Under the pieces are notes generated by a model, which saw nothing but the letters and a program-made list of their open reading frames with translations, made no database searches and was not told the DNA's origin. From IMG/VR virus record IMGVR_UViG_3300031753_000004, positions 1 through 64,000 of that record: a stretch of 64,000 nt of DNA; one strand, 5' to 3'. Below, piece after piece: positions 1 through 64,000 of the stretch (the first letter of the stretch is position 1; each line of letters begins with the position of its first letter). The position numbers and the translations under genes are program-made. Source of the stretch: a virus.

Positions 1-1
1 C

Positions 2-1018
2 GAGATTTACAACTGGGTCACCAAAGGCTGGGAAGGCGTCGGTGAAGATCCGCACCCGAACAAGGCGCTCTTGCCGATTTGGGCGATGGAGAAGGCGAAG
101 CGGGCTGCGAGCAAGACGGAGATCGTTCGCCTCATCCGAGAGTTTGACCTTGTCCGCGAGTGCATTCCAACGAACTGGCTCAATGAGCCGGAAGTTTGGG
201 AGGCGCTTCTGGAGAAAATGCCGCTCACGGCGATGGTCCGAAACCTCGGAAAGATGACCGCTGTTGGCTTGACCAAGCCCCTGTCGGCAGCGGCATCGCT
301 GATTGTGTCTCGCCTCGGGGATGACGACTGGCTCCGCAAGTCTCGTGTCCACCCGCTGGCAGTTCTCGTCGCGCTCAAGACGTATCAGCAGGGCCACGGA
401 GATAAGGGCAAGCTGACGTGGAGCCCGGTCGGTCAAATCGTTGACGCTCTGGACCGCGCGTTCTACGCGGCTTTCGGCAACGTCGAATCGACGGGCAAGA
501 GGTTCATGCTGTCCCTGGACGTGTCCAGCTCGATGGGCGGAGGATTGATCGCAGGAATGCCAGGAATCACCCCGCGCGTCGGCTCGGCCGCAATGGCGCT
601 CATCACGGCAGCCACGGAGCCGAACTTTGTAGCGAACGGTTTCACCACTGGACTGACGCCGCTTTCGATTTCTCCGCGCCAGCGGCTTGACGACGTGATT
701 CGCACCGTGAGCAACTTGCCTTTTGGTGGAACCGATTGTTCCCTGCCGATGGTCCATGCGCTACGGGAGGTGCTGCCGGTTGACGTATTCTGTGTTTACA
801 CCGATTCGGAAACGTGGGCGGGACACATCCATCCGTCCCAAGCGATCCGCGCCTACAGAGAGAAGACGGGCATTTACGCCAAGCTGGTTGTCATCGGCAT
901 GGTGTCTAACGGCTTCTCCATTGCGGACCCGGAGGACGGTGGCATGATGGACGTGGTAGGCTTCGACCTGGCAACGCCTGGTATTATCTCAGACTTCGCG
1001 CGCCGACAGCCGGGTTAG
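2..1018 (+). CDS. Ro60-like TROVE/vWA RNA-binding protein (5' partial)
   Basis: The frame is open to the left edge of the window, so the N-terminus is missing and 338 residues remain. The C-terminal half is a von Willebrand A-like domain with a MIDAS motif (DVSSS near residue 172) and a later TDSETWAGHIHP segment, the pattern seen in Ro60 proteins. The part before it is helical, as expected for the HEAT-like TROVE ring. Family knowledge: Ro60 proteins bind misfolded RNAs and Y RNAs, and in bacteria some guide PNPase. Phage-borne copies are known. The next gene starts 8 nt downstream, so the two are probably co-transcribed. No obvious Y RNA lies downstream of it; one could lie upstream, outside the window. 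Confidence 0.9.
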   Translation, partial: EIYNWVTKGWEGVGEDPHPNKALLPIWAMEKAKRAASKTEIVRLIREFDLVRECIPTNWLNEPEVWEALLEKMPLTAMVRNLGKMTAVGLTKPLSAAASLIVSRLGDDDWLRKSRVHPLAVLVALKTYQQGHGDKGKLTWSPVGQIVDALDRAFYAAFGNVESTGKRFMLSLDVSSSMGGGLIAGMPGITPRVGSAAMALITAATEPNFVANGFTTGLTPLSISPRQRLDDVIRTVSNLPFGGTDCSLPMVHALREVLPVDVFCVYTDSETWAGHIHPSQAIRAYREKTGIYAKLVVIGMVSNGFSIADPEDGGMMDVVGFDLATPGIISDFARRQPG

Positions 1019-1026
1019 GGCACCAT

Positions 1027-2616
1027 ATGCCACAGTATTTCCCAACCGCACTCTGGAAGGTCGGCCCCGATCCAGTCGCCCCTGCCATTACCGACTTCAC
1101 CACCTGCTGCTACGGCGTGGGCTTCGGCACAACGCCGGATCGCACCGAGTCGTGGGAGGCATGGAAGCTAGAGAATAGTCTTGGCTACCTCGGCGACGGC
1201 GACATGGGGCTAGCCAATTGCAGCCAGCAGAATTACCCGTCCAGCGCCGCAGTTCCTCTTTGTCTCGGGGACCCTGCCAAGAGGCAGGCGCTGATCCAGC
1301 AGTTCATCTTGCCCCAGGTGAAGCAGTTCAAGCAGAGCGTGTCGATTACGCCGCCGGATAGCCCGGTCTGGTGTGAGTGCTGGCTCTGCTCGCCCCGTCC
1401 GTACATCGACCGCATCATGCTTTTGGCCAATGACGCTCAAGCAGCCATCCCTTCCGGTTACCGAGTCTGCACGCTGGCTTACTCCAACTACGGCCTCCCT
1501 CCGGACAAGATCCAACCGGATCGCCGGATAGTGGTGATGGTCACGAATGGCCAGCAGACTTCTGGGCTGTCAACCTCTGAAATACTCTGGCTATGGGCCA
1601 AAAAGACCGAAATCAGAGATTTCGGCGTCTACGTCTACGCCAGTGACTTCCAGTTCAACCGGGGCGTCTGGGGCAACATGAAGGGCGCCGTATGGGGCAA
1701 CGCCTGGGCAGGGAATCCGGAAGGCATGGCCTCAGACCTACGGGAGTGGCACGCTCGGGGATCCAGGCATATCGTCGCGGAGTGCGGGGACGACTGGGCG
1801 CTATGCGGGCTCGGGTACTATCTACTAGGACAACTGGCCCGAGACCTTGGAAAGACTCCGAGCACTATCCGCAACGACTTTGCAGCTAGCTGCTTCAATA
1901 GCGCATCGACCGCCTGCGCGTTCTTTGACCTAGTTACGGGCCATCCCTTAGCCTCCGACACAGATAGAGCATACAAGATACTATTACAACTATCGGTAAA
2001 CACGAGCGACTTAGTCCCTAGTGCAAGTAGGATACGTCAGCTCGCCCTCGGCGTCCGCTACGTCGAGCTATGGCTCAAGTACATGCAGACCGGCACACAG
2101 ACCGACTTCGAGGCCCTCTACTATCACGCGCAACGCTCCAATGGGATGGTTCACTTCAACGCTATTACAGAACTCTGTGGTCCAGACGGAATCGACAAAG
2201 GCGTGGTATCTCCCAGCGGCACGGCTACGCCAGTTCCCTATGAGGACTCGGAGATAGACGCATTCGTTGCGACTGGCGCCGCTCTGCCACAAGGACCGCC
2301 TAGTGACAACTGGCCGGATTACTCGAAGGGTATCCGAGCCTCGGTGGATGACACCCCCAACGCCGTGGGAGCCGATAACCTGTTCTACGTGCCTCTCGGG
2401 ACCAAGACCGTAGAGATGTGGGCGTTCGTGGCTGGAGCGATAGGCGACCCGAACGGCAACCTCGCCTTCACCTTCCCCGGTCCTCGCAACATACCCGACT
2501 ACTACTCAATACCCGTGCCGACTGGGTTGGACGGCAAGTGGTGGAGGGTGGAGTACAGCGGACTGCTGGCGTTCATCAACATTCCGCCGTACTTGTTTCA
2601 GAATCCGGCGGCCTAG
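1027..2616 (+). CDS. DUF4838-like glycoside-hydrolase-type protein
   Basis: A 529-residue protein, ATG start 8 nt after the Ro60-like gene. The central part (about residues 60-300) has the order of elements typical of DUF4838 proteins: a strand ending in a VVMVT-like motif, a segment reading LWAKKTEIRDFGVYVY, then a helix followed by SRHIVAECGDDW and a GYYLLGQLARD helix. DUF4838 proteins are TIM-barrel, carbohydrate-associated and common in Planctomycetes. The C-terminal 130 residues look like a beta-rich appendage. No signal peptide is visible. It may act on host surface glycans or be a virion adsorption enzyme. The family assignment rests on pattern memory, not on a search. Confidence 0.6.
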   Translation: MPQYFPTALWKVGPDPVAPAITDFTTCCYGVGFGTTPDRTESWEAWKLENSLGYLGDGDMGLANCSQQNYPSSAAVPLCLGDPAKRQALIQQFILPQVKQFKQSVSITPPDSPVWCECWLCSPRPYIDRIMLLANDAQAAIPSGYRVCTLAYSNYGLPPDKIQPDRRIVVMVTNGQQTSGLSTSEILWLWAKKTEIRDFGVYVYASDFQFNRGVWGNMKGAVWGNAWAGNPEGMASDLREWHARGSRHIVAECGDDWALCGLGYYLLGQLARDLGKTPSTIRNDFAASCFNSASTACAFFDLVTGHPLASDTDRAYKILLQLSVNTSDLVPSASRIRQLALGVRYVELWLKYMQTGTQTDFEALYYHAQRSNGMVHFNAITELCGPDGIDKGVVSPSGTATPVPYEDSEIDAFVATGAALPQGPPSDNWPDYSKGIRASVDDTPNAVGADNLFYVPLGTKTVEMWAFVAGAIGDPNGNLAFTFPGPRNIPDYYSIPVPTGLDGKWWRVEYSGLLAFINIPPYLFQNPAA

Positions 2617-2629
2617 ACCGCCCGGTCTA
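2614..2629 (+). terminator. hairpin at the stop codon of the DUF4838 gene
   Basis: TAGACCG and CGGTCTA form a 7-bp inverted repeat separated by CC, overlapping the TAG stop. No U-tract follows, so it could be a weak terminator, an RNase block or chance. Confidence 0.3.
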
Positions 2630-2649
2630 ATTCCGGAGCGTCCCCAATC

Positions 2650-2853
2650 ATGGATAAATTGAAACTGTTCATCGTGGGCGAACCGTCTCCTGATCCTGAC
2701 AAGTGGAGTGAACTCCGGTCTTGGGGCCTTGTGATTGCCCATACTCCTGAAGAGGCTCTCAAGCTATCTGCCGAATACGGAGGAGAGCCTGTCACCGAAA
2801 TCCCCTTTGATGAGCCAAAGGTTCTATATTTGAAAGATTCTGGACGAGGATAA
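2650..2853 (+). CDS. small hypothetical protein
   Basis: A 67-residue protein with GGAG 9-10 nt before the ATG. It is acidic with a mixed alpha/beta look (KLKLFIVGEPSPD at the start), no transmembrane segment and no cysteines. It lies between the DUF4838 gene and two zinc-finger genes, all on the plus strand. I do not recognise a family. Confidence 0.6.
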   Translation: MDKLKLFIVGEPSPDPDKWSELRSWGLVIAHTPEEALKLSAEYGGEPVTEIPFDEPKVLYLKDSGRG

Positions 2854-2870
2854 GAGAAAGCAAAACGACA

Positions 2871-3065
2871 ATGTCCGACGTGCGAACTTGCACCGTCACC
2901 TGCGAGACGTGCGGCGCTCACTTCGAGAGATTAATCAAGGCGACTGGACGGAAGCGTAAGCGGTTTTGTAGTCGCGAGTGCGCGAGAGTAAAGGAAAACG
3001 AACGGCTTCGCGCCATGATGAAGCTGCCGCCACGGGCGCCGTATCTGCAAGGCTGGAGGGAGTGA
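2871..3065 (+). CDS. single zinc-finger protein (CxxC...CxxxC)
   Basis: A 64-residue basic protein with one zinc-finger unit: CETC near residue 15, then a Lys/Arg loop, then FCSRECA near residue 35. This CxxC-x(n)-FCSxxC pattern is the same unit that is repeated six times in the homing-endonuclease-like protein at 41018-41989, so it may be a stray finger from that type of gene or a small nucleic-acid-binding protein. The next gene starts 3 nt after its stop. Confidence 0.6.
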   Translation: MSDVRTCTVTCETCGAHFERLIKATGRKRKRFCSRECARVKENERLRAMMKLPPRAPYLQGWRE

Positions 3066-3068
3066 ACC

Positions 3069-3281
3069 ATGAAAGATGTCTGTTGCGTGTGTGGCGAACA
3101 AGGACCAATCCTGACCATTGAGGGGCGGCGCTATTGCGACATCAACTGCCTGAACGAAGAACTGGCGAAGACGGGACATACGGCCCACCTGAGTTCATTC
3201 GAGATAGAGGGAACCCAAGAGGGGGAACTCCAGAATGCAGAACTCACCATCGTTCCGATAGACACCGATGAGTTGAAGTAA
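3069..3281 (+). CDS. small treble-clef-like zinc-finger protein
   Basis: A 70-residue protein with a strong GGAGGGAG Shine-Dalgarno before the ATG. The N-terminus has CCVCG then a YCDINC motif, a CxxC...CxxxC zinc site. The C-terminal half is acidic (IEGTQEGELQNAE). It is the last plus-strand gene of this cluster and faces the glycan operon. Function unknown. Confidence 0.6.
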   Translation: MKDVCCVCGEQGPILTIEGRRYCDINCLNEELAKTGHTAHLSSFEIEGTQEGELQNAELTIVPIDTDELK

Positions 3282-3283
3282 AA

Positions 3284-3351
3284 CGCCACGCCTCGGTCTA
3301 GTTGGAGCAGCGCCAGTGAGGGGGTCACTGGCTCCTAGCCGGGGCGTGGCG
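3284..3351. terminator. nested hairpin between convergent genes
   Basis: Two nested inverted repeats: an outer pair CGCCACGCCTCGG / CCGGGGCGTGGCG (3284-3296 and 3339-3351, one mismatch) and an inner perfect pair GCCAGTGA / TCACTGGC with a GGGG loop (3313-3332). It sits where the plus-strand cluster meets the minus-strand operon and runs into the last codons of the 3325-4218 gene. It looks like a bidirectional stop signal without clear U-tracts. Confidence 0.5.
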
Positions 3352-4218
3352 GGTGATCCATGATACGTTCACATCCGATGGCGACTCCTTGAACCCCTCG
3401 AACTCATAGATCGTCTGCCTCACGTCCCTGAACTGCATCTCAGGAACCATCCCTCTCAGCTTCTTCGCCTGGGTCCAGCACGAGCGATGCCCGCTCCCGT
3501 CTGGCACCTCTACTATCTCCGTTCCGGTGATCCCCGAAGCCATCCTAGCTATCTCCACTGCTCGGTAGTTCCAGGCTGCCACGTCATAGGTCCCGCCCCA
3601 CTTCTCCTTCAGAGCCCTACACAGTATCTCCGCCACGTCCTGCACGTGGGTCACCGGCTTCCACGCCCCAGGATTCCATAGCTCGATCCTCCCCTTCGTC
3701 CACGCATCCTTGGCTATCGAATTGACGACGAGCTGCGTCTTGGTGCGGGTGACCCCGAGGCCCATGAGCGAGCTGGAGCGAAGTACCAAGTAACGGCTAG
3801 GAAGCCTCTGCCGCACATGGTCCTCTGCCGCTAGCTTTGCCCGGCTATAGGCGCAGTTGGGTGCTGGAACCGTCAGTTCATCTACCTCCCTGTCCGCGTC
3901 CCCATAGACCGTCACCGTTGAGAGGAATACGAATCTCTGCCACCACCGCTTGTCCACCTCATCCACCAGCTTCTTCGTCCGCTCCAGGCACTCCTCCTGA
4001 ACGGCTGGTTCCTTGTCTCCCGCCGAACTGTACCAGGCCAGATGCACCACCGCGTCCGCCGCATCGAGCGGGTTCAAACCCTGCCAGTCGGTGCCTGGCG
4101 AGACTCGGAACACCTTGCCATGCGAGTCCATGCCGAAGTACTGGTTCCCTTGCTTCTCCAGCGCTTTTAGTAGATGCCCGCCTAGGTAGCCGTTGGAGCC
4201 AGTGACGTAGACTCTCAT
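3325..4218 (-). CDS. extended SDR NAD(P)-dependent nucleotide-sugar epimerase/dehydratase
   Basis: A 297-residue protein starting at MRVYVTGSNGYLGG, 10 nt after the upstream stop. The frame stays open further upstream but would run into the 4229-5539 gene. Rossmann glycine motif GSNGYLGG at residues 7-14, catalytic region LSTVTVYG and YSRAK (Tyr-x-x-x-Lys). Such enzymes act on nucleotide-activated sugars in the cytosol; substrate cannot be told. It is the last gene of a minus-strand glycan cassette with glycosyltransferases and a second SDR enzyme. Confidence 0.85.
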   Translation of the reverse strand: MRVYVTGSNGYLGGHLLKALEKQGNQYFGMDSHGKVFRVSPGTDWQGLNPLDAADAVVHLAWYSSAGDKEPAVQEECLERTKKLVDEVDKRWWQRFVFLSTVTVYGDADREVDELTVPAPNCAYSRAKLAAEDHVRQRLPSRYLVLRSSSLMGLGVTRTKTQLVVNSIAKDAWTKGRIELWNPGAWKPVTHVQDVAEILCRALKEKWGGTYDVAAWNYRAVEIARMASGITGTEIVEVPDGSGHRSCWTQAKKLRGMVPEMQFRDVRQTIYEFEGFKESPSDVNVSWITRHAPARSQ

Positions 4219-4228
4219 CAGATCCCAC

Positions 4229-5539
4229 TTACTTTGCTTGAGGTACGAGTATTGAGTCCGACACTTTGGAGAATGCTTGATCGGTAGGCCATTGAGTCTT
4301 GAGGGCCGGTAACAGTTCGTGCAGCCAGTTATTACACGTCTGATGAGTATGGCAGTGCATATATGGGCGGTCGTCGCAGAAGTAGGCCCCGTGCTGACAC
4401 TTCCATCGATCTGAGTTGTCACGAACGTGCAGGGCGATCCATAAACCGGCACGGTTGCAAGAATCGAACACATGCTCTCCGATGAACCAGCCAGGGCAGC
4501 GGAACCCCTTGGTATAGATGGAGTAGTCGAGGGACTTCAGGTAGGCGAGCAGGGTATCGCCCCGGGTGTACTTCATCTCCTCATTCGGCTCGTGCTTGAT
4601 GCCGTGGACCGCCAACTCCAACCACTCCCGCTTCTTTGCCTCATTCAGCAAGGACTGGCTAGTGAGTGCCGGGATGGTGAAGAGCGTAGCTTGGAATCGA
4701 GGGTAGACCCGCTTCAGTTCGTCCAGGTCGTCTAGGCAGTTCCACTTGTCGGCGAAGTCGTCCACGTCGAACGTGACCGGCGGGTCCATGAACCTCTCCA
4801 CGGTCCAGTTCTTCTCGATCCATCGCTTGGGCTCCGAGGAGTAGTTCATGTCGGTGAGGAAGTTGTTGCCGTGGATGAGGACGGTGAACTTCCAGTTGGG
4901 TAGCACCTGCTTCGGCCACCTGCTCCCCACGACACTGTGGTCCCCGATGTCTAGCTTGTTGTACGCCTCCTCGTTCATAAATACGGGCATGGGGATCATC
5001 AACGTATGGAATGGGCTGGAGGGGTTCAGGTAGACCCCCACCTTGCCGCTTCTGAGGTCGTGCATGTACCCACGAGCGAAGATGCTCGACTCCACCCGGC
5101 CGAACTCCTGGGGCTGTGTAGCGTGAGCTATCTCGAGCGCGTCCTTGGAGTAGAGGTCGTCTGAGTCCAGGCGGGTGACGTAGACGTAGTCGCACTGGCG
5201 CATCCGCTGCACGTCTTCTGGTAGAAAGTTGGCCGCGTAGGTTAGGTGTTGCCCAGGCTTGGGCTTGGGAGTGCTGGGGAACGTGAAGAATGCTCTCCGG
5301 CTCTTGCAGATAGGTGGCAGCAGGTTCTTGAGATTATGAACGGCATCTTCCATCCCCTCAGCGCAACAGAACCACAACCCGAAGTCTTGGAATCTCTGGG
5401 CCTCCAGACTCTTGAGCGTGTACCCGGCGAAGAAGGCGTAACGGCGCTCCAGCCAAGCCAAATCGATGTCTGGCCTGCGCCGGTCGAAGTGAATCTTGAC
5501 TAGGTGGAATATCTTCACTTCGCTCTGCTCCTGTGCCAT
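4229..5539 (-). CDS. glycosyltransferase fused to NodB-like polysaccharide deacetylase
   Basis: A 436-residue two-domain protein. Residues 1-250 resemble the putative rhamnosyltransferase family (PF11316-like): VTRLDSDDLYSKDALE carries the DxDD-type sugar-nucleotide motif, and a DIGDHSVVGSRWP segment follows. Residues 255-436 resemble a NodB deacetylase: TFDVDDF (motif 1), HGIKHE (motif 2), GFRCPGWF (motif 3) and a final HCHTH. The expected zinc ligands (Asp, His, His) are all present. The start overlaps the upstream SDR gene by 25 bp. The protein might transfer a sugar and trim an N-acetyl group on a surface polymer; this is inference from the domains. Confidence 0.75.
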   Translation of the reverse strand: MAQEQSEVKIFHLVKIHFDRRRPDIDLAWLERRYAFFAGYTLKSLEAQRFQDFGLWFCCAEGMEDAVHNLKNLLPPICKSRRAFFTFPSTPKPKPGQHLTYAANFLPEDVQRMRQCDYVYVTRLDSDDLYSKDALEIAHATQPQEFGRVESSIFARGYMHDLRSGKVGVYLNPSSPFHTLMIPMPVFMNEEAYNKLDIGDHSVVGSRWPKQVLPNWKFTVLIHGNNFLTDMNYSSEPKRWIEKNWTVERFMDPPVTFDVDDFADKWNCLDDLDELKRVYPRFQATLFTIPALTSQSLLNEAKKREWLELAVHGIKHEPNEEMKYTRGDTLLAYLKSLDYSIYTKGFRCPGWFIGEHVFDSCNRAGLWIALHVRDNSDRWKCQHGAYFCDDRPYMHCHTHQTCNNWLHELLPALKTQWPTDQAFSKVSDSILVPQAK

Positions 5540-6435
5540 TGGATGGTATTCCTCAGCCCTTCCACCAGCCCGGTCGTTTTCCAGTCGGGGAACCTTCTGC
5601 GGAACTTGGACGAGTCCAGCGCCTGATCCGAAATCTGATACGGGTGGAAGTCCTTGACCTCGTATCGGTCCCTCGGCTGCTCCATCCCAGACAGCAGCTC
5701 CTCGACTATCTCCACAGCGCTCCTCACCACGCCAGAGCCAACGTTGTAGACCTCTGACCCTTCCACCTCACCGAGCAGTAGGTAGGCGGCTATGGCGTCG
5801 TCCACGTACATCCACTCCCTCCGTATCCGCTCAGCCCCTCGGTAGACAACGGGCTTCTCACCCCGCAGCACCCGCATGATGCTGCCGGTGATGAGCGTGG
5901 TCTCATTCGTCTGCCCCGGCCCGTAGGTGTTGCAGCAGCGGACCACCTTGACCGGCAACTGGTATAGCCGAGCGTAGTCCTGGCACACCTGGTCGGTGAC
6001 TCTCTTCGTCGCCGAGTAGAAATCACCGCCTAGCAGCAGCGGACTGGTCTCCTTGTAGACGCCGCCCGTCACGTAGAACGATGAGCCGAGCCCGTACGCC
6101 TTGTCGCTGCTTGCTACTACCACCGACCCTACCCCTACACGCCGGCAAGCTTCCAGGACGTTGAGGGTGCCGAGGACGTTGGTCTCGTAGGTCCGCCTCG
6201 GGTCGTCGTAGGACTGGATGACCTCCGTCTGGGCGGCTAAGTGGTAGACGATATCGGGCTTGTAGACTTTTACGCGGTTATAGACGCTCTCGAAGTTCCT
6301 TACATCGTGCCACGACTTGCTCACTGTTTTACCGGCTATGTCGAGTCCTTCGACCTTGTCTCCCCGCTCCGTCAGAGCGGCAGCAAGATGTCGGCCTATG
6401 AACCCTGCCGATCCGGTTATCAGTACCTTTTTCAT
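5515..6435 (-). CDS. NAD-dependent nucleotide-sugar 4,6-dehydratase/epimerase (SDR)
   Basis: A 306-residue protein. The start is the ATG of MKKVLITGSAGFIG, which overlaps the upstream stop as ATGA. GSAGFIG is the NAD-binding motif; VVASSDKAYG and YSATK give the catalytic Ser/Thr-Tyr-Lys set; ETNVLGTLNVLEACR is typical of the family. The SDKAYG motif recalls CDP-glucose 4,6-dehydratases, so a dehydratase making a 4-keto-6-deoxy sugar is plausible. It would supply activated sugars to the adjacent glycosyltransferases. Confidence 0.85.
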   Translation of the reverse strand: MKKVLITGSAGFIGRHLAAALTERGDKVEGLDIAGKTVSKSWHDVRNFESVYNRVKVYKPDIVYHLAAQTEVIQSYDDPRRTYETNVLGTLNVLEACRRVGVGSVVVASSDKAYGLGSSFYVTGGVYKETSPLLLGGDFYSATKRVTDQVCQDYARLYQLPVKVVRCCNTYGPGQTNETTLITGSIMRVLRGEKPVVYRGAERIRREWMYVDDAIAAYLLLGEVEGSEVYNVGSGVVRSAVEIVEELLSGMEQPRDRYEVKDFHPYQISDQALDSSKFRRRFPDWKTTGLVEGLRNTIQWHRSRAK

Positions 6436-7193
6436 GTAGTTACCTCTGGCCTCTTCCATCCCACATCCCTAGCCGCCTCCACGAACAGGTTCCGCTCCTT
6501 CAGGTGCTCTGGCCGGCTACACAATGCCCCGGTCTGGTCCAAATCCGTGGCTATGACCTTCTCCTCATCGCTCTGCTCTCTCGCCGTGACGTAGGTCTGA
6601 TAGCCAGTGCCCATCTGTATTCCCAGGTTGAGCAGCAAGTCGTCGTGGATGTCTACGTTGACCTTGCCCACTAGCTTGCTTCTGAAGGCAAGAGCGTGGT
6701 GAACCAGATCCTGTCGGAAGAACTGGGAGCGGTAGACCATGTCGCACTGGACGGGCTTGTTATCCTTTGGCACACTCCGATAGCGGTAGTAGGGAGTCTC
6801 GCCGAAAAAGTTCCTGCCCACCTGCCCAATGCTGGCGAACTTGTCCCCGAGGTGCTCCGCCGTCTTGAGCAGATTCTCGACCGCCCTCTTGCCCGGCAGG
6901 TAGTCATCGTCGGCGAACAGCACGTAGCGGTGCTGGTAGAGCATGAGCGCAGGGGCAAAGCGGCAGGCGCAGCCGATGTTTTTGCTGATACGCCATACGT
7001 CGTCTGCGTCATCTAAAGCCGGGCTAGGATAAGGTTCTCTTATCTTTAACTGGTTGCCTGTCTTCATCGGCGAGTTATCAACTACCACCGTCATCTTCGG
7101 CTTGACAGTCTGCTCCCTCCACGCCTTCAGCACTGTGGACATATTGTGCGGCCTAGTATAGTTGATAAGGACGAGCAACACGTCTCGGTTCAT
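6432..7193 (-). CDS. GT-A type glycosyltransferase
   Basis: A 253-residue protein coupled to its neighbours by ATGA overlaps at both ends. The N-terminus (VLLVLINYTRPHN), TVVVDNSP and YVLFADDDY (the DxD metal/sugar-nucleotide site) are typical of family 2-like transferases. A second acidic cluster, VNVDIHDDLLLN, sits where a catalytic base is expected. No membrane segment. Acceptor and donor unknown. Confidence 0.8.
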   Translation of the reverse strand: MNRDVLLVLINYTRPHNMSTVLKAWREQTVKPKMTVVVDNSPMKTGNQLKIREPYPSPALDDADDVWRISKNIGCACRFAPALMLYQHRYVLFADDDYLPGKRAVENLLKTAEHLGDKFASIGQVGRNFFGETPYYRYRSVPKDNKPVQCDMVYRSQFFRQDLVHHALAFRSKLVGKVNVDIHDDLLLNLGIQMGTGYQTYVTAREQSDEEKVIATDLDQTGALCSRPEHLKERNLFVEAARDVGWKRPEVTT

Positions 7194-8056
7194 AGATCCA
7201 CCTTGTCCCGAAATACTTCGGGGACGACACCGTCGTACTTTCTCACTTTTGCTCCGTGGGGTAGTCTACCACCGGGCTCCCACTCCTCGAACGCGCGCCG
7301 ACAGTCCACGTAACTCTGCCGACCATCCAGCCCCTCCCCTCTGGCCACGTAGTAGCGGTGCTTGGCCTGGCGGGAGGCTATGGAGGAGGCGTAGCCAAGG
7401 TGGATGCACTCCGGGTTGCCAGCCGTTCGGTTGTAGCGGGCTATGTCTTGGTTCAGGAGCCGTCCGTATCTGGTCTCCGGCCAGTTGTGATTCTGCTGAT
7501 AGCGCATTCCCTTCGACCATCTCCATGCTCGGCAGTGAGGCACGGTCCAGTATCCACCTACCACTTCCAAGTCAAAGAGCGGTCGGTCGGCTATGCTTGG
7601 CGGCCTCCATATGTGGCGCTGCCTGAACATAACCCCGCCGTCCCTGCCCAACTCACCCCTGAGCGTTTGGGTTATTCGGTGCTGGTCCTTCGTCGTGTAG
7701 AACTCGTCTGCATCTAGTACCAGCACCCAGTCCGGTTCGATGTGCTCCGCCTCATCCAAGTACCGCTGCCTCGCTGCACACTTGCCCTGGTTAAGACAGG
7801 CTGGGTGGGTGCTGATGCCGTGCCTGACGTGGGTCACCCGGTCGTCTTCCAGGTCTAGCCCCTCCAAGTACTCGGTTGTGCCGTCTGTGGATAGACCGCC
7901 CTTGGACACCAGTGTCGGGTTGCACTCGGCATACACCCGGTCGGCGGCCTCGACGAATACCCACCCTACGGAGTCAGGCCAGCCTCGATGCTGGCGGTAG
8001 AGCAATGGAATGTGCTCCATCTCGTTAAGGCAGAGGGTAGCTAGCAGTATCTTCAC
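7190..8056 (-). CDS. family 2-like glycosyltransferase
   Basis: A 288-residue protein. The GTG start overlaps the upstream stop as GTGA; no ATG fits the N-terminal strand KILLATLCLNEMEHI. Residues near 100 read WVLVLDADEFY, the DxDE motif of glycosyltransferases such as those related to waaE. A His/Arg-rich C-terminal part (IHLGYASSIASRQAKHRYY) resembles other members of that group. Part of the coupled glycan operon. Confidence 0.8.
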   Translation of the reverse strand: MKILLATLCLNEMEHIPLLYRQHRGWPDSVGWVFVEAADRVYAECNPTLVSKGGLSTDGTTEYLEGLDLEDDRVTHVRHGISTHPACLNQGKCAARQRYLDEAEHIEPDWVLVLDADEFYTTKDQHRITQTLRGELGRDGGVMFRQRHIWRPPSIADRPLFDLEVVGGYWTVPHCRAWRWSKGMRYQQNHNWPETRYGRLLNQDIARYNRTAGNPECIHLGYASSIASRQAKHRYYVARGEGLDGRQSYVDCRRAFEEWEPGGRLPHGAKVRKYDGVVPEVFRDKVDL

Positions 8057-8970
8057 AGGTGCAGTATGTCCTGTATCCGGTTCCCGCTGATGTCTGTCTC
8101 GTCCACCGTGAACGACCCGCCGTATACCACCACCCCGTAGGCGTTGTCGTCGAACGCCCCGTAGAGCAGCGCCACGTTCGCCGTACCATCCAGCTTCAGG
8201 CCGATGGAGTTCCCCGCCAGCTCGTAGGCTTTGCACCCCGACAGCGTGTCCTGCGAGTCCGCGACATAGAAGCCTACCGGGTTGGCCCCAAGCAGTTCCT
8301 CGACGGCGCAGTAGTTCATGAAAACGTGCTCGGAGCCGCCGCTCACAAAGAATCCCACATCTCCAACATGTTTGACGTAAGTGTGGTCGATGGCAACGTT
8401 GTTGACTCCCTGGAGCCAGATTCCGTATGCGTAGCTGTGAGCCACGGCACCAGGTGGGTCATCGAGGTTGTAGAGGGCGACGTGGGAGATGGTGATGTCG
8501 TGGGTTCCCTGGCTTGCCTTGAGACCAACGGTAGCAGCCAGCTCAGGAATCGAGGTAGTGGCATCTCTCACCTTCCTTATGACCGAGTCGCTGAATGAGA
8601 AGAAGCCGGCCCCCTGCTCCAGCATCAGGCCGACCTGGATAGGATTTGTGCCGTGGGAGTCGCCGATGGCAACGTGGGAGATGCTGACGTTCTGCACATA
8701 GGGAGCCACGTCCACAATGATCTCTTTCCCGTTGGCCCCGCCAGACCCCACAATGAACGGGTTTTGATGGGCTGCGTCCGGCTGGCCGATGAGCGTGAGC
8801 GGCTTCGTGATGACGATGTCCTCTCGGTACGTCCCGTGGGCGATCAGTAGAGTGTCTCCAGCAGAGGCGGCATCAATGGCGCTCTGTAGTGCGTGTGGCC
8901 CCGGAACGACCTGGATAGTGGCCGGGGTATAACGCGGTTCTAGTTCCTCCAGTCTTAGAGCAACCTTCAT
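8053..8970 (-). CDS. right-handed beta-helix protein with planctomycete-type LEPR N-terminus
   Basis: A 305-residue protein. The first 17 residues read like the LExLExRxTPA motif at the N-terminus of secreted planctomycete proteins. Then comes ALQSAIDAASAGDTLLIAHG, the opening coil of pectate-lyase-like beta-helices, followed by about ten irregular coils rich in Asn/Gly/Val/Ile with repeated ISHVA, VNNVAIDHT and SGN turns. Beta-helices of this kind serve as phage tailspikes or as secreted polysaccharide-binding or -cleaving proteins. No catalytic residues can be assigned. ATG start follows AGGAGGCTCACCC. It heads the glycan operon, so it may bind the same polymer. Confidence 0.75.
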   Translation of the reverse strand: MKVALRLEELEPRYTPATIQVVPGPHALQSAIDAASAGDTLLIAHGTYREDIVITKPLTLIGQPDAAHQNPFIVGSGGANGKEIIVDVAPYVQNVSISHVAIGDSHGTNPIQVGLMLEQGAGFFSFSDSVIRKVRDATTSIPELAATVGLKASQGTHDITISHVALYNLDDPPGAVAHSYAYGIWLQGVNNVAIDHTYVKHVGDVGFFVSGGSEHVFMNYCAVEELLGANPVGFYVADSQDTLSGCKAYELAGNSIGLKLDGTANVALLYGAFDDNAYGVVVYGGSFTVDETDISGNRIQDILHL

Positions 8971-8989
8971 GGGTGAGCCTCCTCTTAGG

Positions 8990-9157
8990 TTAGGTCCCCT
9001 TTCTTATGACTCTGTATCCGCCTCCACAGACTTGAAATCGGCAGCCGAAGTGTACTCCCCGCATTTGGGCACTGTAGTATCTCTCCGGCACCTCGGTCTC
9101 AGGCTTACGCTTGTACGGTCCCCGCTTCTTCCTGCTCGCTGCTAGCTTCTTGGCCAT
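8990..9157 (-). CDS. small basic Cys-containing protein
   Basis: An ORF of 55 codons overlapping the end of the glycosyltransferase gene by 53 bp and filling the gap before the beta-helix gene. The N-terminus is Lys/Arg-rich (KKLAASRKKRGPYKRKPE); the C-terminus is Gly/Arg-rich with two cysteines. The Shine-Dalgarno is weak. It could be a real DNA- or RNA-binding peptide or a chance ORF. Confidence 0.45.
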   Translation of the reverse strand: MAKKLAASRKKRGPYKRKPETEVPERYYSAQMRGVHFGCRFQVCGGGYRVIRKGT

Positions 9158-10268
9158 GTGGCACCGTTGGACTGAGGAGCTGTAGCGCGTCGTAGTCAGG
9201 TCCTCGCCACTCGGGGGCCTCGGCGTACTGGCGGCTGTTGTGCTTGTTCCCTATCGCGCTCACCGTCCCGACGTGCTGAACCAGGCTAGGAGAGTGAACC
9301 CACTCGGTGTACTCTGCTTTCTTCATGGCCTCAGATACCGCCCCGTCCAGGTTGTGGAATCTCTGCGAGCTGGCAGACATCGGCCGCTCCACCATGTGCT
9401 GATGCTTCAATAACTCGACCACCCCCTTGCGGTCGAAGACGAGACCTAGCGCCCCGCGCCCGCACTGATTGCTGGCGTACCATCCCTTATCGGGCCTGCC
9501 GTCGCGCCCGGCCAATGATTGATTCTGCCGGACGGTGTAGAGGTTCCAGTATCCCTTCTCTGGGAACTGGCAGCGGTCGAGGTACTGCCGCAGGTTCCGG
9601 TACAGCAGGATGTCATCCTGGAAGATGGCGTAGCGGTTGCAGACCGGCTCCCGGATGAACAACTCATAGAGCGCCAGTATCCAGTTGCCGTAGGCACGGA
9701 TTTGCAGGTTGCGGGTCGTGACCTCCAGCCCGAACCGCGCGGCAGCAGCTTCGGCAGTCACATGGCTAGCACCGTCAATGAATAGCCTTGGCTGGTTGAA
9801 CCCTGCCGCCCTGAGAGAGTCAAGCGTCTGATCCAAGAGGCCGTCGATGCGCTCGGGCACGGTGGTCACGCCGTAGGTCCAACTGACAGTCCTCATGTCC
9901 TTGGTCTCGTACTTGTCGCAGGTAGCGCAGCAGGGCCGCATGTCTACCCGCTTGCCAACGGTACACTCCCCGAACACCTCGCACTTCATCAGCTTCTCGC
10001 GGACGTTGCCCCGGCAGGTAGAGCAGTTGACAGTCTCGCCGGTGTACTCACCGAGGTGGACGCATGGCTGGCTACGGTCTTGAATGGGAACTGGACTTCT
10101 GCGATTCACTGGTGGCTTAGGCGTTCCATCCCAACGTGCTCGATACCTTTCGCTTAGTTCTGGTGAGCAGTTTACTCCGTGGCATAGCTCCCACAGACGG
10201 CCGACCATCGGCACGCCACCTCTTTGGCATTCTGCATTTGGAGCATCACAGTGGCAATGTTCTATCAT
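9105..10268 (-). CDS. zinc-ribbon plus GT-A-like glycosyltransferase
   Basis: A 387-residue protein, start coupled by ATGA. The first 125 residues contain many Cys/His pairs (CHCDAPNAEC, CSTCRGNVREKLMKCE, CCATCDKYE), suggesting one or two zinc sites. Residues 130-370 are a glycosyltransferase-like domain: TTVPERIDGLLDQTLDSL, FIDGA and RYAIFQDDILL (acidic metal site). Similar Cys-rich head plus transferase proteins are, from memory, common in planctomycetes and their phages. The C-terminus is Glu/Ser-rich. Confidence 0.7.
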   Translation of the reverse strand: MIEHCHCDAPNAECQRGGVPMVGRLWELCHGVNCSPELSERYRARWDGTPKPPVNRRSPVPIQDRSQPCVHLGEYTGETVNCSTCRGNVREKLMKCEVFGECTVGKRVDMRPCCATCDKYETKDMRTVSWTYGVTTVPERIDGLLDQTLDSLRAAGFNQPRLFIDGASHVTAEAAAARFGLEVTTRNLQIRAYGNWILALYELFIREPVCNRYAIFQDDILLYRNLRQYLDRCQFPEKGYWNLYTVRQNQSLAGRDGRPDKGWYASNQCGRGALGLVFDRKGVVELLKHQHMVERPMSASSQRFHNLDGAVSEAMKKAEYTEWVHSPSLVQHVGTVSAIGNKHNSRQYAEAPEWRGPDYDALQLLSPTVPHGQEASSEQEEAGTVQA

Positions 10269-11398
10269 TCGGTCACTATGAGTTTGAATTGGCTTATCGG
10301 GTCTGTGTCAGTCGGGCAAGGCATATCGAAGAACTGGATGCTCTGTATTGGGTTGCAGAACAGAATGCTGCTTGTCTCTCTGGAAATCGATCTATCTGAA
10401 GCGCTCGCGGAGACATTACACGCCAAGTCCATCGTTATCGTGATCGTGCAACCGCAGGCAGTCATCGTCCCTGTCCAGAGTTGTGTCGAAGGGTCCCAAG
10501 TGATCGACCCTGTTTCCCCGTCGATACAGTCACACGCTGGAAAGCCGAAGCTCTCCTTGACGGCAGTCACGTTTAGATCGAGCGGGAAAAGCTCTCCAGG
10601 ACAGCAAGCTAGTATGCACTCGTCCGTTACGACTACCGTCACTGTTCCGCTGCAACACCCGGTTAGCGTGACAGGCGGGAAGGTCAGCGAGAAGTGGCTG
10701 CCAGCCCCAGTGCCTCCGCTCTCTCCGCAGGTACAACTGTCTGGAAATACTGTCTTAGTCTCGTCGCCGCAAGTCAGCGTCAGATAGTAGCCCATGCAAG
10801 ATGCGTCTGCCCCCGTCCCGGCATCCCCGCCCCCGGTGATAGTTACCTTGAAAGCCGTAGTAGTAGCCGATACCTGTTGACAGTGCTGCGTAAGTTGAAA
10901 CGGGGAGCAGGATACGGTAGTGGTTCCGAGGTTGGTTATCGAGTACCTGTCTGACGAGACTGAGAAGATACAACTAGCCTGGGAGAAGTCGAGAAACACC
11001 GCTACCGTGTCGCCGCATGGGGACAGACCTTGACCGTACATCCCCTGCCGTGTCTCGTCCCAATTAAGAGCGATACTGAACCCGTCGATGCAAAGGCAAG
11101 GACCAACAGATAAGGTCTCAGCGGCAAAGACAGCCGTCATCGTGCCCGGCTTTCCCAAGCTGGGACAGCAGGCTCGGCAGTTAATAGATATGCCTACAGT
11201 TCCGCAAGTGGTGCTATCAGTCCCAGACCAAGAACCCGAGCCGGCGCCACCTGATGTAAGTTTTATCACCTGCCCGTCCAAGCACTCGCAGCCGTCGTAC
11301 GAGCTGAGATAGGCGCAAAGCTCTGGAGCCACATGCCCGCAGCAGGAGTCTCCACTCCCACCGCAGCAAGGCAGACAGGCTCCGCTTATGGTGTTCAA
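10265..11398 (-). CDS. cysteine-rich repeat protein, putative virion surface protein
   Basis: A 377-residue protein with about 35 cysteines, often paired (CCGG, CCGH, CCPG, CECLDG, CLCIDG, CDCIDG). A loose repeat can be seen: C-[EDL]-C-[LI]-D-G followed by a strand and then a GTxTxCG turn, at about residues 35, 100 and 285. It is likely disulphide-rich or metal-binding and beta-structured. The position between distal tail genes and glycosyltransferases suggests an exposed tail component. Not recognised. Confidence 0.6.
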   Translation of the reverse strand: MNTISGACLPCCGGSGDSCCGHVAPELCAYLSSYDGCECLDGQVIKLTSGGAGSGSWSGTDSTTCGTVGISINCRACCPSLGKPGTMTAVFAAETLSVGPCLCIDGFSIALNWDETRQGMYGQGLSPCGDTVAVFLDFSQASCIFSVSSDRYSITNLGTTTVSCSPFQLTQHCQQVSATTTAFKVTITGGGDAGTGADASCMGYYLTLTCGDETKTVFPDSCTCGESGGTGAGSHFSLTFPPVTLTGCCSGTVTVVVTDECILACCPGELFPLDLNVTAVKESFGFPACDCIDGETGSITWDPSTQLWTGTMTACGCTITITMDLACNVSASASDRSISRETSSILFCNPIQSIQFFDMPCPTDTDPISQFKLIVTE

Positions 11399-11895
11399 GT
11401 GATGCTCGCCAACCTACCGTCATGGTGGAAAGTGAAAGTCTTCTGGGTGAATACGCAGGTAGCCGGGTTGAAGCTGGTGAGTACCGCTTGGACTATCGGC
11501 CCGGTTCCTGTCCCAGTGCCAGGCGTGCTCTGAGGCACCCCCGCCACCACGAACTGGTTCCACTTGTCTTTAACCACCGGCACGTAGATGCTTCCGGTCA
11601 CCGAGTCCACATCCAAGTTGCAGACGTTTCTCGTCCTGTTCCCTACCTGGCTCAGTTGCTTGGTGGCGTTGTCTATCCGATAGATGTTGCAGTCGGCCGC
11701 ACCGACGGTACTCCCAACTCTTGCGGGTATCCCGCCGCTCGGTGTCAAGGCGACATAGATATCAGGCGTGAACTGGTCGCTGTCATCTGGCTCGGGACGG
11801 TTGCGGGTATTGCGGGGCTGGCTCTTAAACCAGTCCACCATCTCACGCAGCAGCCCCAGGTCGTCCTCGGAGAGTCCGTATATCTGCTCTGCCAT
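11395..11895 (-). CDS. hypothetical tail-region protein
   Basis: A 166-residue protein with a helical acidic N-terminus (LSEDDLGLLREMVDWF), a short low-complexity linker and a beta-rich C-terminal part containing a Thr/Gly run (STPGTGTGTGP). Three cysteines. Coupled to the downstream Cys-rich gene by ATGA. Such a helix-linker-beta layout is frequent in small baseplate or fibre-associated proteins. Family not recognised. Confidence 0.6.
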   Translation of the reverse strand: MAEQIYGLSEDDLGLLREMVDWFKSQPRNTRNRPEPDDSDQFTPDIYVALTPSGGIPARVGSTVGAADCNIYRIDNATKQLSQVGNRTRNVCNLDVDSVTGSIYVPVVKDKWNQFVVAGVPQSTPGTGTGTGPIVQAVLTSFNPATCVFTQKTFTFHHDGRLASIT

Positions 11896-11898
11896 GAG

Positions 11899-12381
11899 TC
11901 ACGATGGTAGGAGGTAGAGGGAGAAGCGGGCATCGCCGGAGAGAGAACGGATATACATACCGCCCGAACTGGTTGGCTGGAATCGGCACGACTCACCCGT
12001 AGCGATCGTAATACAGGCCATCTTCTCAAACCCAATCTCCAGCACCTTCGCCAGCGCCTCGCGCTTCTGCCTCTCCGTGGGATAGACCATGAAGGTTTTG
12101 AGCCCTTCCAGGTTCTTGACTATGAGCAGACTCGGCTCCTTGACCCAGCTGGACTCCGGCACTAGGGGCATCCACTCCTCCGTGGCCACCAGACTGCGAA
12201 CGTATGCCTGCTCGATGGAATCCACTTCCCTGAAGTACCGGGTATCTACGCTGGTGGGTTGCTCCCTCGGGAGCTGGTAGTAGACGGTCTCCACCACGCC
12301 TATGCGGGCCTTGAACGCCGTCGGCGGTGGCTGCTCTCTGGGCTGTCTGGGTGCCGGTGATGGGACTGGTTGACTGGACAT
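11899..12381 (-). CDS. hypothetical tail-region protein
   Basis: A 160-residue protein with a Pro/Gln-rich N-terminus and a globular remainder (ARIGVVETVYYQLPRE...; KNLEGLKTFMVYP). It has a strong TAAGGAGCAGCA leader before the ATG, the same leader used by several other genes here. No membrane segment. Not recognised. Confidence 0.6.
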   Translation of the reverse strand: MSSQPVPSPAPRQPREQPPPTAFKARIGVVETVYYQLPREQPTSVDTRYFREVDSIEQAYVRSLVATEEWMPLVPESSWVKEPSLLIVKNLEGLKTFMVYPTERQKREALAKVLEIGFEKMACITIATGESCRFQPTSSGGMYIRSLSGDARFSLYLLPS

Positions 12382-12412
12382 TGCTGCTCCTTAGCCTAGA
12401 ACCGACTCCCCC

Positions 12413-12850
12413 CTACTTGTCGAAAGCCTCCACTAGCAGGTTGCACGGTGCCACATCTGCCTTGGCTGCCAGTACGGTCACTACCCTGTCTGCCGATCCT
12501 GTTCCCGTACCCGGTATCAACTCTCGGTTGATGAAGCGGGAGAGGCGGACCACCGTGCTCTCCCCAGGCAGCAACTCCAGGAACGGGTAGAACACCGCAG
12601 CGTCTTGGTCGTAGATGCCGATCATCACGAAGTTCGTCTGGTCGTAGTTCTCCATCCGTGCCCAGCCTCCCAGCGTGGCAAGGTTGGCGAGGGTGATGAC
12701 CGTTATATTCGTGGCGATGACCACCATGCCAGGCGTGGGACCGCTTGTGCCGAGGAAGTCGGCGGCGAAGGCGTTGGGCCTCGTAGGGCCGTAGCTTATG
12801 TTACCCTTGTTGATTGTCAGGCTCACCCGTACCTGTATCTCTGCCGCCAT
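12413..12850 (-). CDS. hypothetical beta-rich tail protein
   Basis: A 145-residue protein. I chose the ATG of MAAEIQVRVSL because the longer frame overlaps the upstream gene and GAGGC precedes this ATG. It is beta-rich (VVIATNITVITLANLATLGGW, NFVMIGIYD), with an LELLPGESTVVRL motif reminiscent of small virion proteins that contact fibres. Located just after two distal tail genes. Confidence 0.65.
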   Translation of the reverse strand: MAAEIQVRVSLTINKGNISYGPTRPNAFAADFLGTSGPTPGMVVIATNITVITLANLATLGGWARMENYDQTNFVMIGIYDQDAAVFYPFLELLPGESTVVRLSRFINRELIPGTGTGSADRVVTVLAAKADVAPCNLLVEAFDK

Positions 12851-12860
12851 GTCTGCCTCA

Positions 12861-13829
12861 CTAAAATTGGACGGGAATCCCCAATTGCAACAGATCCCCA
12901 TCCTGGTAGTACTGGACGGGTATCTTGCCTGGACCGCCTGCGAACGGGGAAGTACCGACTGGGTTGCCGAGATCGGCCGGGAGACCGTCACCGTTCAACA
13001 CGACGTTGGCCGGGTTGCCGTTGAAGTCCACGAAGCGGATGAAGTCCTTTGGGTCCTGCGAATCTGCGTCATCATCGGCCTCGTAGCCTCCATAGTTTTC
13101 GTCGGCTAGATCAGTAATCCACTGCCCGCGCAGAACCTTAGTGCCCTCGTCCAACAGTTCCCGGTCGAACCCGTCCGCCTTGAGATCGAAGGTGAAATTT
13201 CGCTCGTAGTAGACGAAGCACGTCCCGTAGAACTTCCGCTCCCAACTGAAGTCGCTGAGCTTTATGCACCTAGCATCCAGACCCCAAAGCGGGTAGGCGT
13301 TGACGGTGTCCCGCAGACCCTCGCAGGTGGCCAGGTCGAGGTTGGGCACGTTCTGACTTATCTTGATCTGCCCCCGGTTCTTGTCGAACTCAGCCTTGGG
13401 TCCGTGAAATAGCTCGAAGGCCGAGTTCGTGATCGGGTTGCCGTCCTTGTCGTATACCACCTCTTCCTGGTAACGAACCGAGCTGCCGCTGACTCTCTGC
13501 GGGGTCAGGAGCGGGTCGGATATCTCCTGCTCGGGGCAGAACTTCCACCACGGTTGCGTCGTGAATGTGTTCGTCACCTCGAACTGGGTGTTGCGCTCAT
13601 CATCCACCGCTGGGACTACTTCCATGTCGAACTTGCAGAAAGCGTAGATGTCGATGTCCTGCGCGTAGAACCAGAAGTTTCCGGGGATGGGCAAGCCAGG
13701 AGTCTGCATGACGTTGGCCGGGCCGTCGAAGGTATCGCACTGCACTTTCTGCGTGAGCTTGTAGGTGCGGTGGCCTATCTCGCTCCGAGTAGCGGACCAC
13801 TTCGCCGGGCCTAGAAGTATGCAGGTCAC
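12861..13829 (-). CDS. putative distal tail/baseplate protein
   Basis: A 322-residue protein whose start overlaps the tape-measure stop as ATGA. In siphophages the gene following the tape measure usually encodes a distal tail or baseplate hub protein, and this is the main argument. Sequence: mixed beta with many aromatic residues (NFWFYAQDIDIYAF, FYGTCFVYYERNFTF) and an acidic stretch (YEADDDADSQDPKD). No homology recognised. Confidence 0.55.
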   Translation of the reverse strand: MTCILLGPAKWSATRSEIGHRTYKLTQKVQCDTFDGPANVMQTPGLPIPGNFWFYAQDIDIYAFCKFDMEVVPAVDDERNTQFEVTNTFTTQPWWKFCPEQEISDPLLTPQRVSGSSVRYQEEVVYDKDGNPITNSAFELFHGPKAEFDKNRGQIKISQNVPNLDLATCEGLRDTVNAYPLWGLDARCIKLSDFSWERKFYGTCFVYYERNFTFDLKADGFDRELLDEGTKVLRGQWITDLADENYGGYEADDDADSQDPKDFIRFVDFNGNPANVVLNGDGLPADLGNPVGTSPFAGGPGKIPVQYYQDGDLLQLGIPVQF

Positions 13830-15862
13830 GCGATGCTCCCGCTCAGGTTGGCAGTGGCTAGAACTATGCTGGGACCACCGCCCTTGTTTGCTGCCATAGC
13901 TGTGTTGGTGGCGATCTTGTTGAGGACTGCTACCTGAGTCTCCGAGGCATCCTCTATCGCCTCTGCTGCTGGGTCCTTCTGCCCTCCAGCACTTTGGGTC
14001 TCGGTCTTCTTGGCCGGGGCGTTGAAACTAGCCGCATACTCTTGGATATGGGTAAGCGCCTCGCTGGAGCCGAACAGGGCGGCGTCTACCTTCTTCATGC
14101 CTTCATGGACACCCTTGCCGAATGCCCCCCCGAGGATGCCACCAGTATCGCTCCACTTCTTCTCGCCCTCCTTCTTCTCCTTCTCGCTTGGCACTACGCC
14201 ACCACCTTTGCCTAACTCCTCCTCCTTTCGCTTGCGGAACGCATCGAAGCTTTCTCTCAGCTCTCCACCCAGGTCGGCGTACTGCTTCTTGAGCTGCTTG
14301 GTGTACTCGCTTTCTCCTTCTCCACCCATTCTCTTCATCGTGTTCTCAAACGCATCACTGAAAGCTATAGCTACCCTAGTGCCGATGTCCTGCCATTCCC
14401 CCTCTCCACCGAAGAGTATTTTGATATTGTTCCAAGTCGCTAACGCGCCGGCGTAGAGTGCAGCCCAGTATCCAACGACAAAGGACCAGTATTTATTCCA
14501 AGCGGTTGTCATCAAATCAATAACTTGCGAGGTCCATATGCCTATCTGCGTCCAGGCTACCTGTGCCGTCAACTTGAGGTTCTTGAAGCCGAACTCGATG
14601 GCCCATAGTGCCAGTAGTACATCCGACTTGATCTTGGACCAATTGACCGAGGCGGAGAGTCCTATGCTGTCCCATGTCTCCTTCGCTGTCGTCTTGATGG
14701 CCTCCCACACGTCCTTCAGCCAATCCCAGAATGCGGAGGCAGCTTCCTTGATGGCAACCCATGCAGCCGATCCCACCTGCCCTATCTCATCCGCTATTGG
14801 AGCGAACCACTCCCAGAACTCGCCAGCCTTCTCCTTCACGTAGTCCCAAGCGGCTAACCCCACTTCCTTTATCTTGTTCCAGACTGCTGTCATCCCCCCT
14901 AGGCGGTTGACTAGTAGAGCTATCGCTCCCACCGCTACTCCGATCACGGCTCCCCAACCACTGAAGGCCATGAGCACAGGAGTAATAACCGTCTTGACTA
15001 TAGCCAGCGTCGGCCCGAGCCCGTGGAGACCTAGGAGTAGAGCTGGGAGGCCAAGAGTCACTACCTTCGTTACCTTGTCCAGCGAGCCGAACCAGTCCAC
15101 CGCCATCTTGAGTCCGGTGACTACCGGGTTGAAGACCGTCGCCACGGCACCACCAAGATCGATGAAGAGTGCGTGGAAAGAGTGTTTTAGGTGCTCGATC
15201 TTGCCGACGCTGCTCTCTGTCTCTGCCTCAGCCACCTTCAGCCCACTGGCGATGAGGTGTTGCGCCTTGGCCACCAGCTCCGACTCGTCCTTGATCCCAC
15301 GGAGTCCAGGTATTCTCCTCAGCAATTGGACATTACCCTGCTCCAGCGCTGCCGTTACCCGGATGTAGGTGCGAGACAGCTCCTCATTTCCCTTGGCTAG
15401 CCCGATGGCGTTCTTCACTACCCTCTCCGCTGCGTCTCCGCTGAAGCCCATCACCTCGGCCTGCTCCAGCATGGACCGGGTAGCCCCCTTGGTGACTAGG
15501 CTGTGCTCGGCCACCTCCTTGCCGAACTCCTTGTAGCGGGCTAGCAGTGGCTCTACTGCGTGGCCGTTAGACTCTATGGCAGCGGTCAGCCGTATGGTGC
15601 TCTTCTCGAACTCTCCAAAGGCTCCGAACGCCTCCTTGAACCACTCGCCAGCCCCAAGCAACTCCAGCGCTCCGAGAGCGGAGTGAGCGAACCCCTTCAG
15701 GCTGTTGGAGTGCCCATCGATTTGATGGGCCGCCTCCTCCACTTGGTGGGCAGAATGCTGCGTCTCGGTCACGGCGTCGGTGAGCATCTTCTGATACTCA
15801 GACCCGTCGCCGAGGAGCCGGACCACGATGGCCTCAAGTTCTGTCTCTGCCCCGCCAGCCAT
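13826..15862 (-). CDS. tail tape measure protein
   Basis: A 678-residue protein from the ATG at MAGGAETELEA, with AAGGG about ten nt upstream; a TTG 18 nt further up is possible. Helical and Ala/Lys-rich throughout. Residues about 245-330 carry several hydrophobic segments (VVTLGLPALLLGLHGL, WGAVIGVAVGAIALLV), and after that come Trp-rich helical repeats (AAWDYVKEKAGEFWEWF, AASAFWDWLKDVWEA). This is the standard look of tape measure proteins, which set tail length and exit with the DNA. It follows the frameshifted chaperone gene, the usual place, but with a plus-strand gene inserted between. At about 680 residues it would set a short to medium tail. Confidence 0.9.
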   Translation of the reverse strand: MAGGAETELEAIVVRLLGDGSEYQKMLTDAVTETQHSAHQVEEAAHQIDGHSNSLKGFAHSALGALELLGAGEWFKEAFGAFGEFEKSTIRLTAAIESNGHAVEPLLARYKEFGKEVAEHSLVTKGATRSMLEQAEVMGFSGDAAERVVKNAIGLAKGNEELSRTYIRVTAALEQGNVQLLRRIPGLRGIKDESELVAKAQHLIASGLKVAEAETESSVGKIEHLKHSFHALFIDLGGAVATVFNPVVTGLKMAVDWFGSLDKVTKVVTLGLPALLLGLHGLGPTLAIVKTVITPVLMAFSGWGAVIGVAVGAIALLVNRLGGMTAVWNKIKEVGLAAWDYVKEKAGEFWEWFAPIADEIGQVGSAAWVAIKEAASAFWDWLKDVWEAIKTTAKETWDSIGLSASVNWSKIKSDVLLALWAIEFGFKNLKLTAQVAWTQIGIWTSQVIDLMTTAWNKYWSFVVGYWAALYAGALATWNNIKILFGGEGEWQDIGTRVAIAFSDAFENTMKRMGGEGESEYTKQLKKQYADLGGELRESFDAFRKRKEEELGKGGGVVPSEKEKKEGEKKWSDTGGILGGAFGKGVHEGMKKVDAALFGSSEALTHIQEYAASFNAPAKKTETQSAGGQKDPAAEAIEDASETQVAVLNKIATNTAMAANKGGGPSIVLATANLSGSIA

Positions 15863-15873
15863 GTCGGTTACCC

Positions 15874-15902
15874 TTGCCAACGGTTAGCAAGAAGCGGACA
15901 AT
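15874..15902 (+). promoter_or_regulatory. possible sigma70 promoter for the 15995 gene
   Basis: TTGCCA and GACAAT with a 17-bp spacer, on the plus strand upstream of the only plus-strand gene in the tail module. A hairpin AACCCC...GGGGTT (15915-15940) and the palindrome AAGGCGCGGCGCCTT (15961-15975) follow in the leader. Confidence 0.35.
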
Positions 15903-15994
15903 AACGGTGCCTTAAACCCCTTTGCCGCGCTGCGGGGGTTCGGACGACAAGCCGGCTCCCAAGGCGCGGCGCCTTGTCGAAAGGAGCAGAAATC

Positions 15995-16297
15995 ATGTCC
16001 GCAGTTCCACTCGGCACAAAACTGCATCCCGACGGACTTTTATCCCGCCTGGCAACGGGGATAGTGCTGGCGGTAGTCCTGGTAGCTCTGGGTCTGACGC
16101 TGTGCCTTCCCATCGCTCCGTTCATGATCGCGTTTGCGGTGCTGGCCATTCCGATAAGCCTCTTTCACTACTCCCGCCACGGCGATTGCCCGAGGTGCGG
16201 CAATAAAGTCTCGGTGAGAAAACGGAAGGGTGGAGTAACCTGTCGGGAATGCAAGACTAGGCTCCTGATTGTGAAGAATAGACTGTTAGCTACGTGA
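15995..16297 (+). CDS. small two-helix membrane protein with C-terminal zinc ribbon
   Basis: A 100-residue protein on the opposite strand to the whole tail module. AAGGAG lies 10 nt before the ATG of MSAVPLG. Residues 22-60 form two hydrophobic segments (GIVLAVVLVALGLTLCL and MIAFAVLAIPISLF). The C-terminal 40 residues hold CPRCGN and CRECK, a zinc ribbon, likely cytosolic. It overlaps the convergent chaperone extension by 12 bp. Its own putative promoter and opposite orientation fit a moron-type insertion. Function unknown. Confidence 0.75.
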   Translation: MSAVPLGTKLHPDGLLSRLATGIVLAVVLVALGLTLCLPIAPFMIAFAVLAIPISLFHYSRHGDCPRCGNKVSVRKRKGGVTCRECKTRLLIVKNRLLAT

Positions 16298-17019
16298 TGG
16301 TTCATCGCCATTTCCCGGAGGTTCATACCCTACTGCTGGCAGCCACTTCATCTTGGCCCACAGGTCTGCCTCTTGTAACGTCTTCGGCTTCCTACGGGAC
16401 CTAGCCGCCGACCCGTACTGGCTACTCAACCTCTCCGCCTCCTGCCTCAGCCACTCGATCCAAACCATGTATTGCCGGTGGGTCAGAGGGCCGGGCCAGC
16501 CCAATAGGTCGTTCAGGCTCTTCCTCAGCTCGTGCGCTAGGCGGAGGTGTCCACCGTAGCGCTCGACGAGTTTTTTACCCCGTCCTCGACCGTGCCGTTG
16601 TCGGCTATCTCGTTCCGCTTCTTTTGCAGCTCCCCTATCTGCCTACTGAGCGAGGTGACGGTGACCTGCTCCTCCAGCCCGCCCATTTCCTTCGCTCGCT
16701 TGGCAAGTGGCTTCACCACCCGGCTAGGCCACTTGCTGCGCAGATCCTCTAGCGATACCTGCACCTGCTTCCCCGCTGCCTCGAACACGCAATAGGAGAG
16801 GAGCAAGGAGTCGGCCTCATGGATGTTGTCCGGCACTCCCAGCGGCTTGGTGTTGGCGTCTAACTTGACTCCCTTGGTCATGGTGTTGCGGTAGGCTATG
16901 ACGCCGGCTTCGGTAGGCTCGCGGAGTATGTACTCACGCCGTTGGTGGGTGAACTTGAACTCCTGCGGGGCAAGATCGTCGAAGTTCATGTATCCGTCTG
17001 TGACTACTGCTTCTGCCAT
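16286..17019 (-). CDS. tail assembly chaperone, -1 frameshift fusion (gpG-T type)
   Basis: Predicted joined product of about 244 residues: 150 codons of the upstream frame, then a -1 shift at the AAAAAAC heptamer (16570-16576) and 94 codons of the overlapping frame (LVERYGGHLRLAHELRKS... to the stop at 16286). The downstream frame has no start of its own except a TTG, and stays open exactly back to the slippery site. The second part is helical (YMVWIEWLRQEAERLSS), as in lambda T. Chaperones G and GT hold the tape measure during tail assembly. The tape measure gene is next, after the inserted plus-strand gene. Confidence 0.85.
16534..16576 (-). promoter_or_regulatory. -1 programmed frameshift signal
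   Basis: On the minus strand: zero-frame codons gtA AAA AAC (16576-16570, fits X XXY YYZ), a 7-nt spacer, then a stem GCGCTA / TAGCGC (16562-16557 with 16539-16534) whose 3' arm contains the zero-frame TAG. Inner pairs CGG/CCG can extend the helix. Heptamer phase, spacer length and stem are all as in known -1 sites. Confidence 0.9.
16537..17019 (-). CDS. tail assembly chaperone, short form (gpG type)
   Basis: A 160-residue product ending at TAG (16537) when no frameshift occurs. A strong AAGGAGCAGCA leader precedes the ATG. The N-terminal half is a small beta/alpha domain (EFKFTHQRREYILREP), followed by a charged helical tail. It sits between the tail tube gene and the tape measure gene, the canonical place. 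The ratio of short to long form is expected to be set by the frameshift signal described separately. Confidence 0.85.
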   Translation of the reverse strand: MAEAVVTDGYMNFDDLAPQEFKFTHQRREYILREPTEAGVIAYRNTMTKGVKLDANTKPLGVPDNIHEADSLLLSYCVFEAAGKQVQVSLEDLRSKWPSRVVKPLAKRAKEMGGLEEQVTVTSLSRQIGELQKKRNEIADNGTVEDGVKNSSSATVDTSA

Positions 17020-17052
17020 TGCTGCTCCTTAGAAATGATTCCCCCCTTATCA

Positions 17053-17544
17053 CTACGTGCCGGCTGCCGACGTGTAGAGCGGCCCGGCCTCGACGTTGTT
17101 TGCAGGATCCCAGTTTGTCGGGACTACGGTGATGGTCAAGAGTGGCATCTCCCCTTCCTTGTGCTCCGCCGGCTCCGCCTTCTGCAAGTACCCGTAGAAC
17201 GCCACGGTGTCGTTGGTCGGGAAGTGGACGGTGACCGAGTCCTCGTGGTTAATCATCGTGACCAGATTGGTCGCGCTGTTGAAGGCGTCCGGATCGTAGG
17301 CGGCCGTCACCTTGATCGGGGTCAAGGTCTTTAGCTTCCTTGCCCGCATGGTGCGCCAGAGGATGTTGAGCATGGTCGTGTTGTTGATCGGCTCACCGCC
17401 GTCTATTCCGGGTGGCTGGGTCGTCACCTCCCAGAACTGGATAGCCGCGTTTGCGGCAAAGGCGATGGTCGTCGGGAACCCGTCCGGCATCTTCCCACTG
17501 GCAGGGCTAGGCAGGGACCGGGCAGTGATGGTTGGTGCTGCCAT
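17053..17544 (-). CDS. major tail tube protein
   Basis: A 163-residue beta-rich protein, ATG preceded by AGGAGAGAAGA. Sequence elements typical of siphophage tail tube proteins: an AIQFWEVTTQPPGIDGGEPIN segment followed by a helix (TMLNILWRTMRARKL), strands TLTPIKVTAAYDP and VTVHFPTNDTVAFYGYL, and a C-terminal PLLTITVVPTN strand. Position between tail terminator and chaperone genes agrees. It would assemble as hexameric rings. Confidence 0.8.
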   Translation of the reverse strand: MAAPTITARSLPSPASGKMPDGFPTTIAFAANAAIQFWEVTTQPPGIDGGEPINNTTMLNILWRTMRARKLKTLTPIKVTAAYDPDAFNSATNLVTMINHEDSVTVHFPTNDTVAFYGYLQKAEPAEHKEGEMPLLTITVVPTNWDPANNVEAGPLYTSAAGT

Positions 17545-17566
17545 TCTTCTCTCCTCTGTTCCTCGG

Positions 17567-18013
17567 TTACGATACCTCTCTCAGCGCTACAGTTCCGTTT
17601 AGCGTGAACAAGAATCTCTTGGTTCCGGGCTGCCTCCCCAGCGGTATCACGTTGCCCTTGAGACAGCAGTTGTATATGAGGTAAGTGCTGGCATCTATTA
17701 CCACGGTGGCGACGTGTACGTGCTTGGCCAGCTGGTCGGCTATGGACCGGATCTTCTTGAACCCGATCTTTGAGTCCGTCGCCCTCACCCGCACCTGGAA
17801 TCCCTCGTGCTCCATGTACTCACCGTCCAGCATCGACCGAGCGTCTATGTTCCCAAGTTCGTTGTAGACCGTGATCGTGTCGTCCGGGCTCGAAGGCTCC
17901 GCGTCTGCCTGTACCTGCCACGGAGCACCGCTGCCGGTGGCTACACCCTGGCCAAGAGCTATGAGCAGCCGGGCAATGATATCGGCCGGGGAGTGTAGTA
18001 GCAGTCCTGCCAT
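17567..18013 (-). CDS. tail terminator / minor tail protein
   Basis: A 148-residue protein. It begins with a helix (PADIIARLLIALGQG), then DDTITVYNELGNIDARSMLDG and HEGFQVRVRA, a layout I associate with siphophage tail terminator or tail completion proteins. It lies directly upstream of the tail tube gene in transcription order. Would cap the tail and join it to the head. Confidence 0.7.
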   Translation of the reverse strand: MAGLLLHSPADIIARLLIALGQGVATGSGAPWQVQADAEPSSPDDTITVYNELGNIDARSMLDGEYMEHEGFQVRVRATDSKIGFKKIRSIADQLAKHVHVATVVIDASTYLIYNCCLKGNVIPLGRQPGTKRFLFTLNGTVALREVS

Positions 18014-18015
18014 CT

Positions 18016-18234
18016 CTAGTCTTCTCGTAGGTCAAGCATAGTGCGAGTGCTTTTCTTAACCCTCAAGTCGTCTGGTCGCTCCTGATTATGCTTCCGTCTT
18101 AATGCTTCCAACTCATTCCTATCTTCCTCTCGCATAGCACTCTCCATGCGGGTGAAATCATGAAGAAATACCAGGAGCCAAGTACTGATAGACCCTGCTA
18201 TGAACCACACTAGATCCTTGAGTATCGGGTCCAT
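18016..18234 (-). CDS. small single-pass membrane protein with charged tail
   Basis: A 72-residue protein. The ATG is 2 nt after the upstream stop. One hydrophobic helix (LVWFIAGSISTWLLVFL, residues 8-24) then a highly charged helical tail (REEDRNELEALRRKH). Could be a holin or anti-holin type protein or a membrane tether. No family recognised. Confidence 0.65.
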   Translation of the reverse strand: MDPILKDLVWFIAGSISTWLLVFLHDFTRMESAMREEDRNELEALRRKHNQERPDDLRVKKSTRTMLDLRED

Positions 18235-18236
18235 CT

Positions 18237-18683
18237 CTACTGTCCCTGCGGCGGCATGCGCGTGGGGTTGGTGGTCACGCTCCAGTTGCAGTAGCCAACC
18301 TTGCCGCCCACGGTGGTTACTATCACCTGGAATAGATACGTGCGCCCTCCCCGTATCGTGATCCCCGCCGGTACGTCCCAACGGAAGTTGAACCCCGTCC
18401 TGTCGCCCCCATAGGCCGGATCGTTCGTGCTGGTCTGGAGCGTATCGAACATCGTGGCAGCCGGGGTGAGAACCGGAGCCGGCACATCTACCAGTTGGTT
18501 CGGGATGTCGTTCGTGCTGGCAATGCTCAACACCATCGTCGCCACATCCGCCTTCTTAAGTGCATACCCCTCGCCCGGATTGCCTGCTGTGCCTGTGCCG
18601 TCTCGGGAGGTGATGCGCCCGTAGAGGGTACAGCTTCCCCCTTGGTCGCAGCTACCAGACACGACAAAGCTCTTGCTCGCCAT
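18237..18683 (-). CDS. hypothetical beta-sandwich fibre/baseplate-associated protein
   Basis: A 148-residue beta-rich protein. A GGSCTLYGRITSRDGTGTAG segment near the N-terminus and a C-terminal GGRTYLFQVIVTTVGGKVG strand pair give an Ig-like or BppU-N-like impression. It lies among fibre-like genes and is probably structural. Starts 3 nt downstream of the repeat protein gene. Confidence 0.55.
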   Translation of the reverse strand: MASKSFVVSGSCDQGGSCTLYGRITSRDGTGTAGNPGEGYALKKADVATMVLSIASTNDIPNQLVDVPAPVLTPAATMFDTLQTSTNDPAYGGDRTGFNFRWDVPAGITIRGGRTYLFQVIVTTVGGKVGYCNWSVTTNPTRMPPQGQ

Positions 18684-18686
18684 CCA

Positions 18687-19052
18687 CTACCCCAAGACGT
18701 TGCCCTGCTGTATCCCTGGAGAGAATACCCACCCCCGTGACAGACCCGGCTCGTACACCCAGCCCGACCGCAGCCCAGGCGAGAAGATGGTTCCGGAGTA
18801 GAGCCCCGGAGCGTAGGCGTAGCCCGTCTGCAATCCGGGCTCATAAACCGATCCCTGTATCAGCCCCGGAGCGTACACAGAACCGTCCTGTATGCCCGGT
18901 GAGAAGATGTCCCCATCCTTAAGCCCTGGAAAGTGGACGTACCCGCCGAACAGCCTCGGCACGCTGGGCTGGACTACCGACAGGCCGTCCGGCGTCACCC
19001 ACACGTCGGTGATTACTAAGTCCTGCCCAGAAGACGCCCAGTTGACGATCAT
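18687..19052 (-). CDS. decapeptide-repeat protein, possible fibre element
   Basis: A 121-residue protein. Residues 1-39 form a short N-terminal module. Residues 40-119 are eight perfect-length 10-residue units of the form [HFY]-x-P-G-[LI]-x-x-G-x-[VIA], for example YAPGLIQGSV and FSPGLRSGWV, with P and G at fixed positions. The regular spacing suggests a beta-solenoid or spiral. Its neighbours are fibre-type genes, so it is probably exposed on the virion. No known family recalled. Confidence 0.75.
   Translation of the reverse strand: MIVNWASSGQDLVITDVWVTPDGLSVVQPSVPRLFGGYVHFPGLKDGDIFSPGIQDGSVYAPGLIQGSVYEPGLQTGYAYAPGLYSGTIFSPGLRSGWVYEPGLSRGWVFSPGIQQGNVLG
18696..18935 (-). repeat. eight 30-bp coding repeats
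   Basis: DNA encoding the eight decapeptide units of the 18687-19052 protein; period exactly 30 bp with no indels, variation mostly at third codon positions and at the x residues. Confidence 0.85.
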
Positions 19053-19055
19053 GAT

Positions 19056-19403
19056 TTAGTAGTCCGGTCCAAGCCCACGGGCTCTGATCTCAAGCTCAGT
19101 AAACGGCTCTAGATCCAACTGTTTGCCTATCAGTTCGTGACTCGTCCCTCCGTGGTACATGATCTTGCCTTTCGTTACCGTGAAATGGCAGCAGCTTCTC
19201 TTGGCCTGCGGGCTGTACCCCTTCATGCTTGGATCATTGCATGTCTCATTAATCGACGGCCTGAACGTGGGGCTCTCTACGTTTCCGTCGAATGTCCAGT
19301 TGTGTTGTGGCAACTGGTTCTTAGTCGGGATAATGTGCTCTCGGCCACAACCCTTGCACTTAACCAACCAGCCGGCCTTGCATTCCACAGTTAGTATGCT
19401 CAC
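19056..19403 (-). CDS. DUF6527-like small zinc protein
   Basis: A 115-residue protein. I place the start at the GTG overlapping the upstream TGA as GTGA; a GTG eight codons earlier (19427) is possible. Features: CKGCGREHIIP zinc knuckle, WTFDGNVESPTFRPSINE, then CHFTVTKGKIMYH and a C-terminal DLEPFTELE. This matches the DUF6527 layout (GCG...W..PTFxPS...H/C.F...G.I.f...H.L.G). Function of the family unknown; often in phages. Confidence 0.65.
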   Translation of the reverse strand: MSILTVECKAGWLVKCKGCGREHIIPTKNQLPQHNWTFDGNVESPTFRPSINETCNDPSMKGYSPQAKRSCCHFTVTKGKIMYHGGTSHELIGKQLDLEPFTELEIRARGLGPDY

Positions 19404-21229
19404 GACTGTGTCACCATCGTTATCCACTTGTCGGCGGCTCCCGAGGCGGTGAAGTGAAAAGTCACCACTCCGGCGTTCAGGTCGTTGGCTGTGAGGTTTA
19501 TAACGTAGGTTCCTCCGCCTACTTCCGTCGGGGCATTGTCGGCAGCGGCATACGCCCCTCCGTCCTTTGACCTAGTTACTGTTATCGCAAGCAGCGGTAT
19601 GCCGACCCCGCGAGCGTCCACCATCACGAACTCGAAGTTAGGCAGTGCCACATTCTTCTGAGGATGTACCCCCTTCACCGTCACATAGCCGTTGGCATCC
19701 AGCAGGGGCTCATCGGCCGACTCTATGGAGTACCTAGAGGTGCTGTCCACGGCTATAACCCACGGGCGGTCTACCGTGGCTACCTTGGTGGCGTTGACGT
19801 AGCCTATGATGTTTCTCGCTTGACCGATTCCTGCTCCCTGCCATATCCGTATGCGAGTGAACCGGTAGTAGCTGTCCGGCCCGCTCTCGCTGGCAGCTAG
19901 GGTGATGGTGCTGGTCCCACCCGCCTGCGCCAGCCCGTTGTGCATGGACTGTGAGTCGAGGGCGCTTATCTTCGGGTATCCACCTACGTCCGGGGTGGCG
20001 ATGCCAGCCCCGAGCCACGCTACCGTATCGACCTGAACTGGTCGGATGAGGAACACCGAGGTATTGTCCGGAGCCGTTGGCCATGCTGGGTAGATGGTGG
20101 CGATCTTCGTGCTGCCAACGTAGCCGACGCACACCCCTGCCTCTGGAGCTCCAGTTCCGGAGATGATCTGTATGCTGTAGTTGACGTAGAAGTTGTCTGA
20201 GGCCGATGCCCCCGCATCCAGCTTTATCGTCGTGGTACTGTTGCCCGTAGCCTGCGCCGTGTTCACCCGCATGATCTCACGGGTATCCACGACCGGGACT
20301 CCGGCCGTGTTGGTAGCTGCCACGTTCGTACCAGCCCATTGCGTGACGTTTGCAGTGACTACTCCTGCTAGAGAGGCGATGATGCTGTCCGTCTCTCCTT
20401 CGACCTCTGCTATGTCACCGGCTATGGTTGTTACCGGAGCGCCCAAGGTGGTGATTATGGTTCCTGCCCGAATGTAGGCATCCCCGGTCTGAACTGTGTT
20501 ACCGTCCAAGTTCTTGATCGTCGTCCCGGTCAAGTCAACAGTAGTAGTAGGGGCATTGATGTGTGCCCAATCTACGCCGACGTACCCCGCTGCTCCAGCA
20601 GAGGCCGTGCCGAGTATCTTGCCGAGGTCTATTCGACCGCTGGCATCAACCGATAAGGCGGCCGTGGCATTGCCCACAAATGCCCCCACGGTCACTCCGG
20701 CTCCGCAGGTCACGGTCTGGGTCTTGATCGTATTCACATCCACCTGCTGGGTAGTTGCGATCGTGGTTCCGGTCAGCCCCACCGTGGTGGTGGGAGCGTT
20801 CACATGGCTCCAGTCTATCCCAACGTATCCTGCTACCCCTGCCGATAGAGTGCCGAGAGTGTACTTCAGGTCTACCAGCGGGATGCCATTGACGTTGGGA
20901 GCCACGACCGCATGAGCGTTCCACTGCTCTACATCGGCATTTGTCTCGTTGAACCAGTGCCTAGGGATGATGGAGATGCCAGCCGTCGAACTCTTGCCGT
21001 GGAGGGTCACGCATGAGTAGTTGTTCTCTCCAGCAGCGAACGTGGCCTTATACAGCCCCTTGCAGTTGGTACTGTCTATCTCGGTCACATTTGGGGCAGC
21101 CGGGGTGAACTCCGTACCGTCTCCGACCCCTCGGATAGTGTGGTTGGCACCGTCTCCGGTCTTGCCAACATTATTCACGGCGTCCCAGGCCAAGTAGCAC
21201 ACAGTTACCGCCGTATTCTTGTAGGGCAC
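19400..21229 (-). CDS. tail fibre / receptor-binding-like protein
   Basis: A 609-residue Thr/Val/Ala/Gly-rich protein with a GTG start next to the upstream stop. Two copies of a repeat near residues 133 and 215 (AGYVGIDWSHVNAPTTTV and AGYVGVDWAHINAPTTTV, each followed by a strand LTGTTI) are typical of phage fibre proteins. Two further homologous units with GxxxxARNIIGYVNATKVATV and GVCVGYVGSTKIATIYPAW occur in the second half. The C-terminus resembles an Ig-like domain (SKDGGAYAAADNAPTEVGGG). Elongated, trimeric and adhesive function inferred. Confidence 0.75.
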   Translation of the reverse strand: MPYKNTAVTVCYLAWDAVNNVGKTGDGANHTIRGVGDGTEFTPAAPNVTEIDSTNCKGLYKATFAAGENNYSCVTLHGKSSTAGISIIPRHWFNETNADVEQWNAHAVVAPNVNGIPLVDLKYTLGTLSAGVAGYVGIDWSHVNAPTTTVGLTGTTIATTQQVDVNTIKTQTVTCGAGVTVGAFVGNATAALSVDASGRIDLGKILGTASAGAAGYVGVDWAHINAPTTTVDLTGTTIKNLDGNTVQTGDAYIRAGTIITTLGAPVTTIAGDIAEVEGETDSIIASLAGVVTANVTQWAGTNVAATNTAGVPVVDTREIMRVNTAQATGNSTTTIKLDAGASASDNFYVNYSIQIISGTGAPEAGVCVGYVGSTKIATIYPAWPTAPDNTSVFLIRPVQVDTVAWLGAGIATPDVGGYPKISALDSQSMHNGLAQAGGTSTITLAASESGPDSYYRFTRIRIWQGAGIGQARNIIGYVNATKVATVDRPWVIAVDSTSRYSIESADEPLLDANGYVTVKGVHPQKNVALPNFEFVMVDARGVGIPLLAITVTRSKDGGAYAAADNAPTEVGGGTYVINLTANDLNAGVVTFHFTASGAADKWITMVTQS

Positions 21230-21230
21230 A

Positions 21231-22211
21231 TCACCACTCGTTGTCGGCGCATAGCTGGTAGATCGGCACGATGACTCCGCTGGAAACCGGGTTGTAGAGG
21301 ATAACGATCAAACCTGATACTCCTACACCACCATTCAGGCTTCCGTTGCCTCCGCCACCACCACCGGCTCCGTAACTGCCTCCAGCCCCACCCGCACTAA
21401 CGGCGTTTGCTCCACCACCACCACCACCACCAGAGCCAAGTATCGTTCCGGAGGCAACAGCTCCAGTTGGCGCAGAGGTAGTAGTTAATTCAGTTCCGCT
21501 GCCACCACCAGCTCCAACTCCACCACCAGTTCCTCCAATCGCGTTGTCTCCAGTCCCGCCAGTCTGGGACAACGTGCTGCTCGCTCCTGCACCGCTAGGT
21601 CCGGCTGCCCCACCACCACCACCGCCACCACCAGCACCCGGCCCGTTACTTCCAGTGCCACCGTTGAAAGCGTTCGCGCTTGGCGTGCAGCTTGCGGCAG
21701 CTCCTCCAGCTCCGCCAGCACCACCGGCAGCACCAGTTGCACCAGCAACGCCAGCCTTGGCAACCACTATGTTGGTAGAACTCGTGTTTGTTATCTTGGT
21801 GTCCGTGGCAATTCCAAACCCAATCGTGACCGTTCCTCCAGCTGCGCCCAAAGTAGCATTGGTGAGTTTGGCAAACGCCCCTCCACCTCCACCTCCTCCA
21901 GGGCTGCCCGTACCAGATTGTCCTTTACCTCCTCCAGCACCGCCTCCAACAGCCTCAACAATGTTGTCGGCATTGTTCCAGTCACTTGGCAAGACGAAGC
22001 TGGTCCCAGTGATGATGGCGAATATATTGGAAAAGGCGTGGTGCCTCGGCACCGAGAGGATGATGCGTATGACCTCATCGTCACTGAACTGTCTCAGGTA
22101 GTCCAGCTTCTTGAGGTCACGAGCCCCAAGCTGCCGTCTCTGGAAGCGCAGTTCCTTCGGGTCTCGGAGTTGCCTCAGATACTCCAGTTTCTTCCGCTCG
22201 TAGCAGTGCAA
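21231..22211 (-). CDS. glycine-rich tail fibre tip / adhesin-like protein
   Basis: A 326-residue protein with a TTG start after GGAG. Residues 1-50 are charged and contain two near-repeats (KKLEYLRQLRD and KKLDYLRQFSD). Then SFVLPSDWNNADN and EAVGGGAGGGKG lead into a long Gly-rich region with runs of up to nine glycines. This SFxxPxDWNxxxNxVxxxGGGxxG opening is common in phage Gly-rich fibre proteins, and Gly-rich tips act as receptor adhesins (as in T4 gp38). The sequence shows high GGT/GGA codon repetition. Confidence 0.75.
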   Translation of the reverse strand: MHCYERKKLEYLRQLRDPKELRFQRRQLGARDLKKLDYLRQFSDDEVIRIILSVPRHHAFSNIFAIITGTSFVLPSDWNNADNIVEAVGGGAGGGKGQSGTGSPGGGGGGGAFAKLTNATLGAAGGTVTIGFGIATDTKITNTSSTNIVVAKAGVAGATGAAGGAGGAGGAAASCTPSANAFNGGTGSNGPGAGGGGGGGGAAGPSGAGASSTLSQTGGTGDNAIGGTGGGVGAGGGSGTELTTTSAPTGAVASGTILGSGGGGGGGANAVSAGGAGGSYGAGGGGGGNGSLNGGVGVSGLIVILYNPVSSGVIVPIYQLCADNEW

Positions 22212-22214
22212 GTC

Positions 22215-22616
22215 TCACTCCAGCCTGGTGAACGCGCTGGCGCGTAAATTTCCGAACTCGATTGGCGTTCGCTGCTGGCTTTCTCGTTGAAGCCGTAAAC
22301 CGCACAACAGCAATGCCTGCCCTAGAGTCTTCCCCGCCCTTAGCGCCGTGGTTAGGATCTTGCTGAAGGTGCCATCATTCGACATCTCCCGCATAGGCTT
22401 CTCTAAGAACTTGCTGCTGCCGTGCGGACCCCAGTAGACCCCGAGTCCACTCTTTCTCGGCATCCCCTCCCACTTCATCTCCATGTTCTCGTGGACGAAG
22501 ATGGCGTACGCAGCGGTGAAGCCAACGGTCACGCTCACATCACTGTCCTTGCGAGCCTGCGCCGCCTTTGCTCGCAGCTTGCTGACCAGACTTTGCAGTC
22601 TCTGGATCTCGGCCAT
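22215..22616 (-). CDS. head-tail joining / gp10-like minor protein
   Basis: A 133-residue protein with start TAATG-coupled. N-terminal helix, then VTVGFTAAYAIFVHEN (the strand-turn typical of HK97 gp10-like proteins), and KFLEKPMRE followed by helices ending in RTPIEFGNLRASA (the 'TPvdtGnLr' tail motif). Role in head completion or neck assembly inferred from the family. Confidence 0.7.
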   Translation of the reverse strand: MAEIQRLQSLVSKLRAKAAQARKDSDVSVTVGFTAAYAIFVHENMEMKWEGMPRKSGLGVYWGPHGSSKFLEKPMREMSNDGTFSKILTTALRAGKTLGQALLLCGLRLQRESQQRTPIEFGNLRASAFTRLE

Positions 22617-23035
22617 TACGTGTACGCCTGCGCCTTAGTTCCTCGATACCTCTTCAGTTGCACCGTCCGCCGTATGACGCGCATCTTCACGTCTGGGGTG
22701 TTGTAGTAACTCACCACCTCCATAAGCTCCGGCTCCTTGCTCAGAGTTGAGGAGCCTGTACCCAGCCAGTCCGAGAGCTTGCCGAGCCACATGAGGCTTC
22801 CTGAGAGTATCGTCAGTCCCACCACTACCTCGGCGTCGATGTTCACCACGTCTCCGTCTCTGGTCGTGATCTCCTTCTTGACGTATTTCCACCTGACGGG
22901 TATCTGCTGGGGTGGTCCCACCTCCGGCTCCCCATAGGCGTTGGTAAGGACTATGCCCTCGGCTATGAGCACCGGGAGCAGTACCGCCGTCTGGCCTCCG
23001 GGGACGGATAGGTCATGGACTTCTGGGGCTGGCAT
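22616..23035 (-). CDS. head-tail connector (stopper-like) protein
   Basis: A 139-residue beta-rich protein. VRWKYVKKEITTRDGDVVNIDAEVVVG and a later LMEVVSYYNTPDVKMRVIRR segment are typical of small head closure proteins. Position between the 23586 connector and the gp10-like gene supports this. An HNH gene is wedged between it and its upstream neighbour. Confidence 0.65.
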   Translation of the reverse strand: MPAPEVHDLSVPGGQTAVLLPVLIAEGIVLTNAYGEPEVGPPQQIPVRWKYVKKEITTRDGDVVNIDAEVVVGLTILSGSLMWLGKLSDWLGTGSSTLSKEPELMEVVSYYNTPDVKMRVIRRTVQLKRYRGTKAQAYT

Positions 23036-23581
23036 TCATTGAGTCTCTACGTCGTGGTCTTTCCACAGGTCGGCGTACACTTCCCCGTTCTTGATCCGAT
23101 ACAACGTCCTTACAGAAATCCCGACCTCCCTGGACACGCGAGTTACCGACTCGCCACCGGTTAATCGTCTCCTAAGTTCTCTGGCGGCCTCGTCGGAGAT
23201 TGTTCTCACCAGCCTTGACCGTACTATACCGTCCCTTGCAAAATCTATAGTCATGTTGTCTCGGTGTGTGCCCCAAGAGATGTTGCTCAGCGAGCTATCC
23301 CACCTACCGCCAGGACCATGCCTTGTTTCCATTCCCTTTGGACGCGGTCCAACGAATGCTTCTAGGACTAAGGTGTGGACATACTTCGTAATTTCTGGAA
23401 GTTTGCCCCTCCCAAGAGTCACAGCCGGATACCCGTTCTTTGCGCGAGGATGAAGAAGTCGTGGGAACGGCAACCATCCAACAGTTCGACGCCCTGGACG
23501 CCAACTTCGTACTCTCCCTATGTTAGACACGTCGTAGCCCTCGAATCCGACAACCGGCCTCCACTGCTCAGTCACTGACAT
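23036..23581 (-). CDS. HNH homing endonuclease with NUMOD4 and C-terminal HTH
   Basis: A 181-residue protein. Residues 1-30 are a NUMOD4 motif (EQWRPVVGFEGYDVSNIGRVRS). Residues 65-110 are the HNH region: YVHTLVLEAFVG, then ETRHGPGGRWDSSLSNISWGTH with the expected His/Asn spacing. Residues 125-170 form a resolvase-like helix-turn-helix (ISDEAARELRRRLTGGES and SVRTLYRIKNGEVY). Free-standing HNH genes of this type spread between phages by cutting intergenic or coding sites. It lies between two connector genes, an unnecessary gene in that place. Confidence 0.85.
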   Translation of the reverse strand: MSVTEQWRPVVGFEGYDVSNIGRVRSWRPGRRTVGWLPFPRLLHPRAKNGYPAVTLGRGKLPEITKYVHTLVLEAFVGPRPKGMETRHGPGGRWDSSLSNISWGTHRDNMTIDFARDGIVRSRLVRTISDEAARELRRRLTGGESVTRVSREVGISVRTLYRIKNGEVYADLWKDHDVETQ

Positions 23582-23585
23582 GCCA

Positions 23586-24014
23586 CTAGCTCCTTTGGTC
23601 GTATGGCGTTTGTTGGCTAGGCGGGCGCCCTAACCAAATGCCCTGACATACCTTCCTCTTGTCGTCGGCAAACAGCGCTTGCAGGCATCCGCTGGTATCT
23701 AGCCGCATCGCCTTCATGCCGTACTTGCTGCCCTCAAGGTACATATCCGTCTTGCCCTGAAACTGCGCCGACGCCCCCTGTGTGGTCTTGCTCTGGTACG
23801 CCTGATCGGTCATCACGTAGTCGTGCGCCGCTAGGTTCCGCTCGATCAACTCCAGCCGGCTGGCCAACATGGTGATGCCACGAACGTTCTGAGCCTGCGC
23901 TACCAAGTCGTCCACCGTGGCAGAGGCGCTATCGCAATGCTGTTGAAGATCGGTCACGCCGTCGTAGTCGCCGGCAAGGAGCGTCTGGACTTGCCCCGGA
24001 GTTGTGCGGCTCAT
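23586..24014 (-). CDS. head-tail connector (gp6-like) protein
   Basis: A 142-residue, mostly helical protein: TPGQVQTLLAGDYDG at the N-terminus, a helix DDLVAQAQN, and helices around LELIERNLAAHDYVM. This all-helical layout with a Tyr/Gln-rich C-terminal half is typical of adaptor proteins that bind the portal. Context (followed by stopper and gp10-like genes) agrees. Identity not certain. Confidence 0.6.
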   Translation of the reverse strand: MSRTTPGQVQTLLAGDYDGVTDLQQHCDSASATVDDLVAQAQNVRGITMLASRLELIERNLAAHDYVMTDQAYQSKTTQGASAQFQGKTDMYLEGSKYGMKAMRLDTSGCLQALFADDKRKVCQGIWLGRPPSQQTPYDQRS

Positions 24015-24036
24015 GGTCGTCCCTTTGGAAAGAAAT

Positions 24037-24127
24037 GAGCGGGGTGGCGTCGGAGCAGCATGAGGGGGGATCTAAGCCCCAGTGCGGCCCTTCCGTCTGG
24101 ACCAGCAACAGCCAGACCACCCCGCTC
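24037..24127 (-). ncRNA. candidate structured RNA element
   Basis: Between two minus-strand genes. An 11-bp perfect closing stem, GAGCGGGGTGG with CCACCCCGCTC, encloses two further hairpins on the minus strand: GTCTGG/CCAGAC and GGGG/CCCC. The 3' arm is followed by ATTTCTTTCC, a loose U-rich tract. It could be an intrinsic terminator with extra arms, an mRNA processing element or a small RNA. Confidence 0.45.
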
Positions 24128-24133
24128 GTTTGT

Positions 24134-24391
24134 CTACGGCTTCTTCTTGGCCCCTCCCGCCGGAGGAGTCACCGGAGCGGCCGGCGTGTTGGCGGCAATG
24201 TCTGCCGCGAGAGCGGCCTGCGACGTTTGCAGCGCCGTTACAATCGCTGCTAGTTTTGTCGGGTTCGTCCCAGCGGCGGCGAGTTGAGCGGCCAAGTTGT
24301 TGATGAACTGGACGGCGGACCCTTCGACAGTGACATTTTGGGCCACCTGAGCGGACAGGGCGGCAAGGGGATCAGTCGGAGGTGCTGACAT
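24134..24391 (-). CDS. small Ala-rich protein
   Basis: An 85-residue Ala-rich helical protein (AALSAQVAQNV; LQTSQAALAADIAAN) with a Pro/Gly/Lys tail. A good AAGGAGCACGAAC leader precedes the ATG. No transmembrane segment. It lies at the head-tail module border and may be a minor structural protein; the helical part resembles small phage scaffold-like or fibre-linking segments. Not recognised. Confidence 0.6.
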   Translation of the reverse strand: MSAPPTDPLAALSAQVAQNVTVEGSAVQFINNLAAQLAAAGTNPTKLAAIVTALQTSQAALAADIAANTPAAPVTPPAGGAKKKP

Positions 24392-24403
24392 AGTTCGTGC
24401 TCC

Positions 24404-25273
24404 TTACTTGGGTTGGTTGGCTTTAACGGATGCTTCCAGGGCGTCACCAGACGCCCTGAGTTGGTTCGTGGCATCAACAAGCGCCTGCGGATCATTGTTT
24501 GGGTCGTTGATAGATGTCGCTATGGCGGCGATCGCCCTAGACTGCTGGTTGAGCAACCGGATGATGTAGTTGAGATTGCTGCTTACGGAGCCGAAGCCCG
24601 GGGAAATAGAAGCTCTCGCCTTTCGGTATGCTGTTAGCCTGGAATATGCCCCCGCCTGCGCCTCTTTGCCGCCACCCGGTTTTGCGTCGGCTCCCCAAAC
24701 GTCGGTAGACGTGCCGATCGCCGTTTCGATCGAGGCATAACCAGTAGGGGCCAGCGTGAACGGTTTCGATAGTACCCCACGGAAATCGAAAGGCCCCGCC
24801 GTCTGTTCTTCCTCAAACCATTTAGGAAGAGCGAAATTAGCGACAGGAACGCCGTCGATCTCGTACCCAGTCCCCTCAAGCATGTCGCCGATTTCATGCG
24901 GCCAGATGGCGCGTCCAGAGAGGTATGGGCCTTCGGCAAGGTCTGTTACGTAGGGGTTGATGAGCGATTCACCAACTTCGTGGCTGAGGACTTCCGGCCA
25001 CGCAATGCCAGAGGTTTTCGCGAAAACGTAGCTAACCGTTGCACCCTGCGCGTCTCGGGTGTGATAGCCTTCCGCACCAGCCTGGTCTGAGTTGTCCAGT
25101 ATGAAGACAATCTCGTATCCCGGCGTGACCTTTGTGTCCTTCCACAACTTTGCCGGAATGTTCCAGGTGGGCGCAATGTCCCGCGCCACCTGCGTCTGGA
25201 CGGCATTGGCGGCAGCCTGGAAGTCCGTTTCGCTCACCACCGTCGATTGGTTGACTAGCAACACCTGTCGCAT
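24404..25273 (-). CDS. zincin-like putative metallopeptidase
   Basis: A 289-residue protein; the ATG overlaps a stop (TGATG). Residues about 80-150 contain VSYVFAKTSGIAWPEVLSHE followed by VGESLINP, resembling the 'SHE(L/V)xEx(L)xDP' motif of a phage/bacterial zincin-like family, then PHEIGDMLEG further on. The classical HExxH is not complete, so activity is uncertain. The C-terminal 90 residues are helical (SSNLNYIIRLLNQQSRAIAA). No signal peptide. In a window with no recognisable endolysin it is a candidate for a lytic or processing protease. Confidence 0.55.
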   Translation of the reverse strand: MRQVLLVNQSTVVSETDFQAAANAVQTQVARDIAPTWNIPAKLWKDTKVTPGYEIVFILDNSDQAGAEGYHTRDAQGATVSYVFAKTSGIAWPEVLSHEVGESLINPYVTDLAEGPYLSGRAIWPHEIGDMLEGTGYEIDGVPVANFALPKWFEEEQTAGPFDFRGVLSKPFTLAPTGYASIETAIGTSTDVWGADAKPGGGKEAQAGAYSRLTAYRKARASISPGFGSVSSNLNYIIRLLNQQSRAIAAIATSINDPNNDPQALVDATNQLRASGDALEASVKANQPK

Positions 25274-25377
25274 CAGTCTCGTGCCTTCCAGGGGTTGTGC
25301 CTACCGTCATCAACCCAGACCCACGCTAGGAATCCAAGGATGATGACGGCGACAGCTACTATGATGGCTGCCTCAAT
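25273..25377 (-). CDS. possible 34-residue membrane peptide
   Basis: A short frame filling the gap between two genes. It ends with TGA sharing its A with the next ATG (TGATG). It encodes IIVAVAVIILGFLAWVWV, a clear transmembrane helix, then a charged tail. No ATG/GTG/TTG is in frame; the only candidate is ATT, preceded by the end of the upstream gene. Supported by the coupling and the hydrophobic helix, weakened by the start. Confidence 0.3.
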   Translation of the reverse strand: MEAAIIVAVAVIILGFLAWVWVDDGRHNPWKARD

Positions 25378-25390
25378 GTGAGCACCGTTA

Positions 25391-25954
25391 TCATGGGCCG
25401 GTCGGTGCAGCGGCAGAGCCGGCCGGAGCCGCTGCACCGATCCCACCTACAAGGCTGCCGATCAATGGCAGTAGCAGGGGAATCGCCGCCGCCATTGCCG
25501 GGTTGCTGGCGAGTAGCGGAGCCAGAGCAGCAGGCAGGCCGCCGAGGAACGATTGCACCTGCGAGGTCGGCACGCTGGATAGTGCTTGCTTGATCGGGGC
25601 AAGGGCGCTTCCAGTGCCGCCGGATACGCCACCCGAGGAGACGAAGATCGGCCACAGCGGAAAGCCGCCCGCCCACTGCGGATCGATCAGTCCAGCCGGG
25701 TGGTTGCCGGCAATGACGAAACCGTAGTACTCTTTGAACGAAACCGAGGTCTCAAGGTTGATATCCTTGTAGGCCATTGTTGTCTTGTCGAATGGAGTAC
25801 CGCCTGGCACGGGTCCAAGGCGTAGATTCTCGGCGCAGGCGAGAACCGCAGCAATCAACTGACCGAGCAGGTCAACGACGGTCGATTGGAAGTCGTTCCC
25901 GCTAGGCACTGCCACGGGCGGAGTAGCGGGAGGGGCTGATACGGGTGAAGACAT
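25391..25954 (-). CDS. hypothetical Pro/Ala/Gly-rich protein
   Basis: A 187-residue protein preceded by AGGAGCACCGAACTA. Pro-rich N-terminus, a globular middle (FKEYYGFVIAGNHPAGLIDP), and an Ala/Leu/Gly-rich C-terminus (AIPLLLPLIGSLVGGIGAAAP) that could be a membrane segment. It lies among small membrane proteins. Function unknown. Confidence 0.6.
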   Translation of the reverse strand: MSSPVSAPPATPPVAVPSGNDFQSTVVDLLGQLIAAVLACAENLRLGPVPGGTPFDKTTMAYKDINLETSVSFKEYYGFVIAGNHPAGLIDPQWAGGFPLWPIFVSSGGVSGGTGSALAPIKQALSSVPTSQVQSFLGGLPAALAPLLASNPAMAAAIPLLLPLIGSLVGGIGAAAPAGSAAAPTGP

Positions 25955-26232
25955 TAGTTCGGTGCTCCTAGTTCGGGTTCTTGATTAGTAGCTGACGCTT
26001 CGGTTTCCTCCTCTTCGTCTAGCGGAGGAAACCAGTTCTCAGGGTTCATTGCATAGAAGAATTTGGAGACTAGAACGCACGGCCAGAATGCGATCGTGAA
26101 CACGGTTATGGCCGTCCATCCCCAGTTCCACTTCGTAAGGCTACTTCCCGGCCTACCGAGGTGGGATATCCACGAGCAGGCCATCAGGCCGGCGCAGAAG
26201 ACGTATGCCAATACCCAACCCCACCAAGGCAT
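25954..26232 (-). CDS. small two-helix membrane protein
   Basis: A 92-residue protein. Two hydrophobic segments: VLAYVFCAGLMACSW (residues 7-21) and TAITVFTIAFWPCVLV (about 40-55), then an acidic C-terminus (LDEEEETEAS). Its stop overlaps the next ATG. A holin-like topology is possible but not more than that. Confidence 0.6.
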   Translation of the reverse strand: MPWWGWVLAYVFCAGLMACSWISHLGRPGSSLTKWNWGWTAITVFTIAFWPCVLVSKFFYAMNPENWFPPLDEEEETEASATNQEPELGAPN

Positions 26233-26235
26233 TAC

Positions 26236-27003
26236 TCACCTCACGTGATAGATCGCATTGGTCCAACTTGTCTTCCACTTTGAATAACTCATGTACCCGA
26301 CGGGCGCAGCGGTGGAACCGGCACTCGGCGGTGCTCCGCCAGCCGGTGGCATCATGCCGGGAGGCGCTCCCCCGGCCGGCGGAGAAGCCTGCGGCGGCGC
26401 CCCCACGGACGGCGGAGCAGATGGAGGCGCTCCCACCGCAGGCGGTACTACGATAGGCGGTGCTGGGTGGAGGATGATCGGCGACTGCGGCACCTGAAAC
26501 ACCGGGGGCGCTCCAATGGCCGGCGGTACGTACGGTGCCGGGGCGATGGGCGTCGGGACGTAGGGCGGTGCTCCCATCGATGGCGGTACGTAAGGAGGCG
26601 GTCCCACAGCAGGCGGAACGTAGGGAGGAGCACCAATAGCAGGAGGCACGTAAGGGGGAGCGCCAATAGCAGGCGGTACATAGGGCGGTGGTCCTTCAGC
26701 CGGAGGGTAGTACGGCGGAGCCCACGGCCCGGCGCCGGGTTGCCCTTGGATGTACGGGGCGACGTAGGGGGCAGGCGCTACTTGAGGAGCCGGCTGCTGG
26801 ATGATAATTGGCTGCGGTGCGGGTGCAGGCGGTGGAGGTTGATACGGGGCAACCGGGGCAGGAGCCGGCTGTGTGCCCCCTGCCTCCAGCCTCTCCAGCC
26901 TCCGTTCCACGCTGTTGCGCCAGGGCAGGATGCAGACTCGGTGGTAAGTCGGTGGCGCTTGCGCCGGTTGGCACAGTGCCATCAGTAGGATCAGGCTGTT
27001 CAT
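26236..27003 (-). CDS. secreted proline-rich decapeptide-repeat protein
   Basis: A 255-residue protein with a short signal peptide (MNSLILLMALCQPAQA). A charged linker follows (RNSVERRLERLEAG), then a Pro/Ala/Gln-rich region and, at residues 101-170, seven 10-residue units of the form P-A-x-G-x-P-P-Y-V-P (PAIGAPPYVP twice exact). The last 50 residues end in YMSYSKWKTSWTNAIYHVR. The whole is probably extended (polyproline-like), possibly a periplasm- or wall-spanning spacer. The ATG overlaps the upstream stop. Confidence 0.7.
   Translation of the reverse strand: MNSLILLMALCQPAQAPPTYHRVCILPWRNSVERRLERLEAGGTQPAPAPVAPYQPPPPAPAPQPIIIQQPAPQVAPAPYVAPYIQGQPGAGPWAPPYYPPAEGPPPYVPPAIGAPPYVPPAIGAPPYVPPAVGPPPYVPPSMGAPPYVPTPIAPAPYVPPAIGAPPVFQVPQSPIILHPAPPIVVPPAVGAPPSAPPSVGAPPQASPPAGGAPPGMMPPAGGAPPSAGSTAAPVGYMSYSKWKTSWTNAIYHVR
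26494..26703 (-). repeat. seven 30-bp coding repeats
   Basis: Codes for the seven PAxGxPPYVP units of the 26236-27003 protein. Period 30 bp throughout; unit sequences differ mainly at third positions. Confidence 0.8.
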
Positions 27004-27887
27004 CTTCTCACCTCATTTTTGGCTCTTCGTTCGTCTTCATATGGGTTGTCCGGCAGTTCAGGATTCATTCCGTCGAACAAGTAGTAGGTTCTTATCTTCC
27101 CGTCTGGCATTTTCTCTGCTCGAACAGGAGAGCGTTTGTATCCCCACTTCGGGAACTTCTCCAAGTCGGCCTTTGTGTTCTGTGTTACAGCAGCGGTGTG
27201 CTCGTCCGTGAATCGATGCGGATGCCCGTCTTTCTCGTAATTGTGCTTTAAGATCGCGTCGGCATAGATGCCGTTGGGCATGTACCACCATTGCCAGGAC
27301 GCGAGGCCGTGCCATCCAGAGCAGCCGCTTCGGTAGTAATCATGGAAGCCAGTCGCGCCATACTTGCACGTCGCTCCGAAGGCACGGCATTCCTTCGCTG
27401 CGAGCAGCCAGACCCACCGTTCAACTAGCTGGCGCTTCCGCTCTTCGTTCTCATTCAGCGGTTGATGCCAGTCCTCTCTCTCTGCCGTCCGCCTGTCTTC
27501 CATGTGGGGAACGACAGCCACGGCATGGACAACCAACGTCGTGCGCCCGTCTTTCTCGAGAATGTACTCCGTCCTGATCCCGGCATCGGCGTACCCAGGC
27601 GAGCCATGCTTAATGGCTAGGTCTATTTGCTCCCGGTCACTTTCGTGGATGGGGTCAGGGAAAGGCACTTTTTTGATCGGCTCGCACGTCATCTCTACCT
27701 TGTGCTTCCCGTCCTTGGACTGGAGGATGATCTTCTTGCCTGGCTTGATCTCGACCGGACCTGAGACGCCATCTTTGTCCAGCTTGTGAACTTCCGGCTC
27801 TTGTCGAGCGGCCATAAGAATGAGAATCTGCAACCCAACTCCGGGCGCGCCGATCAAAGCAAATAGTAGAACAATCAGCCACTTCAT
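27000..27887 (-). CDS. membrane-anchored hypothetical protein
   Basis: A 295-residue protein. N-terminal signal anchor (MKWLIVLLFALIGAPGVGLQILIL), then a beta-type domain (GPVEIKPGKKIILQSKDGKHKVEM), then a domain with conserved-looking aromatic/His/Cys positions (AAKECRAFGATCKYG, FHDYYRSGCSGWHGLASWQWWY). The body would be outside the membrane. The ATG at 27887 follows AAGGTTGACGTG; a GTG at 27890 is possible. Enzyme or lysis role unknown. Confidence 0.65.
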   Translation of the reverse strand: MKWLIVLLFALIGAPGVGLQILILMAARQEPEVHKLDKDGVSGPVEIKPGKKIILQSKDGKHKVEMTCEPIKKVPFPDPIHESDREQIDLAIKHGSPGYADAGIRTEYILEKDGRTTLVVHAVAVVPHMEDRRTAEREDWHQPLNENEERKRQLVERWVWLLAAKECRAFGATCKYGATGFHDYYRSGCSGWHGLASWQWWYMPNGIYADAILKHNYEKDGHPHRFTDEHTAAVTQNTKADLEKFPKWGYKRSPVRAEKMPDGKIRTYYLFDGMNPELPDNPYEDERRAKNEVRR

Positions 27888-27929
27888 CACGTCAACCTTC
27901 TTTCTGCCTCTTCAGTCCGTGACTCGGAT

Positions 27930-28244
27930 CTATCTCCTGTGTCCGCCCCACCCGATGCTTAACCCAACTCCGGGGCTGTAACCGTATGGGTAGGTGTAGC
28001 CGGGGTAGTAGTACGGGGCTGGTGCCGGGACGACCGGGGCAACCGGAGCAACGTATGGAGTCGTCGGGTACGGGTAGTAGTAGGGGTAAGGGTTGTAATA
28101 GCCGTAATACGGCTGGGCATAGTAGGGGCGGTATCCCCATCCTCCGCCCACTCCAAGGCTGAAGCCTCCACGCCAATGGTCACGGTCATCCACCTTCGTC
28201 GTGCAAGGCACCGAGAGGGCGATCAGCAGAGCTAGTGCGTTCAT
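27930..28244 (-). CDS. secreted Tyr/Pro/Gly-rich protein
   Basis: A 104-residue protein with a cleavable-looking signal peptide (MNALALLIALSVPCTTK) and a low-complexity body: GVGGGWGYRPYYAQPYYG and clusters of Tyr-Pro. Such Tyr/Pro-rich short secreted proteins are frequent in planctomycetes. The start is coupled to the holin-like gene's stop by ATGA. Role unknown. Confidence 0.6.
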   Translation of the reverse strand: MNALALLIALSVPCTTKVDDRDHWRGGFSLGVGGGWGYRPYYAQPYYGYYNPYPYYYPYPTTPYVAPVAPVVPAPAPYYYPGYTYPYGYSPGVGLSIGWGGHRR

Positions 28245-28588
28245 GTCTTCACCGTTACTTGGGCCGTGGCTGGGACGTTGCTCAAGGCAGCCGTCTTGTG
28301 TAACGTCCGTGACTTGGTGTAGTTCACGATAGTCCAGGCAGAAGCCGCCACCGCTATGGCTGCCACGACAAGGTTAGTGATGGCACCGTAGAGGGTAGAG
28401 GCGTCGGCCGGCTTCACTATCCCGGTCGAGAGCATGATGCTCATACCCACCTTGAGGAACGTCAGCCAGGTCTCGCTCGGTATGCCAGTCTTGGCACCGA
28501 TCCAGGTCTGCACGTCGGCAGGGGTCTCTACCACGGTTGGCGTCGGATCGGTCGCCACTATCGTCCCTCCAGTTGCCTCTGCACCCAT
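28241..28588 (-). CDS. putative holin (Pam3_gp28-like)
   Basis: A 115-residue protein. Central region: TFLKVGMSIMLSTGIVKPADASTLYG, then a strong transmembrane helix (TNLVVAAIAVAASAWTIV) and a basic stretch (NYTKSRTLHK). The amphipathic helix, 'G.......ad.....ga......v..G', and single membrane helix are as I remember for the Pam3_gp28 putative holin family. It overlaps the Cys-rich secreted protein gene by 31 bp. Confidence 0.55.
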   Translation of the reverse strand: MGAEATGGTIVATDPTPTVVETPADVQTWIGAKTGIPSETWLTFLKVGMSIMLSTGIVKPADASTLYGAITNLVVAAIAVAASAWTIVNYTKSRTLHKTAALSNVPATAQVTVKT

Positions 28589-29151
28589 GCGGGCGGAGGC
28601 CAGCTTACCGGGGGCTTCATGCCTCCAGCCGATGGGCCGGAAGGAGGCGCGCCACCAGCGGCCGGCGGAGTCACCGGCGGATTAGTTCCCGGTCCCGGAG
28701 CCGGAGGGTTAGGATTCACCACCGGAGGCGGAACGACAGGCGGCGTCGGCTTCATAGTCGGTGGCCCGACCAGTATCGTCAGCGGGAACATATCACTCGG
28801 CACGGTCAGGACGGTGCCCGTATCTCCGTGGGTCATGTTGATACCGGCTGGCGGCGGCCACGTGGCGTGCTGCTTACGAGCCTGTTCCAGCCACTTCTTG
28901 CCATCGCAGCACTGGCAGTCCTTACAGGTGCATCCCGGCCCGCATGGACAGTCGGGGCAGCACTGGCCTACCTCCCTGCTCTCCCTCACCGCCGGCACAG
29001 GCTTATCCGGGCTAGTGTCAATTCTCGGCGCATGCGGAACGTAGTACCTCGGCGGTTGCTGCGCCCTGGTGCAACTCACGAGGTACAGGAAGCACGCCAC
29101 GACGAACCCGGCTGTCAAGAAGCTCCACCACGGACTCCACTTGCGGTTCAT
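28558..29151 (-). CDS. membrane-anchored Cys-cluster, Pro-rich protein
   Basis: A 197-residue protein. AGGAGAAGAGT lies just before the chosen ATG (MNRKWSPW); a longer frame exists upstream. One membrane helix (SFLTAGFVVACFLYLVSCT) with a possible lipobox-like LVSC. A dense Cys cluster follows at about 65-85 (CCPDCPCGPGCTCKDCQCC), likely metal-binding. The C-terminal third is Pro/Gly-rich. The body is probably extracytoplasmic. Confidence 0.65.
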   Translation of the reverse strand: MNRKWSPWWSFLTAGFVVACFLYLVSCTRAQQPPRYYVPHAPRIDTSPDKPVPAVRESREVGQCCPDCPCGPGCTCKDCQCCDGKKWLEQARKQHATWPPPAGINMTHGDTGTVLTVPSDMFPLTILVGPPTMKPTPPVVPPPVVNPNPPAPGPGTNPPVTPPAAGGAPPSGPSAGGMKPPVSWPPPAWVQRQLEGR

Positions 29152-29186
29152 ACTCTTCTCCTGCCCCGTATAGGGGCGGTTAGTGT

Positions 29187-29468
29187 TCACGTCACGACAA
29201 TCTGCCCGGTGGTCTCAGCGTTGTGCCCGTCGTGGAATGTCCACGTTCCCGGAGGCACTCCCGTCAAGTCGAAGCTCACGCCGTCATCGGGAGCTATGTC
29301 CTGCCCGTTGGCATCGGCGTTAATCAGGCTGTCCGGAGATCCGTCATCCCAGACCACCGAATGCACGACGGCGTCGTTGTTCTCCACACCGAGCGGTGTA
29401 GAGGCCCTCACCGGCGTTGACTTCGGAGAGATGCTCCCCTCGGAAGTGAACTCGATCACCTTTGCCAT
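29187..29468 (-). CDS. cupredoxin-like small protein without the copper cysteine
   Basis: A 93-residue protein; the ATG of MAKVIEFTSEG has AGGAGATCCAG upstream. Layout is plastocyanin-like: VIEFTSEG, VVHSVVWDDGSPDS, DGVSFDLTGVPPGTWTF, HDGHNAETTGQIVV. The first His (VVHS) and the second (DGHN) are in the usual places, but the copper Cys and Met of FxCxxHxxM are replaced by Asp and Glu/Thr. A structural cupredoxin fold is likely, a blue copper site is not. Confidence 0.6.
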   Translation of the reverse strand: MAKVIEFTSEGSISPKSTPVRASTPLGVENNDAVVHSVVWDDGSPDSLINADANGQDIAPDDGVSFDLTGVPPGTWTFHDGHNAETTGQIVVT

Positions 29469-29518
29469 GTCTGGATCTCCTTGAATACCCCGCACGGGGG
29501 CGGTTAGCGTTCTTCACT

Positions 29519-30517
29519 TCAGGTAGGGCACTGCTGCTGCGGAGGGTTGCTGTACCCTCTCTGCGGCTGCACCCGTATCATTCGCTGCCGTGGCTGCGTC
29601 TGCTGGTACTTCTGAAACGGGTCAGGACTTGGCTGGGTAGGAGCAGGACCAGGACCGCCGTTCCCAAGATCGAAATTGTTGCCACGATACAGGTCAATGT
29701 TTCCACTATCGCCGTATCGGTAGTATCCATCCCCGTACTCCTGACTGGGCGGTAGTTGCTGCTGCTGATGCTCATATATCCACTGATTGATCTGCGGCTG
29801 GTTAGGTGGAGTGGTCTGCGGTTGATAGAGCTGTGCCTGTAGCTGCTGTCCGCTATTCCAGCCGCACCGTTGAAGGAAGCCTTGAATGGCTCGCACCGAG
29901 CAGTAGATGCCGGGACCGCCGCGAGGATCTTCCTGCTTCGCTAATCGCGGAGGCCCTGCATAAGCGGAACACACGCCGATAAGCTGTCCGGTGTCGAGGT
30001 CAAGTAAATTTCCGCCTGATCGCCCGTGCCACGGAGGTTCCCGAGTGAAAGTAATGGATGGGTCGGAGGCGACCCCCCGACCCATCGGCACTGACGACCC
30101 AAGGAGCGTGGCTCGGCGAGTAGTCACGGGGAGACGCATTTCGTCATACCCCACAGACACTATGTTTCGGCCTGGAACATATCCAGGAGGAGCGACAGGG
30201 CACACGTAGGGAAATGGCCCCTGAACCTCTATTAGTGCGATGTCCAGTTTCTTGTCTTGGTAGACCAGGCGTTTCCAAGCCCGTTGATTTGTGCCCACAG
30301 GCCAACCCTGCGGGACCGGGAAATCCACCTTGAGCGGGGCACTGGTATTGTGCCCATCGAAGCCATGTGCGCATCCGAGAAGGTAGCTGTGCTGGGCGTC
30401 GGTGTAGATGACGGTGGCGGAACACCCCAAGCCGGGTAGGCGCACAACGGCGTCTATCGGCCCGGCCATCGCCACTGACGCGAATAGGAGACTCAGGATT
30501 GCGGCTGTGTAGCGCAT
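29519..30517 (-). CDS. secreted trypsin-like serine protease with Gln/Pro-rich tail
   Basis: A 332-residue protein. Start at the ATG of MRYTAAILSLLFASVAMAGP, a standard signal peptide; the frame extends far upstream but overlaps two other genes. Catalytic triad visible: His in LLGCAHGFDG (about residue 50), Asp in KKLDIALIEV (about 96), Ser in HGRSGGNL (about 165). GCSATVIYT and GQLIGVCSAY are the usual strands. After about residue 225 the sequence is Gln/Pro/Tyr/Gly-rich. Would act outside the cytoplasmic membrane; possible roles are lysis, processing of secreted phage proteins or host surface degradation. Confidence 0.85.
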   Translation of the reverse strand: MRYTAAILSLLFASVAMAGPIDAVVRLPGLGCSATVIYTDAQHSYLLGCAHGFDGHNTSAPLKVDFPVPQGWPVGTNQRAWKRLVYQDKKLDIALIEVQGPFPYVCPVAPPGYVPGRNIVSVGYDEMRLPVTTRRATLLGSSVPMGRGVASDPSITFTREPPWHGRSGGNLLDLDTGQLIGVCSAYAGPPRLAKQEDPRGGPGIYCSVRAIQGFLQRCGWNSGQQLQAQLYQPQTTPPNQPQINQWIYEHQQQQLPPSQEYGDGYYRYGDSGNIDLYRGNNFDLGNGGPGPAPTQPSPDPFQKYQQTQPRQRMIRVQPQRGYSNPPQQQCPT

Positions 30518-30726
30518 TCGTCCGCTTTCTCCTTCAGGTGAATCCAGAGCATGCCAACCATTGCCGAACTTCCCGCGAAGAAGTAGCCGAGCATCGCTAC
30601 CGCGAACCCTCTCCACCATCCGGGCGTCATGTCCTCGCAAACTTCCATTACCCAGCAGCCGACGCCCATCAGGGCCAGTCCACCGTAAGCCATCGACCAA
30701 AACAGAATTCCGATTGCGAGCAGCAC
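30493..30726 (-). CDS. small two-helix membrane protein
   Basis: A 77-residue protein. I place the start at the GTG sharing its G with the upstream TAG (TAGTG). Two hydrophobic helices: LLAIGILFWSMAYGGLALMGVG and GFAVAMLGYFFAGSSAMVG, then a charged tail. It overlaps the protease signal-peptide codons by 25 bp. Topology suits a holin or a membrane partner of the protease. Confidence 0.6.
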   Translation of the reverse strand: MLLAIGILFWSMAYGGLALMGVGCWVMEVCEDMTPGWWRGFAVAMLGYFFAGSSAMVGMLWIHLKEKADECATQPQS

Positions 30727-30914
30727 TAGTCGTCCTGGTTGAAGTACACGACAGAAAACGCACAAAGAACCGAGAACAGAACCATTCCCATGAAGAAAAA
30801 GAACTGCCCCCAAGCCGTGTCAGTTCCGCCGACTTTGCTTTGCCCATAACCCACAAGGCCAAAGACAAGGGCCGCGCTTCCGATCAGGCTGGCGAATGTG
30901 TAAAGCGTATTCAT
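30726..30914 (-). CDS. small two-helix membrane protein
   Basis: A 62-residue protein almost wholly hydrophobic: TLYTFASLIGSAALVFGLV and WGQFFFFMGMVLFSVLCAF. TAATG coupling to the upstream gene and TAGTG coupling to the next. Holin-like size and topology; no family recognised. Confidence 0.6.
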   Translation of the reverse strand: MNTLYTFASLIGSAALVFGLVGYGQSKVGGTDTAWGQFFFFMGMVLFSVLCAFSVVYFNQDD

Positions 30915-31888
30915 TAGCCAAATACTTCCTTTACCTGTCTAACAAGTTCATCCCCGTTTGCCTTGGTGGGGATGAGCATTCCACCTTCGCCGATTTCGTT
31001 CCATGCGTAGTTCAGGACGAGCCCGATATTGGGACTGCCGGCAATGAACTTCTTGGCGGCGAGCAACAGTTCTCGGTACTTCTCCGGCGTAACGGCGTCG
31101 AAGTAACCCTCCGGAGGAATGTCGAGCGGGCGCCTGTCAAAACCGGCGCACACGACAGGCACGTACTTCGCCCCGGTCGCAGCAAAGCTGTCCCAATACG
31201 GCGGAATCGTAGTGAGTAGGCTGCCGTAGTCGATAGCCACCGTCTCTGTCGGAAGATGCCCGACGCTGGCGTAATCGCCGCACACGAAATCAAAGCCATC
31301 TGCCAGCGCCTGGGGAACGTCGGCTGGATTGGACAGCGTGCCACCCAGAAGCAAGTCGTTGCCCAGCCCAGCCCGATCTCTGAGCACCTGCAAAAATACC
31401 TTGGCGTTAGCGCCTAACTGAGAATGAAAGTCAGCCGCCGAATCGATAATCAGCACAGGCTTGCCGCCAACACGCAAGTACTGCGGATCGGCAAAGTAGC
31501 TTGCCCAGAGGTCGCAAGTGGTGCTCCAGACGCCTGGGTCTGTAATGATGTAGTTCGGACTACAGACATAGTTGAGGCAGAACTTGAGGCGCGACTTGTT
31601 CGGAGCGGTCAGGAAGAAATTCAGCCCGTTGTTGCTGTTCGCAATGGTGCCGGGGAAGTGTTCGACGCGCGGAGTGGCGTACCAGTCGTACGCGAGGAAG
31701 TCGAGTCCGGCGTCTGCGGCTTGGCCTATCTGCGCGGCCATAATCGCCAGCAGGTCATCGAACCAGCCGACGAGGGGCTCTCGCAATGGAAACTTGAGCC
31801 GCCAGTCTGTGGCACCGTTGAAGTAGTGGGGCGCTCCGAACGCCCGCCACCACCCGCTGAAGTACCAGGCTCCTACCAATGGCCTCAC
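30914..31888 (-). CDS. WbsX/GH99-like TIM-barrel protein
   Basis: A 324-residue protein. GTG start overlapping the upstream TGA (GTGA), giving VRPLVGAWYFSGW. Motifs of the WbsX/GH99-like group: GAWYFSGWW at the N-terminus, DFLAYDWYA at about residue 58, and the C-terminal LNYAWNEIGEGGMLIPT (family consensus 'NaWNEwaEG..l.P'). In host genomes these are found in O-antigen and exopolysaccharide loci. Here it lies next to another barrel protein and secreted proteins, so a wall- or capsule-glycan hydrolase is plausible. Confidence 0.7.
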   Translation of the reverse strand: MRPLVGAWYFSGWWRAFGAPHYFNGATDWRLKFPLREPLVGWFDDLLAIMAAQIGQAADAGLDFLAYDWYATPRVEHFPGTIANSNNGLNFFLTAPNKSRLKFCLNYVCSPNYIITDPGVWSTTCDLWASYFADPQYLRVGGKPVLIIDSAADFHSQLGANAKVFLQVLRDRAGLGNDLLLGGTLSNPADVPQALADGFDFVCGDYASVGHLPTETVAIDYGSLLTTIPPYWDSFAATGAKYVPVVCAGFDRRPLDIPPEGYFDAVTPEKYRELLLAAKKFIAGSPNIGLVLNYAWNEIGEGGMLIPTKANGDELVRQVKEVFG

Positions 31889-32757
31889 TGAAACAACTCC
31901 ATGATGTCGTTTAGGCACTTGGTCTGTGTGCCCTGTGCCTTTTCCGGAAGCACTTGCGGCAGGTTCCTGCCCGGCCCTTGGTCCCAGCTCTCCACTACGA
32001 CATGCTCCGGCATTCCGATGAGATCGCGAATCTGTTTCGCGTTGGCGATAGTTTTGTCGCACCAGTCCTGGCTGTCTGTAGCTGGTCCACCCGGCCACAT
32101 GATGACGCCGCAAGGGATGCTGCGAGCGATGCAATTTGACCGGAGCAAAGGCAGGTCTCGGGCCAGCGCTCCGGCGTAGATCGCGCCGGCCAACTCCGAG
32201 AAGTCGATATCCAGGTGGCAGAAGTCGGGCTTAGCGCCTGCTTGAATGAGTCCGTCAAGCGCCTGCGCGTGCTGAGCCGCCGTCAGCGACGGGTAGGAAA
32301 ATGTTAAGCCTACCTGAGTCGCTGGTCGGAACGCCTTGACTGCCTTAACGTAGTCGGCAGTCCTCCCCACGGTAGCGTTGATGTCCAGACCCGACTGGAG
32401 GCCGTCGAATATCGGGCTGTCCATCGAGACAAAGTCGAGCGTTCCGCCGGTACTTTCGACGTGAGAGATCATGGCCTGCGTATCCATGACAGCTTGCACC
32501 TGGTTGGCCATGTACTGCGGCTTCACGACACCAGCATTTACCGCTAGCTTGATTGACCAATCCTTCAGCTTGGCCACCGCTCCGACCGCCGCCAGAACGG
32601 ACCAGGCATTCTTCGCACCCTGCGCCCAGTTCTCCAGCTCCGGCGTCTCCAGCATGATGATGCTCGTGGCGTTCCTCGAGCGCGGCCACTGCACCGGGTA
32701 GGCAAAGAGGTCTGAGACGTTCGCGTTCAAGTTAGGACAGAGCCAAACGGCCTTCAC
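31885..32757 (-). CDS. TIM-barrel glycoside-hydrolase-like protein
   Basis: A 290-residue protein, GTG start overlapping the upstream TGA. Alternating strands and helices typical of a barrel: KAVWLCPNLNANVSDLF, DFVSMDSPIF, VGLTFSYPSLT, DFCHLDIDFSELAG, CGVIMWPGG and VVVESWDQGPGRNLP with a Glu near the end where GH clan A enzymes keep the nucleophile. No signal peptide. It could be the missing cell-wall hydrolase or a tail enzyme. Family not recognised. Confidence 0.55.
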   Translation of the reverse strand: MKAVWLCPNLNANVSDLFAYPVQWPRSRNATSIIMLETPELENWAQGAKNAWSVLAAVGAVAKLKDWSIKLAVNAGVVKPQYMANQVQAVMDTQAMISHVESTGGTLDFVSMDSPIFDGLQSGLDINATVGRTADYVKAVKAFRPATQVGLTFSYPSLTAAQHAQALDGLIQAGAKPDFCHLDIDFSELAGAIYAGALARDLPLLRSNCIARSIPCGVIMWPGGPATDSQDWCDKTIANAKQIRDLIGMPEHVVVESWDQGPGRNLPQVLPEKAQGTQTKCLNDIMELFQ

Positions 32758-32873
32758 TTCTTGGTTCCCTTCCTGACTTTTTTCTTCACCTTCTTTGGTC
32801 GAGGCTTGCTCGTATCGCGCCTCACCCTCATATCAGTCTTGTGGCTGAACACAAAGTCTCCGGTAAACATCAT
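32754..32873 (-). CDS. 39-residue Lys/Arg-rich protein
   Basis: A short frame that exactly fills a gap: ATG 2 nt after the upstream stop, TGA shared with the next GTG. Composition: an N-terminal MMFTGDFVFSHKTD and a very basic C-terminal half (KPRPKKVKKKVRKGTKK). The fit to its neighbours supports a real gene. It might bind nucleic acid or membrane phospholipid. Confidence 0.55.
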   Translation of the reverse strand: MMFTGDFVFSHKTDMRVRRDTSKPRPKKVKKKVRKGTKK

Positions 32874-32875
32874 GA

Positions 32876-33142
32876 CTACTCACCGACTATAGGTGACTGT
32901 GGCCATCCGAAGTGGCCGGTCAGCAGGCCCAGCAGGAAACCGATGAAGAGGAACATGGCGGCTGGTATCCACGGGAACGCTTTCCATAGCCTCTCCATCC
33001 CTCTGCTAATGCTCGCTTCGTTCCCCCACTTGCGTATCAGCCACCCATCTATCCACCCGATCAGGGCCACGAACAGGAGCAGTGCGGGTATCAGGCATAC
33101 GGCAGCCGCCAGACCTATCGAGGTCGGGGTTATGGCTATCAC
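32876..33142 (-). CDS. small two-helix membrane protein
   Basis: An 88-residue protein with a GTG start in a GTGA overlap. Helices: GLAAAVCLIPALLLFVALIGW and FPWIPAAMFLFIGFLLGLLTG, separated by a charged loop. One of at least five small membrane proteins in the 25-34 kb block. Confidence 0.6.
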   Translation of the reverse strand: MIAITPTSIGLAAAVCLIPALLLFVALIGWIDGWLIRKWGNEASISRGMERLWKAFPWIPAAMFLFIGFLLGLLTGHFGWPQSPIVGE

Positions 33143-33459
33143 TTCTCCCACGGCGGATACCTCTCCCCGCCCCACTGATCTCCATTCCTCTCGTAGTACC
33201 CTCCGAACTTAGGGCAGTTGTCGTACCAGCAGGCATAAAGCGCCCCGTCTCGGTAGAGGTAGTAGCAGTGCTTGGACTGCTTGACCCACTTCAAGGACGG
33301 CTGGTACTGCACCTGTTGGTACTGGTAGCTCTGCATCTGGGGCATGTAGCCCATGCCACCACCGAAGCCGCCCATGCCCATCGAGGACGCACCGCCCCCG
33401 CCGCAAGAGCCGCCGCCTCACCCACTGACCGTCATCGCTAGTAACAGGATCGAGTACAT
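33139..33459 (-). pseudogene. secreted Gly/Tyr-rich protein interrupted by in-frame TGA
   Basis: A good leader (TAGGAGCAGCAACA-ATG, start 33459) and a signal-peptide-like start (MYSILLLAMTVSG) are followed by TGA at 33418-33420. In the same frame it continues GGGSCGGGGASSMGMGG and then 70 residues of a well-behaved small secreted protein (QSYQYQQVQYQPSLKWVKQ; CYYLYRDGALYACWYDNCP) ending at 33139. An ATG at 33381 could start a truncated form without signal peptide. The TGA could be a recent nonsense mutation, a sequence error or a recoded stop. Other genes here use TGA as a normal stop. Confidence 0.65.
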
Positions 33460-33492
33460 TGTTGCTGCTCCTAAACAGAGAAACCTAGCGCG

Positions 33493-33717
33493 TCAAAGCA
33501 GGCTGGCAAGGAACTTGATCGCGAAGATGGCCACCACCACGGCCACACAGATCCAGAAGATGCGAATAACCCAAGGCGGAATGGTATAGCCCAGTACACC
33601 GAGGATGATGTACATGATGGCGATAATGCCACAAATGATTATCAGAGCGACGATCCATTGAATGAGACCCCAGGTCGCTATTGGTCCAACCGCCTGCGCT
33701 AGCATGAGAGCCGACAT
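33493..33717 (-). CDS. small membrane protein, holin-like
   Basis: A 74-residue hydrophobic protein. Two to three helices: WGLIQWIVALIIICGIIAIMYII and WVIRIFWICVAVVVAIFAIKFL. AGGTGAACC before the ATG. Short hydrophilic ends. Holin-like, though the many similar small membrane proteins nearby make any single assignment unsafe. Confidence 0.6.
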   Translation of the reverse strand: MSALMLAQAVGPIATWGLIQWIVALIIICGIIAIMYIILGVLGYTIPPWVIRIFWICVAVVVAIFAIKFLASLL

Positions 33718-33724
33718 GGTTCAC

Positions 33725-34072
33725 CTACTTCTTGTAGACCTGGAGAGCAATGGTCAGTGCGCTGAAGATTATCATCAGTACCGCCGCATACGCTGCCAAC
33801 CTACTCTTGACCTCCGCTACCGATGTGGCCAGTGCCACATGAGACTTCAGCAGCTCCTCGTACCTCTTGTCCGCGATCCCGGCCACCCTATCCGTCTCTC
33901 TCCTTTGCAGCTCCAGTGCCTTGTCGTTGCTGTCCAGCCTCAGTTCAATACGTTCCCGAATAGCCTCATCTCGGTGCTCCAAGTACTCCCTTACCGATAC
34001 CAGCGAATCGTTCTGGCTTTGGCGAATCCTTCCTGGCTTCCTGTTGACCATACCTATCGTGCTGCACTGCAC
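33725..34072 (-). CDS. coiled-coil protein with C-terminal membrane anchor
   Basis: A 115-residue protein (108 if started at the ATG at 34051). Residues 30-85 form a charged coiled coil (REYLEHRDEAIRERIELRL), followed by one C-terminal helix (AAYAAVLMIIFSALTIALQVY) and two Lys. Tail-anchored helical proteins of this kind resemble hemolysin XhlA or phage lysis regulators. It stands next to a second gene with the same layout. Confidence 0.6.
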   Translation of the reverse strand: MQCSTIGMVNRKPGRIRQSQNDSLVSVREYLEHRDEAIRERIELRLDSNDKALELQRRETDRVAGIADKRYEELLKSHVALATSVAEVKSRLAAYAAVLMIIFSALTIALQVYKK

Positions 34073-34081
34073 AAATCTTGG

Positions 34082-34483
34082 CTAAGCCTTCCGGTAAAAC
34101 GCTGCCCACGCAACTAGGGTTCCCACTATCAAGGTGCCCACGGCAATCATCAACCCCACCAACCACTGCTGACCTGCTGTCCTTGCCTCCATACTCGCCA
34201 CCCTCGACTCCAACTTCTGCGCCGTGCCGAAAGCCAAGTCAACCTTTTCCGTGAGTGACTTCTGCTGCTCCCTCCAGGTGTCTTGGCTGACGTACTTCTC
34301 GAAATTCTGCTGTGCCCGCGCGTGCTCGTGATTTAGCTCGTTCAGTCGCCTCTCGTACTCCGAAGCCTGAAGGCGCTTCGCGTTTTCAGAGGACTCGAGC
34401 GCCTCCCGGAGAATCTTGACATCGGCCTCCAGGTCCTTGAACTCACGTAGACCTACGTGGTCTCTGGCGCTGTCGTTGGGCAC
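34082..34483 (-). CDS. coiled-coil protein with C-terminal membrane anchor
   Basis: A 133-residue protein with GTG start. A long coiled coil (DLEADVKILREALESSENAKR; EYERRLNELNHEHARAQQNFEKYV) and a single C-terminal helix (WLVGLMIAVGTLIVGTLVAWAAF) ending in basic residues. Same layout as the neighbouring gene and as XhlA-type proteins. The two may form a complex at the membrane, possibly with the holin-like proteins. Confidence 0.6.
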   Translation of the reverse strand: MPNDSARDHVGLREFKDLEADVKILREALESSENAKRLQASEYERRLNELNHEHARAQQNFEKYVSQDTWREQQKSLTEKVDLAFGTAQKLESRVASMEARTAGQQWLVGLMIAVGTLIVGTLVAWAAFYRKA

Positions 34484-34516
34484 GGCCGGGCTCCGCTGTC
34501 CAGTCGATCAGTAGAA

Positions 34517-34588
34517 TGGCTCGGCTGGGATTTGCACCCAGGTTCTCCAGGTTATGGGCCTGGCGAGATACTGCTTCTCCACCGAGCT
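34517..34588 (-). tRNA. tRNA-Met (CAT)
   Basis: A 72-nt cloverleaf on the minus strand. Acceptor AGCTCGG/CCGAGCC (first pair A-C mismatch), D stem GAGA/TCTC with a short 7-nt loop AGCAGTA, anticodon stem CCAGG/CCTGG with loop CCCATAA (anticodon CAT), variable AGAAC, T stem CTGGG/CCCAG with loop TGCAAAT, discriminator A. No encoded CCA. The D loop lacks the usual GG and the T loop has G for T55, and these two normally pair. It may therefore be partly degenerate or specialised. Whether CAT is read as Met or, after lysidine modification, Ile cannot be told. Confidence 0.8.
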
Positions 34589-34609
34589 GTCACTAAGAAG
34601 GGGGCTGGT

Positions 34610-35068
34610 CTACGCAGCCGGGCTAGGTTGCCTCGCTGTTTTCAGGATGCGGAGGATATCGTCCTTCTTGCTGGCCCCCTTCAGGTCGATCTCCTCTTCC
34701 TCTGCATGGGCGATGAGTTGCGGAATGTTCATCTTCTCCAGCGGATAGGGCTCGGGCGCGCTCTGGAACTGCTGCCCCTGCCCCTCGTGTACCCGCTCGA
34801 ACTTGCGGCTGCCGGCTCCGTGGTTGTGCCGCTGCTCCATGTCAACGTCCGACTGGATCAAGTCCCCGTCGTAGTCCGGCGGGTCGAGTGGAGTACGGGC
34901 TCGATAGACGTGGTTAGTACCTCGCACGGGCTTGCCCGCTATGTCCACCGTCTGCTCGCAGTTGGGACATTCGCACCCATCCGGCCCCTTGCCGAAGTGG
35001 AGACCTATGAGTACCCGAAAGAGCCCGCCCTGCTCCGCCTGCTTCTTCGATTTGTACGCCGTAGCCAT
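34610..35068 (-). CDS. head-region protein with zinc knuckle and HeH/LEM-like C-terminus
   Basis: A 152-residue protein; AGGAGCAG precedes the ATG at MATAYKSKK. The first half holds CECPNC, a zinc knuckle after GKGPDG, and then an acidic stretch. The last 40 residues (MNIPQLIAHAEEEEIDLKGA...KDDILRIL) match the HeH/LEM-type helix-extended loop-helix seen at the C-terminus of many phage head proteins. DNA or protein contact function. Confidence 0.65.
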   Translation of the reverse strand: MATAYKSKKQAEQGGLFRVLIGLHFGKGPDGCECPNCEQTVDIAGKPVRGTNHVYRARTPLDPPDYDGDLIQSDVDMEQRHNHGAGSRKFERVHEGQGQQFQSAPEPYPLEKMNIPQLIAHAEEEEIDLKGASKKDDILRILKTARQPSPAA

Positions 35069-35081
35069 CTGCTGCTCCTGT

Positions 35082-35306
35082 CTAGCTGGACTTTGCCAAC
35101 TGGGTCTCAGTGGCACTGAAAGAGTGCTTGCCGTCTATGCTCATGCACCTGTACTTGCTGTTGACCGATGCCGTCGCGATGCTGTCCACGTAGCACTTGG
35201 CCCCGGTCTGTGTATTGCCGCCGCCGTGGTTGTAGGTCAGCGCGGCATAATCGGGGTGATTGGTGTCGATCACCTTGAGTATGTCGCTAGGTTTGAACAG
35301 AGCCAT
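35082..35306 (-). CDS. small capsid-region protein, paralog of 35320
   Basis: A 74-residue protein. The C-terminal KYRCMSIDGKHSFSATETQL is clearly related to YSCISPDGKHSFNATEGQL in the neighbouring gene, so the two arose by duplication. Beta-rich small domain. Location just after the capsid gene suggests a minor head or decoration role. Confidence 0.65.
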   Translation of the reverse strand: MALFKPSDILKVIDTNHPDYAALTYNHGGGNTQTGAKCYVDSIATASVNSKYRCMSIDGKHSFSATETQLAKSS

Positions 35307-35319
35307 CGGCCTACCCCAT

Positions 35320-35652
35320 CTACTTCTTCGGGAACCCCGGATTGGCCGGCTTGGGTGGCTCCTTCGCCTTGGCCGGCTTGTTCATCTGTCCCGCCCGAGA
35401 CGGACCAGTCGCCGGCGTCACCTTCGGTATTGCGGTCAGTTGCCCCTCGGTGGCGTTGAAAGAATGCTTTCCGTCTGGGCTGATACAGGAGTAGACCAGC
35501 TCGCCGTCTACTTCCCGGCTGTACTCGACCGTGCAGTCTCCCGCCAGCGGAGCGGTGTTTAGCTCCTCATGGAGTGGATGCTCCTTGTCGGTCAGCTTCA
35601 CCGCATCCCCGTTCTTGAACGCCGGTGTCTTTGCGGCCTTATCGTCTGCCAT
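35320..35652 (-). CDS. small capsid-region protein, paralog of 35082
   Basis: A 110-residue protein. Core (FKNGDAVKLTDKEHPLHEEL... to EGQL) is the same domain as in the adjacent gene, with an added Lys/Pro-rich tail (MNKPAKAKEPPKPANPGFP). AGGAGACCCACAG precedes the ATG. The core starts like a KOW/SH3-type beta domain (NGDAVKLTD). Possibly a head decoration protein. Confidence 0.65.
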   Translation of the reverse strand: MADDKAAKTPAFKNGDAVKLTDKEHPLHEELNTAPLAGDCTVEYSREVDGELVYSCISPDGKHSFNATEGQLTAIPKVTPATGPSRAGQMNKPAKAKEPPKPANPGFPKK

Positions 35653-35711
35653 CTGTGGGTCTCCTTATTCGGCAAGCGTGGAAACACTTCATATGAACGT
35701 ATCAGTATGTG

Positions 35712-36992
35712 TTAGGCCGTGGTTGCATGCAAAATCCCGGTTCTGCTGCTGTAGTCGCTCCTCAGACGCGGCACCTGAATGCAAAGGCACTTAAAGCACA
35801 GCTCCAGTCCGCCCTTCTGCTCCCACTGGACCGTGGTGATGTCCATGCCGTTGATGGCCTGTGCCACCTCGGATGTCATCTGCACGATCACGAAGGTGTA
35901 GAGGTGCGCTGGGATGGCGACACCCGCCCAGGTTGCCGCCACACCCAGCATGCGGTCAAGGCGACGAACGTCCAAAATGTCCGGATTCTTGAGGAGCATC
36001 GTACGCAGGGTCTCGCCGGGGTTGTTTCCGCCGGAGACCGCGTAGACCCGGTTCATGTACTGCGTCCAGTCCGTCGAGTGATAGAGGACGAACGGACCAT
36101 AGAACCCCTGGAGGTAAATCTGGTCGAGGGCCGCCAGCACTTCGTTGTGGGTCGTGTCCGGCACCCAGCCGCCCGTTACGGGAGAGGTAATGTTGGTCTT
36201 GGTCAAACGCTGCGGGAAGTTGGTGTAGCCGTAGACCGTGCTGGTGCCTGTGTGCGTGCCAGGCCCGGCGGTCTGCGTGGCGTAGGTGACGCCGGTCACG
36301 TTGCCGATGAGCGTGTCCTCGATCATCTCACCTACCCGGCGGCCAGCAGCTTCACCCATGACCGTGTCAAGCGGGGTGTTGCTGTTCCGGGACACCATCA
36401 GCTCGCGGGAGCTGTAGCCGAAGTCCGAGTGGGTAATCGGCAGGGGCAGCGAACGGAGGATGAAGAGTGGTGTATCGTTCCGGCCAGCGGTGCGAGCGTC
36501 CATGTCCACCACGGCCTCGCCGGGGTCGGACATGGCCTGGTATTCGAGGGTCATCTTGCCCATCGCGTTGAACCCGCCGAAGCTGGAGGCTTCAAGCAGG
36601 TCGTTCCATGCCTTCAGGCGCTGGCGGGCGGATCTCACCACCTGGCGGTCGAGCTGTATCCAGTCCTCCTTCCGCAGAGTGGTGGCGTTAGTCACCATCG
36701 GAAGGTTGTAGCCCTGGTTCCGCAGGTCGTTCGTTAGGTAGCGGCGGAGTAGGGGACGGCGCTCGCCACCAGTGCTGTCGTTCCTGGTGAACCCGCCCTT
36801 CAGGTCGGTGATGGCCACGCATGATCGCCCCCGGTCGTCGAGGAAGGGGCGTCGGAGCCTCGACCAGTTACGGTCAGGCATACTCCCGCCCTGCGGCAAC
36901 TGGTTGAAGACGCTGGACTGGTTCTGGTTCCAGGTTGGACCGTAGTGGTCAACCATCTTCGGGTTGGCGACGAATCCGTCGAGCAGGGGCAT
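35712..36992 (-). CDS. major capsid protein
   Basis: A 426-residue protein starting at MPLLDGFVANP, with GGAGGAAACAG before it; the longer frame upstream runs into the next gene. Elements typical of HK97-fold/encapsulin-like capsid proteins: a helix DRQVVRSARQRLKAWNDLL (spine), RSLPLPITHSDFGYSSREL, GEAAGRRVGEMIEDTLIGN, a YGYTNFP segment and a C-terminal beta region. The position downstream of the protease-scaffold and decoration genes is standard. Confidence 0.85.
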   Translation of the reverse strand: MPLLDGFVANPKMVDHYGPTWNQNQSSVFNQLPQGGSMPDRNWSRLRRPFLDDRGRSCVAITDLKGGFTRNDSTGGERRPLLRRYLTNDLRNQGYNLPMVTNATTLRKEDWIQLDRQVVRSARQRLKAWNDLLEASSFGGFNAMGKMTLEYQAMSDPGEAVVDMDARTAGRNDTPLFILRSLPLPITHSDFGYSSRELMVSRNSNTPLDTVMGEAAGRRVGEMIEDTLIGNVTGVTYATQTAGPGTHTGTSTVYGYTNFPQRLTKTNITSPVTGGWVPDTTHNEVLAALDQIYLQGFYGPFVLYHSTDWTQYMNRVYAVSGGNNPGETLRTMLLKNPDILDVRRLDRMLGVAATWAGVAIPAHLYTFVIVQMTSEVAQAINGMDITTVQWEQKGGLELCFKCLCIQVPRLRSDYSSRTGILHATTA

Positions 36993-37045
36993 CTCTGTTT
37001 CCTCCCTCTCCTGTGTTCCGTTGAGTAAAAGCCTCTTACACGAGT

Positions 37046-37061
37046 CCCTCTTCCGAGAGGG
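37046..37061 (-). terminator. hairpin between decoration and capsid genes
   Basis: CCCTCT/AGAGGG with a 4-nt loop in the gap upstream of the capsid gene, followed on the minus strand by a second weak palindrome (GTAAGAGGCTTTTAC). No long U-tract. May adjust relative capsid mRNA levels or stability. Confidence 0.4.
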
Positions 37062-37063
37062 GG

Positions 37064-37543
37064 TTACAGTTTCTTCACCCAGGTCAAGTTGCTCCCCGCC
37101 ACCTGAGTCAGCACCTCCAGGCAGATAGCCCAAGGCTGTCCAGGCGTGGTACTGGCAGGGACAAGGATGCCTGTCTCTGCATCCTGCATGAGCACATCAC
37201 CTATGGCATAGGTGTTGCCCGTGCCGGCCACCTCGCCGAGCAGACAGTTGAGTTCGTCACCCGGTATGGGGTGGTAGAGGAAGCACCGGGCACCGCTGAC
37301 GTAGGCCGTGGTCATCGAGAGACCTTGCAGGAGATCCTCCCGCAAGACCGCACTGCCCTTGTTGAGACCGTCCGTGGCGCTGTTGGCCGCGATCCAGCTC
37401 CAGCGGCCGGAGCCAGACGACAGAGCGATGGTCGGGTCGATCTCCATAATGGTGCCTGGAGAGGACGTATCGAGGATCGTCCCCTCCTCGTAGTTCCCTC
37501 GGGCGTCGGCCGGGAACACAACGATTCGATTACCCCTTGCCAT
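37064..37543 (-). CDS. capsid decoration / head protein
   Basis: A 159-residue beta-rich Gly/Thr-rich protein between the protease-scaffold and the capsid gene, the usual place for decoration proteins. It has SFMs such as GSAVLREDLLQGLSMTTAYVSG and NTYAIGDVLMQDAETGILVPAS, the latter very like the beta-tulip/DUF2190-type decoration domain. Preceded by a GAGGAG-type leader. Confidence 0.6.
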   Translation of the reverse strand: MARGNRIVVFPADARGNYEEGTILDTSSPGTIMEIDPTIALSSGSGRWSWIAANSATDGLNKGSAVLREDLLQGLSMTTAYVSGARCFLYHPIPGDELNCLLGEVAGTGNTYAIGDVLMQDAETGILVPASTTPGQPWAICLEVLTQVAGSNLTWVKKL

Positions 37544-37603
37544 TAGTTAGACTCCTCTTCTCTGTTCCGTATGGATAAGTCCCGAGCCTCACGGCAAGGG
37601 GGT

Positions 37604-40039
37604 TTACATCGCCTCTTTCTCAGGCTCGTGCTCCTCGTCCTCACCGCCCACGTCTTGACCAGCCGTGTCCTTGCCCGACTTGTTGCGGATGGACCGCCGA
37701 TAGATGCCGCCCGTGTGCTCGGCCGTCAGCGGGAGCACGTCGGCAGACTCGTTCTCAGTCAGGCCGTAGGAACCGGGACCACCCGCAGCCAGGCCGTAGT
37801 TGGCGACCGGATAGCTCTCGTCGAGGTAGTCTTCATTGGCCGTGGGGATCAGGCTCACAAGCAGGCGCAGCTCGCTGAGGTCCTTCTGCATGAATTGGTT
37901 GCCGATGGCTTGGCGGTCCTCGGGACGGACGTTAGTGATGAGCCTGGTGACGAGTTTGATCTTCTGCTCACGCACGGCTCGCAGGTTCTCCCTCGCCGCC
38001 TCCTTCACCGGGGCCGGTACGTTGGGGTCGTTGAACCAGGCGTTCATCACCGCGCGGGAGTTGCCCTTCGGCCCGTCCTTTTTCTCGATCTTGACCCCTT
38101 GCTCGTCGTACTCGTCCTCAATCTCCTTGTGCTTCTTGCCCTCGTCATCCACGGCTTGCCCCTGCTCGGGCTTCTCCTCGGTCATGACGTTGGTCTTAGC
38201 ATTGCCCACCGGAGCCTTGGCGATTTCCCCGAGCAGGCGCTTGAGTTCGTCGTCGCTCATCCGGTTGTAGGCGAGCTTGTCCTGCTCGCACGCGCAGTTG
38301 GCGGTCAGGAGCCGGAGCGCCTGCCCTCTGCTGTATCCGACTGTTCCGAAGTTAGGCATGGTGGTCTCCTGTTCCTGATTTCCGATCATCGACGCTTGAT
38401 GCAGACTCGCCGCCTTCCGGTGAAGCGCTGCCGCGTTATCGTGTTGGTCCGCTGTATTGGGGTCTTTGTTCTTGCGTGCATCCGTGGCCGCGTCCTCATG
38501 GGCCTCGGCCGCCTTGGTGTGGAAGCTGGCCGCCTTCTTGCTATTGCCTTCCTTGCTATGGTCCACTGCTGCCAGCGCCGGCTCGCGCGCCGGGGGATGC
38601 TCTGCCATGAGCGATGCACCAGCGGCTTGCTTGCTGGCGTCGTGCGCCGGTGGCACTGGGGGCGGATTGAACTGACTAGGCGGTCCCATAGGTATCCCCT
38701 GTGGTGCTTGGTTGTGTGCGCTCAAAGTGCTGATGTCCCCACCACTGCCACCGCCCAGTGTTGCTCCGGAGCTACCACCTCCAGCCCCACCAGCGAAGTT
38801 GTCCTCCAGAGCATCCTTTGCTTTGCCGCCCTTGAGCGCGGTTTCGTTCATCTTGTTCCACTCGTCGTTCGTGAGGTCGGTCTCATGGTGGGTCTCGGCA
38901 GGAGGCTTGGGATTGCCTGGGACGTACTGTTGATCTAGTGCCAGAGGCTTCTCGGGGTGCTCATCTCCGTACCAGCCTCCGTAGCCATCCTTCGCGGCCT
39001 CATGCACGTCGCCCTTTCCTGTTCCGGCCCCGTGTTCCATGTACTGCCCCGTCTCTGGGTGCTGAGGGTTGCCGTACTTGCCGGCGTTGACGCTGAACCA
39101 ATCCATGAAGCGCTCGAGGAGAGTCTTGGGCATGGCATTAACGGCAGGACTATGGGCTTTTGCAGCAGCCATGTGAAGTTCCGCCGCCTTGGTGTGTAAT
39201 GCTGCCGCCGCCGGGTAGCCCATCTCGGTTTCCCTAGCCGCTGCTGCCGTATGGAGCTTGGCCGTGTCCTCGTGGGCTGCTTTAGCAGACCCATGCTGCT
39301 GCTTATCCGAAGCCATCAGCGCGTGAGTTGATGAGCGAGCGGTGTATTCGGCATCGACGTTCGTCTTGGCTTTGTCTAGCTTGTGGCTATCTGCCTCCAT
39401 CGTTGCTTGATGGGCATGTTTGGTAGCCGTACTAGGACGAGGCCCAGACCCAGGACCACCGTTCACCATCACCCCGCAACCCTGCTCGTTGGAACAAGCG
39501 CCCTTCTGGTCGGGAAGTATGGCGATGTGATCGGGGCGGTAGTTGCGCGCCGTGAACTCATAGGGGGTGCCGTTGTGAGTGGTGCCTTCCGGCACCGCTT
39601 CGTTGTCTGTGAAGAGCCCGGTCGATAGTTCAATGGGCTTGTTCTTGAGCAGGCGCGGCAGAATTGGCTCAACGCCGCGATTCACCAGCTTGTTGTCTAC
39701 CTGTCGCGTCTTCTCTTCATCGAACCAGCCTTCGCTGAGCATCTTCCCGTTGATGTGCGTCTTCCGGTTAAAGCCGATGCCCCAGTTCTGGATGATGCCG
39801 GGGTCGCGCGCGGAGACATGCCTACCCTGAGAATCGGTAGGATGCCACACCACCAAGGGCATGTAATCCCATGCCTTGTAGCTGTTGCGAGTCTCGCGCT
39901 CTGGGTAGAACAGCGGCCCCTGGCTGCCGTGTAGCACGCCGTTCAGCGGCAGAAGAGACATGGGGGCGACAAGGAAGCTGCGGCCGTTCAGAGTTTCACG
40001 CCGTACCTTGCCAGCCAGGTTGACCGAGAAAATCTCCAT
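37604..40039 (-). CDS. prohead protease (DUF2213-like) fused to scaffold
   Basis: An 811-residue protein. Residues 1-200 resemble the DUF2213 prohead protease: YMPLVVWHPTDSQGRHVSAR, an INGKMLSEGWFDEEKTR segment and ELSTGLF. The middle (about 205-560) is Ala/His/Lys-rich with two related helical blocks of HTKAA repeats (HTKAAELHMAAAKAH and HTKAAEAHEDAATDA) and Gly-rich linkers. The C-terminal 250 residues form a charged helical scaffold-like part. One long protein carrying protease and scaffold is known in some phages. Release of the scaffold by self-cleavage is expected. Confidence 0.7.
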   Translation of the reverse strand: MEIFSVNLAGKVRRETLNGRSFLVAPMSLLPLNGVLHGSQGPLFYPERETRNSYKAWDYMPLVVWHPTDSQGRHVSARDPGIIQNWGIGFNRKTHINGKMLSEGWFDEEKTRQVDNKLVNRGVEPILPRLLKNKPIELSTGLFTDNEAVPEGTTHNGTPYEFTARNYRPDHIAILPDQKGACSNEQGCGVMVNGGPGSGPRPSTATKHAHQATMEADSHKLDKAKTNVDAEYTARSSTHALMASDKQQHGSAKAAHEDTAKLHTAAAARETEMGYPAAAALHTKAAELHMAAAKAHSPAVNAMPKTLLERFMDWFSVNAGKYGNPQHPETGQYMEHGAGTGKGDVHEAAKDGYGGWYGDEHPEKPLALDQQYVPGNPKPPAETHHETDLTNDEWNKMNETALKGGKAKDALEDNFAGGAGGGSSGATLGGGSGGDISTLSAHNQAPQGIPMGPPSQFNPPPVPPAHDASKQAAGASLMAEHPPAREPALAAVDHSKEGNSKKAASFHTKAAEAHEDAATDARKNKDPNTADQHDNAAALHRKAASLHQASMIGNQEQETTMPNFGTVGYSRGQALRLLTANCACEQDKLAYNRMSDDELKRLLGEIAKAPVGNAKTNVMTEEKPEQGQAVDDEGKKHKEIEDEYDEQGVKIEKKDGPKGNSRAVMNAWFNDPNVPAPVKEAARENLRAVREQKIKLVTRLITNVRPEDRQAIGNQFMQKDLSELRLLVSLIPTANEDYLDESYPVANYGLAAGGPGSYGLTENESADVLPLTAEHTGGIYRRSIRNKSGKDTAGQDVGGEDEEHEPEKEAM

Positions 40040-40054
40040 CTGCTATGAAACGTA

Positions 40055-40073
40055 ACCGTGCATTGGGCACGGT
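40055..40073. terminator. hairpin downstream of the 40124 gene
   Basis: ACCGTGC/GCACGGT with a 5-nt loop, in the gap between the winged-helix gene and the protease-scaffold gene. No U-tract on the minus strand. Confidence 0.35.
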
Positions 40074-40123
40074 GACATAGCAACGCCCAAAGTATTTACG
40101 GGGGTTAAGACGAGAGAAGTGAG

Positions 40124-40375
40124 CTACTCGACCGCCTTGACATGCTGGTAGTAGGTGAACCCATCAATGATTACCACTGCGATGGTCTCACCGTTGGGAC
40201 GTAGCTTGCGCCTGATACTGGAGAGGTGTGGGCGAATGTTGATTAGTCGGCCCATGTCGTCTGGTAGGCAGGCGTGGAGGTCGGCCTTGGTGTGGAGACG
40301 GCCGTCTCTGAGGAGTTGGAGCATCAGTCTTTCTGTAGGCGTGAATCCGTTCGCGCTAATCGGTCGGCTCCTCAT
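40124..40375 (-). CDS. winged-helix DNA-binding protein
   Basis: An 83-residue protein; I chose the ATG at MRSRPISANGFT (an ATG 10 codons earlier is possible). FTPTERLMLQLLRDG, DLHACLPDDMGRLINIRPHLSSIRRKLRPNGE and a C-terminal hairpin (VIIDGFTYYQ) match the OmpR-type winged-helix DNA-binding domain without a receiver. Possible late-gene regulator or a virion-DNA binder. It overlaps its upstream neighbour. Confidence 0.65.
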   Translation of the reverse strand: MRSRPISANGFTPTERLMLQLLRDGRLHTKADLHACLPDDMGRLINIRPHLSSIRRKLRPNGETIAVVIIDGFTYYQHVKAVE

Positions 40376-40667
40376 CCGGCACTTGCGAGTAGTGCAAGTC
40401 GTCATGATGGAAAAGCGGCTGACGTTTAGCAGCCCTCTCCTCCAGTACACGGATCTTTGCTTCGGTCCCAGGGATAGCTCTCACCGGCCACGTAGGGACC
40501 GTGCTCATCTCCCCGCCGTAGTCGTTGCATCGTTCGCCTTTGCATGACTTGGCGACTCGTGGATACAGCACGCGAATCTCAACGCGCCGGTAGCAGCGCC
40601 AGCACAGGCCGCGTGACTCGGTTCCGGGTAGTCTCCGGCAGTGGCGGCAGTAGGGGATGGTGTTCAT
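40356..40667 (-). CDS. zinc-finger protein CxxC...CxxC
   Basis: A 103-residue protein. The first 30 residues, CRHCRRLPG and LCWRCYRR with LYP after it, form a two-pair zinc finger that I recall as common in phage and planctomycete small proteins. The rest is charged and helical (GTEAKIRVLEERAAKR). Coupled to the MuF gene by ATGA. Confidence 0.6.
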   Translation of the reverse strand: MNTIPYCRHCRRLPGTESRGLCWRCYRRVEIRVLYPRVAKSCKGERCNDYGGEMSTVPTWPVRAIPGTEAKIRVLEERAAKRQPLFHHDDLHYSQVPDEEPTD

Positions 40668-43600
40668 AGGATTCCCTCCGGCGCATCGCTGGCCTCGAAG
40701 TCATCTAGACTCTTGGCTCCAGACTTCTCGGCAGCTTCCTCAATGTCTTCCTTGGTTCGCTTTTGATCTGAGTCGTCTTCGCCCACGTTGGCCGGCAAAA
40801 ATGCGCATCTACAGTTCACGTGCGCCGGGATCATTCCGTGAGCATCATCGATGCTTAGCACAACCCCTTCCATCGGCGAACATTCTTCGCAATTATGGAC
40901 AAGCACACCATTAGCGTAAAACTCCTCTTCATCTTCCACCTGGATGTTGTAGACTGGAAGTGGAATACCAAGCAGTGAATGACCTATTACATCGCTTTCA
41001 GTCAAGAGAGCATAACAATGCCGTTTGAGTTCACGTGCCCCACTTGCAGCACAAGTTTTTATCGACGCACTAAGGGACTCTATCGTGGAGTGAAGAAGCG
41101 CTATTGCTCGTTCGCGTGTTCCCTCAAAGGCAGGAGGGAGGGTGGCTTTAAGTTCGTCTGCGACCAGTGCGGCAAGACATTCAAGAGTCATACTGCGACT
41201 CAAAAGGCCTCCTGCTCTCGCCGGTTCTGTTCCCATCGGTGCTATTCGCTGGCCCGCCGCAATGGTGCCGAACATCCTTGCCCGATTTGTGGGAAGAAGA
41301 TCCATCGGTGGGCTAGTTCTATCGTCAAAGGCGATCGGCGCTTCTGCTCCAGATCTTGTTACGAGTCCTCTAGGCAAAACGAGGTCGCTAAGGTCTGCCT
41401 CGGCTGCGGTAAGTCCTTCACTGTCAATGGCTCTACTTCCGACCGATACGCATATTGTTCGGTCAAGTGCCGGGTCAAAACCAAGGGAGGCGAATACAGA
41501 CGGTGCCGGTCCTGCGGAAAGCGAATCCTTTTGGGCGGCTGTGATAAACGCCGTGGCAATATGAGGAAACATTGCTCCGAAGAGTGTCGCCGTCCTCCAG
41601 TTATCCAGAAGTGCGTCACCTGCGGCACTGAATTTAGGAGAGTTCCATCCAACACCAAGAGGCGCTTTTGCTCGTTCGCTTGCTACCGTCGCTCGCGCCA
41701 TGAAACCTCTCTTGAGCGAATGGTACGGCTCGCACTTGACAGGCTCGGCATCGCTTACATCCAAGAGGCACGAGTCGGCCGGTTCTCTGTGGACTTCTTG
41801 CTCCCACACACGATGGTCGCTATTGAGGCCGACGGCACCTACTGGCATCGAAACACCGAGAGGGACGCCAGGAAGAATACGTGCCTCTCCCGCTTGGGAT
41901 GGCGCGTCTACCGAATCACCGAAGCGGAAGTTAATAATGCCAAGGATGTCGGCAAGCTCATTTCCGACCGTCTGCAATGTCTGTTCTAACCGAAGTTTCC
42001 CGGCCGCTGTCCATCCTTGTTCCGAAGTCCAGAACGGGTGATTGGCGGTCGATGTGTTCCTGCCGACCGCTGTGAGTACGGTCGTCATCGGTCCTTCGTA
42101 GTCTCTCACGAACGTCTTGAGAACCGCACGCCAGCCGCCTCTTGTCCTCACTTTCATGCCGACCAGTATGTCTTGGATCGGCACTTCGCCTTCCTCCGTC
42201 TCGACCAGAGTCCACGCTGGAAAACACACATGGTCGTCCCCTGCCGTGCTCCACTCGACCGCTACGCCGACCTCTTGCACTCCCAGGTCTTCCATTGCGT
42301 CAAGCTGCCCTTCGGCGTGGGCTCGGATAATCTCCGTGCGTGCAACCGCTTCCGCCCTCACCTCCGAAAATCCAACCTCGTCCTCCAGGTCGCCAGCAAT
42401 CTCCAAGGGATGCTTTCCTTGCACTAATCCATCTGTGAGGGCTCTGCTGCACTTATTCGACATATCCTCCGTCACGTTCTTCAGCTCATCGAACGTGCGG
42501 TCAGCCAGAAGCCGCACTTTCTCAATCGACTCCGGCTGCGCGAAAGACGACCGCAGGAACTCTTCGCGCGTGCCCCGGTAGAAGTCGCTCACCGACTGTT
42601 GCGCCTCAGCCGTGAATAGCTCGGGATGCTCCTTGCCCAGCTTGGACATTCGCACATCGTCAAACGCTCTGCCGGCGCCTTTGGCGAAGCCTTCTTGGAT
42701 GTATCGCTTCCAGCGCTCCTCTTCGGTTTCGTTGCTGATGAGGGAGAACGTCTGCCGCTTGAGCCACGCCTGGAATGCCTTCACCTTGTCGGTGGGATCG
42801 TGGAACATCCAGCGGGTGTTGACTACCAGCGAGTATGTTCCTTCGACGTGGCGGAAGGGAACCTCAACGGTTCTGAACTCTCTGGCGTTGGTAGTCAACA
42901 TCGGCTTCGGATGCTTCTCGTACAAGTCGTGCGCCAGGTCAATAGCCTGCATCACCCCGCCCGTCTCGTCCAATGCCGCCGACAAGAGAGCGTAGTACCA
43001 ATCGTTGAACCCGTGCGCCTCGAGCGCCATAGCCACGGTCGCAGCGTTCTCTTGCTCCGAGTTGTGGATGAGGTATCGCTTGACACCACCGCTCACCTTG
43101 CCGGCCGCCTCTTTGACGAGCCCGGTAGCAGCACGGATTGTGGCCAGCGGATCGCGGGCCGTCGAATACGCCAGATATCCCACCGAGGCCACAGGCAGAG
43201 TCCCGGTCACTAGCGCGGGCAGATGGGCCGCATGGACGCCTGCTATGGCGCTGAACTTAAACGCCTCGAATGTGCCGAGGTCGATCTTGCTGAGCACCCC
43301 TCGGAGTTGCTTGGCCTGCTCTGGAGTATGGCCACGCTCTCGCGCTGTCCTCTCGGCGAGCGCCTGCGTGGACGTGAAGACTGCGAACGCGGCAGAGATC
43401 CCCATCTTGCCGGCGTAGGCTAGCGGGCCGTAGGTGGCATTCACCGCGTGGGGTAAGTGATCTGGCAGGCTTGATACCGCTTTACCAATGCCGTCTGCTG
43501 CGTAGGACTTGGCAAGGTGCTCGATATGGGCAGCGCCGGTGCCTACTGCCTTCAGGCCGGTAAGCATGCCGGAGAAGGAGATCCTACCTTCGCCTTCAAG

Positions 43601-44545
43601 AGAACCGAACTCGCCGCCTTCGCCCCATCTGCCGTGTTCGTCGCGGGGCTGGTCTGGGCTCCAATTCCGAATGACTTGATCCCTGATTGGCATTCCTGTT
43701 CCGCTGCCACCTATCCAATGCTTGAAGGCCGACATGGTGACGGCCTTCATCCCGTCGAACCCGGTCCAGCCCTCCGAGTAGTTATCGTGATAGGCTTTCT
43801 TGGCGTCCTTCGCATTCGTGAAGCCGACCATGCACTTGTGCTCGTCGAACGTACCGTCCTGCCGCTTCTGGTCGATGATGAACACGACCTCGCTCTCTGG
43901 GTGCGGACCTAGAAACACGTCCACATGGTCACCGTCCGCCTCGCTCTCAGTCCTCTTGATGTAGCCGTAGTGGTGGGCCATTCGCTGGACGTAGCTCTTG
44001 CCCCGGCGAAGGTTGCCGGCCGCTACCTCTATGGTGATCGGAAGCCCCTGGACCGTGACATGGCCCTTGCGGTAGTTGCCCGCCTCTTTCTGCTCGGGTG
44101 ATGGGTCGGGGTCGGCCTCACTTGCTGCCGCCTCAATCGCCGCTCGTAGATCGCGGTTTACCGTAAACGGCTCTCGCTCCTTCAGCCCGAAGGCGTCCTC
44201 GTCCACCAAAAGCTTGACGATCCTACCCTTGAGGAGCGCAAACTGCCGCTTGATCTTGGCACAGAACGCCCGGCGCATCGTCACAGTTTTTGTCGGATCA
44301 AGGCGCGATGCCTTGACGCTCGGCTTCTTCTTGGCCTTTTTGTTGGCGCGGAGTTTCAGCTTGTTTGTGGCGATGCGGTTCGGTTTGCGCTTGGGGAGCT
44401 TCTTGCCCTTTGGAGTGTGCTCCTCCCAGCGCTTGGCCATAGCGGGATCGTTGGCGTGCATCCATGCGCGCTGTTTTTCAGATACAAACGGGTTCACCGT
44501 CAGGGCGTTGGCCGTCGGTCGGCGCTTCTTGGGTCGGACTTTCAT
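40664..44545 (-). CDS. MuF-type minor head protein with InPase-like domain and intein
   Basis: A 1293-residue precursor. Start at the ATG of MKVRPKKRRP with AAGGACAAGAA before it. Order: a basic N-terminus, a phage-type inorganic-pyrophosphatase-like domain at about 150-280 (GNYRKGHVTVQGLPI, ADGDHVDVFLGPHPES, DEHKCMVGFTNAKDA), a DQPRDEHGRWGEGGEF motif near 300, a hydrophobic helical region, the MuF domain at about 600-773, an intein (774-1218), and the MuF end (CEECSPMEGVV, HVNCRCAFL). Splicing would give an 848-residue protein. MuF proteins are minor capsid proteins bound near the portal, and the InPase-like domain occurs with them. Confidence 0.85.
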   Translation of the reverse strand: MKVRPKKRRPTANALTVNPFVSEKQRAWMHANDPAMAKRWEEHTPKGKKLPKRKPNRIATNKLKLRANKKAKKKPSVKASRLDPTKTVTMRRAFCAKIKRQFALLKGRIVKLLVDEDAFGLKEREPFTVNRDLRAAIEAAASEADPDPSPEQKEAGNYRKGHVTVQGLPITIEVAAGNLRRGKSYVQRMAHHYGYIKRTESEADGDHVDVFLGPHPESEVVFIIDQKRQDGTFDEHKCMVGFTNAKDAKKAYHDNYSEGWTGFDGMKAVTMSAFKHWIGGSGTGMPIRDQVIRNWSPDQPRDEHGRWGEGGEFGSLEGEGRISFSGMLTGLKAVGTGAAHIEHLAKSYAADGIGKAVSSLPDHLPHAVNATYGPLAYAGKMGISAAFAVFTSTQALAERTARERGHTPEQAKQLRGVLSKIDLGTFEAFKFSAIAGVHAAHLPALVTGTLPVASVGYLAYSTARDPLATIRAATGLVKEAAGKVSGGVKRYLIHNSEQENAATVAMALEAHGFNDWYYALLSAALDETGGVMQAIDLAHDLYEKHPKPMLTTNAREFRTVEVPFRHVEGTYSLVVNTRWMFHDPTDKVKAFQAWLKRQTFSLISNETEEERWKRYIQEGFAKGAGRAFDDVRMSKLGKEHPELFTAEAQQSVSDFYRGTREEFLRSSFAQPESIEKVRLLADRTFDELKNVTEDMSNKCSRALTDGLVQGKHPLEIAGDLEDEVGFSEVRAEAVARTEIIRAHAEGQLDAMEDLGVQEVGVAVEWSTAGDDHVCFPAWTLVETEEGEVPIQDILVGMKVRTRGGWRAVLKTFVRDYEGPMTTVLTAVGRNTSTANHPFWTSEQGWTAAGKLRLEQTLQTVGNELADILGIINFRFGDSVDAPSQAGEARILPGVPLGVSMPVGAVGLNSDHRVWEQEVHREPADSCLLDVSDAEPVKCEPYHSLKRGFMARATVASERAKAPLGVGWNSPKFSAAGDALLDNWRTATLFGAMFPHIATAFITAAQKDSLSAGPAPSVFASLGFDPALDRTICVSVGSRAIDSEGLTAAEADLSDLVLPRGLVTRSGAEAPIAFDDRTSPPMDLLPTNRARMFGTIAAGQRIAPMGTEPARAGGLLSRSMTLECLAALVADELKATLPPAFEGTRERAIALLHSTIESLSASIKTCAASGARELKRHCYALLTESDVIGHSLLGIPLPVYNIQVEDEEEFYANGVLVHNCEECSPMEGVVLSIDDAHGMIPAHVNCRCAFLPANVGEDDSDQKRTKEDIEEAAEKSGAKSLDDFEASDAPEGIL
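40892..42226 (-). other. intein in the MuF protein (445 residues)
   Basis: First residue Cys (CFPAWTLVETEEGEVP, block A), block B at VGRNTSTANHPFW, block F/G at VYNIQVEDEEEFYANGVLVHN, followed by +1 Cys. All key residues (Cys1, block-B His, penultimate His, Asn, Cys+1) are present, and the site, D-H-V|C-x-x-C, is the conserved MuF zinc-knuckle motif. The splicing parts are only about 79 N-terminal and 42 C-terminal residues. The middle 324 codons have no LAGLIDADG or HNH motif in this frame but are covered by an opposite-strand gene. Confidence 0.85.
41018..41989 (+). CDS. six-zinc-finger DUF559/Vsr-like homing endonuclease, antisense in the intein
   Basis: A 323-residue protein on the plus strand inside the intein. 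ATG at MPFEFTCPTC with AAGAGAG upstream. Six fingers of one type follow (CPTC..YCSFAC, CDQC..FCSHRC, CPIC..FCSRSC, CLGC..YCSVKC, CRSC..HCSEEC, CVTC..FCSFAC). The C-terminal 90 residues read VDFLLPHTMVAIEADGTYWH, then ERDARKNTCLSRLGWRVYRI, the EDxHD/Vsr-DUF559 nuclease pattern. Codons are exactly in register with the intein's codons on the other strand. It would cut intein-less MuF alleles and spread the intein. Confidence 0.8.
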   Translation: MPFEFTCPTCSTSFYRRTKGLYRGVKKRYCSFACSLKGRREGGFKFVCDQCGKTFKSHTATQKASCSRRFCSHRCYSLARRNGAEHPCPICGKKIHRWASSIVKGDRRFCSRSCYESSRQNEVAKVCLGCGKSFTVNGSTSDRYAYCSVKCRVKTKGGEYRRCRSCGKRILLGGCDKRRGNMRKHCSEECRRPPVIQKCVTCGTEFRRVPSNTKRRFCSFACYRRSRHETSLERMVRLALDRLGIAYIQEARVGRFSVDFLLPHTMVAIEADGTYWHRNTERDARKNTCLSRLGWRVYRITEAEVNNAKDVGKLISDRLQCLF

Positions 44546-44673
44546 TTCTTGTCCTTGAGCAGGTCCCGTATCTGCCGCAGATAGGCGGAGATGTTGCACA
44601 GAACCAAGAATGACAACACGGCCAGGGTCGCCTTTGCCCACTCATCAAGCAGGTTTTCGTATGCTCCAATCAT
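44542..44673 (-). CDS. 43-residue membrane protein
   Basis: Exactly fills the gap between two genes: its ATG overlaps the upstream TGA (ATGA) and its TGA overlaps the MuF ATG (ATGA). It encodes an acidic start (YENLLDEWAK), one transmembrane helix (ATLAVLSFLVLCNISAYL) and a basic end. The perfect double coupling makes a real gene likely. Confidence 0.65.
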   Translation of the reverse strand: MIGAYENLLDEWAKATLAVLSFLVLCNISAYLRQIRDLLKDKK

Positions 44674-45023
44674 CGTTGTCTGCTCCTCAGCAACTCCTCA
44701 ATATCGCCAAGATCATCTTTGAGCCACTGTTTGACGCCTCGGAACGCCTCAAGCGCCTCCGGGCTGTTGACCGTCACCCAGCGCAGTTCGCTCCGTCTCC
44801 AGTCTGGCTTGTCCTTACCGAGAAAGAACTGGCCCTCTACCCGCCTCCGCAGATCCATGCTGTCAAGAATGTACTCCAGCTTGACATCCTTTTTATGGAG
44901 ATTGCACACTCCCTCCAGCATCAGGTAGTAGGGACGCTCCTTGTTGGGGTCCAGAGGGCGAGCGTGGTACACCCTCAGCTGGACATTCCACTCGGCCGGC
45001 TTGGGGCAGAAGAAGCATTTCAT
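44670..45023 (-). CDS. small Cys/His-containing protein
   Basis: A 117-residue protein from the ATG at MKCFFCPKPAEW. N-terminal CFFC and a later CNLH suggest a zinc site. The C-terminal half is charged and helical (PEALEAFRGVKQWLKDDL). Coupled to the 43-residue membrane protein gene. No family recognised. Confidence 0.6.
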   Translation of the reverse strand: MKCFFCPKPAEWNVQLRVYHARPLDPNKERPYYLMLEGVCNLHKKDVKLEYILDSMDLRRRVEGQFFLGKDKPDWRRSELRWVTVNSPEALEAFRGVKQWLKDDLGDIEELLRSRQR

Positions 45024-45028
45024 TTCTC

Positions 45029-45430
45029 TTAGTCCTTGTCTTTGACGCGAGCCATTGCCCACGGTGCCGACGTGTCTTGCTCCCAGTGGTCGTCTCTCCG
45101 CCAGTAGAAGCGACTACTCTTGCTGTAGTAAGCGGCCACCACGCCACGGGTAGGGCTGTACTGGTAGTATAGGTCTTCGCCCATGTGCCGCCAGGTGAAA
45201 TCGTTGGTCGGCAAAAGGTAGCGGGGCTGCTCGCCACCATACCCAAAACGAAGCGCTCCAGGTCCAAGCGGAGCCAAGCGAACACCGTTTCTCTGGTCTT
45301 GTTCGGCGTAGGTCCATCCTCCACCCGCGTAGGGAGATTGCGAAGCCTCCGGGCAGCACGGCCTTGGCTGCTGAGCAGGGGAGATGCTAAGACACAGGGT
45401 CGTCAAAACTATCCCAATGGCCGCTCTCAT
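45029..45430 (-). CDS. secreted hypothetical protein
   Basis: A 133-residue protein with a classical signal peptide (MRAAIGIVLTTLCLSISPAQQ). The mature part is aromatic-rich, with GGWTYAEQDQRNGVRL, RYLLPTNDFTWRHMG and AAYYSKSSRFYWRRDDHWEQD, giving an impression of a small beta domain. Another extracytoplasmic phage protein, away from the main secreted block. Confidence 0.65.
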   Translation of the reverse strand: MRAAIGIVLTTLCLSISPAQQPRPCCPEASQSPYAGGGWTYAEQDQRNGVRLAPLGPGALRFGYGGEQPRYLLPTNDFTWRHMGEDLYYQYSPTRGVVAAYYSKSSRFYWRRDDHWEQDTSAPWAMARVKDKD

Positions 45431-45446
45431 TTGTGTGACCTCCGCT

Positions 45447-45665
45447 TCATGGTCCCCTGAATCCTCTCTTGGCTGCCTCGGCCACGGTCTCAGGCTTCTT
45501 AGGAGTGCAAACCACCTGCCACCTGTATCCCTCGCCCTTCGCTAGCACACTGACGGAGACGCTATCGGCCAGGTCTCCCAGCGCATGCTGAACGTGCTGG
45601 GCTACATCAGCCGCCCTGCCATCAGCGCCAGATTCTACGATGATCGTTGCCTCGATGATTTTCAT
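45447..45665 (-). CDS. small hypothetical protein
   Basis: A 72-residue protein, alpha/beta: KIIEATIIVESGADGRAADV and DSVSVSVLAKGEGYRWQVV. No membrane segment or Cys cluster. It follows the portal gene closely. Not recognised. Confidence 0.6.
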   Translation of the reverse strand: MKIIEATIIVESGADGRAADVAQHVQHALGDLADSVSVSVLAKGEGYRWQVVCTPKKPETVAEAAKRGFRGP

Positions 45666-45670
45666 AGGAA

Positions 45671-47647
45671 CTACTCCAGCTTAGGTTTCGCTCCCGGCTT
45701 AGGTGGCGGCTGACCAGGCTTTGGCATTCCCCCGCCTGGCGGCGCTATGATCGGCGGTGCCGGCGGAGGCTTAGGCGTTGCCGGATGCCCTAGCTCTCCA
45801 GGCGGAGGCATGGTCATGGTATCCTCGGCGTCCTTGGCCGCATCGGTGATGGCATCCGCCTCTTCCTCATCGTAACCTGCTTCTCTGGTCCACATGTCCT
45901 TAACGGGCAGTACAGATTCCGCATTTGTGGAGACGTAAGCGCCGATCGCCTGCATGCGCTGGAGGAATATACCAGCCCGGTCCTTGTCGCTCAAGCTATC
46001 GAGGTCGGGCCATTCGATCGAATACCCCTCGGGCTCCGGCAGCACGCCCATGCTGATGAGCCGGTCCACGAACGGCACAATGATGCGCGGCGTAATGTAC
46101 CCACGCTGCCGCTCGCGCAGGCGGTCGTTCCAGCTACTGTCGTCCTGGGACGATGCCAACTCCCCGCGTTCGCTTCCCTTAAACACCCGAATGGGTATGC
46201 CCAACTGAATGCAAATGGCCTCAATCTGAATGTTGATATGCGGTGTCGGGTCGGGGACCGTCGGGGCAATCGTCTTGGCCGACATGCCCGAGAGAACCAG
46301 AAACCGCTGGAGGCCGTTCTGGTAATTCTCGATCATGTCCTGGAGGTTTTGCTTGGGGATATTGACATCCCCGCCAAGCTCAGGGTGAGTCTCCAGGCTT
46401 ATGCCCGTGACGCAGGCTTTCCAGTATCCCTCAGCGGCACCACCACGGATCTTGCGTATGTCTAGTAGCGCGTTGAGCACTGGGCGCATTCGCGGAACGC
46501 CAAAGATCTCACTTGACCCGAGATTATCTGCGAGATGGATAACCCTCGACCAGTGAACGCGCACCGTAGCCAGAGGTAGTCCGATGCCACTGTGCTGCTC
46601 ACGAGGGTCATTGAGAGTAATGCGGTAAATAACCGGCATACCGAAGCGGGGATTGCGTGCATTGGCTTCATACTGCACCACCTGGACCAAGGATTCATCG
46701 AATGCACGCAGGTAGATGAGTTTCCGCTCTTGACCGGCCGGCTTCTCGCTTGGATACTCCGAAGGCCCGAACTGGACTCCGGTGTACTGCGCGTCGGTCC
46801 CCTGCATGCCAAGCTGATCGGAGAAGTCGCTGCCGAGGTCTGCGGCCGAGGTCTTGAAGAGGTTGACCGTCGGCTCCACGTCGGCAACCGCCGTGCCCTG
46901 GTCGTCGTCTTCCTTGGGCTTCCGGCGTCTTGGCCGGTTGGGATTGGTGAGTCCGTTTACGGCGAGCCACGCCTCGTCCGGGTTCATGTCAACGAACAGC
47001 TCGCCCTTGCGATTGGTGGTTATCTCCGGGCTGGGGATGGAGCGGCAGAGGTGCTTGATGTGAGAGTCTACGTTGGCGTTGCCCGTAAGTCTCGGAGATA
47101 GAGCAGAAACACCGTCTGCCGGTTGATCGAAGGCAAGACCATCGTCGATACCGATAAGTAGAACACCATAATGCCCAAGTCCAGAAAGAATGTCAGCCCG
47201 TCGAAGATGCTCCCAGACCGGCGAGCCCTCTTCATCCTGATACCACGACTGCGCCCCTCGGAGTGTCTTGCTGAGTCCATCCCACCCCTCCTCGAATGGA
47301 GTTATCTTTTCTGGATCTTCATCCTCATACACCAGCGGCGTAACCTGCCAACTCTCTTTGGGCAGGCATTGCACCACGCGGCAGGCGATTGGCTCGCGGT
47401 CGTATAGTCTGCGGTAGTAGTCCGGGTCGATGAGCGTGGTGCCTATCCCCGTCTCCATATCGGGGTAGCCGCACTCATCGTCTATGTTCCGGCGCGGATC
47501 GAAGAAGCGGCGGAACACCTCCCGGTTGAGGAGCGTGATTTGCTCGGATTGGTTGGCGACGATATTGGCCGTGAGCGGGTCCATGAGGCCCGCGTATAGG
47601 CCGTGTCCGTTGTGGCCGTTGGTGGATAGTCTAGTTCGGCTTACCAT
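45671..47647 (-). CDS. portal protein (DUF1073-like)
   Basis: A 658-residue protein; AGAGGTG precedes the ATG at 47647. Elements of the DUF1073 portal family: RRLYDREPIACRVVQCLPKESW (residues about 78-100), GLPLATVRVHWSRVIHL, LSGMSAKTIAP, and a C-terminal GIPIRVFKGSERGELASSQDD. The tail is Pro/Gly-rich. It forms the DNA entry ring at one capsid vertex. Its place between TerL and MuF is normal. Confidence 0.85.
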   Translation of the reverse strand: MVSRTRLSTNGHNGHGLYAGLMDPLTANIVANQSEQITLLNREVFRRFFDPRRNIDDECGYPDMETGIGTTLIDPDYYRRLYDREPIACRVVQCLPKESWQVTPLVYEDEDPEKITPFEEGWDGLSKTLRGAQSWYQDEEGSPVWEHLRRADILSGLGHYGVLLIGIDDGLAFDQPADGVSALSPRLTGNANVDSHIKHLCRSIPSPEITTNRKGELFVDMNPDEAWLAVNGLTNPNRPRRRKPKEDDDQGTAVADVEPTVNLFKTSAADLGSDFSDQLGMQGTDAQYTGVQFGPSEYPSEKPAGQERKLIYLRAFDESLVQVVQYEANARNPRFGMPVIYRITLNDPREQHSGIGLPLATVRVHWSRVIHLADNLGSSEIFGVPRMRPVLNALLDIRKIRGGAAEGYWKACVTGISLETHPELGGDVNIPKQNLQDMIENYQNGLQRFLVLSGMSAKTIAPTVPDPTPHINIQIEAICIQLGIPIRVFKGSERGELASSQDDSSWNDRLRERQRGYITPRIIVPFVDRLISMGVLPEPEGYSIEWPDLDSLSDKDRAGIFLQRMQAIGAYVSTNAESVLPVKDMWTREAGYDEEEADAITDAAKDAEDTMTMPPPGELGHPATPKPPPAPPIIAPPGGGMPKPGQPPPKPGAKPKLE

Positions 47648-47677
47648 CACCTCTTTCGCTTCCTAGATCCCCTCTTG

Positions 47678-47941
47678 CTACTTTTTCTCCACCCACCGTT
47701 CCAGCTCGCATGTGATCCGCATTATCTCAACCGCTATGGACTCTGGGCACTCTTCCCTCGAAATTCTCTCGATAAGCACTTGTAGGCAAGCAGCAGCGCC
47801 AGTATAGAAAGGCCCCTCCGATACCTTACGAATCAGCGGTCTGATCAAGAAGTTAAACCGGCCGACTGTCTGATCTAACTTCTCTGTCAGCGCCGTATTA
47901 TGCGGATCGTTCTTCATGCGCTCCAGTACATCCACTGCCAT
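47678..47941 (-). CDS. small helical protein
   Basis: An 87-residue, helical protein (AVDVLERMKNDPHNTALTEK; CPESIAVEIMRITCELERWVEK). I chose the ATG at MAVDVLERM; the frame overlaps its upstream neighbour by 44 bp even so. Not recognised. Confidence 0.55.
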   Translation of the reverse strand: MAVDVLERMKNDPHNTALTEKLDQTVGRFNFLIRPLIRKVSEGPFYTGAAACLQVLIERISREECPESIAVEIMRITCELERWVEKK

Positions 47942-48413
47942 CGCCAATCTCCTTAATCTTCGCCTCGCACTCCGCCACATCGTCGTCCAGGAACTTCAGC
48001 CTCTCCCGTAGTGCCGTTGGGTCAACATCCGCAGGCACGGACGGCCCGAACGGTTGCCCATTGTCGTCCACCGGCTGCACCCTATGCTGAAGCGGCGCGC
48101 CACGGCCGTACTGGTTCTCATCGATCCACTTCACCATATTCAATATCCGCTCCGCCTCGGCTCTCACCGTGATTTTCCGCAGCCGCCAGTACCACGTAGT
48201 GATGCGCCTCAACTCCGCCTCGTCGGTCGGTGGCGGCCACTCAGGGCCTTCATACCTACGGTCGCTGTAGGTCCAGCCATCGGGGAACAAGAGCCGGCCC
48301 TCGAATGGAACCGGGTCGCCGTGCTCCTCGCAGAACTTGAGGAAGTAAGCGCGCCAGTCCAGGTTGATGGTCAGGATGGGCAACACTGGTTTGTCGGGAC
48401 GGATATCAGGCAT
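47898..48413 (-). CDS. hypothetical protein
   Basis: A 171-residue protein from the ATG at MPDIRPDKPV. DWRAYFLKFCEEHGDPVPFEGRLLFPDGW and an EGPEWPPPTDEAELRRITTWYWRL segment suggest an alpha/beta fold. The C-terminal 40 residues are helical (ALRERLKFLDDDVAECEAKI). This kind of protein often appears next to portal genes as a product of unknown function. Confidence 0.6.
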   Translation of the reverse strand: MPDIRPDKPVLPILTINLDWRAYFLKFCEEHGDPVPFEGRLLFPDGWTYSDRRYEGPEWPPPTDEAELRRITTWYWRLRKITVRAEAERILNMVKWIDENQYGRGAPLQHRVQPVDDNGQPFGPSVPADVDPTALRERLKFLDDDVAECEAKIKEIGDGSGCTGAHEERSA

Positions 48414-48627
48414 CTTCTTTCGGCTGTATCTCGAACTGGTGCGAAACTTCATACACCGTCTTGCGCAACCTCAGCACTTCCAAAATTCTTACCCCCCACC
48501 GCTTGGGCAGTATCCAGCTACGCACATACTTAACCCGACCCGGCTCAATAGGCTTGTTGATATAGTCCAAGACGCGCTTGTCCTCAATCTCATTGAGCCT
48601 CTTAACAAATCGTTCTTCTAGACTCAT
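48406..48627 (-). CDS. small basic protein
   Basis: A 73-residue basic protein (LEERFVKRLNEIEDKRVLDYINKP; WILPKRWGVRILEVLRLRKT). No membrane segment. Short overlap with both neighbours. Not recognised. Confidence 0.55.
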   Translation of the reverse strand: MSLEERFVKRLNEIEDKRVLDYINKPIEPGRVKYVRSWILPKRWGVRILEVLRLRKTVYEVSHQFEIQPKEDA

Positions 48628-48989
48628 TTCTTGGAACTCCGGTGTTTCCGCCTCCCAAAGTACATGGCCAGAACATTTGCGGGGCCGACAATATCTCCAG
48701 AGGTCATGTGCTGGATGGTCGGCGTACTGTCATAGTTATCCGCATTAAAGGTGACTATGCCATCAGCTATTGCCGTCTCAATGATGTTACGAACCATCTG
48801 CTCTATCGACACGTCGCCGGCCTCTAGCTCTTTCGCGTAGCGTGCCTGCCTTTCTTGGTACTCAGCGTATTCTCGCACCTCACGCGCCTCATCGGACTCC
48901 ATCATAGATCCCCTTTCGCATTTCCAATTGCTCGTATAGTCCTCCGCCTCCAGCATCGGGTCGCACAACCGTCCGTGGTGGTCGATCAT
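48624..48989 (-). CDS. hypothetical protein
   Basis: A 121-residue protein from the ATG at MIDHHGRLCDP (a later MMESDEAREV is possible). Acidic, helical centre (AREVREYAEYQERQARYAKE), then VSIEQMVRNIIETAIADGIV, and a basic C-terminal end. ATGA overlap with its downstream neighbour. Not recognised. Confidence 0.55.
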   Translation of the reverse strand: MIDHHGRLCDPMLEAEDYTSNWKCERGSMMESDEAREVREYAEYQERQARYAKELEAGDVSIEQMVRNIIETAIADGIVTFNADNYDSTPTIQHMTSGDIVGPANVLAMYFGRRKHRSSKK

Positions 48990-48996
48990 GTTTCTC

Positions 48997-49182
48997 TCAC
49001 TGGCCACATCCCTCGTCTTGGACGCTGTGAAAGTTGCCATCGCTTTCCTTCTTGTAGCGCCCTTTCATCCACATGCCATCGATCACCTTTTCGATAATCC
49101 AGACATCCCCCTCGTTCAAGGTTCTGACGGTATCCTCACCGACTTCTGCCCCATCCAAGGGACCACCAACGTATTCAGCCAT
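48997..49182 (-). CDS. small hypothetical protein
   Basis: A 61-residue protein starting AEYVGGPLDGAEVGED, a pattern common in small phage proteins of unknown function ('yvGGPlDGa' motif), then a beta hairpin-like VWIIEKVIDGMWMKGRY. Not further recognised. Confidence 0.6.
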   Translation of the reverse strand: MAEYVGGPLDGAEVGEDTVRTLNEGDVWIIEKVIDGMWMKGRYKKESDGNFHSVQDEGCGQ

Positions 49183-49191
49183 AACCGTCTC

Positions 49192-50127
49192 TCACAGAAG
49201 CGGCGGGCGGTCACGCCAGGATTCTGGCTTATGATCTGCCGCGTCCGGCGTGAACGTAGGCAGGTCAACTACGAAGCTACTTCCGCAGTTCGGCACTGGC
49301 TCCAGCAGGTTGTAGTGGTACAGCCCACCACCGATATCCACCATCTCGCACCTGCACAGAACCCTGGTCTTGTCTTCCCGCTCAACCCAGATGTTTCCTT
49401 TGACTTTCTTAGGCTGATCTGGACGATCAAGACTAGGAAAACCAGTGGGCCAATCACAACAGACAACCGCTTCGCCTGGATCGGTCATCTCCTGCTCTGC
49501 TAGTGGCACCCGCTTAACGACTGAGCCTACAATGCCCGACGGCCAGGACCTCTTGGACAGACAGGCACCACAGGTAACATGGCTAGGTATCGTGGTGGTT
49601 GCCTGGTTCGCTAAATCGGCCCCACACAGCGCTATGAAAGGTCGCTCGGCGTAGTGGACTAGCTCATCAGGTTCTGACTCGTCGCACACCTCCATCTTGC
49701 CGATGACAGACTCCCAAGCTTCATCGAATGATGGCGGAAGATCGGGGAGCCCCACGCTGATGAACGGTCCTGCGATAATCGCTTCGCCTGGATCGGTCAT
49801 CTCTTGGCGCTCCAGAAGCCTCTTAGCTCCCGCGTCTATATCAAAGCAATGGAACTTAACCATCGCTAGAGAGAACGTCTTGTCGGTTGACAGCATCACC
49901 ACAGCGAACGTCCCGGTTGCTTCCTCTCTAGTCAACTCAAGCCTGAAGAAACCATTCTGGTCTCCTACTGGCTTGTTGCGAGCTGGAGCCCACCGATCTT
50001 TGCCGCGAATGATCCAGGCCAGCGCCTCTCCCAAATACGGCTCCCTCTTCCAGCCTGTTTCTGGACTAATCTTGAAAAACTCACAGTACACCGATTGCCC
50101 GACTGCACCTTGCTTAAGATGGATCAT
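49192..50127 (-). CDS. two-part hypothetical protein with internal repeat
   Basis: A 311-residue protein. The peptide EMTDPGEA occurs twice, near residues 108 and 216 (RQEMTDPGEAII and EQEMTDPGEAVV), marking a possible partial duplication. The N-terminal 100 residues form a beta-rich domain (EFFKISPETGWKREPYLGEALAW; GTFAVVMLSTDKTF). Cys pairs (CGADLAN and CGACLS) near 170 may bind zinc. It lies between TerL-proximal small genes. Function unknown. Confidence 0.6.
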   Translation of the reverse strand: MIHLKQGAVGQSVYCEFFKISPETGWKREPYLGEALAWIIRGKDRWAPARNKPVGDQNGFFRLELTREEATGTFAVVMLSTDKTFSLAMVKFHCFDIDAGAKRLLERQEMTDPGEAIIAGPFISVGLPDLPPSFDEAWESVIGKMEVCDESEPDELVHYAERPFIALCGADLANQATTTIPSHVTCGACLSKRSWPSGIVGSVVKRVPLAEQEMTDPGEAVVCCDWPTGFPSLDRPDQPKKVKGNIWVEREDKTRVLCRCEMVDIGGGLYHYNLLEPVPNCGSSFVVDLPTFTPDAADHKPESWRDRPPLL

Positions 50128-50131
50128 CTCC

Positions 50132-50398
50132 CTACCTCCTGCTCACCTCGAACGGACACAGATTCCTCTCCACTTCGTCAATCTTCTCATACGTCTCAGC
50201 GCGCCAGGCATCGACCGTAGGATAATCCGGTGGATAGTCGTGGGTGATCGCCCCGCACAGGACGCATTTGAACGTCCGATGCACTTCGTTGGGCTTCCGA
50301 TACCAGATGTGGTCCTTGCGGTCGGGGCGCTTTGTTCTGGGAGTCTGGTAGCCCATGTTGCCTCCGGCGATGAGGACGATTTGAGCGTTGTCGGGCAT
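50132..50398 (-). CDS. small protein with CxxC zinc knuckle
   Basis: An 88-residue protein from the ATG at MPDNAQIVLIAGG. A CVLCG motif lies near residue 45 and a single Cys near the end. Basic middle (RKDHIWYRKPNEVHRTFK) and DAWRAETYEKIDEVERN helix. Not recognised. Confidence 0.55.
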   Translation of the reverse strand: MPDNAQIVLIAGGNMGYQTPRTKRPDRKDHIWYRKPNEVHRTFKCVLCGAITHDYPPDYPTVDAWRAETYEKIDEVERNLCPFEVSRR

Positions 50399-50409
50399 GG
50401 TTAGATCCC

Positions 50410-50610
50410 CTACCTGATAGGCACAGTTTCTCCAGCAACTATGTGAAAGCACTCGTCCCAATAGCCGCTAGAGTCTATGTCCATGCTGTTGCGTTTAGCC
50501 AGATCCTTGACGCCCGCTCGCGCCTCCTCCAGGGTATCGAACTGCTCAAAGCCGTTTGAATGATCGCCATCGCTGCATGAACCAAAGTCATGGTAGAGGA
50601 AATACTTCAT
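50410..50610 (-). CDS. small hypothetical protein
   Basis: A 66-residue acidic protein from the ATG at MKYFLYHDFG, which overlaps the TerL stop as ATGA. FEQFDTLEEARAGVKDLAKR suggests one helix in a small alpha/beta fold. Unknown. Confidence 0.6.
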   Translation of the reverse strand: MKYFLYHDFGSCSDGDHSNGFEQFDTLEEARAGVKDLAKRNSMDIDSSGYWDECFHIVAGETVPIR

Positions 50611-52190
50611 ATGGCCGCTCCAGCATAAGACACGATGGGCTTGTGGTTCATGGCGAAGCAAGCCAAAACCAAACTGTCAGCTTCGTCAGGCGATGCGCCA
50701 ATCAACTCCACCAGCGTCTTCTGCTTCGTCTCCTCCTGACCTGGCTTCCTGTGCTTCGGAGGCAGCATGATCCGCCCATTCTCGTCGTACTGCTTCAGGA
50801 TCTTCGATAGCTGATGCCGGAGCCGCTTGTAGACTTCCCCTCGATGCGGCCCGGGGATCGCAAAGCCGTGGCCATGCGTCGGGTCCAAGAGAAGCGATAG
50901 TTCATGAAACATCTGCGCCCTGCGGTTCACGTAGGCGTAGCGCTCCTCACGCACCTCACGCTTTTCCGGAAACAGCGTCTTGGCTCGTTTCACTTCCACG
51001 CTGATGGCTTCCCCGAAGGCCACCGTACGGACATTGTAGCCATGAAGCCGCATAGTGTCGGCGTGCTGCTTGCCGCCGCCCCCGCGATCTATCGCCACGT
51101 CCTCCGGCTTCACTCGGTGGCTCTGGATGAACGCTTTGAGAAACTTGACGACATCGGTAGTATCCGGAGTCAGATGGCTCTCCAGTTCGATTATGCCCCG
51201 ACCGTCTACGGCGCATTGCGATGAGTTGGCGCCACCCTCGCCGGGATCGACGCCTATGGCTTTGGCCACGCGCTTGGTGCGGTCCCGCAGTAGTTGCTCG
51301 TATAACTCATGCGCGCGGTCTAGCCACGCCGGGGGGAACAGATACAACTCCGGCCCCGTGTAGAACTGGGCATTGAGCGAGACGCACTTTTGCTTTTCGT
51401 CGTAGAGGACTAGGTCGCGTTGCAACGTGTGCCATGTTTTTATTCCTGGGATGATAACTTCCCCGGTGGGCTCCAGGCCGGCGGCTATCTGCGCGCGGGC
51501 GTACTTGACGTTTGGGGAGTCCTCGGCGGTGACGCGCAGCATCTTGCGAAAGTACTTGCCGCCTCGCTCGTCCTTGACATCACCGCCATCTATCCCTCGC
51601 CGGAAAAACGATTCGCACTGCCACGCATTGCCGAAGATAAGCAGCCTCTTGGCCCAAGGCACCACGATGGGATAATATCGATCCGGGATACTCGACGCCT
51701 CGTCCGCTACCCACAGCGTTCGTGGCACTCCATCGTTAGCCTCCTCTAGCGTGGGTGGCGCCGCGTGGTGGCCTCCCATCGAGGCTACCGTATCTTCAGA
51801 GGCCACCAGGCCGATGATGTAACTGGTCGAGCAGAGCTTGCCCTTGTAAACCTTGCGGATGTCTTGGTGATTCAACACCAACATGCCGCCTTGATCGACG
51901 GCCAGAGGGATTGTGCTTATCCGGATGAATTTGCTGATCTCTCCCCAGAGAACGCGCAGGTGAGCCTCTTTCGCCGACGTGGTCACTATGCGGCATGGCC
52001 AGCGCGTCAGGAAATACCAGAGAACAATAAACCCCGCCACGAAGTCCTTCCCCGCTTCGTTGGACGCGACCACATACGTCTCTACGTTGTCCTCGACCGA
52101 GTAGACGATGTCTTCCTGGTACGGCGCGAAGACTACGTCTGGCCAGAGGTAGTTCTTCAGCTCCAGGGGATCGTCGGGGAGGCTAAGCAT
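50607..52190 (-). CDS. terL: terminase large subunit
   Basis: A 527-residue protein with ATPase and nuclease halves. Walker A-like ASNEAGKDFVAG (residues about 41-52) deviates from GxxxxGKS/T in having GKD; Walker B is LWVADEASS (about 162-170), where DE supplies metal and catalytic base. The nuclease part contains AIGVDPGEGGAN, VAIDRGGGG and a late ASPDEADSLVLA with DE-D residues typical of RNase-H-fold terminases. It drives DNA packaging through the portal. Start overlaps the Tat-signal gene by 8 bp. Confidence 0.9.
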   Translation of the reverse strand: MLSLPDDPLELKNYLWPDVVFAPYQEDIVYSVEDNVETYVVASNEAGKDFVAGFIVLWYFLTRWPCRIVTTSAKEAHLRVLWGEISKFIRISTIPLAVDQGGMLVLNHQDIRKVYKGKLCSTSYIIGLVASEDTVASMGGHHAAPPTLEEANDGVPRTLWVADEASSIPDRYYPIVVPWAKRLLIFGNAWQCESFFRRGIDGGDVKDERGGKYFRKMLRVTAEDSPNVKYARAQIAAGLEPTGEVIIPGIKTWHTLQRDLVLYDEKQKCVSLNAQFYTGPELYLFPPAWLDRAHELYEQLLRDRTKRVAKAIGVDPGEGGANSSQCAVDGRGIIELESHLTPDTTDVVKFLKAFIQSHRVKPEDVAIDRGGGGKQHADTMRLHGYNVRTVAFGEAISVEVKRAKTLFPEKREVREERYAYVNRRAQMFHELSLLLDPTHGHGFAIPGPHRGEVYKRLRHQLSKILKQYDENGRIMLPPKHRKPGQEETKQKTLVELIGASPDEADSLVLACFAMNHKPIVSYAGAAI

Positions 52191-52446
52191 GTGTCGGAAC
52201 TACAACGAATATGTCAACGTCCCCGATCTTCATCTTGTCATTGACCGAAGCAACCTTTGTCATCTGGTCGTATTTAACAACCCTTCTGACTTGCTGCTTT
52301 CCGTCGATGGTGCAAATAAACCTCACGCCCACGTAGAAGTCATCTAGACTGGCCCTTGGCTGGTGCGTCAACCCCGCATACGACGCCAGCGGAGCCGCAC
52401 AGAGCAGCGCTAGGGGCCGTCGGAGGAAGTTTCGTCTGTTGAGCAT
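52183..52446 (-). CDS. small protein with twin-arginine signal
   Basis: An 87-residue protein. The N-terminus NRRNFLRRPLALLCAAPLAS carries an RR-x-F-L-R/K Tat motif followed by a hydrophobic stretch and Ala-rich cleavage region. The mature part (about 55 residues) is beta-like (FYVGVRFICTIDGKQQVRRV; KIGDVDIFVVVP). A good AAGGAGCACGAAGA leader. Export by Tat implies folding in the cytoplasm; role unknown. Confidence 0.65.
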   Translation of the reverse strand: MLNRRNFLRRPLALLCAAPLASYAGLTHQPRASLDDFYVGVRFICTIDGKQQVRRVVKYDQMTKVASVNDKMKIGDVDIFVVVPTHA

Positions 52447-52568
52447 TCTTCGTGCTCCTTCTCCAGGTATGCTTCATAATTCTCTTGGCATTCGTGGCAG
52501 TCCAACCAGTCATGCTCCCAATTGCCCCACCTTGAGCAAGCCCAACTCGGTACTTGGTTGTCAGGCAT
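52410..52568 (-). CDS. 52-residue Cys/Trp-rich protein
   Basis: ACAAGGAGCGTGA lies before the ATG (52568). Residues 8-28 read SWACSRWGNWEHDWLDCHEC, a possible zinc knuckle; the rest is acidic. It starts right after the upstream stop (TGA-ATG) and overlaps the Tat-signal gene by 37 bp in another frame. The strong leader and fit argue for a real gene. Confidence 0.6.
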   Translation of the reverse strand: MPDNQVPSWACSRWGNWEHDWLDCHECQENYEAYLEKEHEECSTDETSSDGP

Positions 52569-52880
52569 TCACGCTCCTTGTTTCACTTGCGGCAGCAGGC
52601 TCTCAAGCTGGGAGATATTGACCAGCAGATCCGGAATCAACTCTTTGGCGATGCCCAGCTTCTCCACAGTACTCGGCATGAGATAGCTGATCGCGCGACC
52701 ACCACTCTTCAAGGCCCAACCACGCTTGCGGCCGGCGTCAGTGATGATCTGCTTCACGTCTCTCGCTATCTGCACAGTCTGTTGAAACAGCCTCTCCACC
52801 TGCTCCTCAATCGTCGGCTGAGGCTCGGCCGGCTTCGGCTCCTCAACCACCGTCGCCGCCGACTTCTCTTGCTCATTCAT
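52569..52880 (-). CDS. small helical protein
   Basis: A 103-residue protein: Glu/Pro-rich N-terminus, then a long helix (EEQVERLFQQTVQIARDVKQIITDA), a basic GRKRGWALKSGGRAISYL, and a Leu-rich helical C-terminus (KELIPDLLVNISQLESLLPQ). Downstream of a 5' hairpin. Could be a small structural or regulatory protein. Not recognised. Confidence 0.55.
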   Translation of the reverse strand: MNEQEKSAATVVEEPKPAEPQPTIEEQVERLFQQTVQIARDVKQIITDAGRKRGWALKSGGRAISYLMPSTVEKLGIAKELIPDLLVNISQLESLLPQVKQGA

Positions 52881-52902
52881 CGTGTTCTCCCGTCGTTATA
52901 AA

Positions 52903-52949
52903 CCGAGCGGGTACTCCGCAAGCTCTCGGCCCTGCATTTCCCCGCTCGG
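52903..52949 (-). other. leader hairpin
   Basis: CCGAGCGGG/CCCGCTCGG, a perfect 9-bp inverted repeat with a 29-nt loop, about 23 nt upstream of the 52569-52880 start on the minus strand. Might control that gene's translation. Confidence 0.4.
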
Positions 52950-52961
52950 GACACCAAGAAA

Positions 52962-53084
52962 AAGCGGCTGGCCGGGCTTGAGTACCGGCTCCTTACGTAT
53001 TCATCCTACGTGGTGGTAACTCCCACACTATTCTCGGGGAGGTAAGGTCAACCAGTAGCGTGTCCTTCCACGCCGCAGCCGCTT
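52962..53084 (-). ncRNA. candidate multi-branched structured RNA
   Basis: A 123-nt gap between two minus-strand genes. Closing stem AAGCGGCTG/CAGCCGCTT (9 bp). Inside, on the minus strand, three further perfect hairpins: GCGTG-GAAGGA-CACGC, ACGTA-GGATGAA-TACGT and GCCGG-TACTCAAGC-CCGGC. The 3' arm runs into CTTTTTCTT, as in an intrinsic terminator. No ORF. Could be a small RNA with its own terminator or a leader regulating the downstream gene. Confidence 0.5.
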
Positions 53085-53087
53085 ATT

Positions 53088-53357
53088 TCATTCCCCCACC
53101 ACCAGCAGATTCACCGTATCCGTCACCAGCCCCGCCGAGGTTATGGTTATCACCGTCCCAACGAAAGTAGCTACCACCGCCGTCCTCTGATCGCAGCCGA
53201 TGAACGCCACCGCTTGCAGTTTGTGAAACGCGAACGGCCCTACCACGCTCACGTCTATGCTGTCTCCGCTGTTGACACCGACCAGGCGTAGGAGCATGGT
53301 CCTCTGCGCCCCGGCACCGTCCAGGTACAGGCTGCTAGCTGTGGTTATCGCTGCCAC
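53088..53357 (-). CDS. small beta-rich Val/Thr-rich protein
   Basis: An 89-residue protein, almost all beta (GAQRTMLLRLVGVNSGDS; TAVVATFVGTVITITSAGLV). Resembles small virion decoration or accessory proteins but has no clear family. ATG next to the upstream stop. Confidence 0.6.
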   Translation of the reverse strand: MAAITTASSLYLDGAGAQRTMLLRLVGVNSGDSIDVSVVGPFAFHKLQAVAFIGCDQRTAVVATFVGTVITITSAGLVTDTVNLLVVGE

Positions 53358-53358
53358 G

Positions 53359-53715
53359 TCATCTCCTGACCATCTCTAGGTCTTTTAGTGGTGGGTAGTT
53401 CTCCGGGTGCTCCTCGTCGTAGTCTTCAGGCTCTGGGTCGCGAACCTCTTCAGGTACTTTCAGTAATTCCTCAAGCGACCACTTGCAGACCGCAAGCTGC
53501 GCCTCGCTGAATCTGCCCCCGTAATCCAGAGCCCAGCTCTCTTCATCAAGGCACGCGCGTACGCATTCGTCTTCCCAGTTCTCATCTTCCCAGACAGCGT
53601 GGCTAGGGCCGTAGTGCAGTACGCTTTCGTCACCGCCTAGCTTTTCGACAGCAGCGTCGTAGATGTCCGCAACCGGCTTCGACCAACCCCAGTGACAGTA
53701 CCAGCAGATCCCCAT
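53359..53715 (-). CDS. small acidic protein with Cys pair
   Basis: A 118-residue protein; the ATG shares A with the TerS stop (TGATG). Starts with GICWYCHWGWSKPVADIYD, then helical acidic sequence (DEESWALDYGGRFSEAQLAV) and a Pro/Glu/Asp-rich tail. The CWYCHWG opening is one that I recall from phage hypothetical proteins. Function unknown. Confidence 0.6.
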   Translation of the reverse strand: MGICWYCHWGWSKPVADIYDAAVEKLGGDESVLHYGPSHAVWEDENWEDECVRACLDEESWALDYGGRFSEAQLAVCKWSLEELLKVPEEVRDPEPEDYDEEHPENYPPLKDLEMVRR

Positions 53716-54284
53716 CACATCTCCGCATTCTCTTCTGGCTTCGGCAACTGCTTCCCCACCGACTCTATCTTAGCGTCTATCGGGTGCGGCTCGCCACGCT
53801 TACGACCCTTCCGCGCGGCTAGCTCGTCGAAGAGCTTCAGGAGGTCGGCGTTCATGTTCAGATTCTTCACCGGAGCATTCAAGCCCAAGATCTCGCAGCG
53901 CTTGTCGATGCACCACTGGACGCCAGCAAGGAATGCAGGGTTGCCGTCGCGCTGCTCGCGCTTCAGGCTGACCCGAGTATGCTTGTCGGTCTTGCCGCTC
54001 TCCGTCGTTTCCTTCGGCTGCTTGCTCTCAACCCAGGCCTCCCAGTACGTGCGCTCAAGGGCATCGACCTTGGCCAGTTCGCGGGCTTTGTGTTCATCGA
54101 TTTTACAGACAGTCGAGGCAACCCACTGCTTACGAGCCCACGCAAGATCCCGGCTAACTTGGGACTGGTCAACCTCGAAGGCGCGAGCGATTTCCCATTG
54201 TGTCTGACCACGCAGGTATCTCTCCGCCACATTCTTGCGGCGCTCAAGAACCACCATTCTCTCTTGTGGCGTAGGGGGCGGCAT
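53715..54284 (-). CDS. terminase small subunit-like protein
   Basis: A 189-residue protein from the ATG at MPPPTPQERMVVLERR. N-terminal helix-turn-helix (VAERYLRGQTQWEIARAFEVDQSQVSRDLAWARKQW), a long helical middle (ARELAKVDALERTYWEAWVES), and a C-terminal ELAARKGRKRGEPHP. HTH plus coiled oligomerisation is typical of small terminases and phage DNA-recognition proteins. Place just before TerL, with small genes between, supports this. Confidence 0.75.
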   Translation of the reverse strand: MPPPTPQERMVVLERRKNVAERYLRGQTQWEIARAFEVDQSQVSRDLAWARKQWVASTVCKIDEHKARELAKVDALERTYWEAWVESKQPKETTESGKTDKHTRVSLKREQRDGNPAFLAGVQWCIDKRCEILGLNAPVKNLNMNADLLKLFDELAARKGRKRGEPHPIDAKIESVGKQLPKPEENAEM

Positions 54285-54347
54285 TATGCACCACAAAATA
54301 TGCAGTGGCTCACTTGGCAAGCCTCGGCTCTAGGTGTTTCCACCTGT

Positions 54348-54353
54348 TACAAT
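54348..54353 (+). promoter_or_regulatory. -10 element (TACAAT) just before the 54360 ATG
   Basis: TACAAT six nt before the ATG on the plus strand would start transcription at or near the ATG, giving a leaderless mRNA. No good -35 at 17 bp. An inverted repeat GGTG-TTTC-CACC (54333-54344) lies just upstream and may be an operator. Confidence 0.35.
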
Positions 54354-54359
54354 ACCCTC

Positions 54360-54521
54360 ATGCCTATTTGCCAGCCGGTTCCCCTGGAAGTCTTCTTTGA
54401 AACGCCAGTCGCGTGCGTCAACTGCGCCTGGTGCGGGCTCATCAAGGATGCCGAGTTCCGGCTCGAGCAAGAGGTCCGCTGCCCCAAGTGCGGCAACCCA
54501 GTGGAGCCAATGGCCGGCTGA
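54360..54521 (+). CDS. 53-residue zinc-ribbon protein
   Basis: A plus-strand ORF among minus-strand genes: MPICQPVPLEVFFE, then CVNCAWC and, 20 residues on, CPKCGNPVEP, a zinc ribbon with a GLIKDAEFRLEQE spacer. No Shine-Dalgarno; the -10-like TACAAT suggests a leaderless message. It lies in the gap upstream of TerS, a common spot for a small regulator. Confidence 0.55.
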   Translation: MPICQPVPLEVFFETPVACVNCAWCGLIKDAEFRLEQEVRCPKCGNPVEPMAG

Positions 54522-54554
54522 GGCTACTATGGCGCATCATACCCCATCTACCTC

Positions 54555-54905
54555 TCAGGTTTCCTTGATTTCGATTCCGTGGCAGGCGAGCATCAATGCT
54601 TTCTTGATTTTATACTCGCGCGTGCGGAAGCCCTTGCAGTCCTCGACTACGTCTTGCCGGCTCCAACCATCCGGCGCTTTCTCGTCATAGGTGAAGTCCG
54701 CAACGTAACGGCAAATGCGGATACCTTTAACCCATAAATCAAACGGAATCTGTCGATGCAGGTTGCGGATCTCGCCGGCCTTTTCGAGAAGCCTAAGCTC
54801 TCCGTATCTCCGAGCCTCTTTCGTGCTCTGGAATCGTATGCCGTCAACGACGGTGGAACGGTTGCCGTACTTCTGGCGTCTTGGCAGCCTCAGCTTACTT
54901 GGCAT
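54555..54905 (-). CDS. DUF1064 PD-(D/E)XK-type nuclease
   Basis: A 116-residue protein. QKYGNRSTVVDGIRFQSTKEARRYGEL at the N-terminus, EIRNLHRQIPFDL, CRYVADFTYDE and VVEDCKGFRTREYKIKKALM; the KYgN..DGi.FdS..Ea...eL and ADF..ED.KG motifs match DUF1064, with D and E-x-K as catalytic residues. The family is thought to be related to Holliday junction or phage endonucleases. Confidence 0.85.
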   Translation of the reverse strand: MPSKLRLPRRQKYGNRSTVVDGIRFQSTKEARRYGELRLLEKAGEIRNLHRQIPFDLWVKGIRICRYVADFTYDEKAPDGWSRQDVVEDCKGFRTREYKIKKALMLACHGIEIKET

Positions 54906-54908
54906 CGG

Positions 54909-55511
54909 TTATCCTCCGGATCGGTCCAGCACCGACCCCTGACGGCGCAAATAGTCGTGTACTGAATCGAGAATCGCCCTGTCCTCATCAGTCCGTGCGT
55001 GCCGACGTGTCAGTTTAGCAATTCGCATGTAGCACTGTTTCAGCAATTCCTGCGGCTCCGCGAGCGCGTTTTCCAAGTCGAAAACCGTCAGCCCGTCAAC
55101 GGCAAGCCGAGTAGCCGCCTTGGGCTTCGGCCGTTCAATCGGCATACAGGCTTTACGCAAGGCCGCTCTGATTCCGCGCAATTGCCCGACAAGATAACCT
55201 TTCTGAGCTACCAGTCGCGCACGTCGGACATTCAATTCTTGAAAGTCTTTCGTGGCCAGCCATGATCCTTTGACCCGCACGCCGATAGCGGTTAGCTCCG
55301 CCTCGACTTCCGCGAGTTGGCCGGCAAGTTCGTCTCTCTTGTCGTGCAACCCCACAGGCGCATACTGCGGATTTGGCCGGCACGACTGGCACCAGCCCTC
55401 GGCGAACTTGGCGCGCTTCGCATCCAAGAACGGATCGTCTCGGTCGATCACAAACTCTTCGCTGTGGCCGCACCGTCTGGTAATCAGCGCGGTTGCAATA
55501 TCATCCGGCAT
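54909..55511 (-). CDS. hypothetical coiled-coil protein with zinc knuckle
   Basis: A 200-residue protein from the ATG at MPDDIATALI. CGHSEEFVIDRDDPFLDAKRAKFAEGWCQSC gives an N-terminal CxH...CxxC zinc site; residues 60-105 are a coiled coil (ELAGQLAEVEAELTAI), and the rest is helical and basic. The start shares its A with a TGA (TGATG). Unknown. Confidence 0.6.
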   Translation of the reverse strand: MPDDIATALITRRCGHSEEFVIDRDDPFLDAKRAKFAEGWCQSCRPNPQYAPVGLHDKRDELAGQLAEVEAELTAIGVRVKGSWLATKDFQELNVRRARLVAQKGYLVGQLRGIRAALRKACMPIERPKPKAATRLAVDGLTVFDLENALAEPQELLKQCYMRIAKLTRRHARTDEDRAILDSVHDYLRRQGSVLDRSGG

Positions 55512-55588
55512 CACTTCCCCTCCTCCTTCGCCGACTCCAGCGGCTTGCGGCGGGCGCGGATGGAGGCGGCGACTCTCCTAAGCGTCAT
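55511..55588 (-). CDS. 25-codon ORF, possible gene remnant
   Basis: Codes MTLRRVAASIRARRKPLESAK, ending TGATG into the next gene. In the same frame just upstream of the ATG comes CEIGFCECYGY, which looks like part of a Cys protein, but a TGA stops the frame there. PLESAK also ends the 56397-56537 protein. It may be the rest of a frameshifted or truncated gene. Confidence 0.3.
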   Translation of the reverse strand: MTLRRVAASIRARRKPLESAKEEGK

Positions 55589-55616
55589 ATACCCGTAGCA
55601 TTCGCAGAAGCCGATC

Positions 55617-55748
55617 TCACATCAGCAGTCGCAGCCGGTCAACTTCGGCGAGAAGTTCCTCAGCGTGGTGCGGATGCCAGTGCATCCGGTCATCGTTCAG
55701 TCTGCTTCGGAGAAACGCTAACCGCTCCTTGCTCATTGGCTCGCTCAT
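55617..55748 (-). CDS. 43-residue helical protein
   Basis: The ATG shares its A with the upstream TGA (TGATG). MSEPMSKERLAFLRSRLNDD, then HWHPHHAEELLAEVDRLRLL: two short helices, of the kind found in many phage small genes. It fills an otherwise empty gap. Good coupling and natural codon use. Confidence 0.6.
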   Translation of the reverse strand: MSEPMSKERLAFLRSRLNDDRMHWHPHHAEELLAEVDRLRLLM

Positions 55749-56065
55749 CACGTCCCCCTAAGCTTTCTCGTGTCCCGCAACTGCTCCCTAACTTTTTTCA
55801 TTTCCGAAGCAAGGGATTTCTCCCTTTCCGTTAGGTACTTCTCCCTGGCCTCTCTTTGATACTGCCGATAGGTGGCCAACCTCGGAGGCATCTGCTCGTA
55901 ACTCTCCAAAAAGCCGTCGTCCAAGTCCTCAACGTCGTGATCGATTCCTAGTAGGTGGCAAAACGCAGAGAGAGACGGGGTGTCGTGCCAGTGGATCAAT
56001 TCATCTCCGCGAAATATCGCGGTCCAATCTTCGGCGCGGATGATGGTCAGCTTTGGCTCGCTCAA
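55748..56065 (-). CDS. hypothetical protein with C-terminal coiled coil
   Basis: A 105-residue protein with TTG start overlapping the upstream TGA (TTGA). N-terminal half compact (KLTIIRAEDWTAIFRGDEL), C-terminal half a basic coiled coil (YRQYQREAREKYLTEREKSL). Unknown. Confidence 0.55.
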   Translation of the reverse strand: MSEPKLTIIRAEDWTAIFRGDELIHWHDTPSLSAFCHLLGIDHDVEDLDDGFLESYEQMPPRLATYRQYQREAREKYLTEREKSLASEMKKVREQLRDTRKLRGT

Positions 56066-56400
56066 TCCGCACTCTCCTTGATGTTTCGCACCCGTTTTGA
56101 GAAATCAGGCAAATCGAAGTCCTCTCCGTATTTGACCATCACCGAGCGCTCGCATTCTCGGCAACACCACTTGTTAAGTCGATCAGCCTTCTCAGCAGGC
56201 TTGGCGTGTCCACCTTCGTAAGTTCCCGGATCGACCGGAGCGACAGGCAATTCACCGTCAGCCAGGTACTCGTAATCGTCTTCGTTCGACGGATCGAGTT
56301 GAACTTTCGGCCTTCTGTTGTGGCCCCAAGCCTTCTCGCACTTGGCATCGCAGGCCAAGATGAGCGGGTTGCCTAAATACAGAATGTGCTTGGCGATCAA
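56062..56400 (-). CDS. zinc-binding hypothetical protein
   Basis: A 112-residue protein with TTG start overlapping the upstream TGA. CDAKCEKAWG near residue 18 and WCCRECERS near residue 78 form a CxxxC...CxxC zinc site. The C-terminus reads NIKESAD, almost the same as the KTKESAD of the next gene. Recalled as a common phage hypothetical. Confidence 0.6.
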   Translation of the reverse strand: MIAKHILYLGNPLILACDAKCEKAWGHNRRPKVQLDPSNEDDYEYLADGELPVAPVDPGTYEGGHAKPAEKADRLNKWCCRECERSVMVKYGEDFDLPDFSKRVRNIKESAD

Positions 56401-56537
56401 TCCGCACTCTCCTTCGTTTTTGCAGACTCCAGCGGCATCCGTCCCCCGCTTCTCTGCCAGAAATCGGCTAGGGCACTCTGCATCCGGTCGGCGAAGTCGG
56501 ACATCTCGCCCATCGTCACGAATCCGAACGCGACCAT
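56397..56537 (-). CDS. 46-residue protein
   Basis: Chosen start: ATG at MVAFGFVTMGEMSD, preceded by CCGGAGGCAG, a strong Shine-Dalgarno. A longer frame (to 56630) overlaps the HNH gene by 79 bp and lacks such a site. DFADRMQSALADFWQR helix, then GGRMPLESAKTKESAD. Unknown. Confidence 0.5.
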   Translation of the reverse strand: MVAFGFVTMGEMSDFADRMQSALADFWQRSGGRMPLESAKTKESAD

Positions 56538-56551
56538 CTGCCTCCGGAGCT

Positions 56552-56959
56552 TCACGCAGTCGGGGATGCCTTCGCGGATCGGGATGTCTCGCCAGGGGGT
56601 TGCCACCAGGGGTGCCCTCTCAGGCCGCACAATACCAGCGCCGCCTCAGACTCGCTCCGCTTTGGCAGACGCAGAAGATCAAACACAACCCGCTCGATGT
56701 CCGCCTGGAGAACGCCTTCTCTCGCCGCTGCCAGCGCTAACAAGTCGCACCGAAGCGGACGGTTGCCAGCGTGCGAATCGGTATGGCAGACGCGGCATAA
56801 GCTGACGATATTTTCCCGGATGTCCACTTGGCTACCTCCACCGAGGCCACGCGCGAAAATGTGGGCTGGGTCTCTTCCCCACGGGCACAGCCGACCGCAA
56901 TACTCGCAAGGCCCTGGAAGCCGGAAAAGCGACAGCAATTCAGGGTCTTCGATAATCAC
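56552..56959 (-). CDS. HNH nuclease-like protein
   Basis: A 135-residue protein with GTG start in a GTGA overlap. CEYCGRLCPWGRDPAHIFAR, then GGGSQVDIRENIVSLCRVCH and DSHAG: the CxxC...DPAH...N...CxxCHxxxH signature of HNH nucleases with structural zinc. It lies in the early region, not between structural genes, so it may work in phage recombination or DNA processing, not as a homing enzyme. Confidence 0.8.
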   Translation of the reverse strand: MIIEDPELLSLFRLPGPCEYCGRLCPWGRDPAHIFARGLGGGSQVDIRENIVSLCRVCHTDSHAGNRPLRCDLLALAAAREGVLQADIERVVFDLLRLPKRSESEAALVLCGLRGHPWWQPPGETSRSAKASPTA

Positions 56960-57144
56960 GATACTCCTAGTTTCGGTGCGTTGCACTGTGGAGCCCCAGT
57001 GCCGAATTTCGTCGTTACCCAAGCCAATGCCCAGACTCTCTCCGACTCCGTGAACTCCTGCATGATCCTATCCAGCTTCGCCGCCAAGAGCAGCGTCCGG
57101 TCGGTCTGTCGTGGCTTCTTCTTCGTTGGCGTTTCCGTTGTCAT
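56956..57144 (-). CDS. small basic helical protein
   Basis: A 62-residue protein. Lys/Thr-rich N-terminus (TTETPTKKKPRQTDR), then one helix (TLLLAAKLDRIMQEFTES) and RVWALAWVTTKFG. Coupled to the HNH gene by GTGA. Unknown. Confidence 0.55.
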   Translation of the reverse strand: MTTETPTKKKPRQTDRTLLLAAKLDRIMQEFTESERVWALAWVTTKFGTGAPQCNAPKLGVS

Positions 57145-57414
57145 CGTGTTGATCCTTTCGCTTGACGGTTCCTGGTTCTCTCACACCCTCTCTCTAGGGC
57201 ATTGACGGCTCCGAAGCTTCAACGTCCGGCTACCGCTGCGCTTCGCCTCATCACTGCGCGTACCCTGGCTGTATTGTGAGAACTCCGAAGGCTATGCCGA
57301 GCAGGTTCGCGCCGTCCAAGGATTCCTTTATAGGCCATCCCCAGGCGACCGTTTGTTATTACCTATCCGCCCTTTTGGAGCCGGACCTGCTAAACCGATC
57401 GGACTGTCAGACAG
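57145..57414. other. 270-bp gap without a convincing gene
   Basis: The largest gap in the right half. It contains a 39-codon Arg-rich ORF on the minus strand (ATG at 57338) with no good Shine-Dalgarno, a TATAAA-like box (57328-57333 on the minus strand) without a good -35, and, at its right edge, a perfect palindrome GACTGT-CAG-ACAGTC (57402-57416). A promoter or operator region is plausible but not proven. Confidence 0.4.
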
Positions 57415-57843
57415 TCACGTCTTGCCTTCCTGATGTCTGCCGTTCCGTTCCGTCCTATTCTCAATTTCCTGCACCAGCCTCAGATGCTCGATCACCTCGG
57501 CACGGTACACTATGATCGAGGCCCTCAAGTCCGCGTCGATCCGCTTCCCCGGCACCCGGGCAAGCAGCTTACCTTCACTGGACAGCCGCAGGCTCACTCC
57601 CCTGGCATCGCACGCCGACAGTATCGACCTCACCACACCTGCCTTTGCTTGCCCTAGGTACTCCGCCAGGGTTCTAAGGGTCATCTCCCGGATCATGCGC
57701 CGGATGCGGTAGTCATCGGGAACGATCTTCACCAGTTCTCTGGCCACCAGCGCGGCGAATTCTCTGGCGTCCTGTTGCTTCTGGTCGTCCATGAAAACGT
57801 CCGTGACTACTTCCTCTTCCGGTGCTTCGCTGCGTTTGGGCAT
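57415..57843 (-). CDS. hypothetical protein with TubC-like C-terminal domain
   Basis: A 142-residue protein. Helical N-terminal half (DAREFAALVARELVKIV), then LSACDARGVSLRLSSEGKLLARVPGKR and DLRASIIVYRAEVIEHL, which resembles the TubC N-terminal docking fold ('...Gv.l...g..L....p...l...l...l..hK.ell..L') found in many phage and plasmid proteins next to replication genes. The reading is tentative. Confidence 0.55.
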   Translation of the reverse strand: MPKRSEAPEEEVVTDVFMDDQKQQDAREFAALVARELVKIVPDDYRIRRMIREMTLRTLAEYLGQAKAGVVRSILSACDARGVSLRLSSEGKLLARVPGKRIDADLRASIIVYRAEVIEHLRLVQEIENRTERNGRHQEGKT

Positions 57844-58040
57844 GTCGCGAAATGCGACTTGTAACGCGACCCTTCTAGTACTGGATCAAACAGTTCGCCG
57901 CTCATCACGTGCGCCTTGCCATCGACCAGGACCACGTTTCCATCAGGCGCGGGATCTGGGTCTAGCGGCATGAGCGCGCCAGTTGCGGCCGTGCGAACCC
58001 AGATAATCTCTTTGCCACAAGATCGGCATTGCTCGCTCAT
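57807..58040 (-). CDS. small zinc-ribbon protein
   Basis: A 77-residue protein from the ATG at MSEQCRSCGKEIIWV, which overlaps the helicase stop as ATGA. CRSCGK...W, then MPLDPDPAPDGNVVLVDGKA, and CPNAAKHRKRK at the end. This CxxCg..i.w......g..mP.d..p...GN pattern is common in small phage proteins encoded near replication genes. Probably binds zinc. Confidence 0.7.
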   Translation of the reverse strand: MSEQCRSCGKEIIWVRTAATGALMPLDPDPAPDGNVVLVDGKAHVMSGELFDPVLEGSRYKSHFATCPNAAKHRKRK

Positions 58041-60232
58041 ACAAGCGCCTCGCGTTTGGCTTTGCCGGCATCTACCAATCTTTGCCACGCATCGGCCGGA
58101 AGCACACGGTTAACTAGCAGGAGATCGTGGGCGATGGCAGTGAGCGAATCATTGTCGGCGGCGCTAGAAATCTCTTGGCCCTTCTTGTCCTCGAACTCCC
58201 TCGGGTTTTTCCATGCCCCGATAATTTGGCTCGCGTCGTATGATGAGCGCACTTGTTCCGGATGGATTCCAAGCTGACCGAGACGCCACAGCTGCTTGTC
58301 GCTCGGGGAAACTGGGGTCCACTGATCCAGAGGAATTCCGTTCTTGTAAGCGACTTCCGATAGATCCTCTCGCGCCTTGAGTTGGCCGATAATCCGCCCG
58401 GCCTTCTTCCGGGAAATCGGCGCCCGGATATCCATTCCTAGGAAAGCGATCAGATTCATTTGGGCAGAGGTTGCGCCACCTTGGTTGACGTTTGACCCCG
58501 ACCCTACCTCGTGGGCGCTGTAGCGAACTTCCGCATCAGCTTTGGCCCGGACGCGGGCTTCCTCCAGTCGCTGCCGTTCCGCCTCTTGCTGTCGCGCGCG
58601 CTCGGCCTCAACTTCTCGCTTGGCGCGGCGAACGACCTCTGCCACATCCGTCTCTTCGCCGGATTGCTCCAGCAGGTTTGCCGCTAGTTCCGCGACCTCA
58701 TCGTCCAGACCTTCGGCATAAATTTGGATCGTGGACGCACAGTCTGCCAGGCCAGTGATTCCTACAAGATCGATAATCAGCGCGTTCGGTTTGTCGCTGG
58801 TTGCGATAGCCTCGACACGCTCCTCGGCTGTCAGCAATTCGTGCAGGACGGGCATGATTGATCGGCATGGCCGGCAGGAACGGCCTTTCATCTGTTCGGC
58901 CAGCGAAGAGGCTTTCTTGCTGACTGGACGGAACACGGCCACGCAGGAAATATCGGGATCGTTGTAACCTTCTCGGCAAAGCCCGCATACCGATAGGAAT
59001 TGAAACTCGCCGGCTTGGTGCCCGGTATACGCCGCCTTACGGTCATGGGGCTGAGTCGTGCCGTTGATCGACTTGGCCTGCTCGCCGGCCTTCGTGATAT
59101 GCGCCGTGTCGATCAATGCCCCGCATTTGCACTGCGCACCGTCGCCGATCAGCTTGATCGGATACCAGCGCCTCAGATGGCATTGTGGGCATTGCGCTTC
59201 CGAGCGCGCGTTGATGTAGAGGGCGACATTAGCGGCCATGTCGATTCCTGGGGAAAACACCAACGTGCGCCGATCTTCCACCATGTCAAGGAGAGGCTCT
59301 ATCAGTTTCGCCAGCGTCCCTTCTTGGCCAAGGATGCGCTCAAGATCAGCCTCGTCAAAGTCTCCGGCTATCTGCTTAATCCGCTTGAAGTCCACGCCTG
59401 CGACCTCGATGTACTTCTGCACGTAGGGCACGGCCCAGCCTTCGCTGATCCCGCAAGGGCGCTCGATGTGGAACAGAGGAAAATCAATGGCCACAGCCGG
59501 GAACATCTTGTGGCCGATGCTAATGCCATCCCCGCGCTTCGGAGTGGCTGTCAGTCCGTTCCGTTTGCTCTCTGGGTTCTGATCGAACCAGTCCGCGATA
59601 TGGCCGACCGACTTGAGGTTGTGCGCGTGCCGGTGGGCTTCGTCCGAGAAAACCAGCCAGTTGAGGCGCCAGTCGAATTTGTGAAGCCGGCTCCATGCTG
59701 CATGCGCTTCAGGTATATCCCGTAGGCTCTTAACTTTGTCGCGAACGTCGTCAACGTCGGTGCCGGTAGCCAGTGCGTGGACGAGCCTTTTGCAAACACG
59801 TTTGGATAATCCGCGCGCGTCGATTCCGTATGCTTCCAAGACGCGCGCTTGCTCTGCGGTCATAGCCTCGGCTGGGAGAAGAGACTGCCGGCTGGCCACG
59901 GTGACTAGCGGAATGTCTCCTGGATGAACGCGGTCCTCTCCCATCTCGATACCGGGAATGATCCCGAGAAAATCGTCTATCTCTTGCGCGAATTGCCATA
60001 CTAAGTCACGCTCATAACTCACTACCAAAACCCGGTGATTAGGCCCGCGCGCTAGCCAGGTCCGCGCCTTGAGGCAGGCCATCGGCGTCTTCCCTCCTCC
60101 GGTGAACACGCGCGTGAGTACGCCACGCTCTCCGGAGTTCCAGAGGCGTAAGCTTTCGTCGTGGTCCTTTCGCTGGTAGTCGCGAGCGACCAGAGCTACG
60201 CGCGGTTCATGGATAAAAAGGGCGGATGCCAT
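58037..60232 (-). CDS. SF2 (DEAD/H-type) helicase
   Basis: A 731-residue protein. Motif I is RVFTGGGKT (residues about 42-50), motif Ia follows LVVSYERDLVWQ, motif II is VFSDEAHRHAH (about 190), motif III is NGLTATPKRG, and later RRTLVFSPG and the motif VI region EQMKGRSCRP are present. Residues 345-375 hold a zinc-ribbon insert (CPQCHLRRW...CKCG), and another Cys pair lies in CGLCREGYN. The C-terminal 250 residues carry a long coiled coil and a globular tail. Likely an early DNA unwinding or replication/recombination helicase. TAATG coupling to the upstream gene. Confidence 0.85.
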   Translation of the reverse strand: MASALFIHEPRVALVARDYQRKDHDESLRLWNSGERGVLTRVFTGGGKTPMACLKARTWLARGPNHRVLVVSYERDLVWQFAQEIDDFLGIIPGIEMGEDRVHPGDIPLVTVASRQSLLPAEAMTAEQARVLEAYGIDARGLSKRVCKRLVHALATGTDVDDVRDKVKSLRDIPEAHAAWSRLHKFDWRLNWLVFSDEAHRHAHNLKSVGHIADWFDQNPESKRNGLTATPKRGDGISIGHKMFPAVAIDFPLFHIERPCGISEGWAVPYVQKYIEVAGVDFKRIKQIAGDFDEADLERILGQEGTLAKLIEPLLDMVEDRRTLVFSPGIDMAANVALYINARSEAQCPQCHLRRWYPIKLIGDGAQCKCGALIDTAHITKAGEQAKSINGTTQPHDRKAAYTGHQAGEFQFLSVCGLCREGYNDPDISCVAVFRPVSKKASSLAEQMKGRSCRPCRSIMPVLHELLTAEERVEAIATSDKPNALIIDLVGITGLADCASTIQIYAEGLDDEVAELAANLLEQSGEETDVAEVVRRAKREVEAERARQQEAERQRLEEARVRAKADAEVRYSAHEVGSGSNVNQGGATSAQMNLIAFLGMDIRAPISRKKAGRIIGQLKAREDLSEVAYKNGIPLDQWTPVSPSDKQLWRLGQLGIHPEQVRSSYDASQIIGAWKNPREFEDKKGQEISSAADNDSLTAIAHDLLLVNRVLPADAWQRLVDAGKAKREALV

Positions 60233-61002
60233 TAGCCTAGCTGATCCAAATTAAGTTTCGGTAAGCGGCCTGTCCCCTGGCATGGTCGGCAGTCTTTGCC
60301 CTTATCAGTCCCTTTGCCATCGCAGCGCGGGCAGATGCCGCTGCATTTGCAAGCCCGGAGCATTTCGCAGCCATCCGCGAATTTCCTTCTGATCCCCTCT
60401 CGCCGGTTCATGTCGCTAATCCAGATATCTCTCGGAAGCTCGTCCTCAACTAACTTTGTGACAGAACGGCAGAAGCTCTCTATGGTTGCGTTTATCCGCT
60501 TCATGGCGTCGGCAGAACTTTCTTCTTCCGGCTCCTCCCCAGGCTGCCTGGCCGATGGCTGGCGATTGTCCGGAACCCTAAACGGCGTCGGTGGCCGTTG
60601 TCCGACGCGCTCAGCACGGGTCCGCCGCTCCGCCGCTGGCGATGATGGTTTCTCCGAGGCGCCGGAGGTTTGCGACCCCACGCTAGGAGCATCGTCGCGG
60701 CGGAGAGGGGCCGGCTCGTCTGGGGACTCTATAGCGTCGTCCAAATGCGCAAGCGTTGCGCATTTGGACCAGTTTTCCGCTATACGTATGTAAAGTTGGG
60801 CCGTTCGTACGGAAAATGCGACATTCGTTTCCAGCCACTTCAGCCAAGAGCCGTGGTCTACTTGTGCCCTAGCTTTTATCAGGGCATCCCCGGCTATTCG
60901 GAAGCTCGCTTCCCCGGCTTTGTGAGCCGCATTGATCTCGACGGCTAGCGCCTTGAGGTCTACTACTGAGCGAACGGCTGCCGGTGGCGTCACGTCTTTC
61001 AC
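60232..61002 (-). CDS. DUF3102-like protein with DnaJ-type zinc finger
   Basis: A 256-residue protein, GTG start with CAAGGAGCAACC. Residues 10-80 match DUF3102 (LAVEINAAHKAGEASFRIAGDALIKARAQV, GSWLKWLETNVAFSVRTAQ). A Pro/Ser/Glu-rich linker (90-170) follows. The C-terminus has CKCSGICPRCDGKG and CRPCQGTG, two CxxCxGxG-type units of a DnaJ-like zinc finger. Probable accessory replication or regulation factor; the fusion is not one I know. Confidence 0.7.
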   Translation of the reverse strand: MKDVTPPAAVRSVVDLKALAVEINAAHKAGEASFRIAGDALIKARAQVDHGSWLKWLETNVAFSVRTAQLYIRIAENWSKCATLAHLDDAIESPDEPAPLRRDDAPSVGSQTSGASEKPSSPAAERRTRAERVGQRPPTPFRVPDNRQPSARQPGEEPEEESSADAMKRINATIESFCRSVTKLVEDELPRDIWISDMNRREGIRRKFADGCEMLRACKCSGICPRCDGKGTDKGKDCRPCQGTGRLPKLNLDQLG

Positions 61003-61035
61003 GGTTGCTCCTTGCGGTGCGCTTCGGTGCGATTC

Positions 61036-61266
61036 CTAACTGCTTCCTAAGTCCTGTGCGCGAATAAACTTGCACTTGGCAACGATGGTGCGTGCTTTCA
61101 TGCGCTCCCACGACACAAGGCCGGCGCGCCGGAGCCGCTTTAGGTGTCCGAAAGCCGCTTGCGGGTTCGGAGAGCCCATAGCCAGCACCAGTTCACGAAC
61201 CTCCGGCGGCCGATCGCTCTGCCAGAGCGCTCCGAGGATGAGCAAGGCGTTGTGGTTGAAGGTCAA
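61036..61266 (-). CDS. winged-helix transcription regulator-like protein
   Basis: A 76-residue protein with a TTG start overlapping the upstream TGA (TTGA). NALLILGALWQSDRPPEVRELVLAMG, then NPQAAFGHLKRLRRAGLVSWE and KCKFIRAQ: the helix-turn-helix plus wing of LexA/MarR-like domains. Possibly regulates the early operon. Confidence 0.65.
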   Translation of the reverse strand: MTFNHNALLILGALWQSDRPPEVRELVLAMGSPNPQAAFGHLKRLRRAGLVSWERMKARTIVAKCKFIRAQDLGSS

Positions 61267-61883
61267 GCAGCCTCCAGTGCTGGCGTCTCTCGGTCCAGGT
61301 ATGGCGTCAGCTTGCGAGCGTTAGCCCAGTCCAAGAACGCCCTGAGCCAGCGGCGGCAATCGGCTTCTAGCTCCGCATAGCGCCAGAAGCGGAATGAGTC
61401 CACGGAGCGAAGCTCGCAATACCCGCATTTTGGGTCCTTGAAGTTCCAAAGGTTGTATTGGACGCTGGCCGCGTCGTGGACGAGCAAGTAGGCCCGCCAC
61501 TGGAGGGACGGCTCATAGTCTCTGGCGTCCGGCGTGCCGAACTTCGCCTTGTTCTCTTGAAGCGCCAAGCCGCGAACGTGATCGACCTGGGCGACGAGCG
61601 CGACCGGCGAGCCATGTACATCGAGGATCTTCGTTGACTTCACCTCGCAGAGGCCGGAGCCGACGTAGGCCCGCGCCTCGCCCAGCATCTTGCTATCGAA
61701 CCAGAATTCGCGCGTTGAGTATTCGCCGCATAGCGCCGCTTGCCAAGTGGACCCCGCGCGCATCTGCCAAGTCGGTTCAAAGGGCTTTCCGGCTATCTGG
61801 TCGATGAGTTCTTGCTCCACCGCGTATTCGCTCTGTAGCACGCGGCGGAAAGATTCCAGCGTGGTAGTTGATACTCTGAGCAT
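61263..61883 (-). CDS. PD-(D/E)XK (RecB/Cas4-like) exonuclease
   Basis: A 206-residue protein from the ATG at MLRVSTTTLESF, coupled by TAATG. Motifs: GSTWQAALCG region, LCEVKSTKI, VALVAQVDHVRGLALQENKAKF (D and E-x-K active site), then SLQWRAYLLVHD and CGYCELRS (Cys). Such nucleases pair with single-strand annealing or RecA-like proteins, and a Sak4-like gene lies directly upstream. Likely function: 5'-3' resection in phage recombination. Confidence 0.75.
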   Translation of the reverse strand: MLRVSTTTLESFRRVLQSEYAVEQELIDQIAGKPFEPTWQMRAGSTWQAALCGEYSTREFWFDSKMLGEARAYVGSGLCEVKSTKILDVHGSPVALVAQVDHVRGLALQENKAKFGTPDARDYEPSLQWRAYLLVHDAASVQYNLWNFKDPKCGYCELRSVDSFRFWRYAELEADCRRWLRAFLDWANARKLTPYLDRETPALEAA

Positions 61884-62788
61884 TACGCCGCTTGCTCCTT
61901 TGCACGGAACGCCTTCGCCTGCGGATCGAACACCCAACCCTGCGATTCCGCAAAGTTTTTGCAGAGGTGCCATGCTTGCTTCTGGGCACCGTTCGCAAGC
62001 GTCTTCACGTCCTTGATGCCGGTGTTGAACGCTTCCAGACTCGGCTTTTTCTCAAGCCAAGCGCGGAAGTTCTCAACCGCCTGAACCAGCTCCGCGCTCT
62101 CCGCAGAAATGCGGCCCATCGACGCCTTGGCCTCAGCTAGCAGCTTCGCCAGGAAGCGGGGCTCGGTGCCGAAGTCGGGTAGGTTGATCTGCCCCCATCC
62201 GCATGGAGGGACTTTGGCCATCCACCGATCAGTTGGATTGAAGTCGATTACCCGCCGCCCAGCCTCGAAGTGCAGGTAGCCCACAACGTCGCAATGATTC
62301 ATGAGCGTGTTGTAACTTCCACCAACCACGTCTGGGCAGTAGTAAACATCGTCGCCAAGGCGCTCCGCTTTCTCGTGCGCCAGGAACACGAGGTCTTGAC
62401 CGCGCTGGCGAATGTCAGCAACCCAGGCGGCAAACCATGACTTTAGGATTCCGTAACCCGGCAGACTGAGTCCACCGAGCCGATTTCCGTTTTTTGGGTT
62501 GTCCGCGATGATGGCGGCCGAGAGTTTGTCGAGCGCCATGCCGATCGTGTCAACGATGATGGTCCGGTAAGGCTTGTAATCGAAGTCGAGAACATCGGAC
62601 CACGTTTCAAATATTGCGGCAGTCTTGCGCCCGTAGGCCCGGTAGATGCCTGGGTCAAAGGCGAGCGTGACGGGCTCCTCGGATGTTTGCGCCAGGGAGC
62701 TTTTCCGGCTTCCGGGCTGGCCGTAGCCGAGCAAGCAGATTTGCTTTACTTCGATGGTCTGATTCGGTTCGATTAGCTGAACGGTCAT
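61883..62788 (-). CDS. Sak4-like RecA-family ATPase
   Basis: A 301-residue protein; AAGGTGGAACAT precedes the ATG at MTVQLIEPN. Walker A reads GYGQPGSRKSSLA (G-x-P-G-S-R-K-S, with Arg before the Lys); Walker B is RTIIVDTIG. Other features: VTLAFDPGIYRAYG, LDFDYKPY and QDLVFLAHEKAER are typical of Sak4/phage RecA-core proteins that support single-strand annealing. The C-terminal 90 residues are helical. Forms a recombination pair with the following exonuclease gene. Confidence 0.8.
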   Translation of the reverse strand: MTVQLIEPNQTIEVKQICLLGYGQPGSRKSSLAQTSEEPVTLAFDPGIYRAYGRKTAAIFETWSDVLDFDYKPYRTIIVDTIGMALDKLSAAIIADNPKNGNRLGGLSLPGYGILKSWFAAWVADIRQRGQDLVFLAHEKAERLGDDVYYCPDVVGGSYNTLMNHCDVVGYLHFEAGRRVIDFNPTDRWMAKVPPCGWGQINLPDFGTEPRFLAKLLAEAKASMGRISAESAELVQAVENFRAWLEKKPSLEAFNTGIKDVKTLANGAQKQAWHLCKNFAESQGWVFDPQAKAFRAKEQAA

Positions 62789-62800
62789 ATGTTCCACCTT

Positions 62801-63031
62801 TCATGTGGGCTGGTCTTGGAGCATCTTTTCTAAGTCGCAAATCCGCGCGTCCTTCTCTTCCATCTGGCCGACGAGCCGCTCGTTTTCCACGGTGAGTTCC
62901 GCGATCTTCTCCAGCAGCTTCGCGCACCAAGGGCAGCGTTGCGGTATTTCCCGCGTTCTGGCAATGGCCAATTCGAGCTGGGTCATCGCATTATCCTTCT
63001 CAATCGTCAGGTCGGATGACGGGGCGGTCAT
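62801..63031 (-). CDS. small coiled-coil protein with CxxC
   Basis: A 76-residue protein, ATG in an ATGA overlap. CPWC near residue 33, then a coiled coil (LLEKIAELTVENERLVGQMEEKDARICDLE). Unknown; perhaps a partner of the Sak4-like protein. Confidence 0.6.
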   Translation of the reverse strand: MTAPSSDLTIEKDNAMTQLELAIARTREIPQRCPWCAKLLEKIAELTVENERLVGQMEEKDARICDLEKMLQDQPT

Positions 63032-63231
63032 TGGGGCGACTCCATTTCGTCAGCGCGAGAGTAAGCGATCTTTTTAAGCCCTTCTTTAGATGCCTCGGCT
63101 TCCTCCAAGGCATTCTGGATTCGCGCGGACCATTCAAATTCGCCGAGCGACTTCTTAGCGTTCATAAGGTGGAGAATCGCGGCGTTCAGGTGCCCAATGG
63201 TGATCCTAATTCTTTCACGGTCATCAACCAT
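63028..63231 (-). CDS. small helical protein
   Basis: A 67-residue protein. I use the second ATG (MVDDRERIRITIGH), as TTGGAGGG has proper spacing to it and is too close to the first. A helical bundle type (HLNAAILHLMNAKKSL; RIQNALEEAEASKEGLK). First gene after the promoter and hairpin. Unknown. Confidence 0.6.
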   Translation of the reverse strand: MVDDRERIRITIGHLNAAILHLMNAKKSLGEFEWSARIQNALEEAEASKEGLKKIAYSRADEMESPQ

Positions 63232-63249
63232 CGCCATCCCTCCAAGGTT

Positions 63250-63288
63250 GCCCGGCGCCGCGTCGTGGAGAGACAACGCGGGCCGGGC
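63250..63288 (-). promoter_or_regulatory. strong leader hairpin
   Basis: GCCCGG-CG-CCGCGT with ACGCGG-G-CCGGGC: 12 base pairs with a small bulge and a 12-nt loop, between the promoter and the Shine-Dalgarno of the first early gene. May be an attenuator or an mRNA 5' cap structure. Confidence 0.55.
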
Positions 63289-63312
63289 TTAGCGGCAACT
63301 TCCGCCACTAAG

Positions 63313-63341
63313 AGTATCAGCATTTGCTGCCGATAAGTCAA
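63313..63341 (-). promoter_or_regulatory. sigma70-type early promoter
   Basis: On the minus strand TTGACT (63336-63341) and GATACT (63313-63318) with a 17-bp spacer, reading into the 63028-63231 gene and the recombination operon. Best promoter match seen in the window. Confidence 0.75.
63316..63334. promoter_or_regulatory. operator-like palindrome in the early promoter
   Basis: ATCAGCA-TTTGC-TGCCGAT, a 7-5-7 inverted repeat with one mismatch, lying between the -35 and -10 boxes. A DNA-binding XRE protein is encoded 19 bp away, so it is a candidate binding site. Confidence 0.55.
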
Positions 63342-63352
63342 GCGCCGTTTAA

Positions 63353-63571
63353 CTAGATTTTCCTGGATACGAAGAATTCGAGCAGCAGGCGGAAGGGTTT
63401 GGGCGGAGGGATGCCGTCCTCCCAAGAGCGCCAACTGCGAACAGAGACGCCGATCAGGTCGGCGGCGTCGGCTTGGGTCAGACCGCGCGCCAAGCGGGCC
63501 TCGTAGACGTTTGTAGGGAGGCCCTTGGGGCGCTTCTTCTTTCGCTTCCTTGGCGGCATGGTGCCTAGCAT
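63353..63571 (-). CDS. XRE-family helix-turn-helix regulator
   Basis: A 72-residue protein; GGGAGAATCT precedes the ATG at 63571. Basic N-terminus (PPRKRKKKRPKG), then VYEARLARGLTQADAADLIGVSVRSWRSWEDG, the Cro/CI helix-turn-helix with consensus positions Gln-Ala...Val...W..WE. It lies on the same strand as, and just upstream of, the early promoter, which may be its target. Confidence 0.8.
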   Translation of the reverse strand: MLGTMPPRKRKKKRPKGLPTNVYEARLARGLTQADAADLIGVSVRSWRSWEDGIPPPKPFRLLLEFFVSRKI

Positions 63572-63591
63572 AGATTCTCCCGTTCATCCGA

Positions 63592-63801
63592 TCAACCTCC
63601 CCGCTCTTCCGAGGCTTCCGGAATCACGATCTCAATGGACGCAGCGATCCGGACCCAGCACCCGCTATCGTGCTCTCCCGTCGTAGCACGGTTGGCGTTC
63701 TTGAGCATCGCCGAGATGTGAATCCGCGCCGCTCGTATCAGGCAGCTAACGTCGCATGTATCTCCGGCGAACTCACACACGTCGTACTTGTCGCAGATCA
63801 T
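63592..63801 (-). CDS. small Cys-containing protein
   Basis: A 69-residue protein with CDKYDVCEFAGDTCDVSC at the N-terminus, a four-Cys cluster, then AARIHISAMLKNANRATTGE and IAASIEIVIPEASEERGG. Possibly a zinc or Fe-S binding protein. Not recognised. Confidence 0.55.
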   Translation of the reverse strand: MICDKYDVCEFAGDTCDVSCLIRAARIHISAMLKNANRATTGEHDSGCWVRIAASIEIVIPEASEERGG

Positions 63802-63979
63802 CGACCCTCCCCGCCTCCGGTATCCGCGCCTCCGCCTCTTTCCGCCGGATGACGTTCTCTCGCCAGCGCATTGCGTACCGCAGACAGTTGGCGCAGGACT
63901 TATGCCTACCGACGCACTCAGGGAGCGGCGGTCGTTTTCTTGCCTGCTTGCTCCACGCCATCGAATCCGCCGACTCCAT
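63773..63979 (-). CDS. small basic Cys protein (near window edge)
   Basis: A 68-residue product from the ATG at MESADSMAW. CVGRHKSCANCLRYAMRWRENVI gives a possible zinc knuckle, the rest is Arg-rich. The frame is open to the right edge, so an upstream start beyond the window is possible. Overlaps the next gene by 29 bp. Confidence 0.5.
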   Translation of the reverse strand: MESADSMAWSKQARKRPPLPECVGRHKSCANCLRYAMRWRENVIRRKEAEARIPEAGRVDDLRQVRRV

Positions 63980-64000
63980 TACGTCGCCCACCAATCGGAG

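Follow-up and report, generated by a model that had tools for sequence, protein, structure and literature searches.

How can one stretch of viral DNA be read as an intein on one strand and as a complete endonuclease gene on the other, and over what length is each reading functional? The locus lies in a 64,000-nt window (the whole stretch of DNA that was analysed), which is part of a 72,096-base IMG/VR virus record. The initial annotation had placed in a MuF protein a 445-residue intein with intact ends and, antisense within it, a complete six-zinc-finger DUF559/Vsr-like (EDxHD) gene whose codons are exactly in register with those of the intein. Motifs, family matches, and direct reading of the codons bore out all three claims (Table 1). 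From our analysis, the locus is quite probably a mobile class-1-type mini-intein whose homing endonuclease is a separate gene, overprinted on the opposite strand and expressed apart.

Table 1. Features of the intein, its host gene, and the overprinted endonuclease gene, in positions of the window
Feature	Position	Strand	Basis or remark
Host gene, MuF-type head protein ORF, intein-interrupted	40664..44641	-	Phage_Mu_F 2.2e-9, SPP1 gp7 domain 8e-10, InPase 8.8e-47
Inorganic-pyrophosphatase-type domain (InPase, PF18823) near MuF ORF N-terminus	43712-44095	-	8.8e-47
Intein, 445 aa, class-1-type ends, begins CFPAWT, ends VLVHN before Cys	40892..42226	-	Motifs, family matches
Cys1 codon of intein	42224..42226	-	Invariant in 18 nested inteins
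Block B TANH codons (T60 to H63)	42038..42049	-	T60, H63 invariant
Intein N-terminal splicing part outside endonuclease gene, 79 aa	41990..42226	-	pLDDT about 95, residues 1-100
Intein C-terminal splicing part, 42 aa, ends HN	40892..41017	-	pLDDT about 94, residues 421-445
Cys+1 codon, first residue of C-extein	40889..40891	-	Sequence
Overprinted homing endonuclease gene, 323 aa; alternative upstream ATG 40979	41018..41989	+	In register with intein codons
Six CxxC...CxxxC zinc-finger-like units, predicted DNA binding	41036..41683	+	Cys pattern conserved, read from sequence
EDxHD / DUF559 / Vsr-like nuclease domain	41705..41962	+	Family matches, fold, conserved residues
Weak Shine-Dalgarno-like AAGAGAG, 7 bases before ATG 41018	41004..41010	+	Not a 4-base exact match

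On the minus strand, one continuous MuF ORF of 1325 aa (counted from the first possible start, the true start being undetermined) reads through the whole intein. A split intein or fractured gene was ruled out, as the intein halves are not on separate genes. The motifs that define class 1 inteins (Cys1, block B TxxH, C-terminal His-Asn, and Cys+1) are all present, and Cys1, T60xxH63, H444, and N445 are invariant in an alignment of 18 nested inteins. The intein_Cterm family was matched above its cut-off (3.9e-5) and Intein_splicing (PF14890) below its curated cut-off (6.1e-5). A profile of the 18 nested inteins matched solved mini-inteins at both the N- and C-parts (gp41-1, 9.9e-14), which, together with a structure model that is confident at residues 1-100 and 421-445, is indicative of a Hint fold for both ends, predicted and not solved. 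Hint ends of this type are expected to splice. The in-frame endonuclease domain of large, endonuclease-containing inteins is absent, the endonuclease being encoded on the opposite strand. Comparison with intein-less MuF genes, proposed in the initial annotation, yielded the remaining mark of a class 1 intein, an intein-free allele with uninterrupted host sequence at the site: relative L211 is 78% identical over 221 residues and uninterrupted exactly at the intein site (DDDSVCPECAALDG). This precise position rests on the protein comparison, as the DNA alignment to the empty allele was poor with scattered flanks. Its sequence marks L211 as an empty allele, which does not in itself make it a substrate of the endonuclease.

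Profile searches, likewise suggested for both proteins, returned a zinc-finger/DUF559-type endonuclease for the plus strand beside the intein matches given above. The families matched were MTES_1575 (8.7e-11), DUF559 (9.6e-10), and Vsr (3.1e-4), and the only clear PDB match was 3r3p, the homing endonuclease I-Bth0305I (3.5e-6; 8.6e-18 with a profile), which was also the top structural match of an AlphaFold model of the protein (pLDDT 81; TM 0.81 normalised to the target). The nuclease motif EADGTYWH is present, and E233, E270, D272, W276, and H277 are conserved in 19 nested relatives, with D259 nearly so; the Vsr-like fold and the conserved E, D, D, H expected of an EDxHD / DUF559 enzyme are thus met, and catalytic residues are intact in the endonuclease as in the splicing parts. 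When the window was compared with its relatives, differences at the first, second, and third positions of endonuclease codons amounted to 0.50, 0.44, and 0.68, respectively. The plus-strand protein is therefore under purifying selection, because the third position is the most variable, and the conserved catalytic residues and this codon-position variation rule out an endonuclease fossil. Matches in sequenced phages were about 25-30% identical (e.g., mycobacteriophages, Microcystis phage MaeS, Campylobacter phages). Two of the regions, those of MaeS and Camster, were inspected, and in both the annotation shows the relative as a normal stand-alone gene with other genes around it. Good Shine-Dalgarno sites precede the endonuclease in several relatives (e.g., L026, L025, L016, L028).

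We then considered whether the arrangement recurs. Loci were found with the endonuclease as the starting point of the searches, and all six frames were read; each scan rests on one or two short conserved peptides, which makes the counts lower bounds, and a rescan (A2) returned the same contigs as the earlier scan. The antisense layout occurs in 21 distinct loci including the window, that is, in at least 20 others, all phage or prophage (WIN, L003, L004, L005, L006, L008, L015, L016, L019, L021, L022, L025, L026, L027, L028, L029, L031, L032, L048, L162, L168). L048 has the same coordinates and scores as L079 of the isolate genome Gordonibacillus kamchatkensis L079. The register is 0 in 21/21, and each intein has Cys1, block B, and a terminal HN followed by C, which supports the proposal that the gene sits antisense at the usual endonuclease site of a mini-intein with the intein frame kept open. 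In seven further loci (L023, L033, L035, L040, L041, L146, L149), endonuclease and intein share a strand but the endonuclease is in the +1 frame, and here too no stop interrupts the intein frame; ten loci (L045-L047, L049, L054, L178, L191, L195, L205, L207) carry a member of the family in frame, in the conventional way. The host frame is open in all 28 overprinted loci (21 antisense and 7 +1). The pattern that would have refuted the initial annotation, a broken plus-strand frame opposite a conserved intein frame, was looked for and not seen; both frames are open in every antisense endonuclease found with both Hint halves at its flanks. Among the hosts of the nested endonucleases are MuF-like proteins and portal-containing fusions (L005, L162); Pfam left others unidentified.

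Several loci show further arrangements. In L007, an intein N-part is fused to the endonuclease (4005-5768) and the C-part lies in a separate, slightly overlapping ORF (5735-6820), which looks like a split intein with the endonuclease joined to its N-half. The minus-strand ORF of L016 (2601-6140) contains two inteins, whose endonucleases, both of this family, are antisense in the first and in frame in the second, and the C-terminal part of this host matches an ADP-ribosyltransferase family. The L008 phage, besides its nested gene, has a second, weaker endonuclease of the family (98-1354, minus strand; 38.8 bits).

That the host frame is open because stops are avoided could be measured against a null in which synonymous codons were resampled by the codon usage of the rest of each locus. 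In the 21 antisense genes, no host-frame stop was seen vs 122 expected (log10 P -63), and in the seven +1 genes none vs 115 (log10 P -60). In 15 free-standing relatives, there was no avoidance in either the antisense frame (128 stops seen vs 114 expected) or the +1 frame (373 vs 324), and the remaining frames of the nested genes have stop counts near expectation. The signal of the window gene alone is modest (4.2 stops expected, P(no stop) about 0.0125). The open frame was not the only criterion by which the nested set was recognised, the other being the flanking Hint halves; when the search was relaxed by masking stops, no endonuclease with both Hint halves at its flanks turned out to have a broken intein frame. 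Two free-standing endonucleases without flanking Hint halves are nearly stop-free in the antisense register (L037 4944-6089, 0 stops vs 5.8 expected; L011 5013-5711, 1 vs 6.9); these are possibly escapees from inteins.

The two frames used are also those in which stops can be removed silently. When stops that no synonymous choice can remove were counted for 46 endonuclease proteins, there were none for 46/46 in the antisense register-0 and +1 frames, vs totals of 115, 147, and 36 in the other three frames. The stop-relevant codons are TTA, CTA, and TCA only in antisense register 0, and NNT before AAN, AGN, or GAN in +1. All 28 overprinted cases sit in these two silently cleanable frames; the rule itself is an inference from the pattern in one endonuclease family.

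In a quick maximum-likelihood tree of 52 endonucleases, layouts were strongly clustered in comparison with shuffles (layout changes: antisense 7 vs 16, +1 2 vs 7, in frame 1 vs 8). Terminal branches are long, with a median of 0.96 changes per column, and stop-free overprinting has therefore been maintained for a long time, whereas many inner branches are weak, leaving the number and direction of layout switches unsettled. The free-standing endonucleases of L002, L009, L010, L030, and L034 directly adjoin intein-less MuF-like genes, which may be their targets. That the nested enzyme cuts element-less alleles at the insertion site, that is, homes, is inferred from its family, location, and sporadic distribution, and a different target is conceivable. 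The gene could be an independent selfish gene that targets the DNA of an endonuclease-less mini-intein, or some other site, and that finds in the intein a safe harbour without mobilising it. Its ORF is complete, free-standing relatives exist, and the family occupies inteins in three different frame relations, all of which would suit such a gene. We nevertheless hold this possible but unlikely, as several free-standing relatives adjoin intein-less MuF genes and not unrelated places, and nested ones sit repeatedly in MuF-like or portal-containing genes; both observations fit a host-gene target, as the mobile mini-intein would have it.

The initial annotation had further suggested that each strand codes a functional-looking product; function can be upheld for the plus strand and for the ends of the intein. 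Were the antisense reading a functional middle domain, both strands would be selected along the whole overlap. Conservation of the antisense reading is slightly above the null (0.347 vs 0.326; in a portal trio, 0.671 vs 0.621), so that the codon-substitution check gave the pattern of a selected protein for the plus strand but only a small excess for the other. This null keeps the endonuclease protein and shuffles its codons, ignoring shared ancestry at third positions, which alone yields some excess; the small excess may come from it. Two antisense columns are strongly conserved across the full set, and each is the mirror image of a conserved endonuclease residue (a Pro opposite the Trp of YWH, and a Trp opposite a Pro). 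The model predicts no fold between residues 105 and 368. The intein as a query gave no confirmed relative among viral contigs, because its middle is not conserved, and only short N-terminal Hint matches among sequenced phages. An overlap selected throughout is highly improbable. By codon-position variation, conservation, and the structure model, the intein middle is a stop-free, predicted-disordered filler, with function confined to the two ends. The one place where both strands may count is the endonuclease 3' end. The stated 79- and 42-residue splicing parts outside the gene were confirmed, with the refinement that in the model the Hint N-terminal strands probably continue to about residue 102 (near 41921), overlapping that end; some 20 codons there would probably code functionally on both strands, and true dual coding is likely confined to roughly these last endonuclease codons, which encode Hint strands.

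It could also be that the insert is not spliced as protein. It would then be either an RNA intron that carries its endonuclease gene antisense or a ShiLan-like insert that stays unspliced. Antisense homing endonuclease genes are known in group I introns (PMC9548176), and unspliced inserts with hidden endonucleases have been proposed (PMC11855218). A self-splicing intron was rejected, as no RNA core was detected (no Rfam match at E up to 1 in 40300-42700) and the host frame is open throughout; an unspliced insert was rejected on the invariant splicing motifs of the 18 inteins and the confidently modelled Hint ends, with solved mini-inteins matching at both. We find either version hardly tenable. 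Finally, an ordinary intein might face a plus-strand ORF that is decayed or arose by chance and is open through base composition. This reading gains something from the long antisense ORFs that are commoner at high GC (P(no stop) up to 0.25 in single high-GC loci), but the family matches, fold, and conserved catalytic residues of the endonuclease refute it, as does the count of 0 of 122 expected stops in a set that includes AT-rich loci with third-position GC of 0.2-0.3, leaving it virtually no chance.

For the mobile mini-intein, the following course can be proposed, of which splicing, independent expression of the endonuclease, cleavage, and homing are all inferred without experiment. The MuF mRNA would be translated straight through the intein, and the Hint halves would fold, excise the intein, and ligate the MuF halves. 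The usual place of the endonuclease domain would be taken by a long, probably disordered loop, which is the antisense reading of the endonuclease gene. The endonuclease would be transcribed and translated on its own, from its own start, bind DNA via its zinc fingers, and cut intein-less MuF alleles, upon which repair would copy the intein and endonuclease gene together. As the host depends on an uninterrupted intein frame, TTA, CTA, and TCA have to be absent from the endonuclease gene, which is possible by silent change alone. As a speculation, placement on the opposite strand could also allow the endonuclease and the head gene to be expressed at different times. Against this explanation, it is not established that splicing tolerates a disordered insert of roughly 320 residues, on the plus strand of the window a promoter scan saw no sigma-70-like promoter and the ribosome-binding site is weak, and the window gene taken alone gives only the modest stop signal reported above.

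Ordinary endonuclease-containing class 1 inteins share with this element the splicing ends, a conserved host-protein site, and an endonuclease in mid-element; the endonuclease is an in-frame domain in them and a separate opposite-strand gene here. Dassa et al. 2009 reportedly described fractured genes in which a free-standing Vsr-like endonuclease lies between the halves of a split intein. These are alike in having a nuclease of a similar family as a separate gene between intein halves (L007 resembles them), but their halves are on separate genes whereas the intein here is continuous. I-Bth0305I (3r3p) has the same nuclease domain by sequence and fold, but is intron-associated according to its PDB description ('Mobile intron protein'), and the six-finger array here is unmatched to it. 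In group I introns (PMC9548176), the endonuclease gene can likewise lie opposite the host-gene strand inside a self-splicing element, but that element is an rDNA intron spliced as RNA and has no protein frame to keep open. The nearest precedent is the ShiLan domain, a hidden out-of-frame HNH in a phage methylase insert (Arsenault, Gosselin and Gogarten 2025, PMC11855218). It too is a zinc-finger-flanked endonuclease gene overprinted in a phage gene with the host frame open across it, and its sporadic distribution, as here, suggests homing. It differs in lying on the same strand in the 'third frame', in its HNH nuclease and methylase host, and in lacking splicing motifs, and no antisense case is reported with it (PMC11855218); our locus, antisense and with splicing motifs, is not of this type. 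The ShiLan HNH may fall outside the frame rule.

Regarding the earlier view that no such case had been described, no intein with an antisense or +1 endonuclease gene was found in the literature searched, which did not extend to the Gosselin 2025 preprint, Dassa 2009, or Gorbalenya 1998; the view has to be tempered by the close precedent of ShiLan and by that preprint (Gosselin, Arsenault and Gogarten 2025, 'Actinobacteriophage Inteins: ... Non-Canonical Architecture', doi 10.1101/2025.01.02.630785), which, going by its title and its citation in PMC11855218, concerns unusual intein layouts and overlapping frames. With this reservation, we lean slightly towards a widespread, old, and undescribed class of mobile inteins, in which the endonuclease is overprinted in exactly the two silently cleanable frames and its expression is separated from that of the host structural gene. 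The finding indicates that a mobile intein can be built otherwise than in the usual way, as endonuclease and splicing element need share neither frame nor strand. It offers a natural and many-times-replicated case of overprinting with a simple rule, the possible frames being those in which all stops are synonymously removable, which bears on how overlapping genes evolve and on the design of entangled genes. Such overprinted endonuclease genes will probably be overlooked or mis-called by annotation pipelines. In essence, the co-evolution of inteins and their endonucleases becomes testable with clear predictions.
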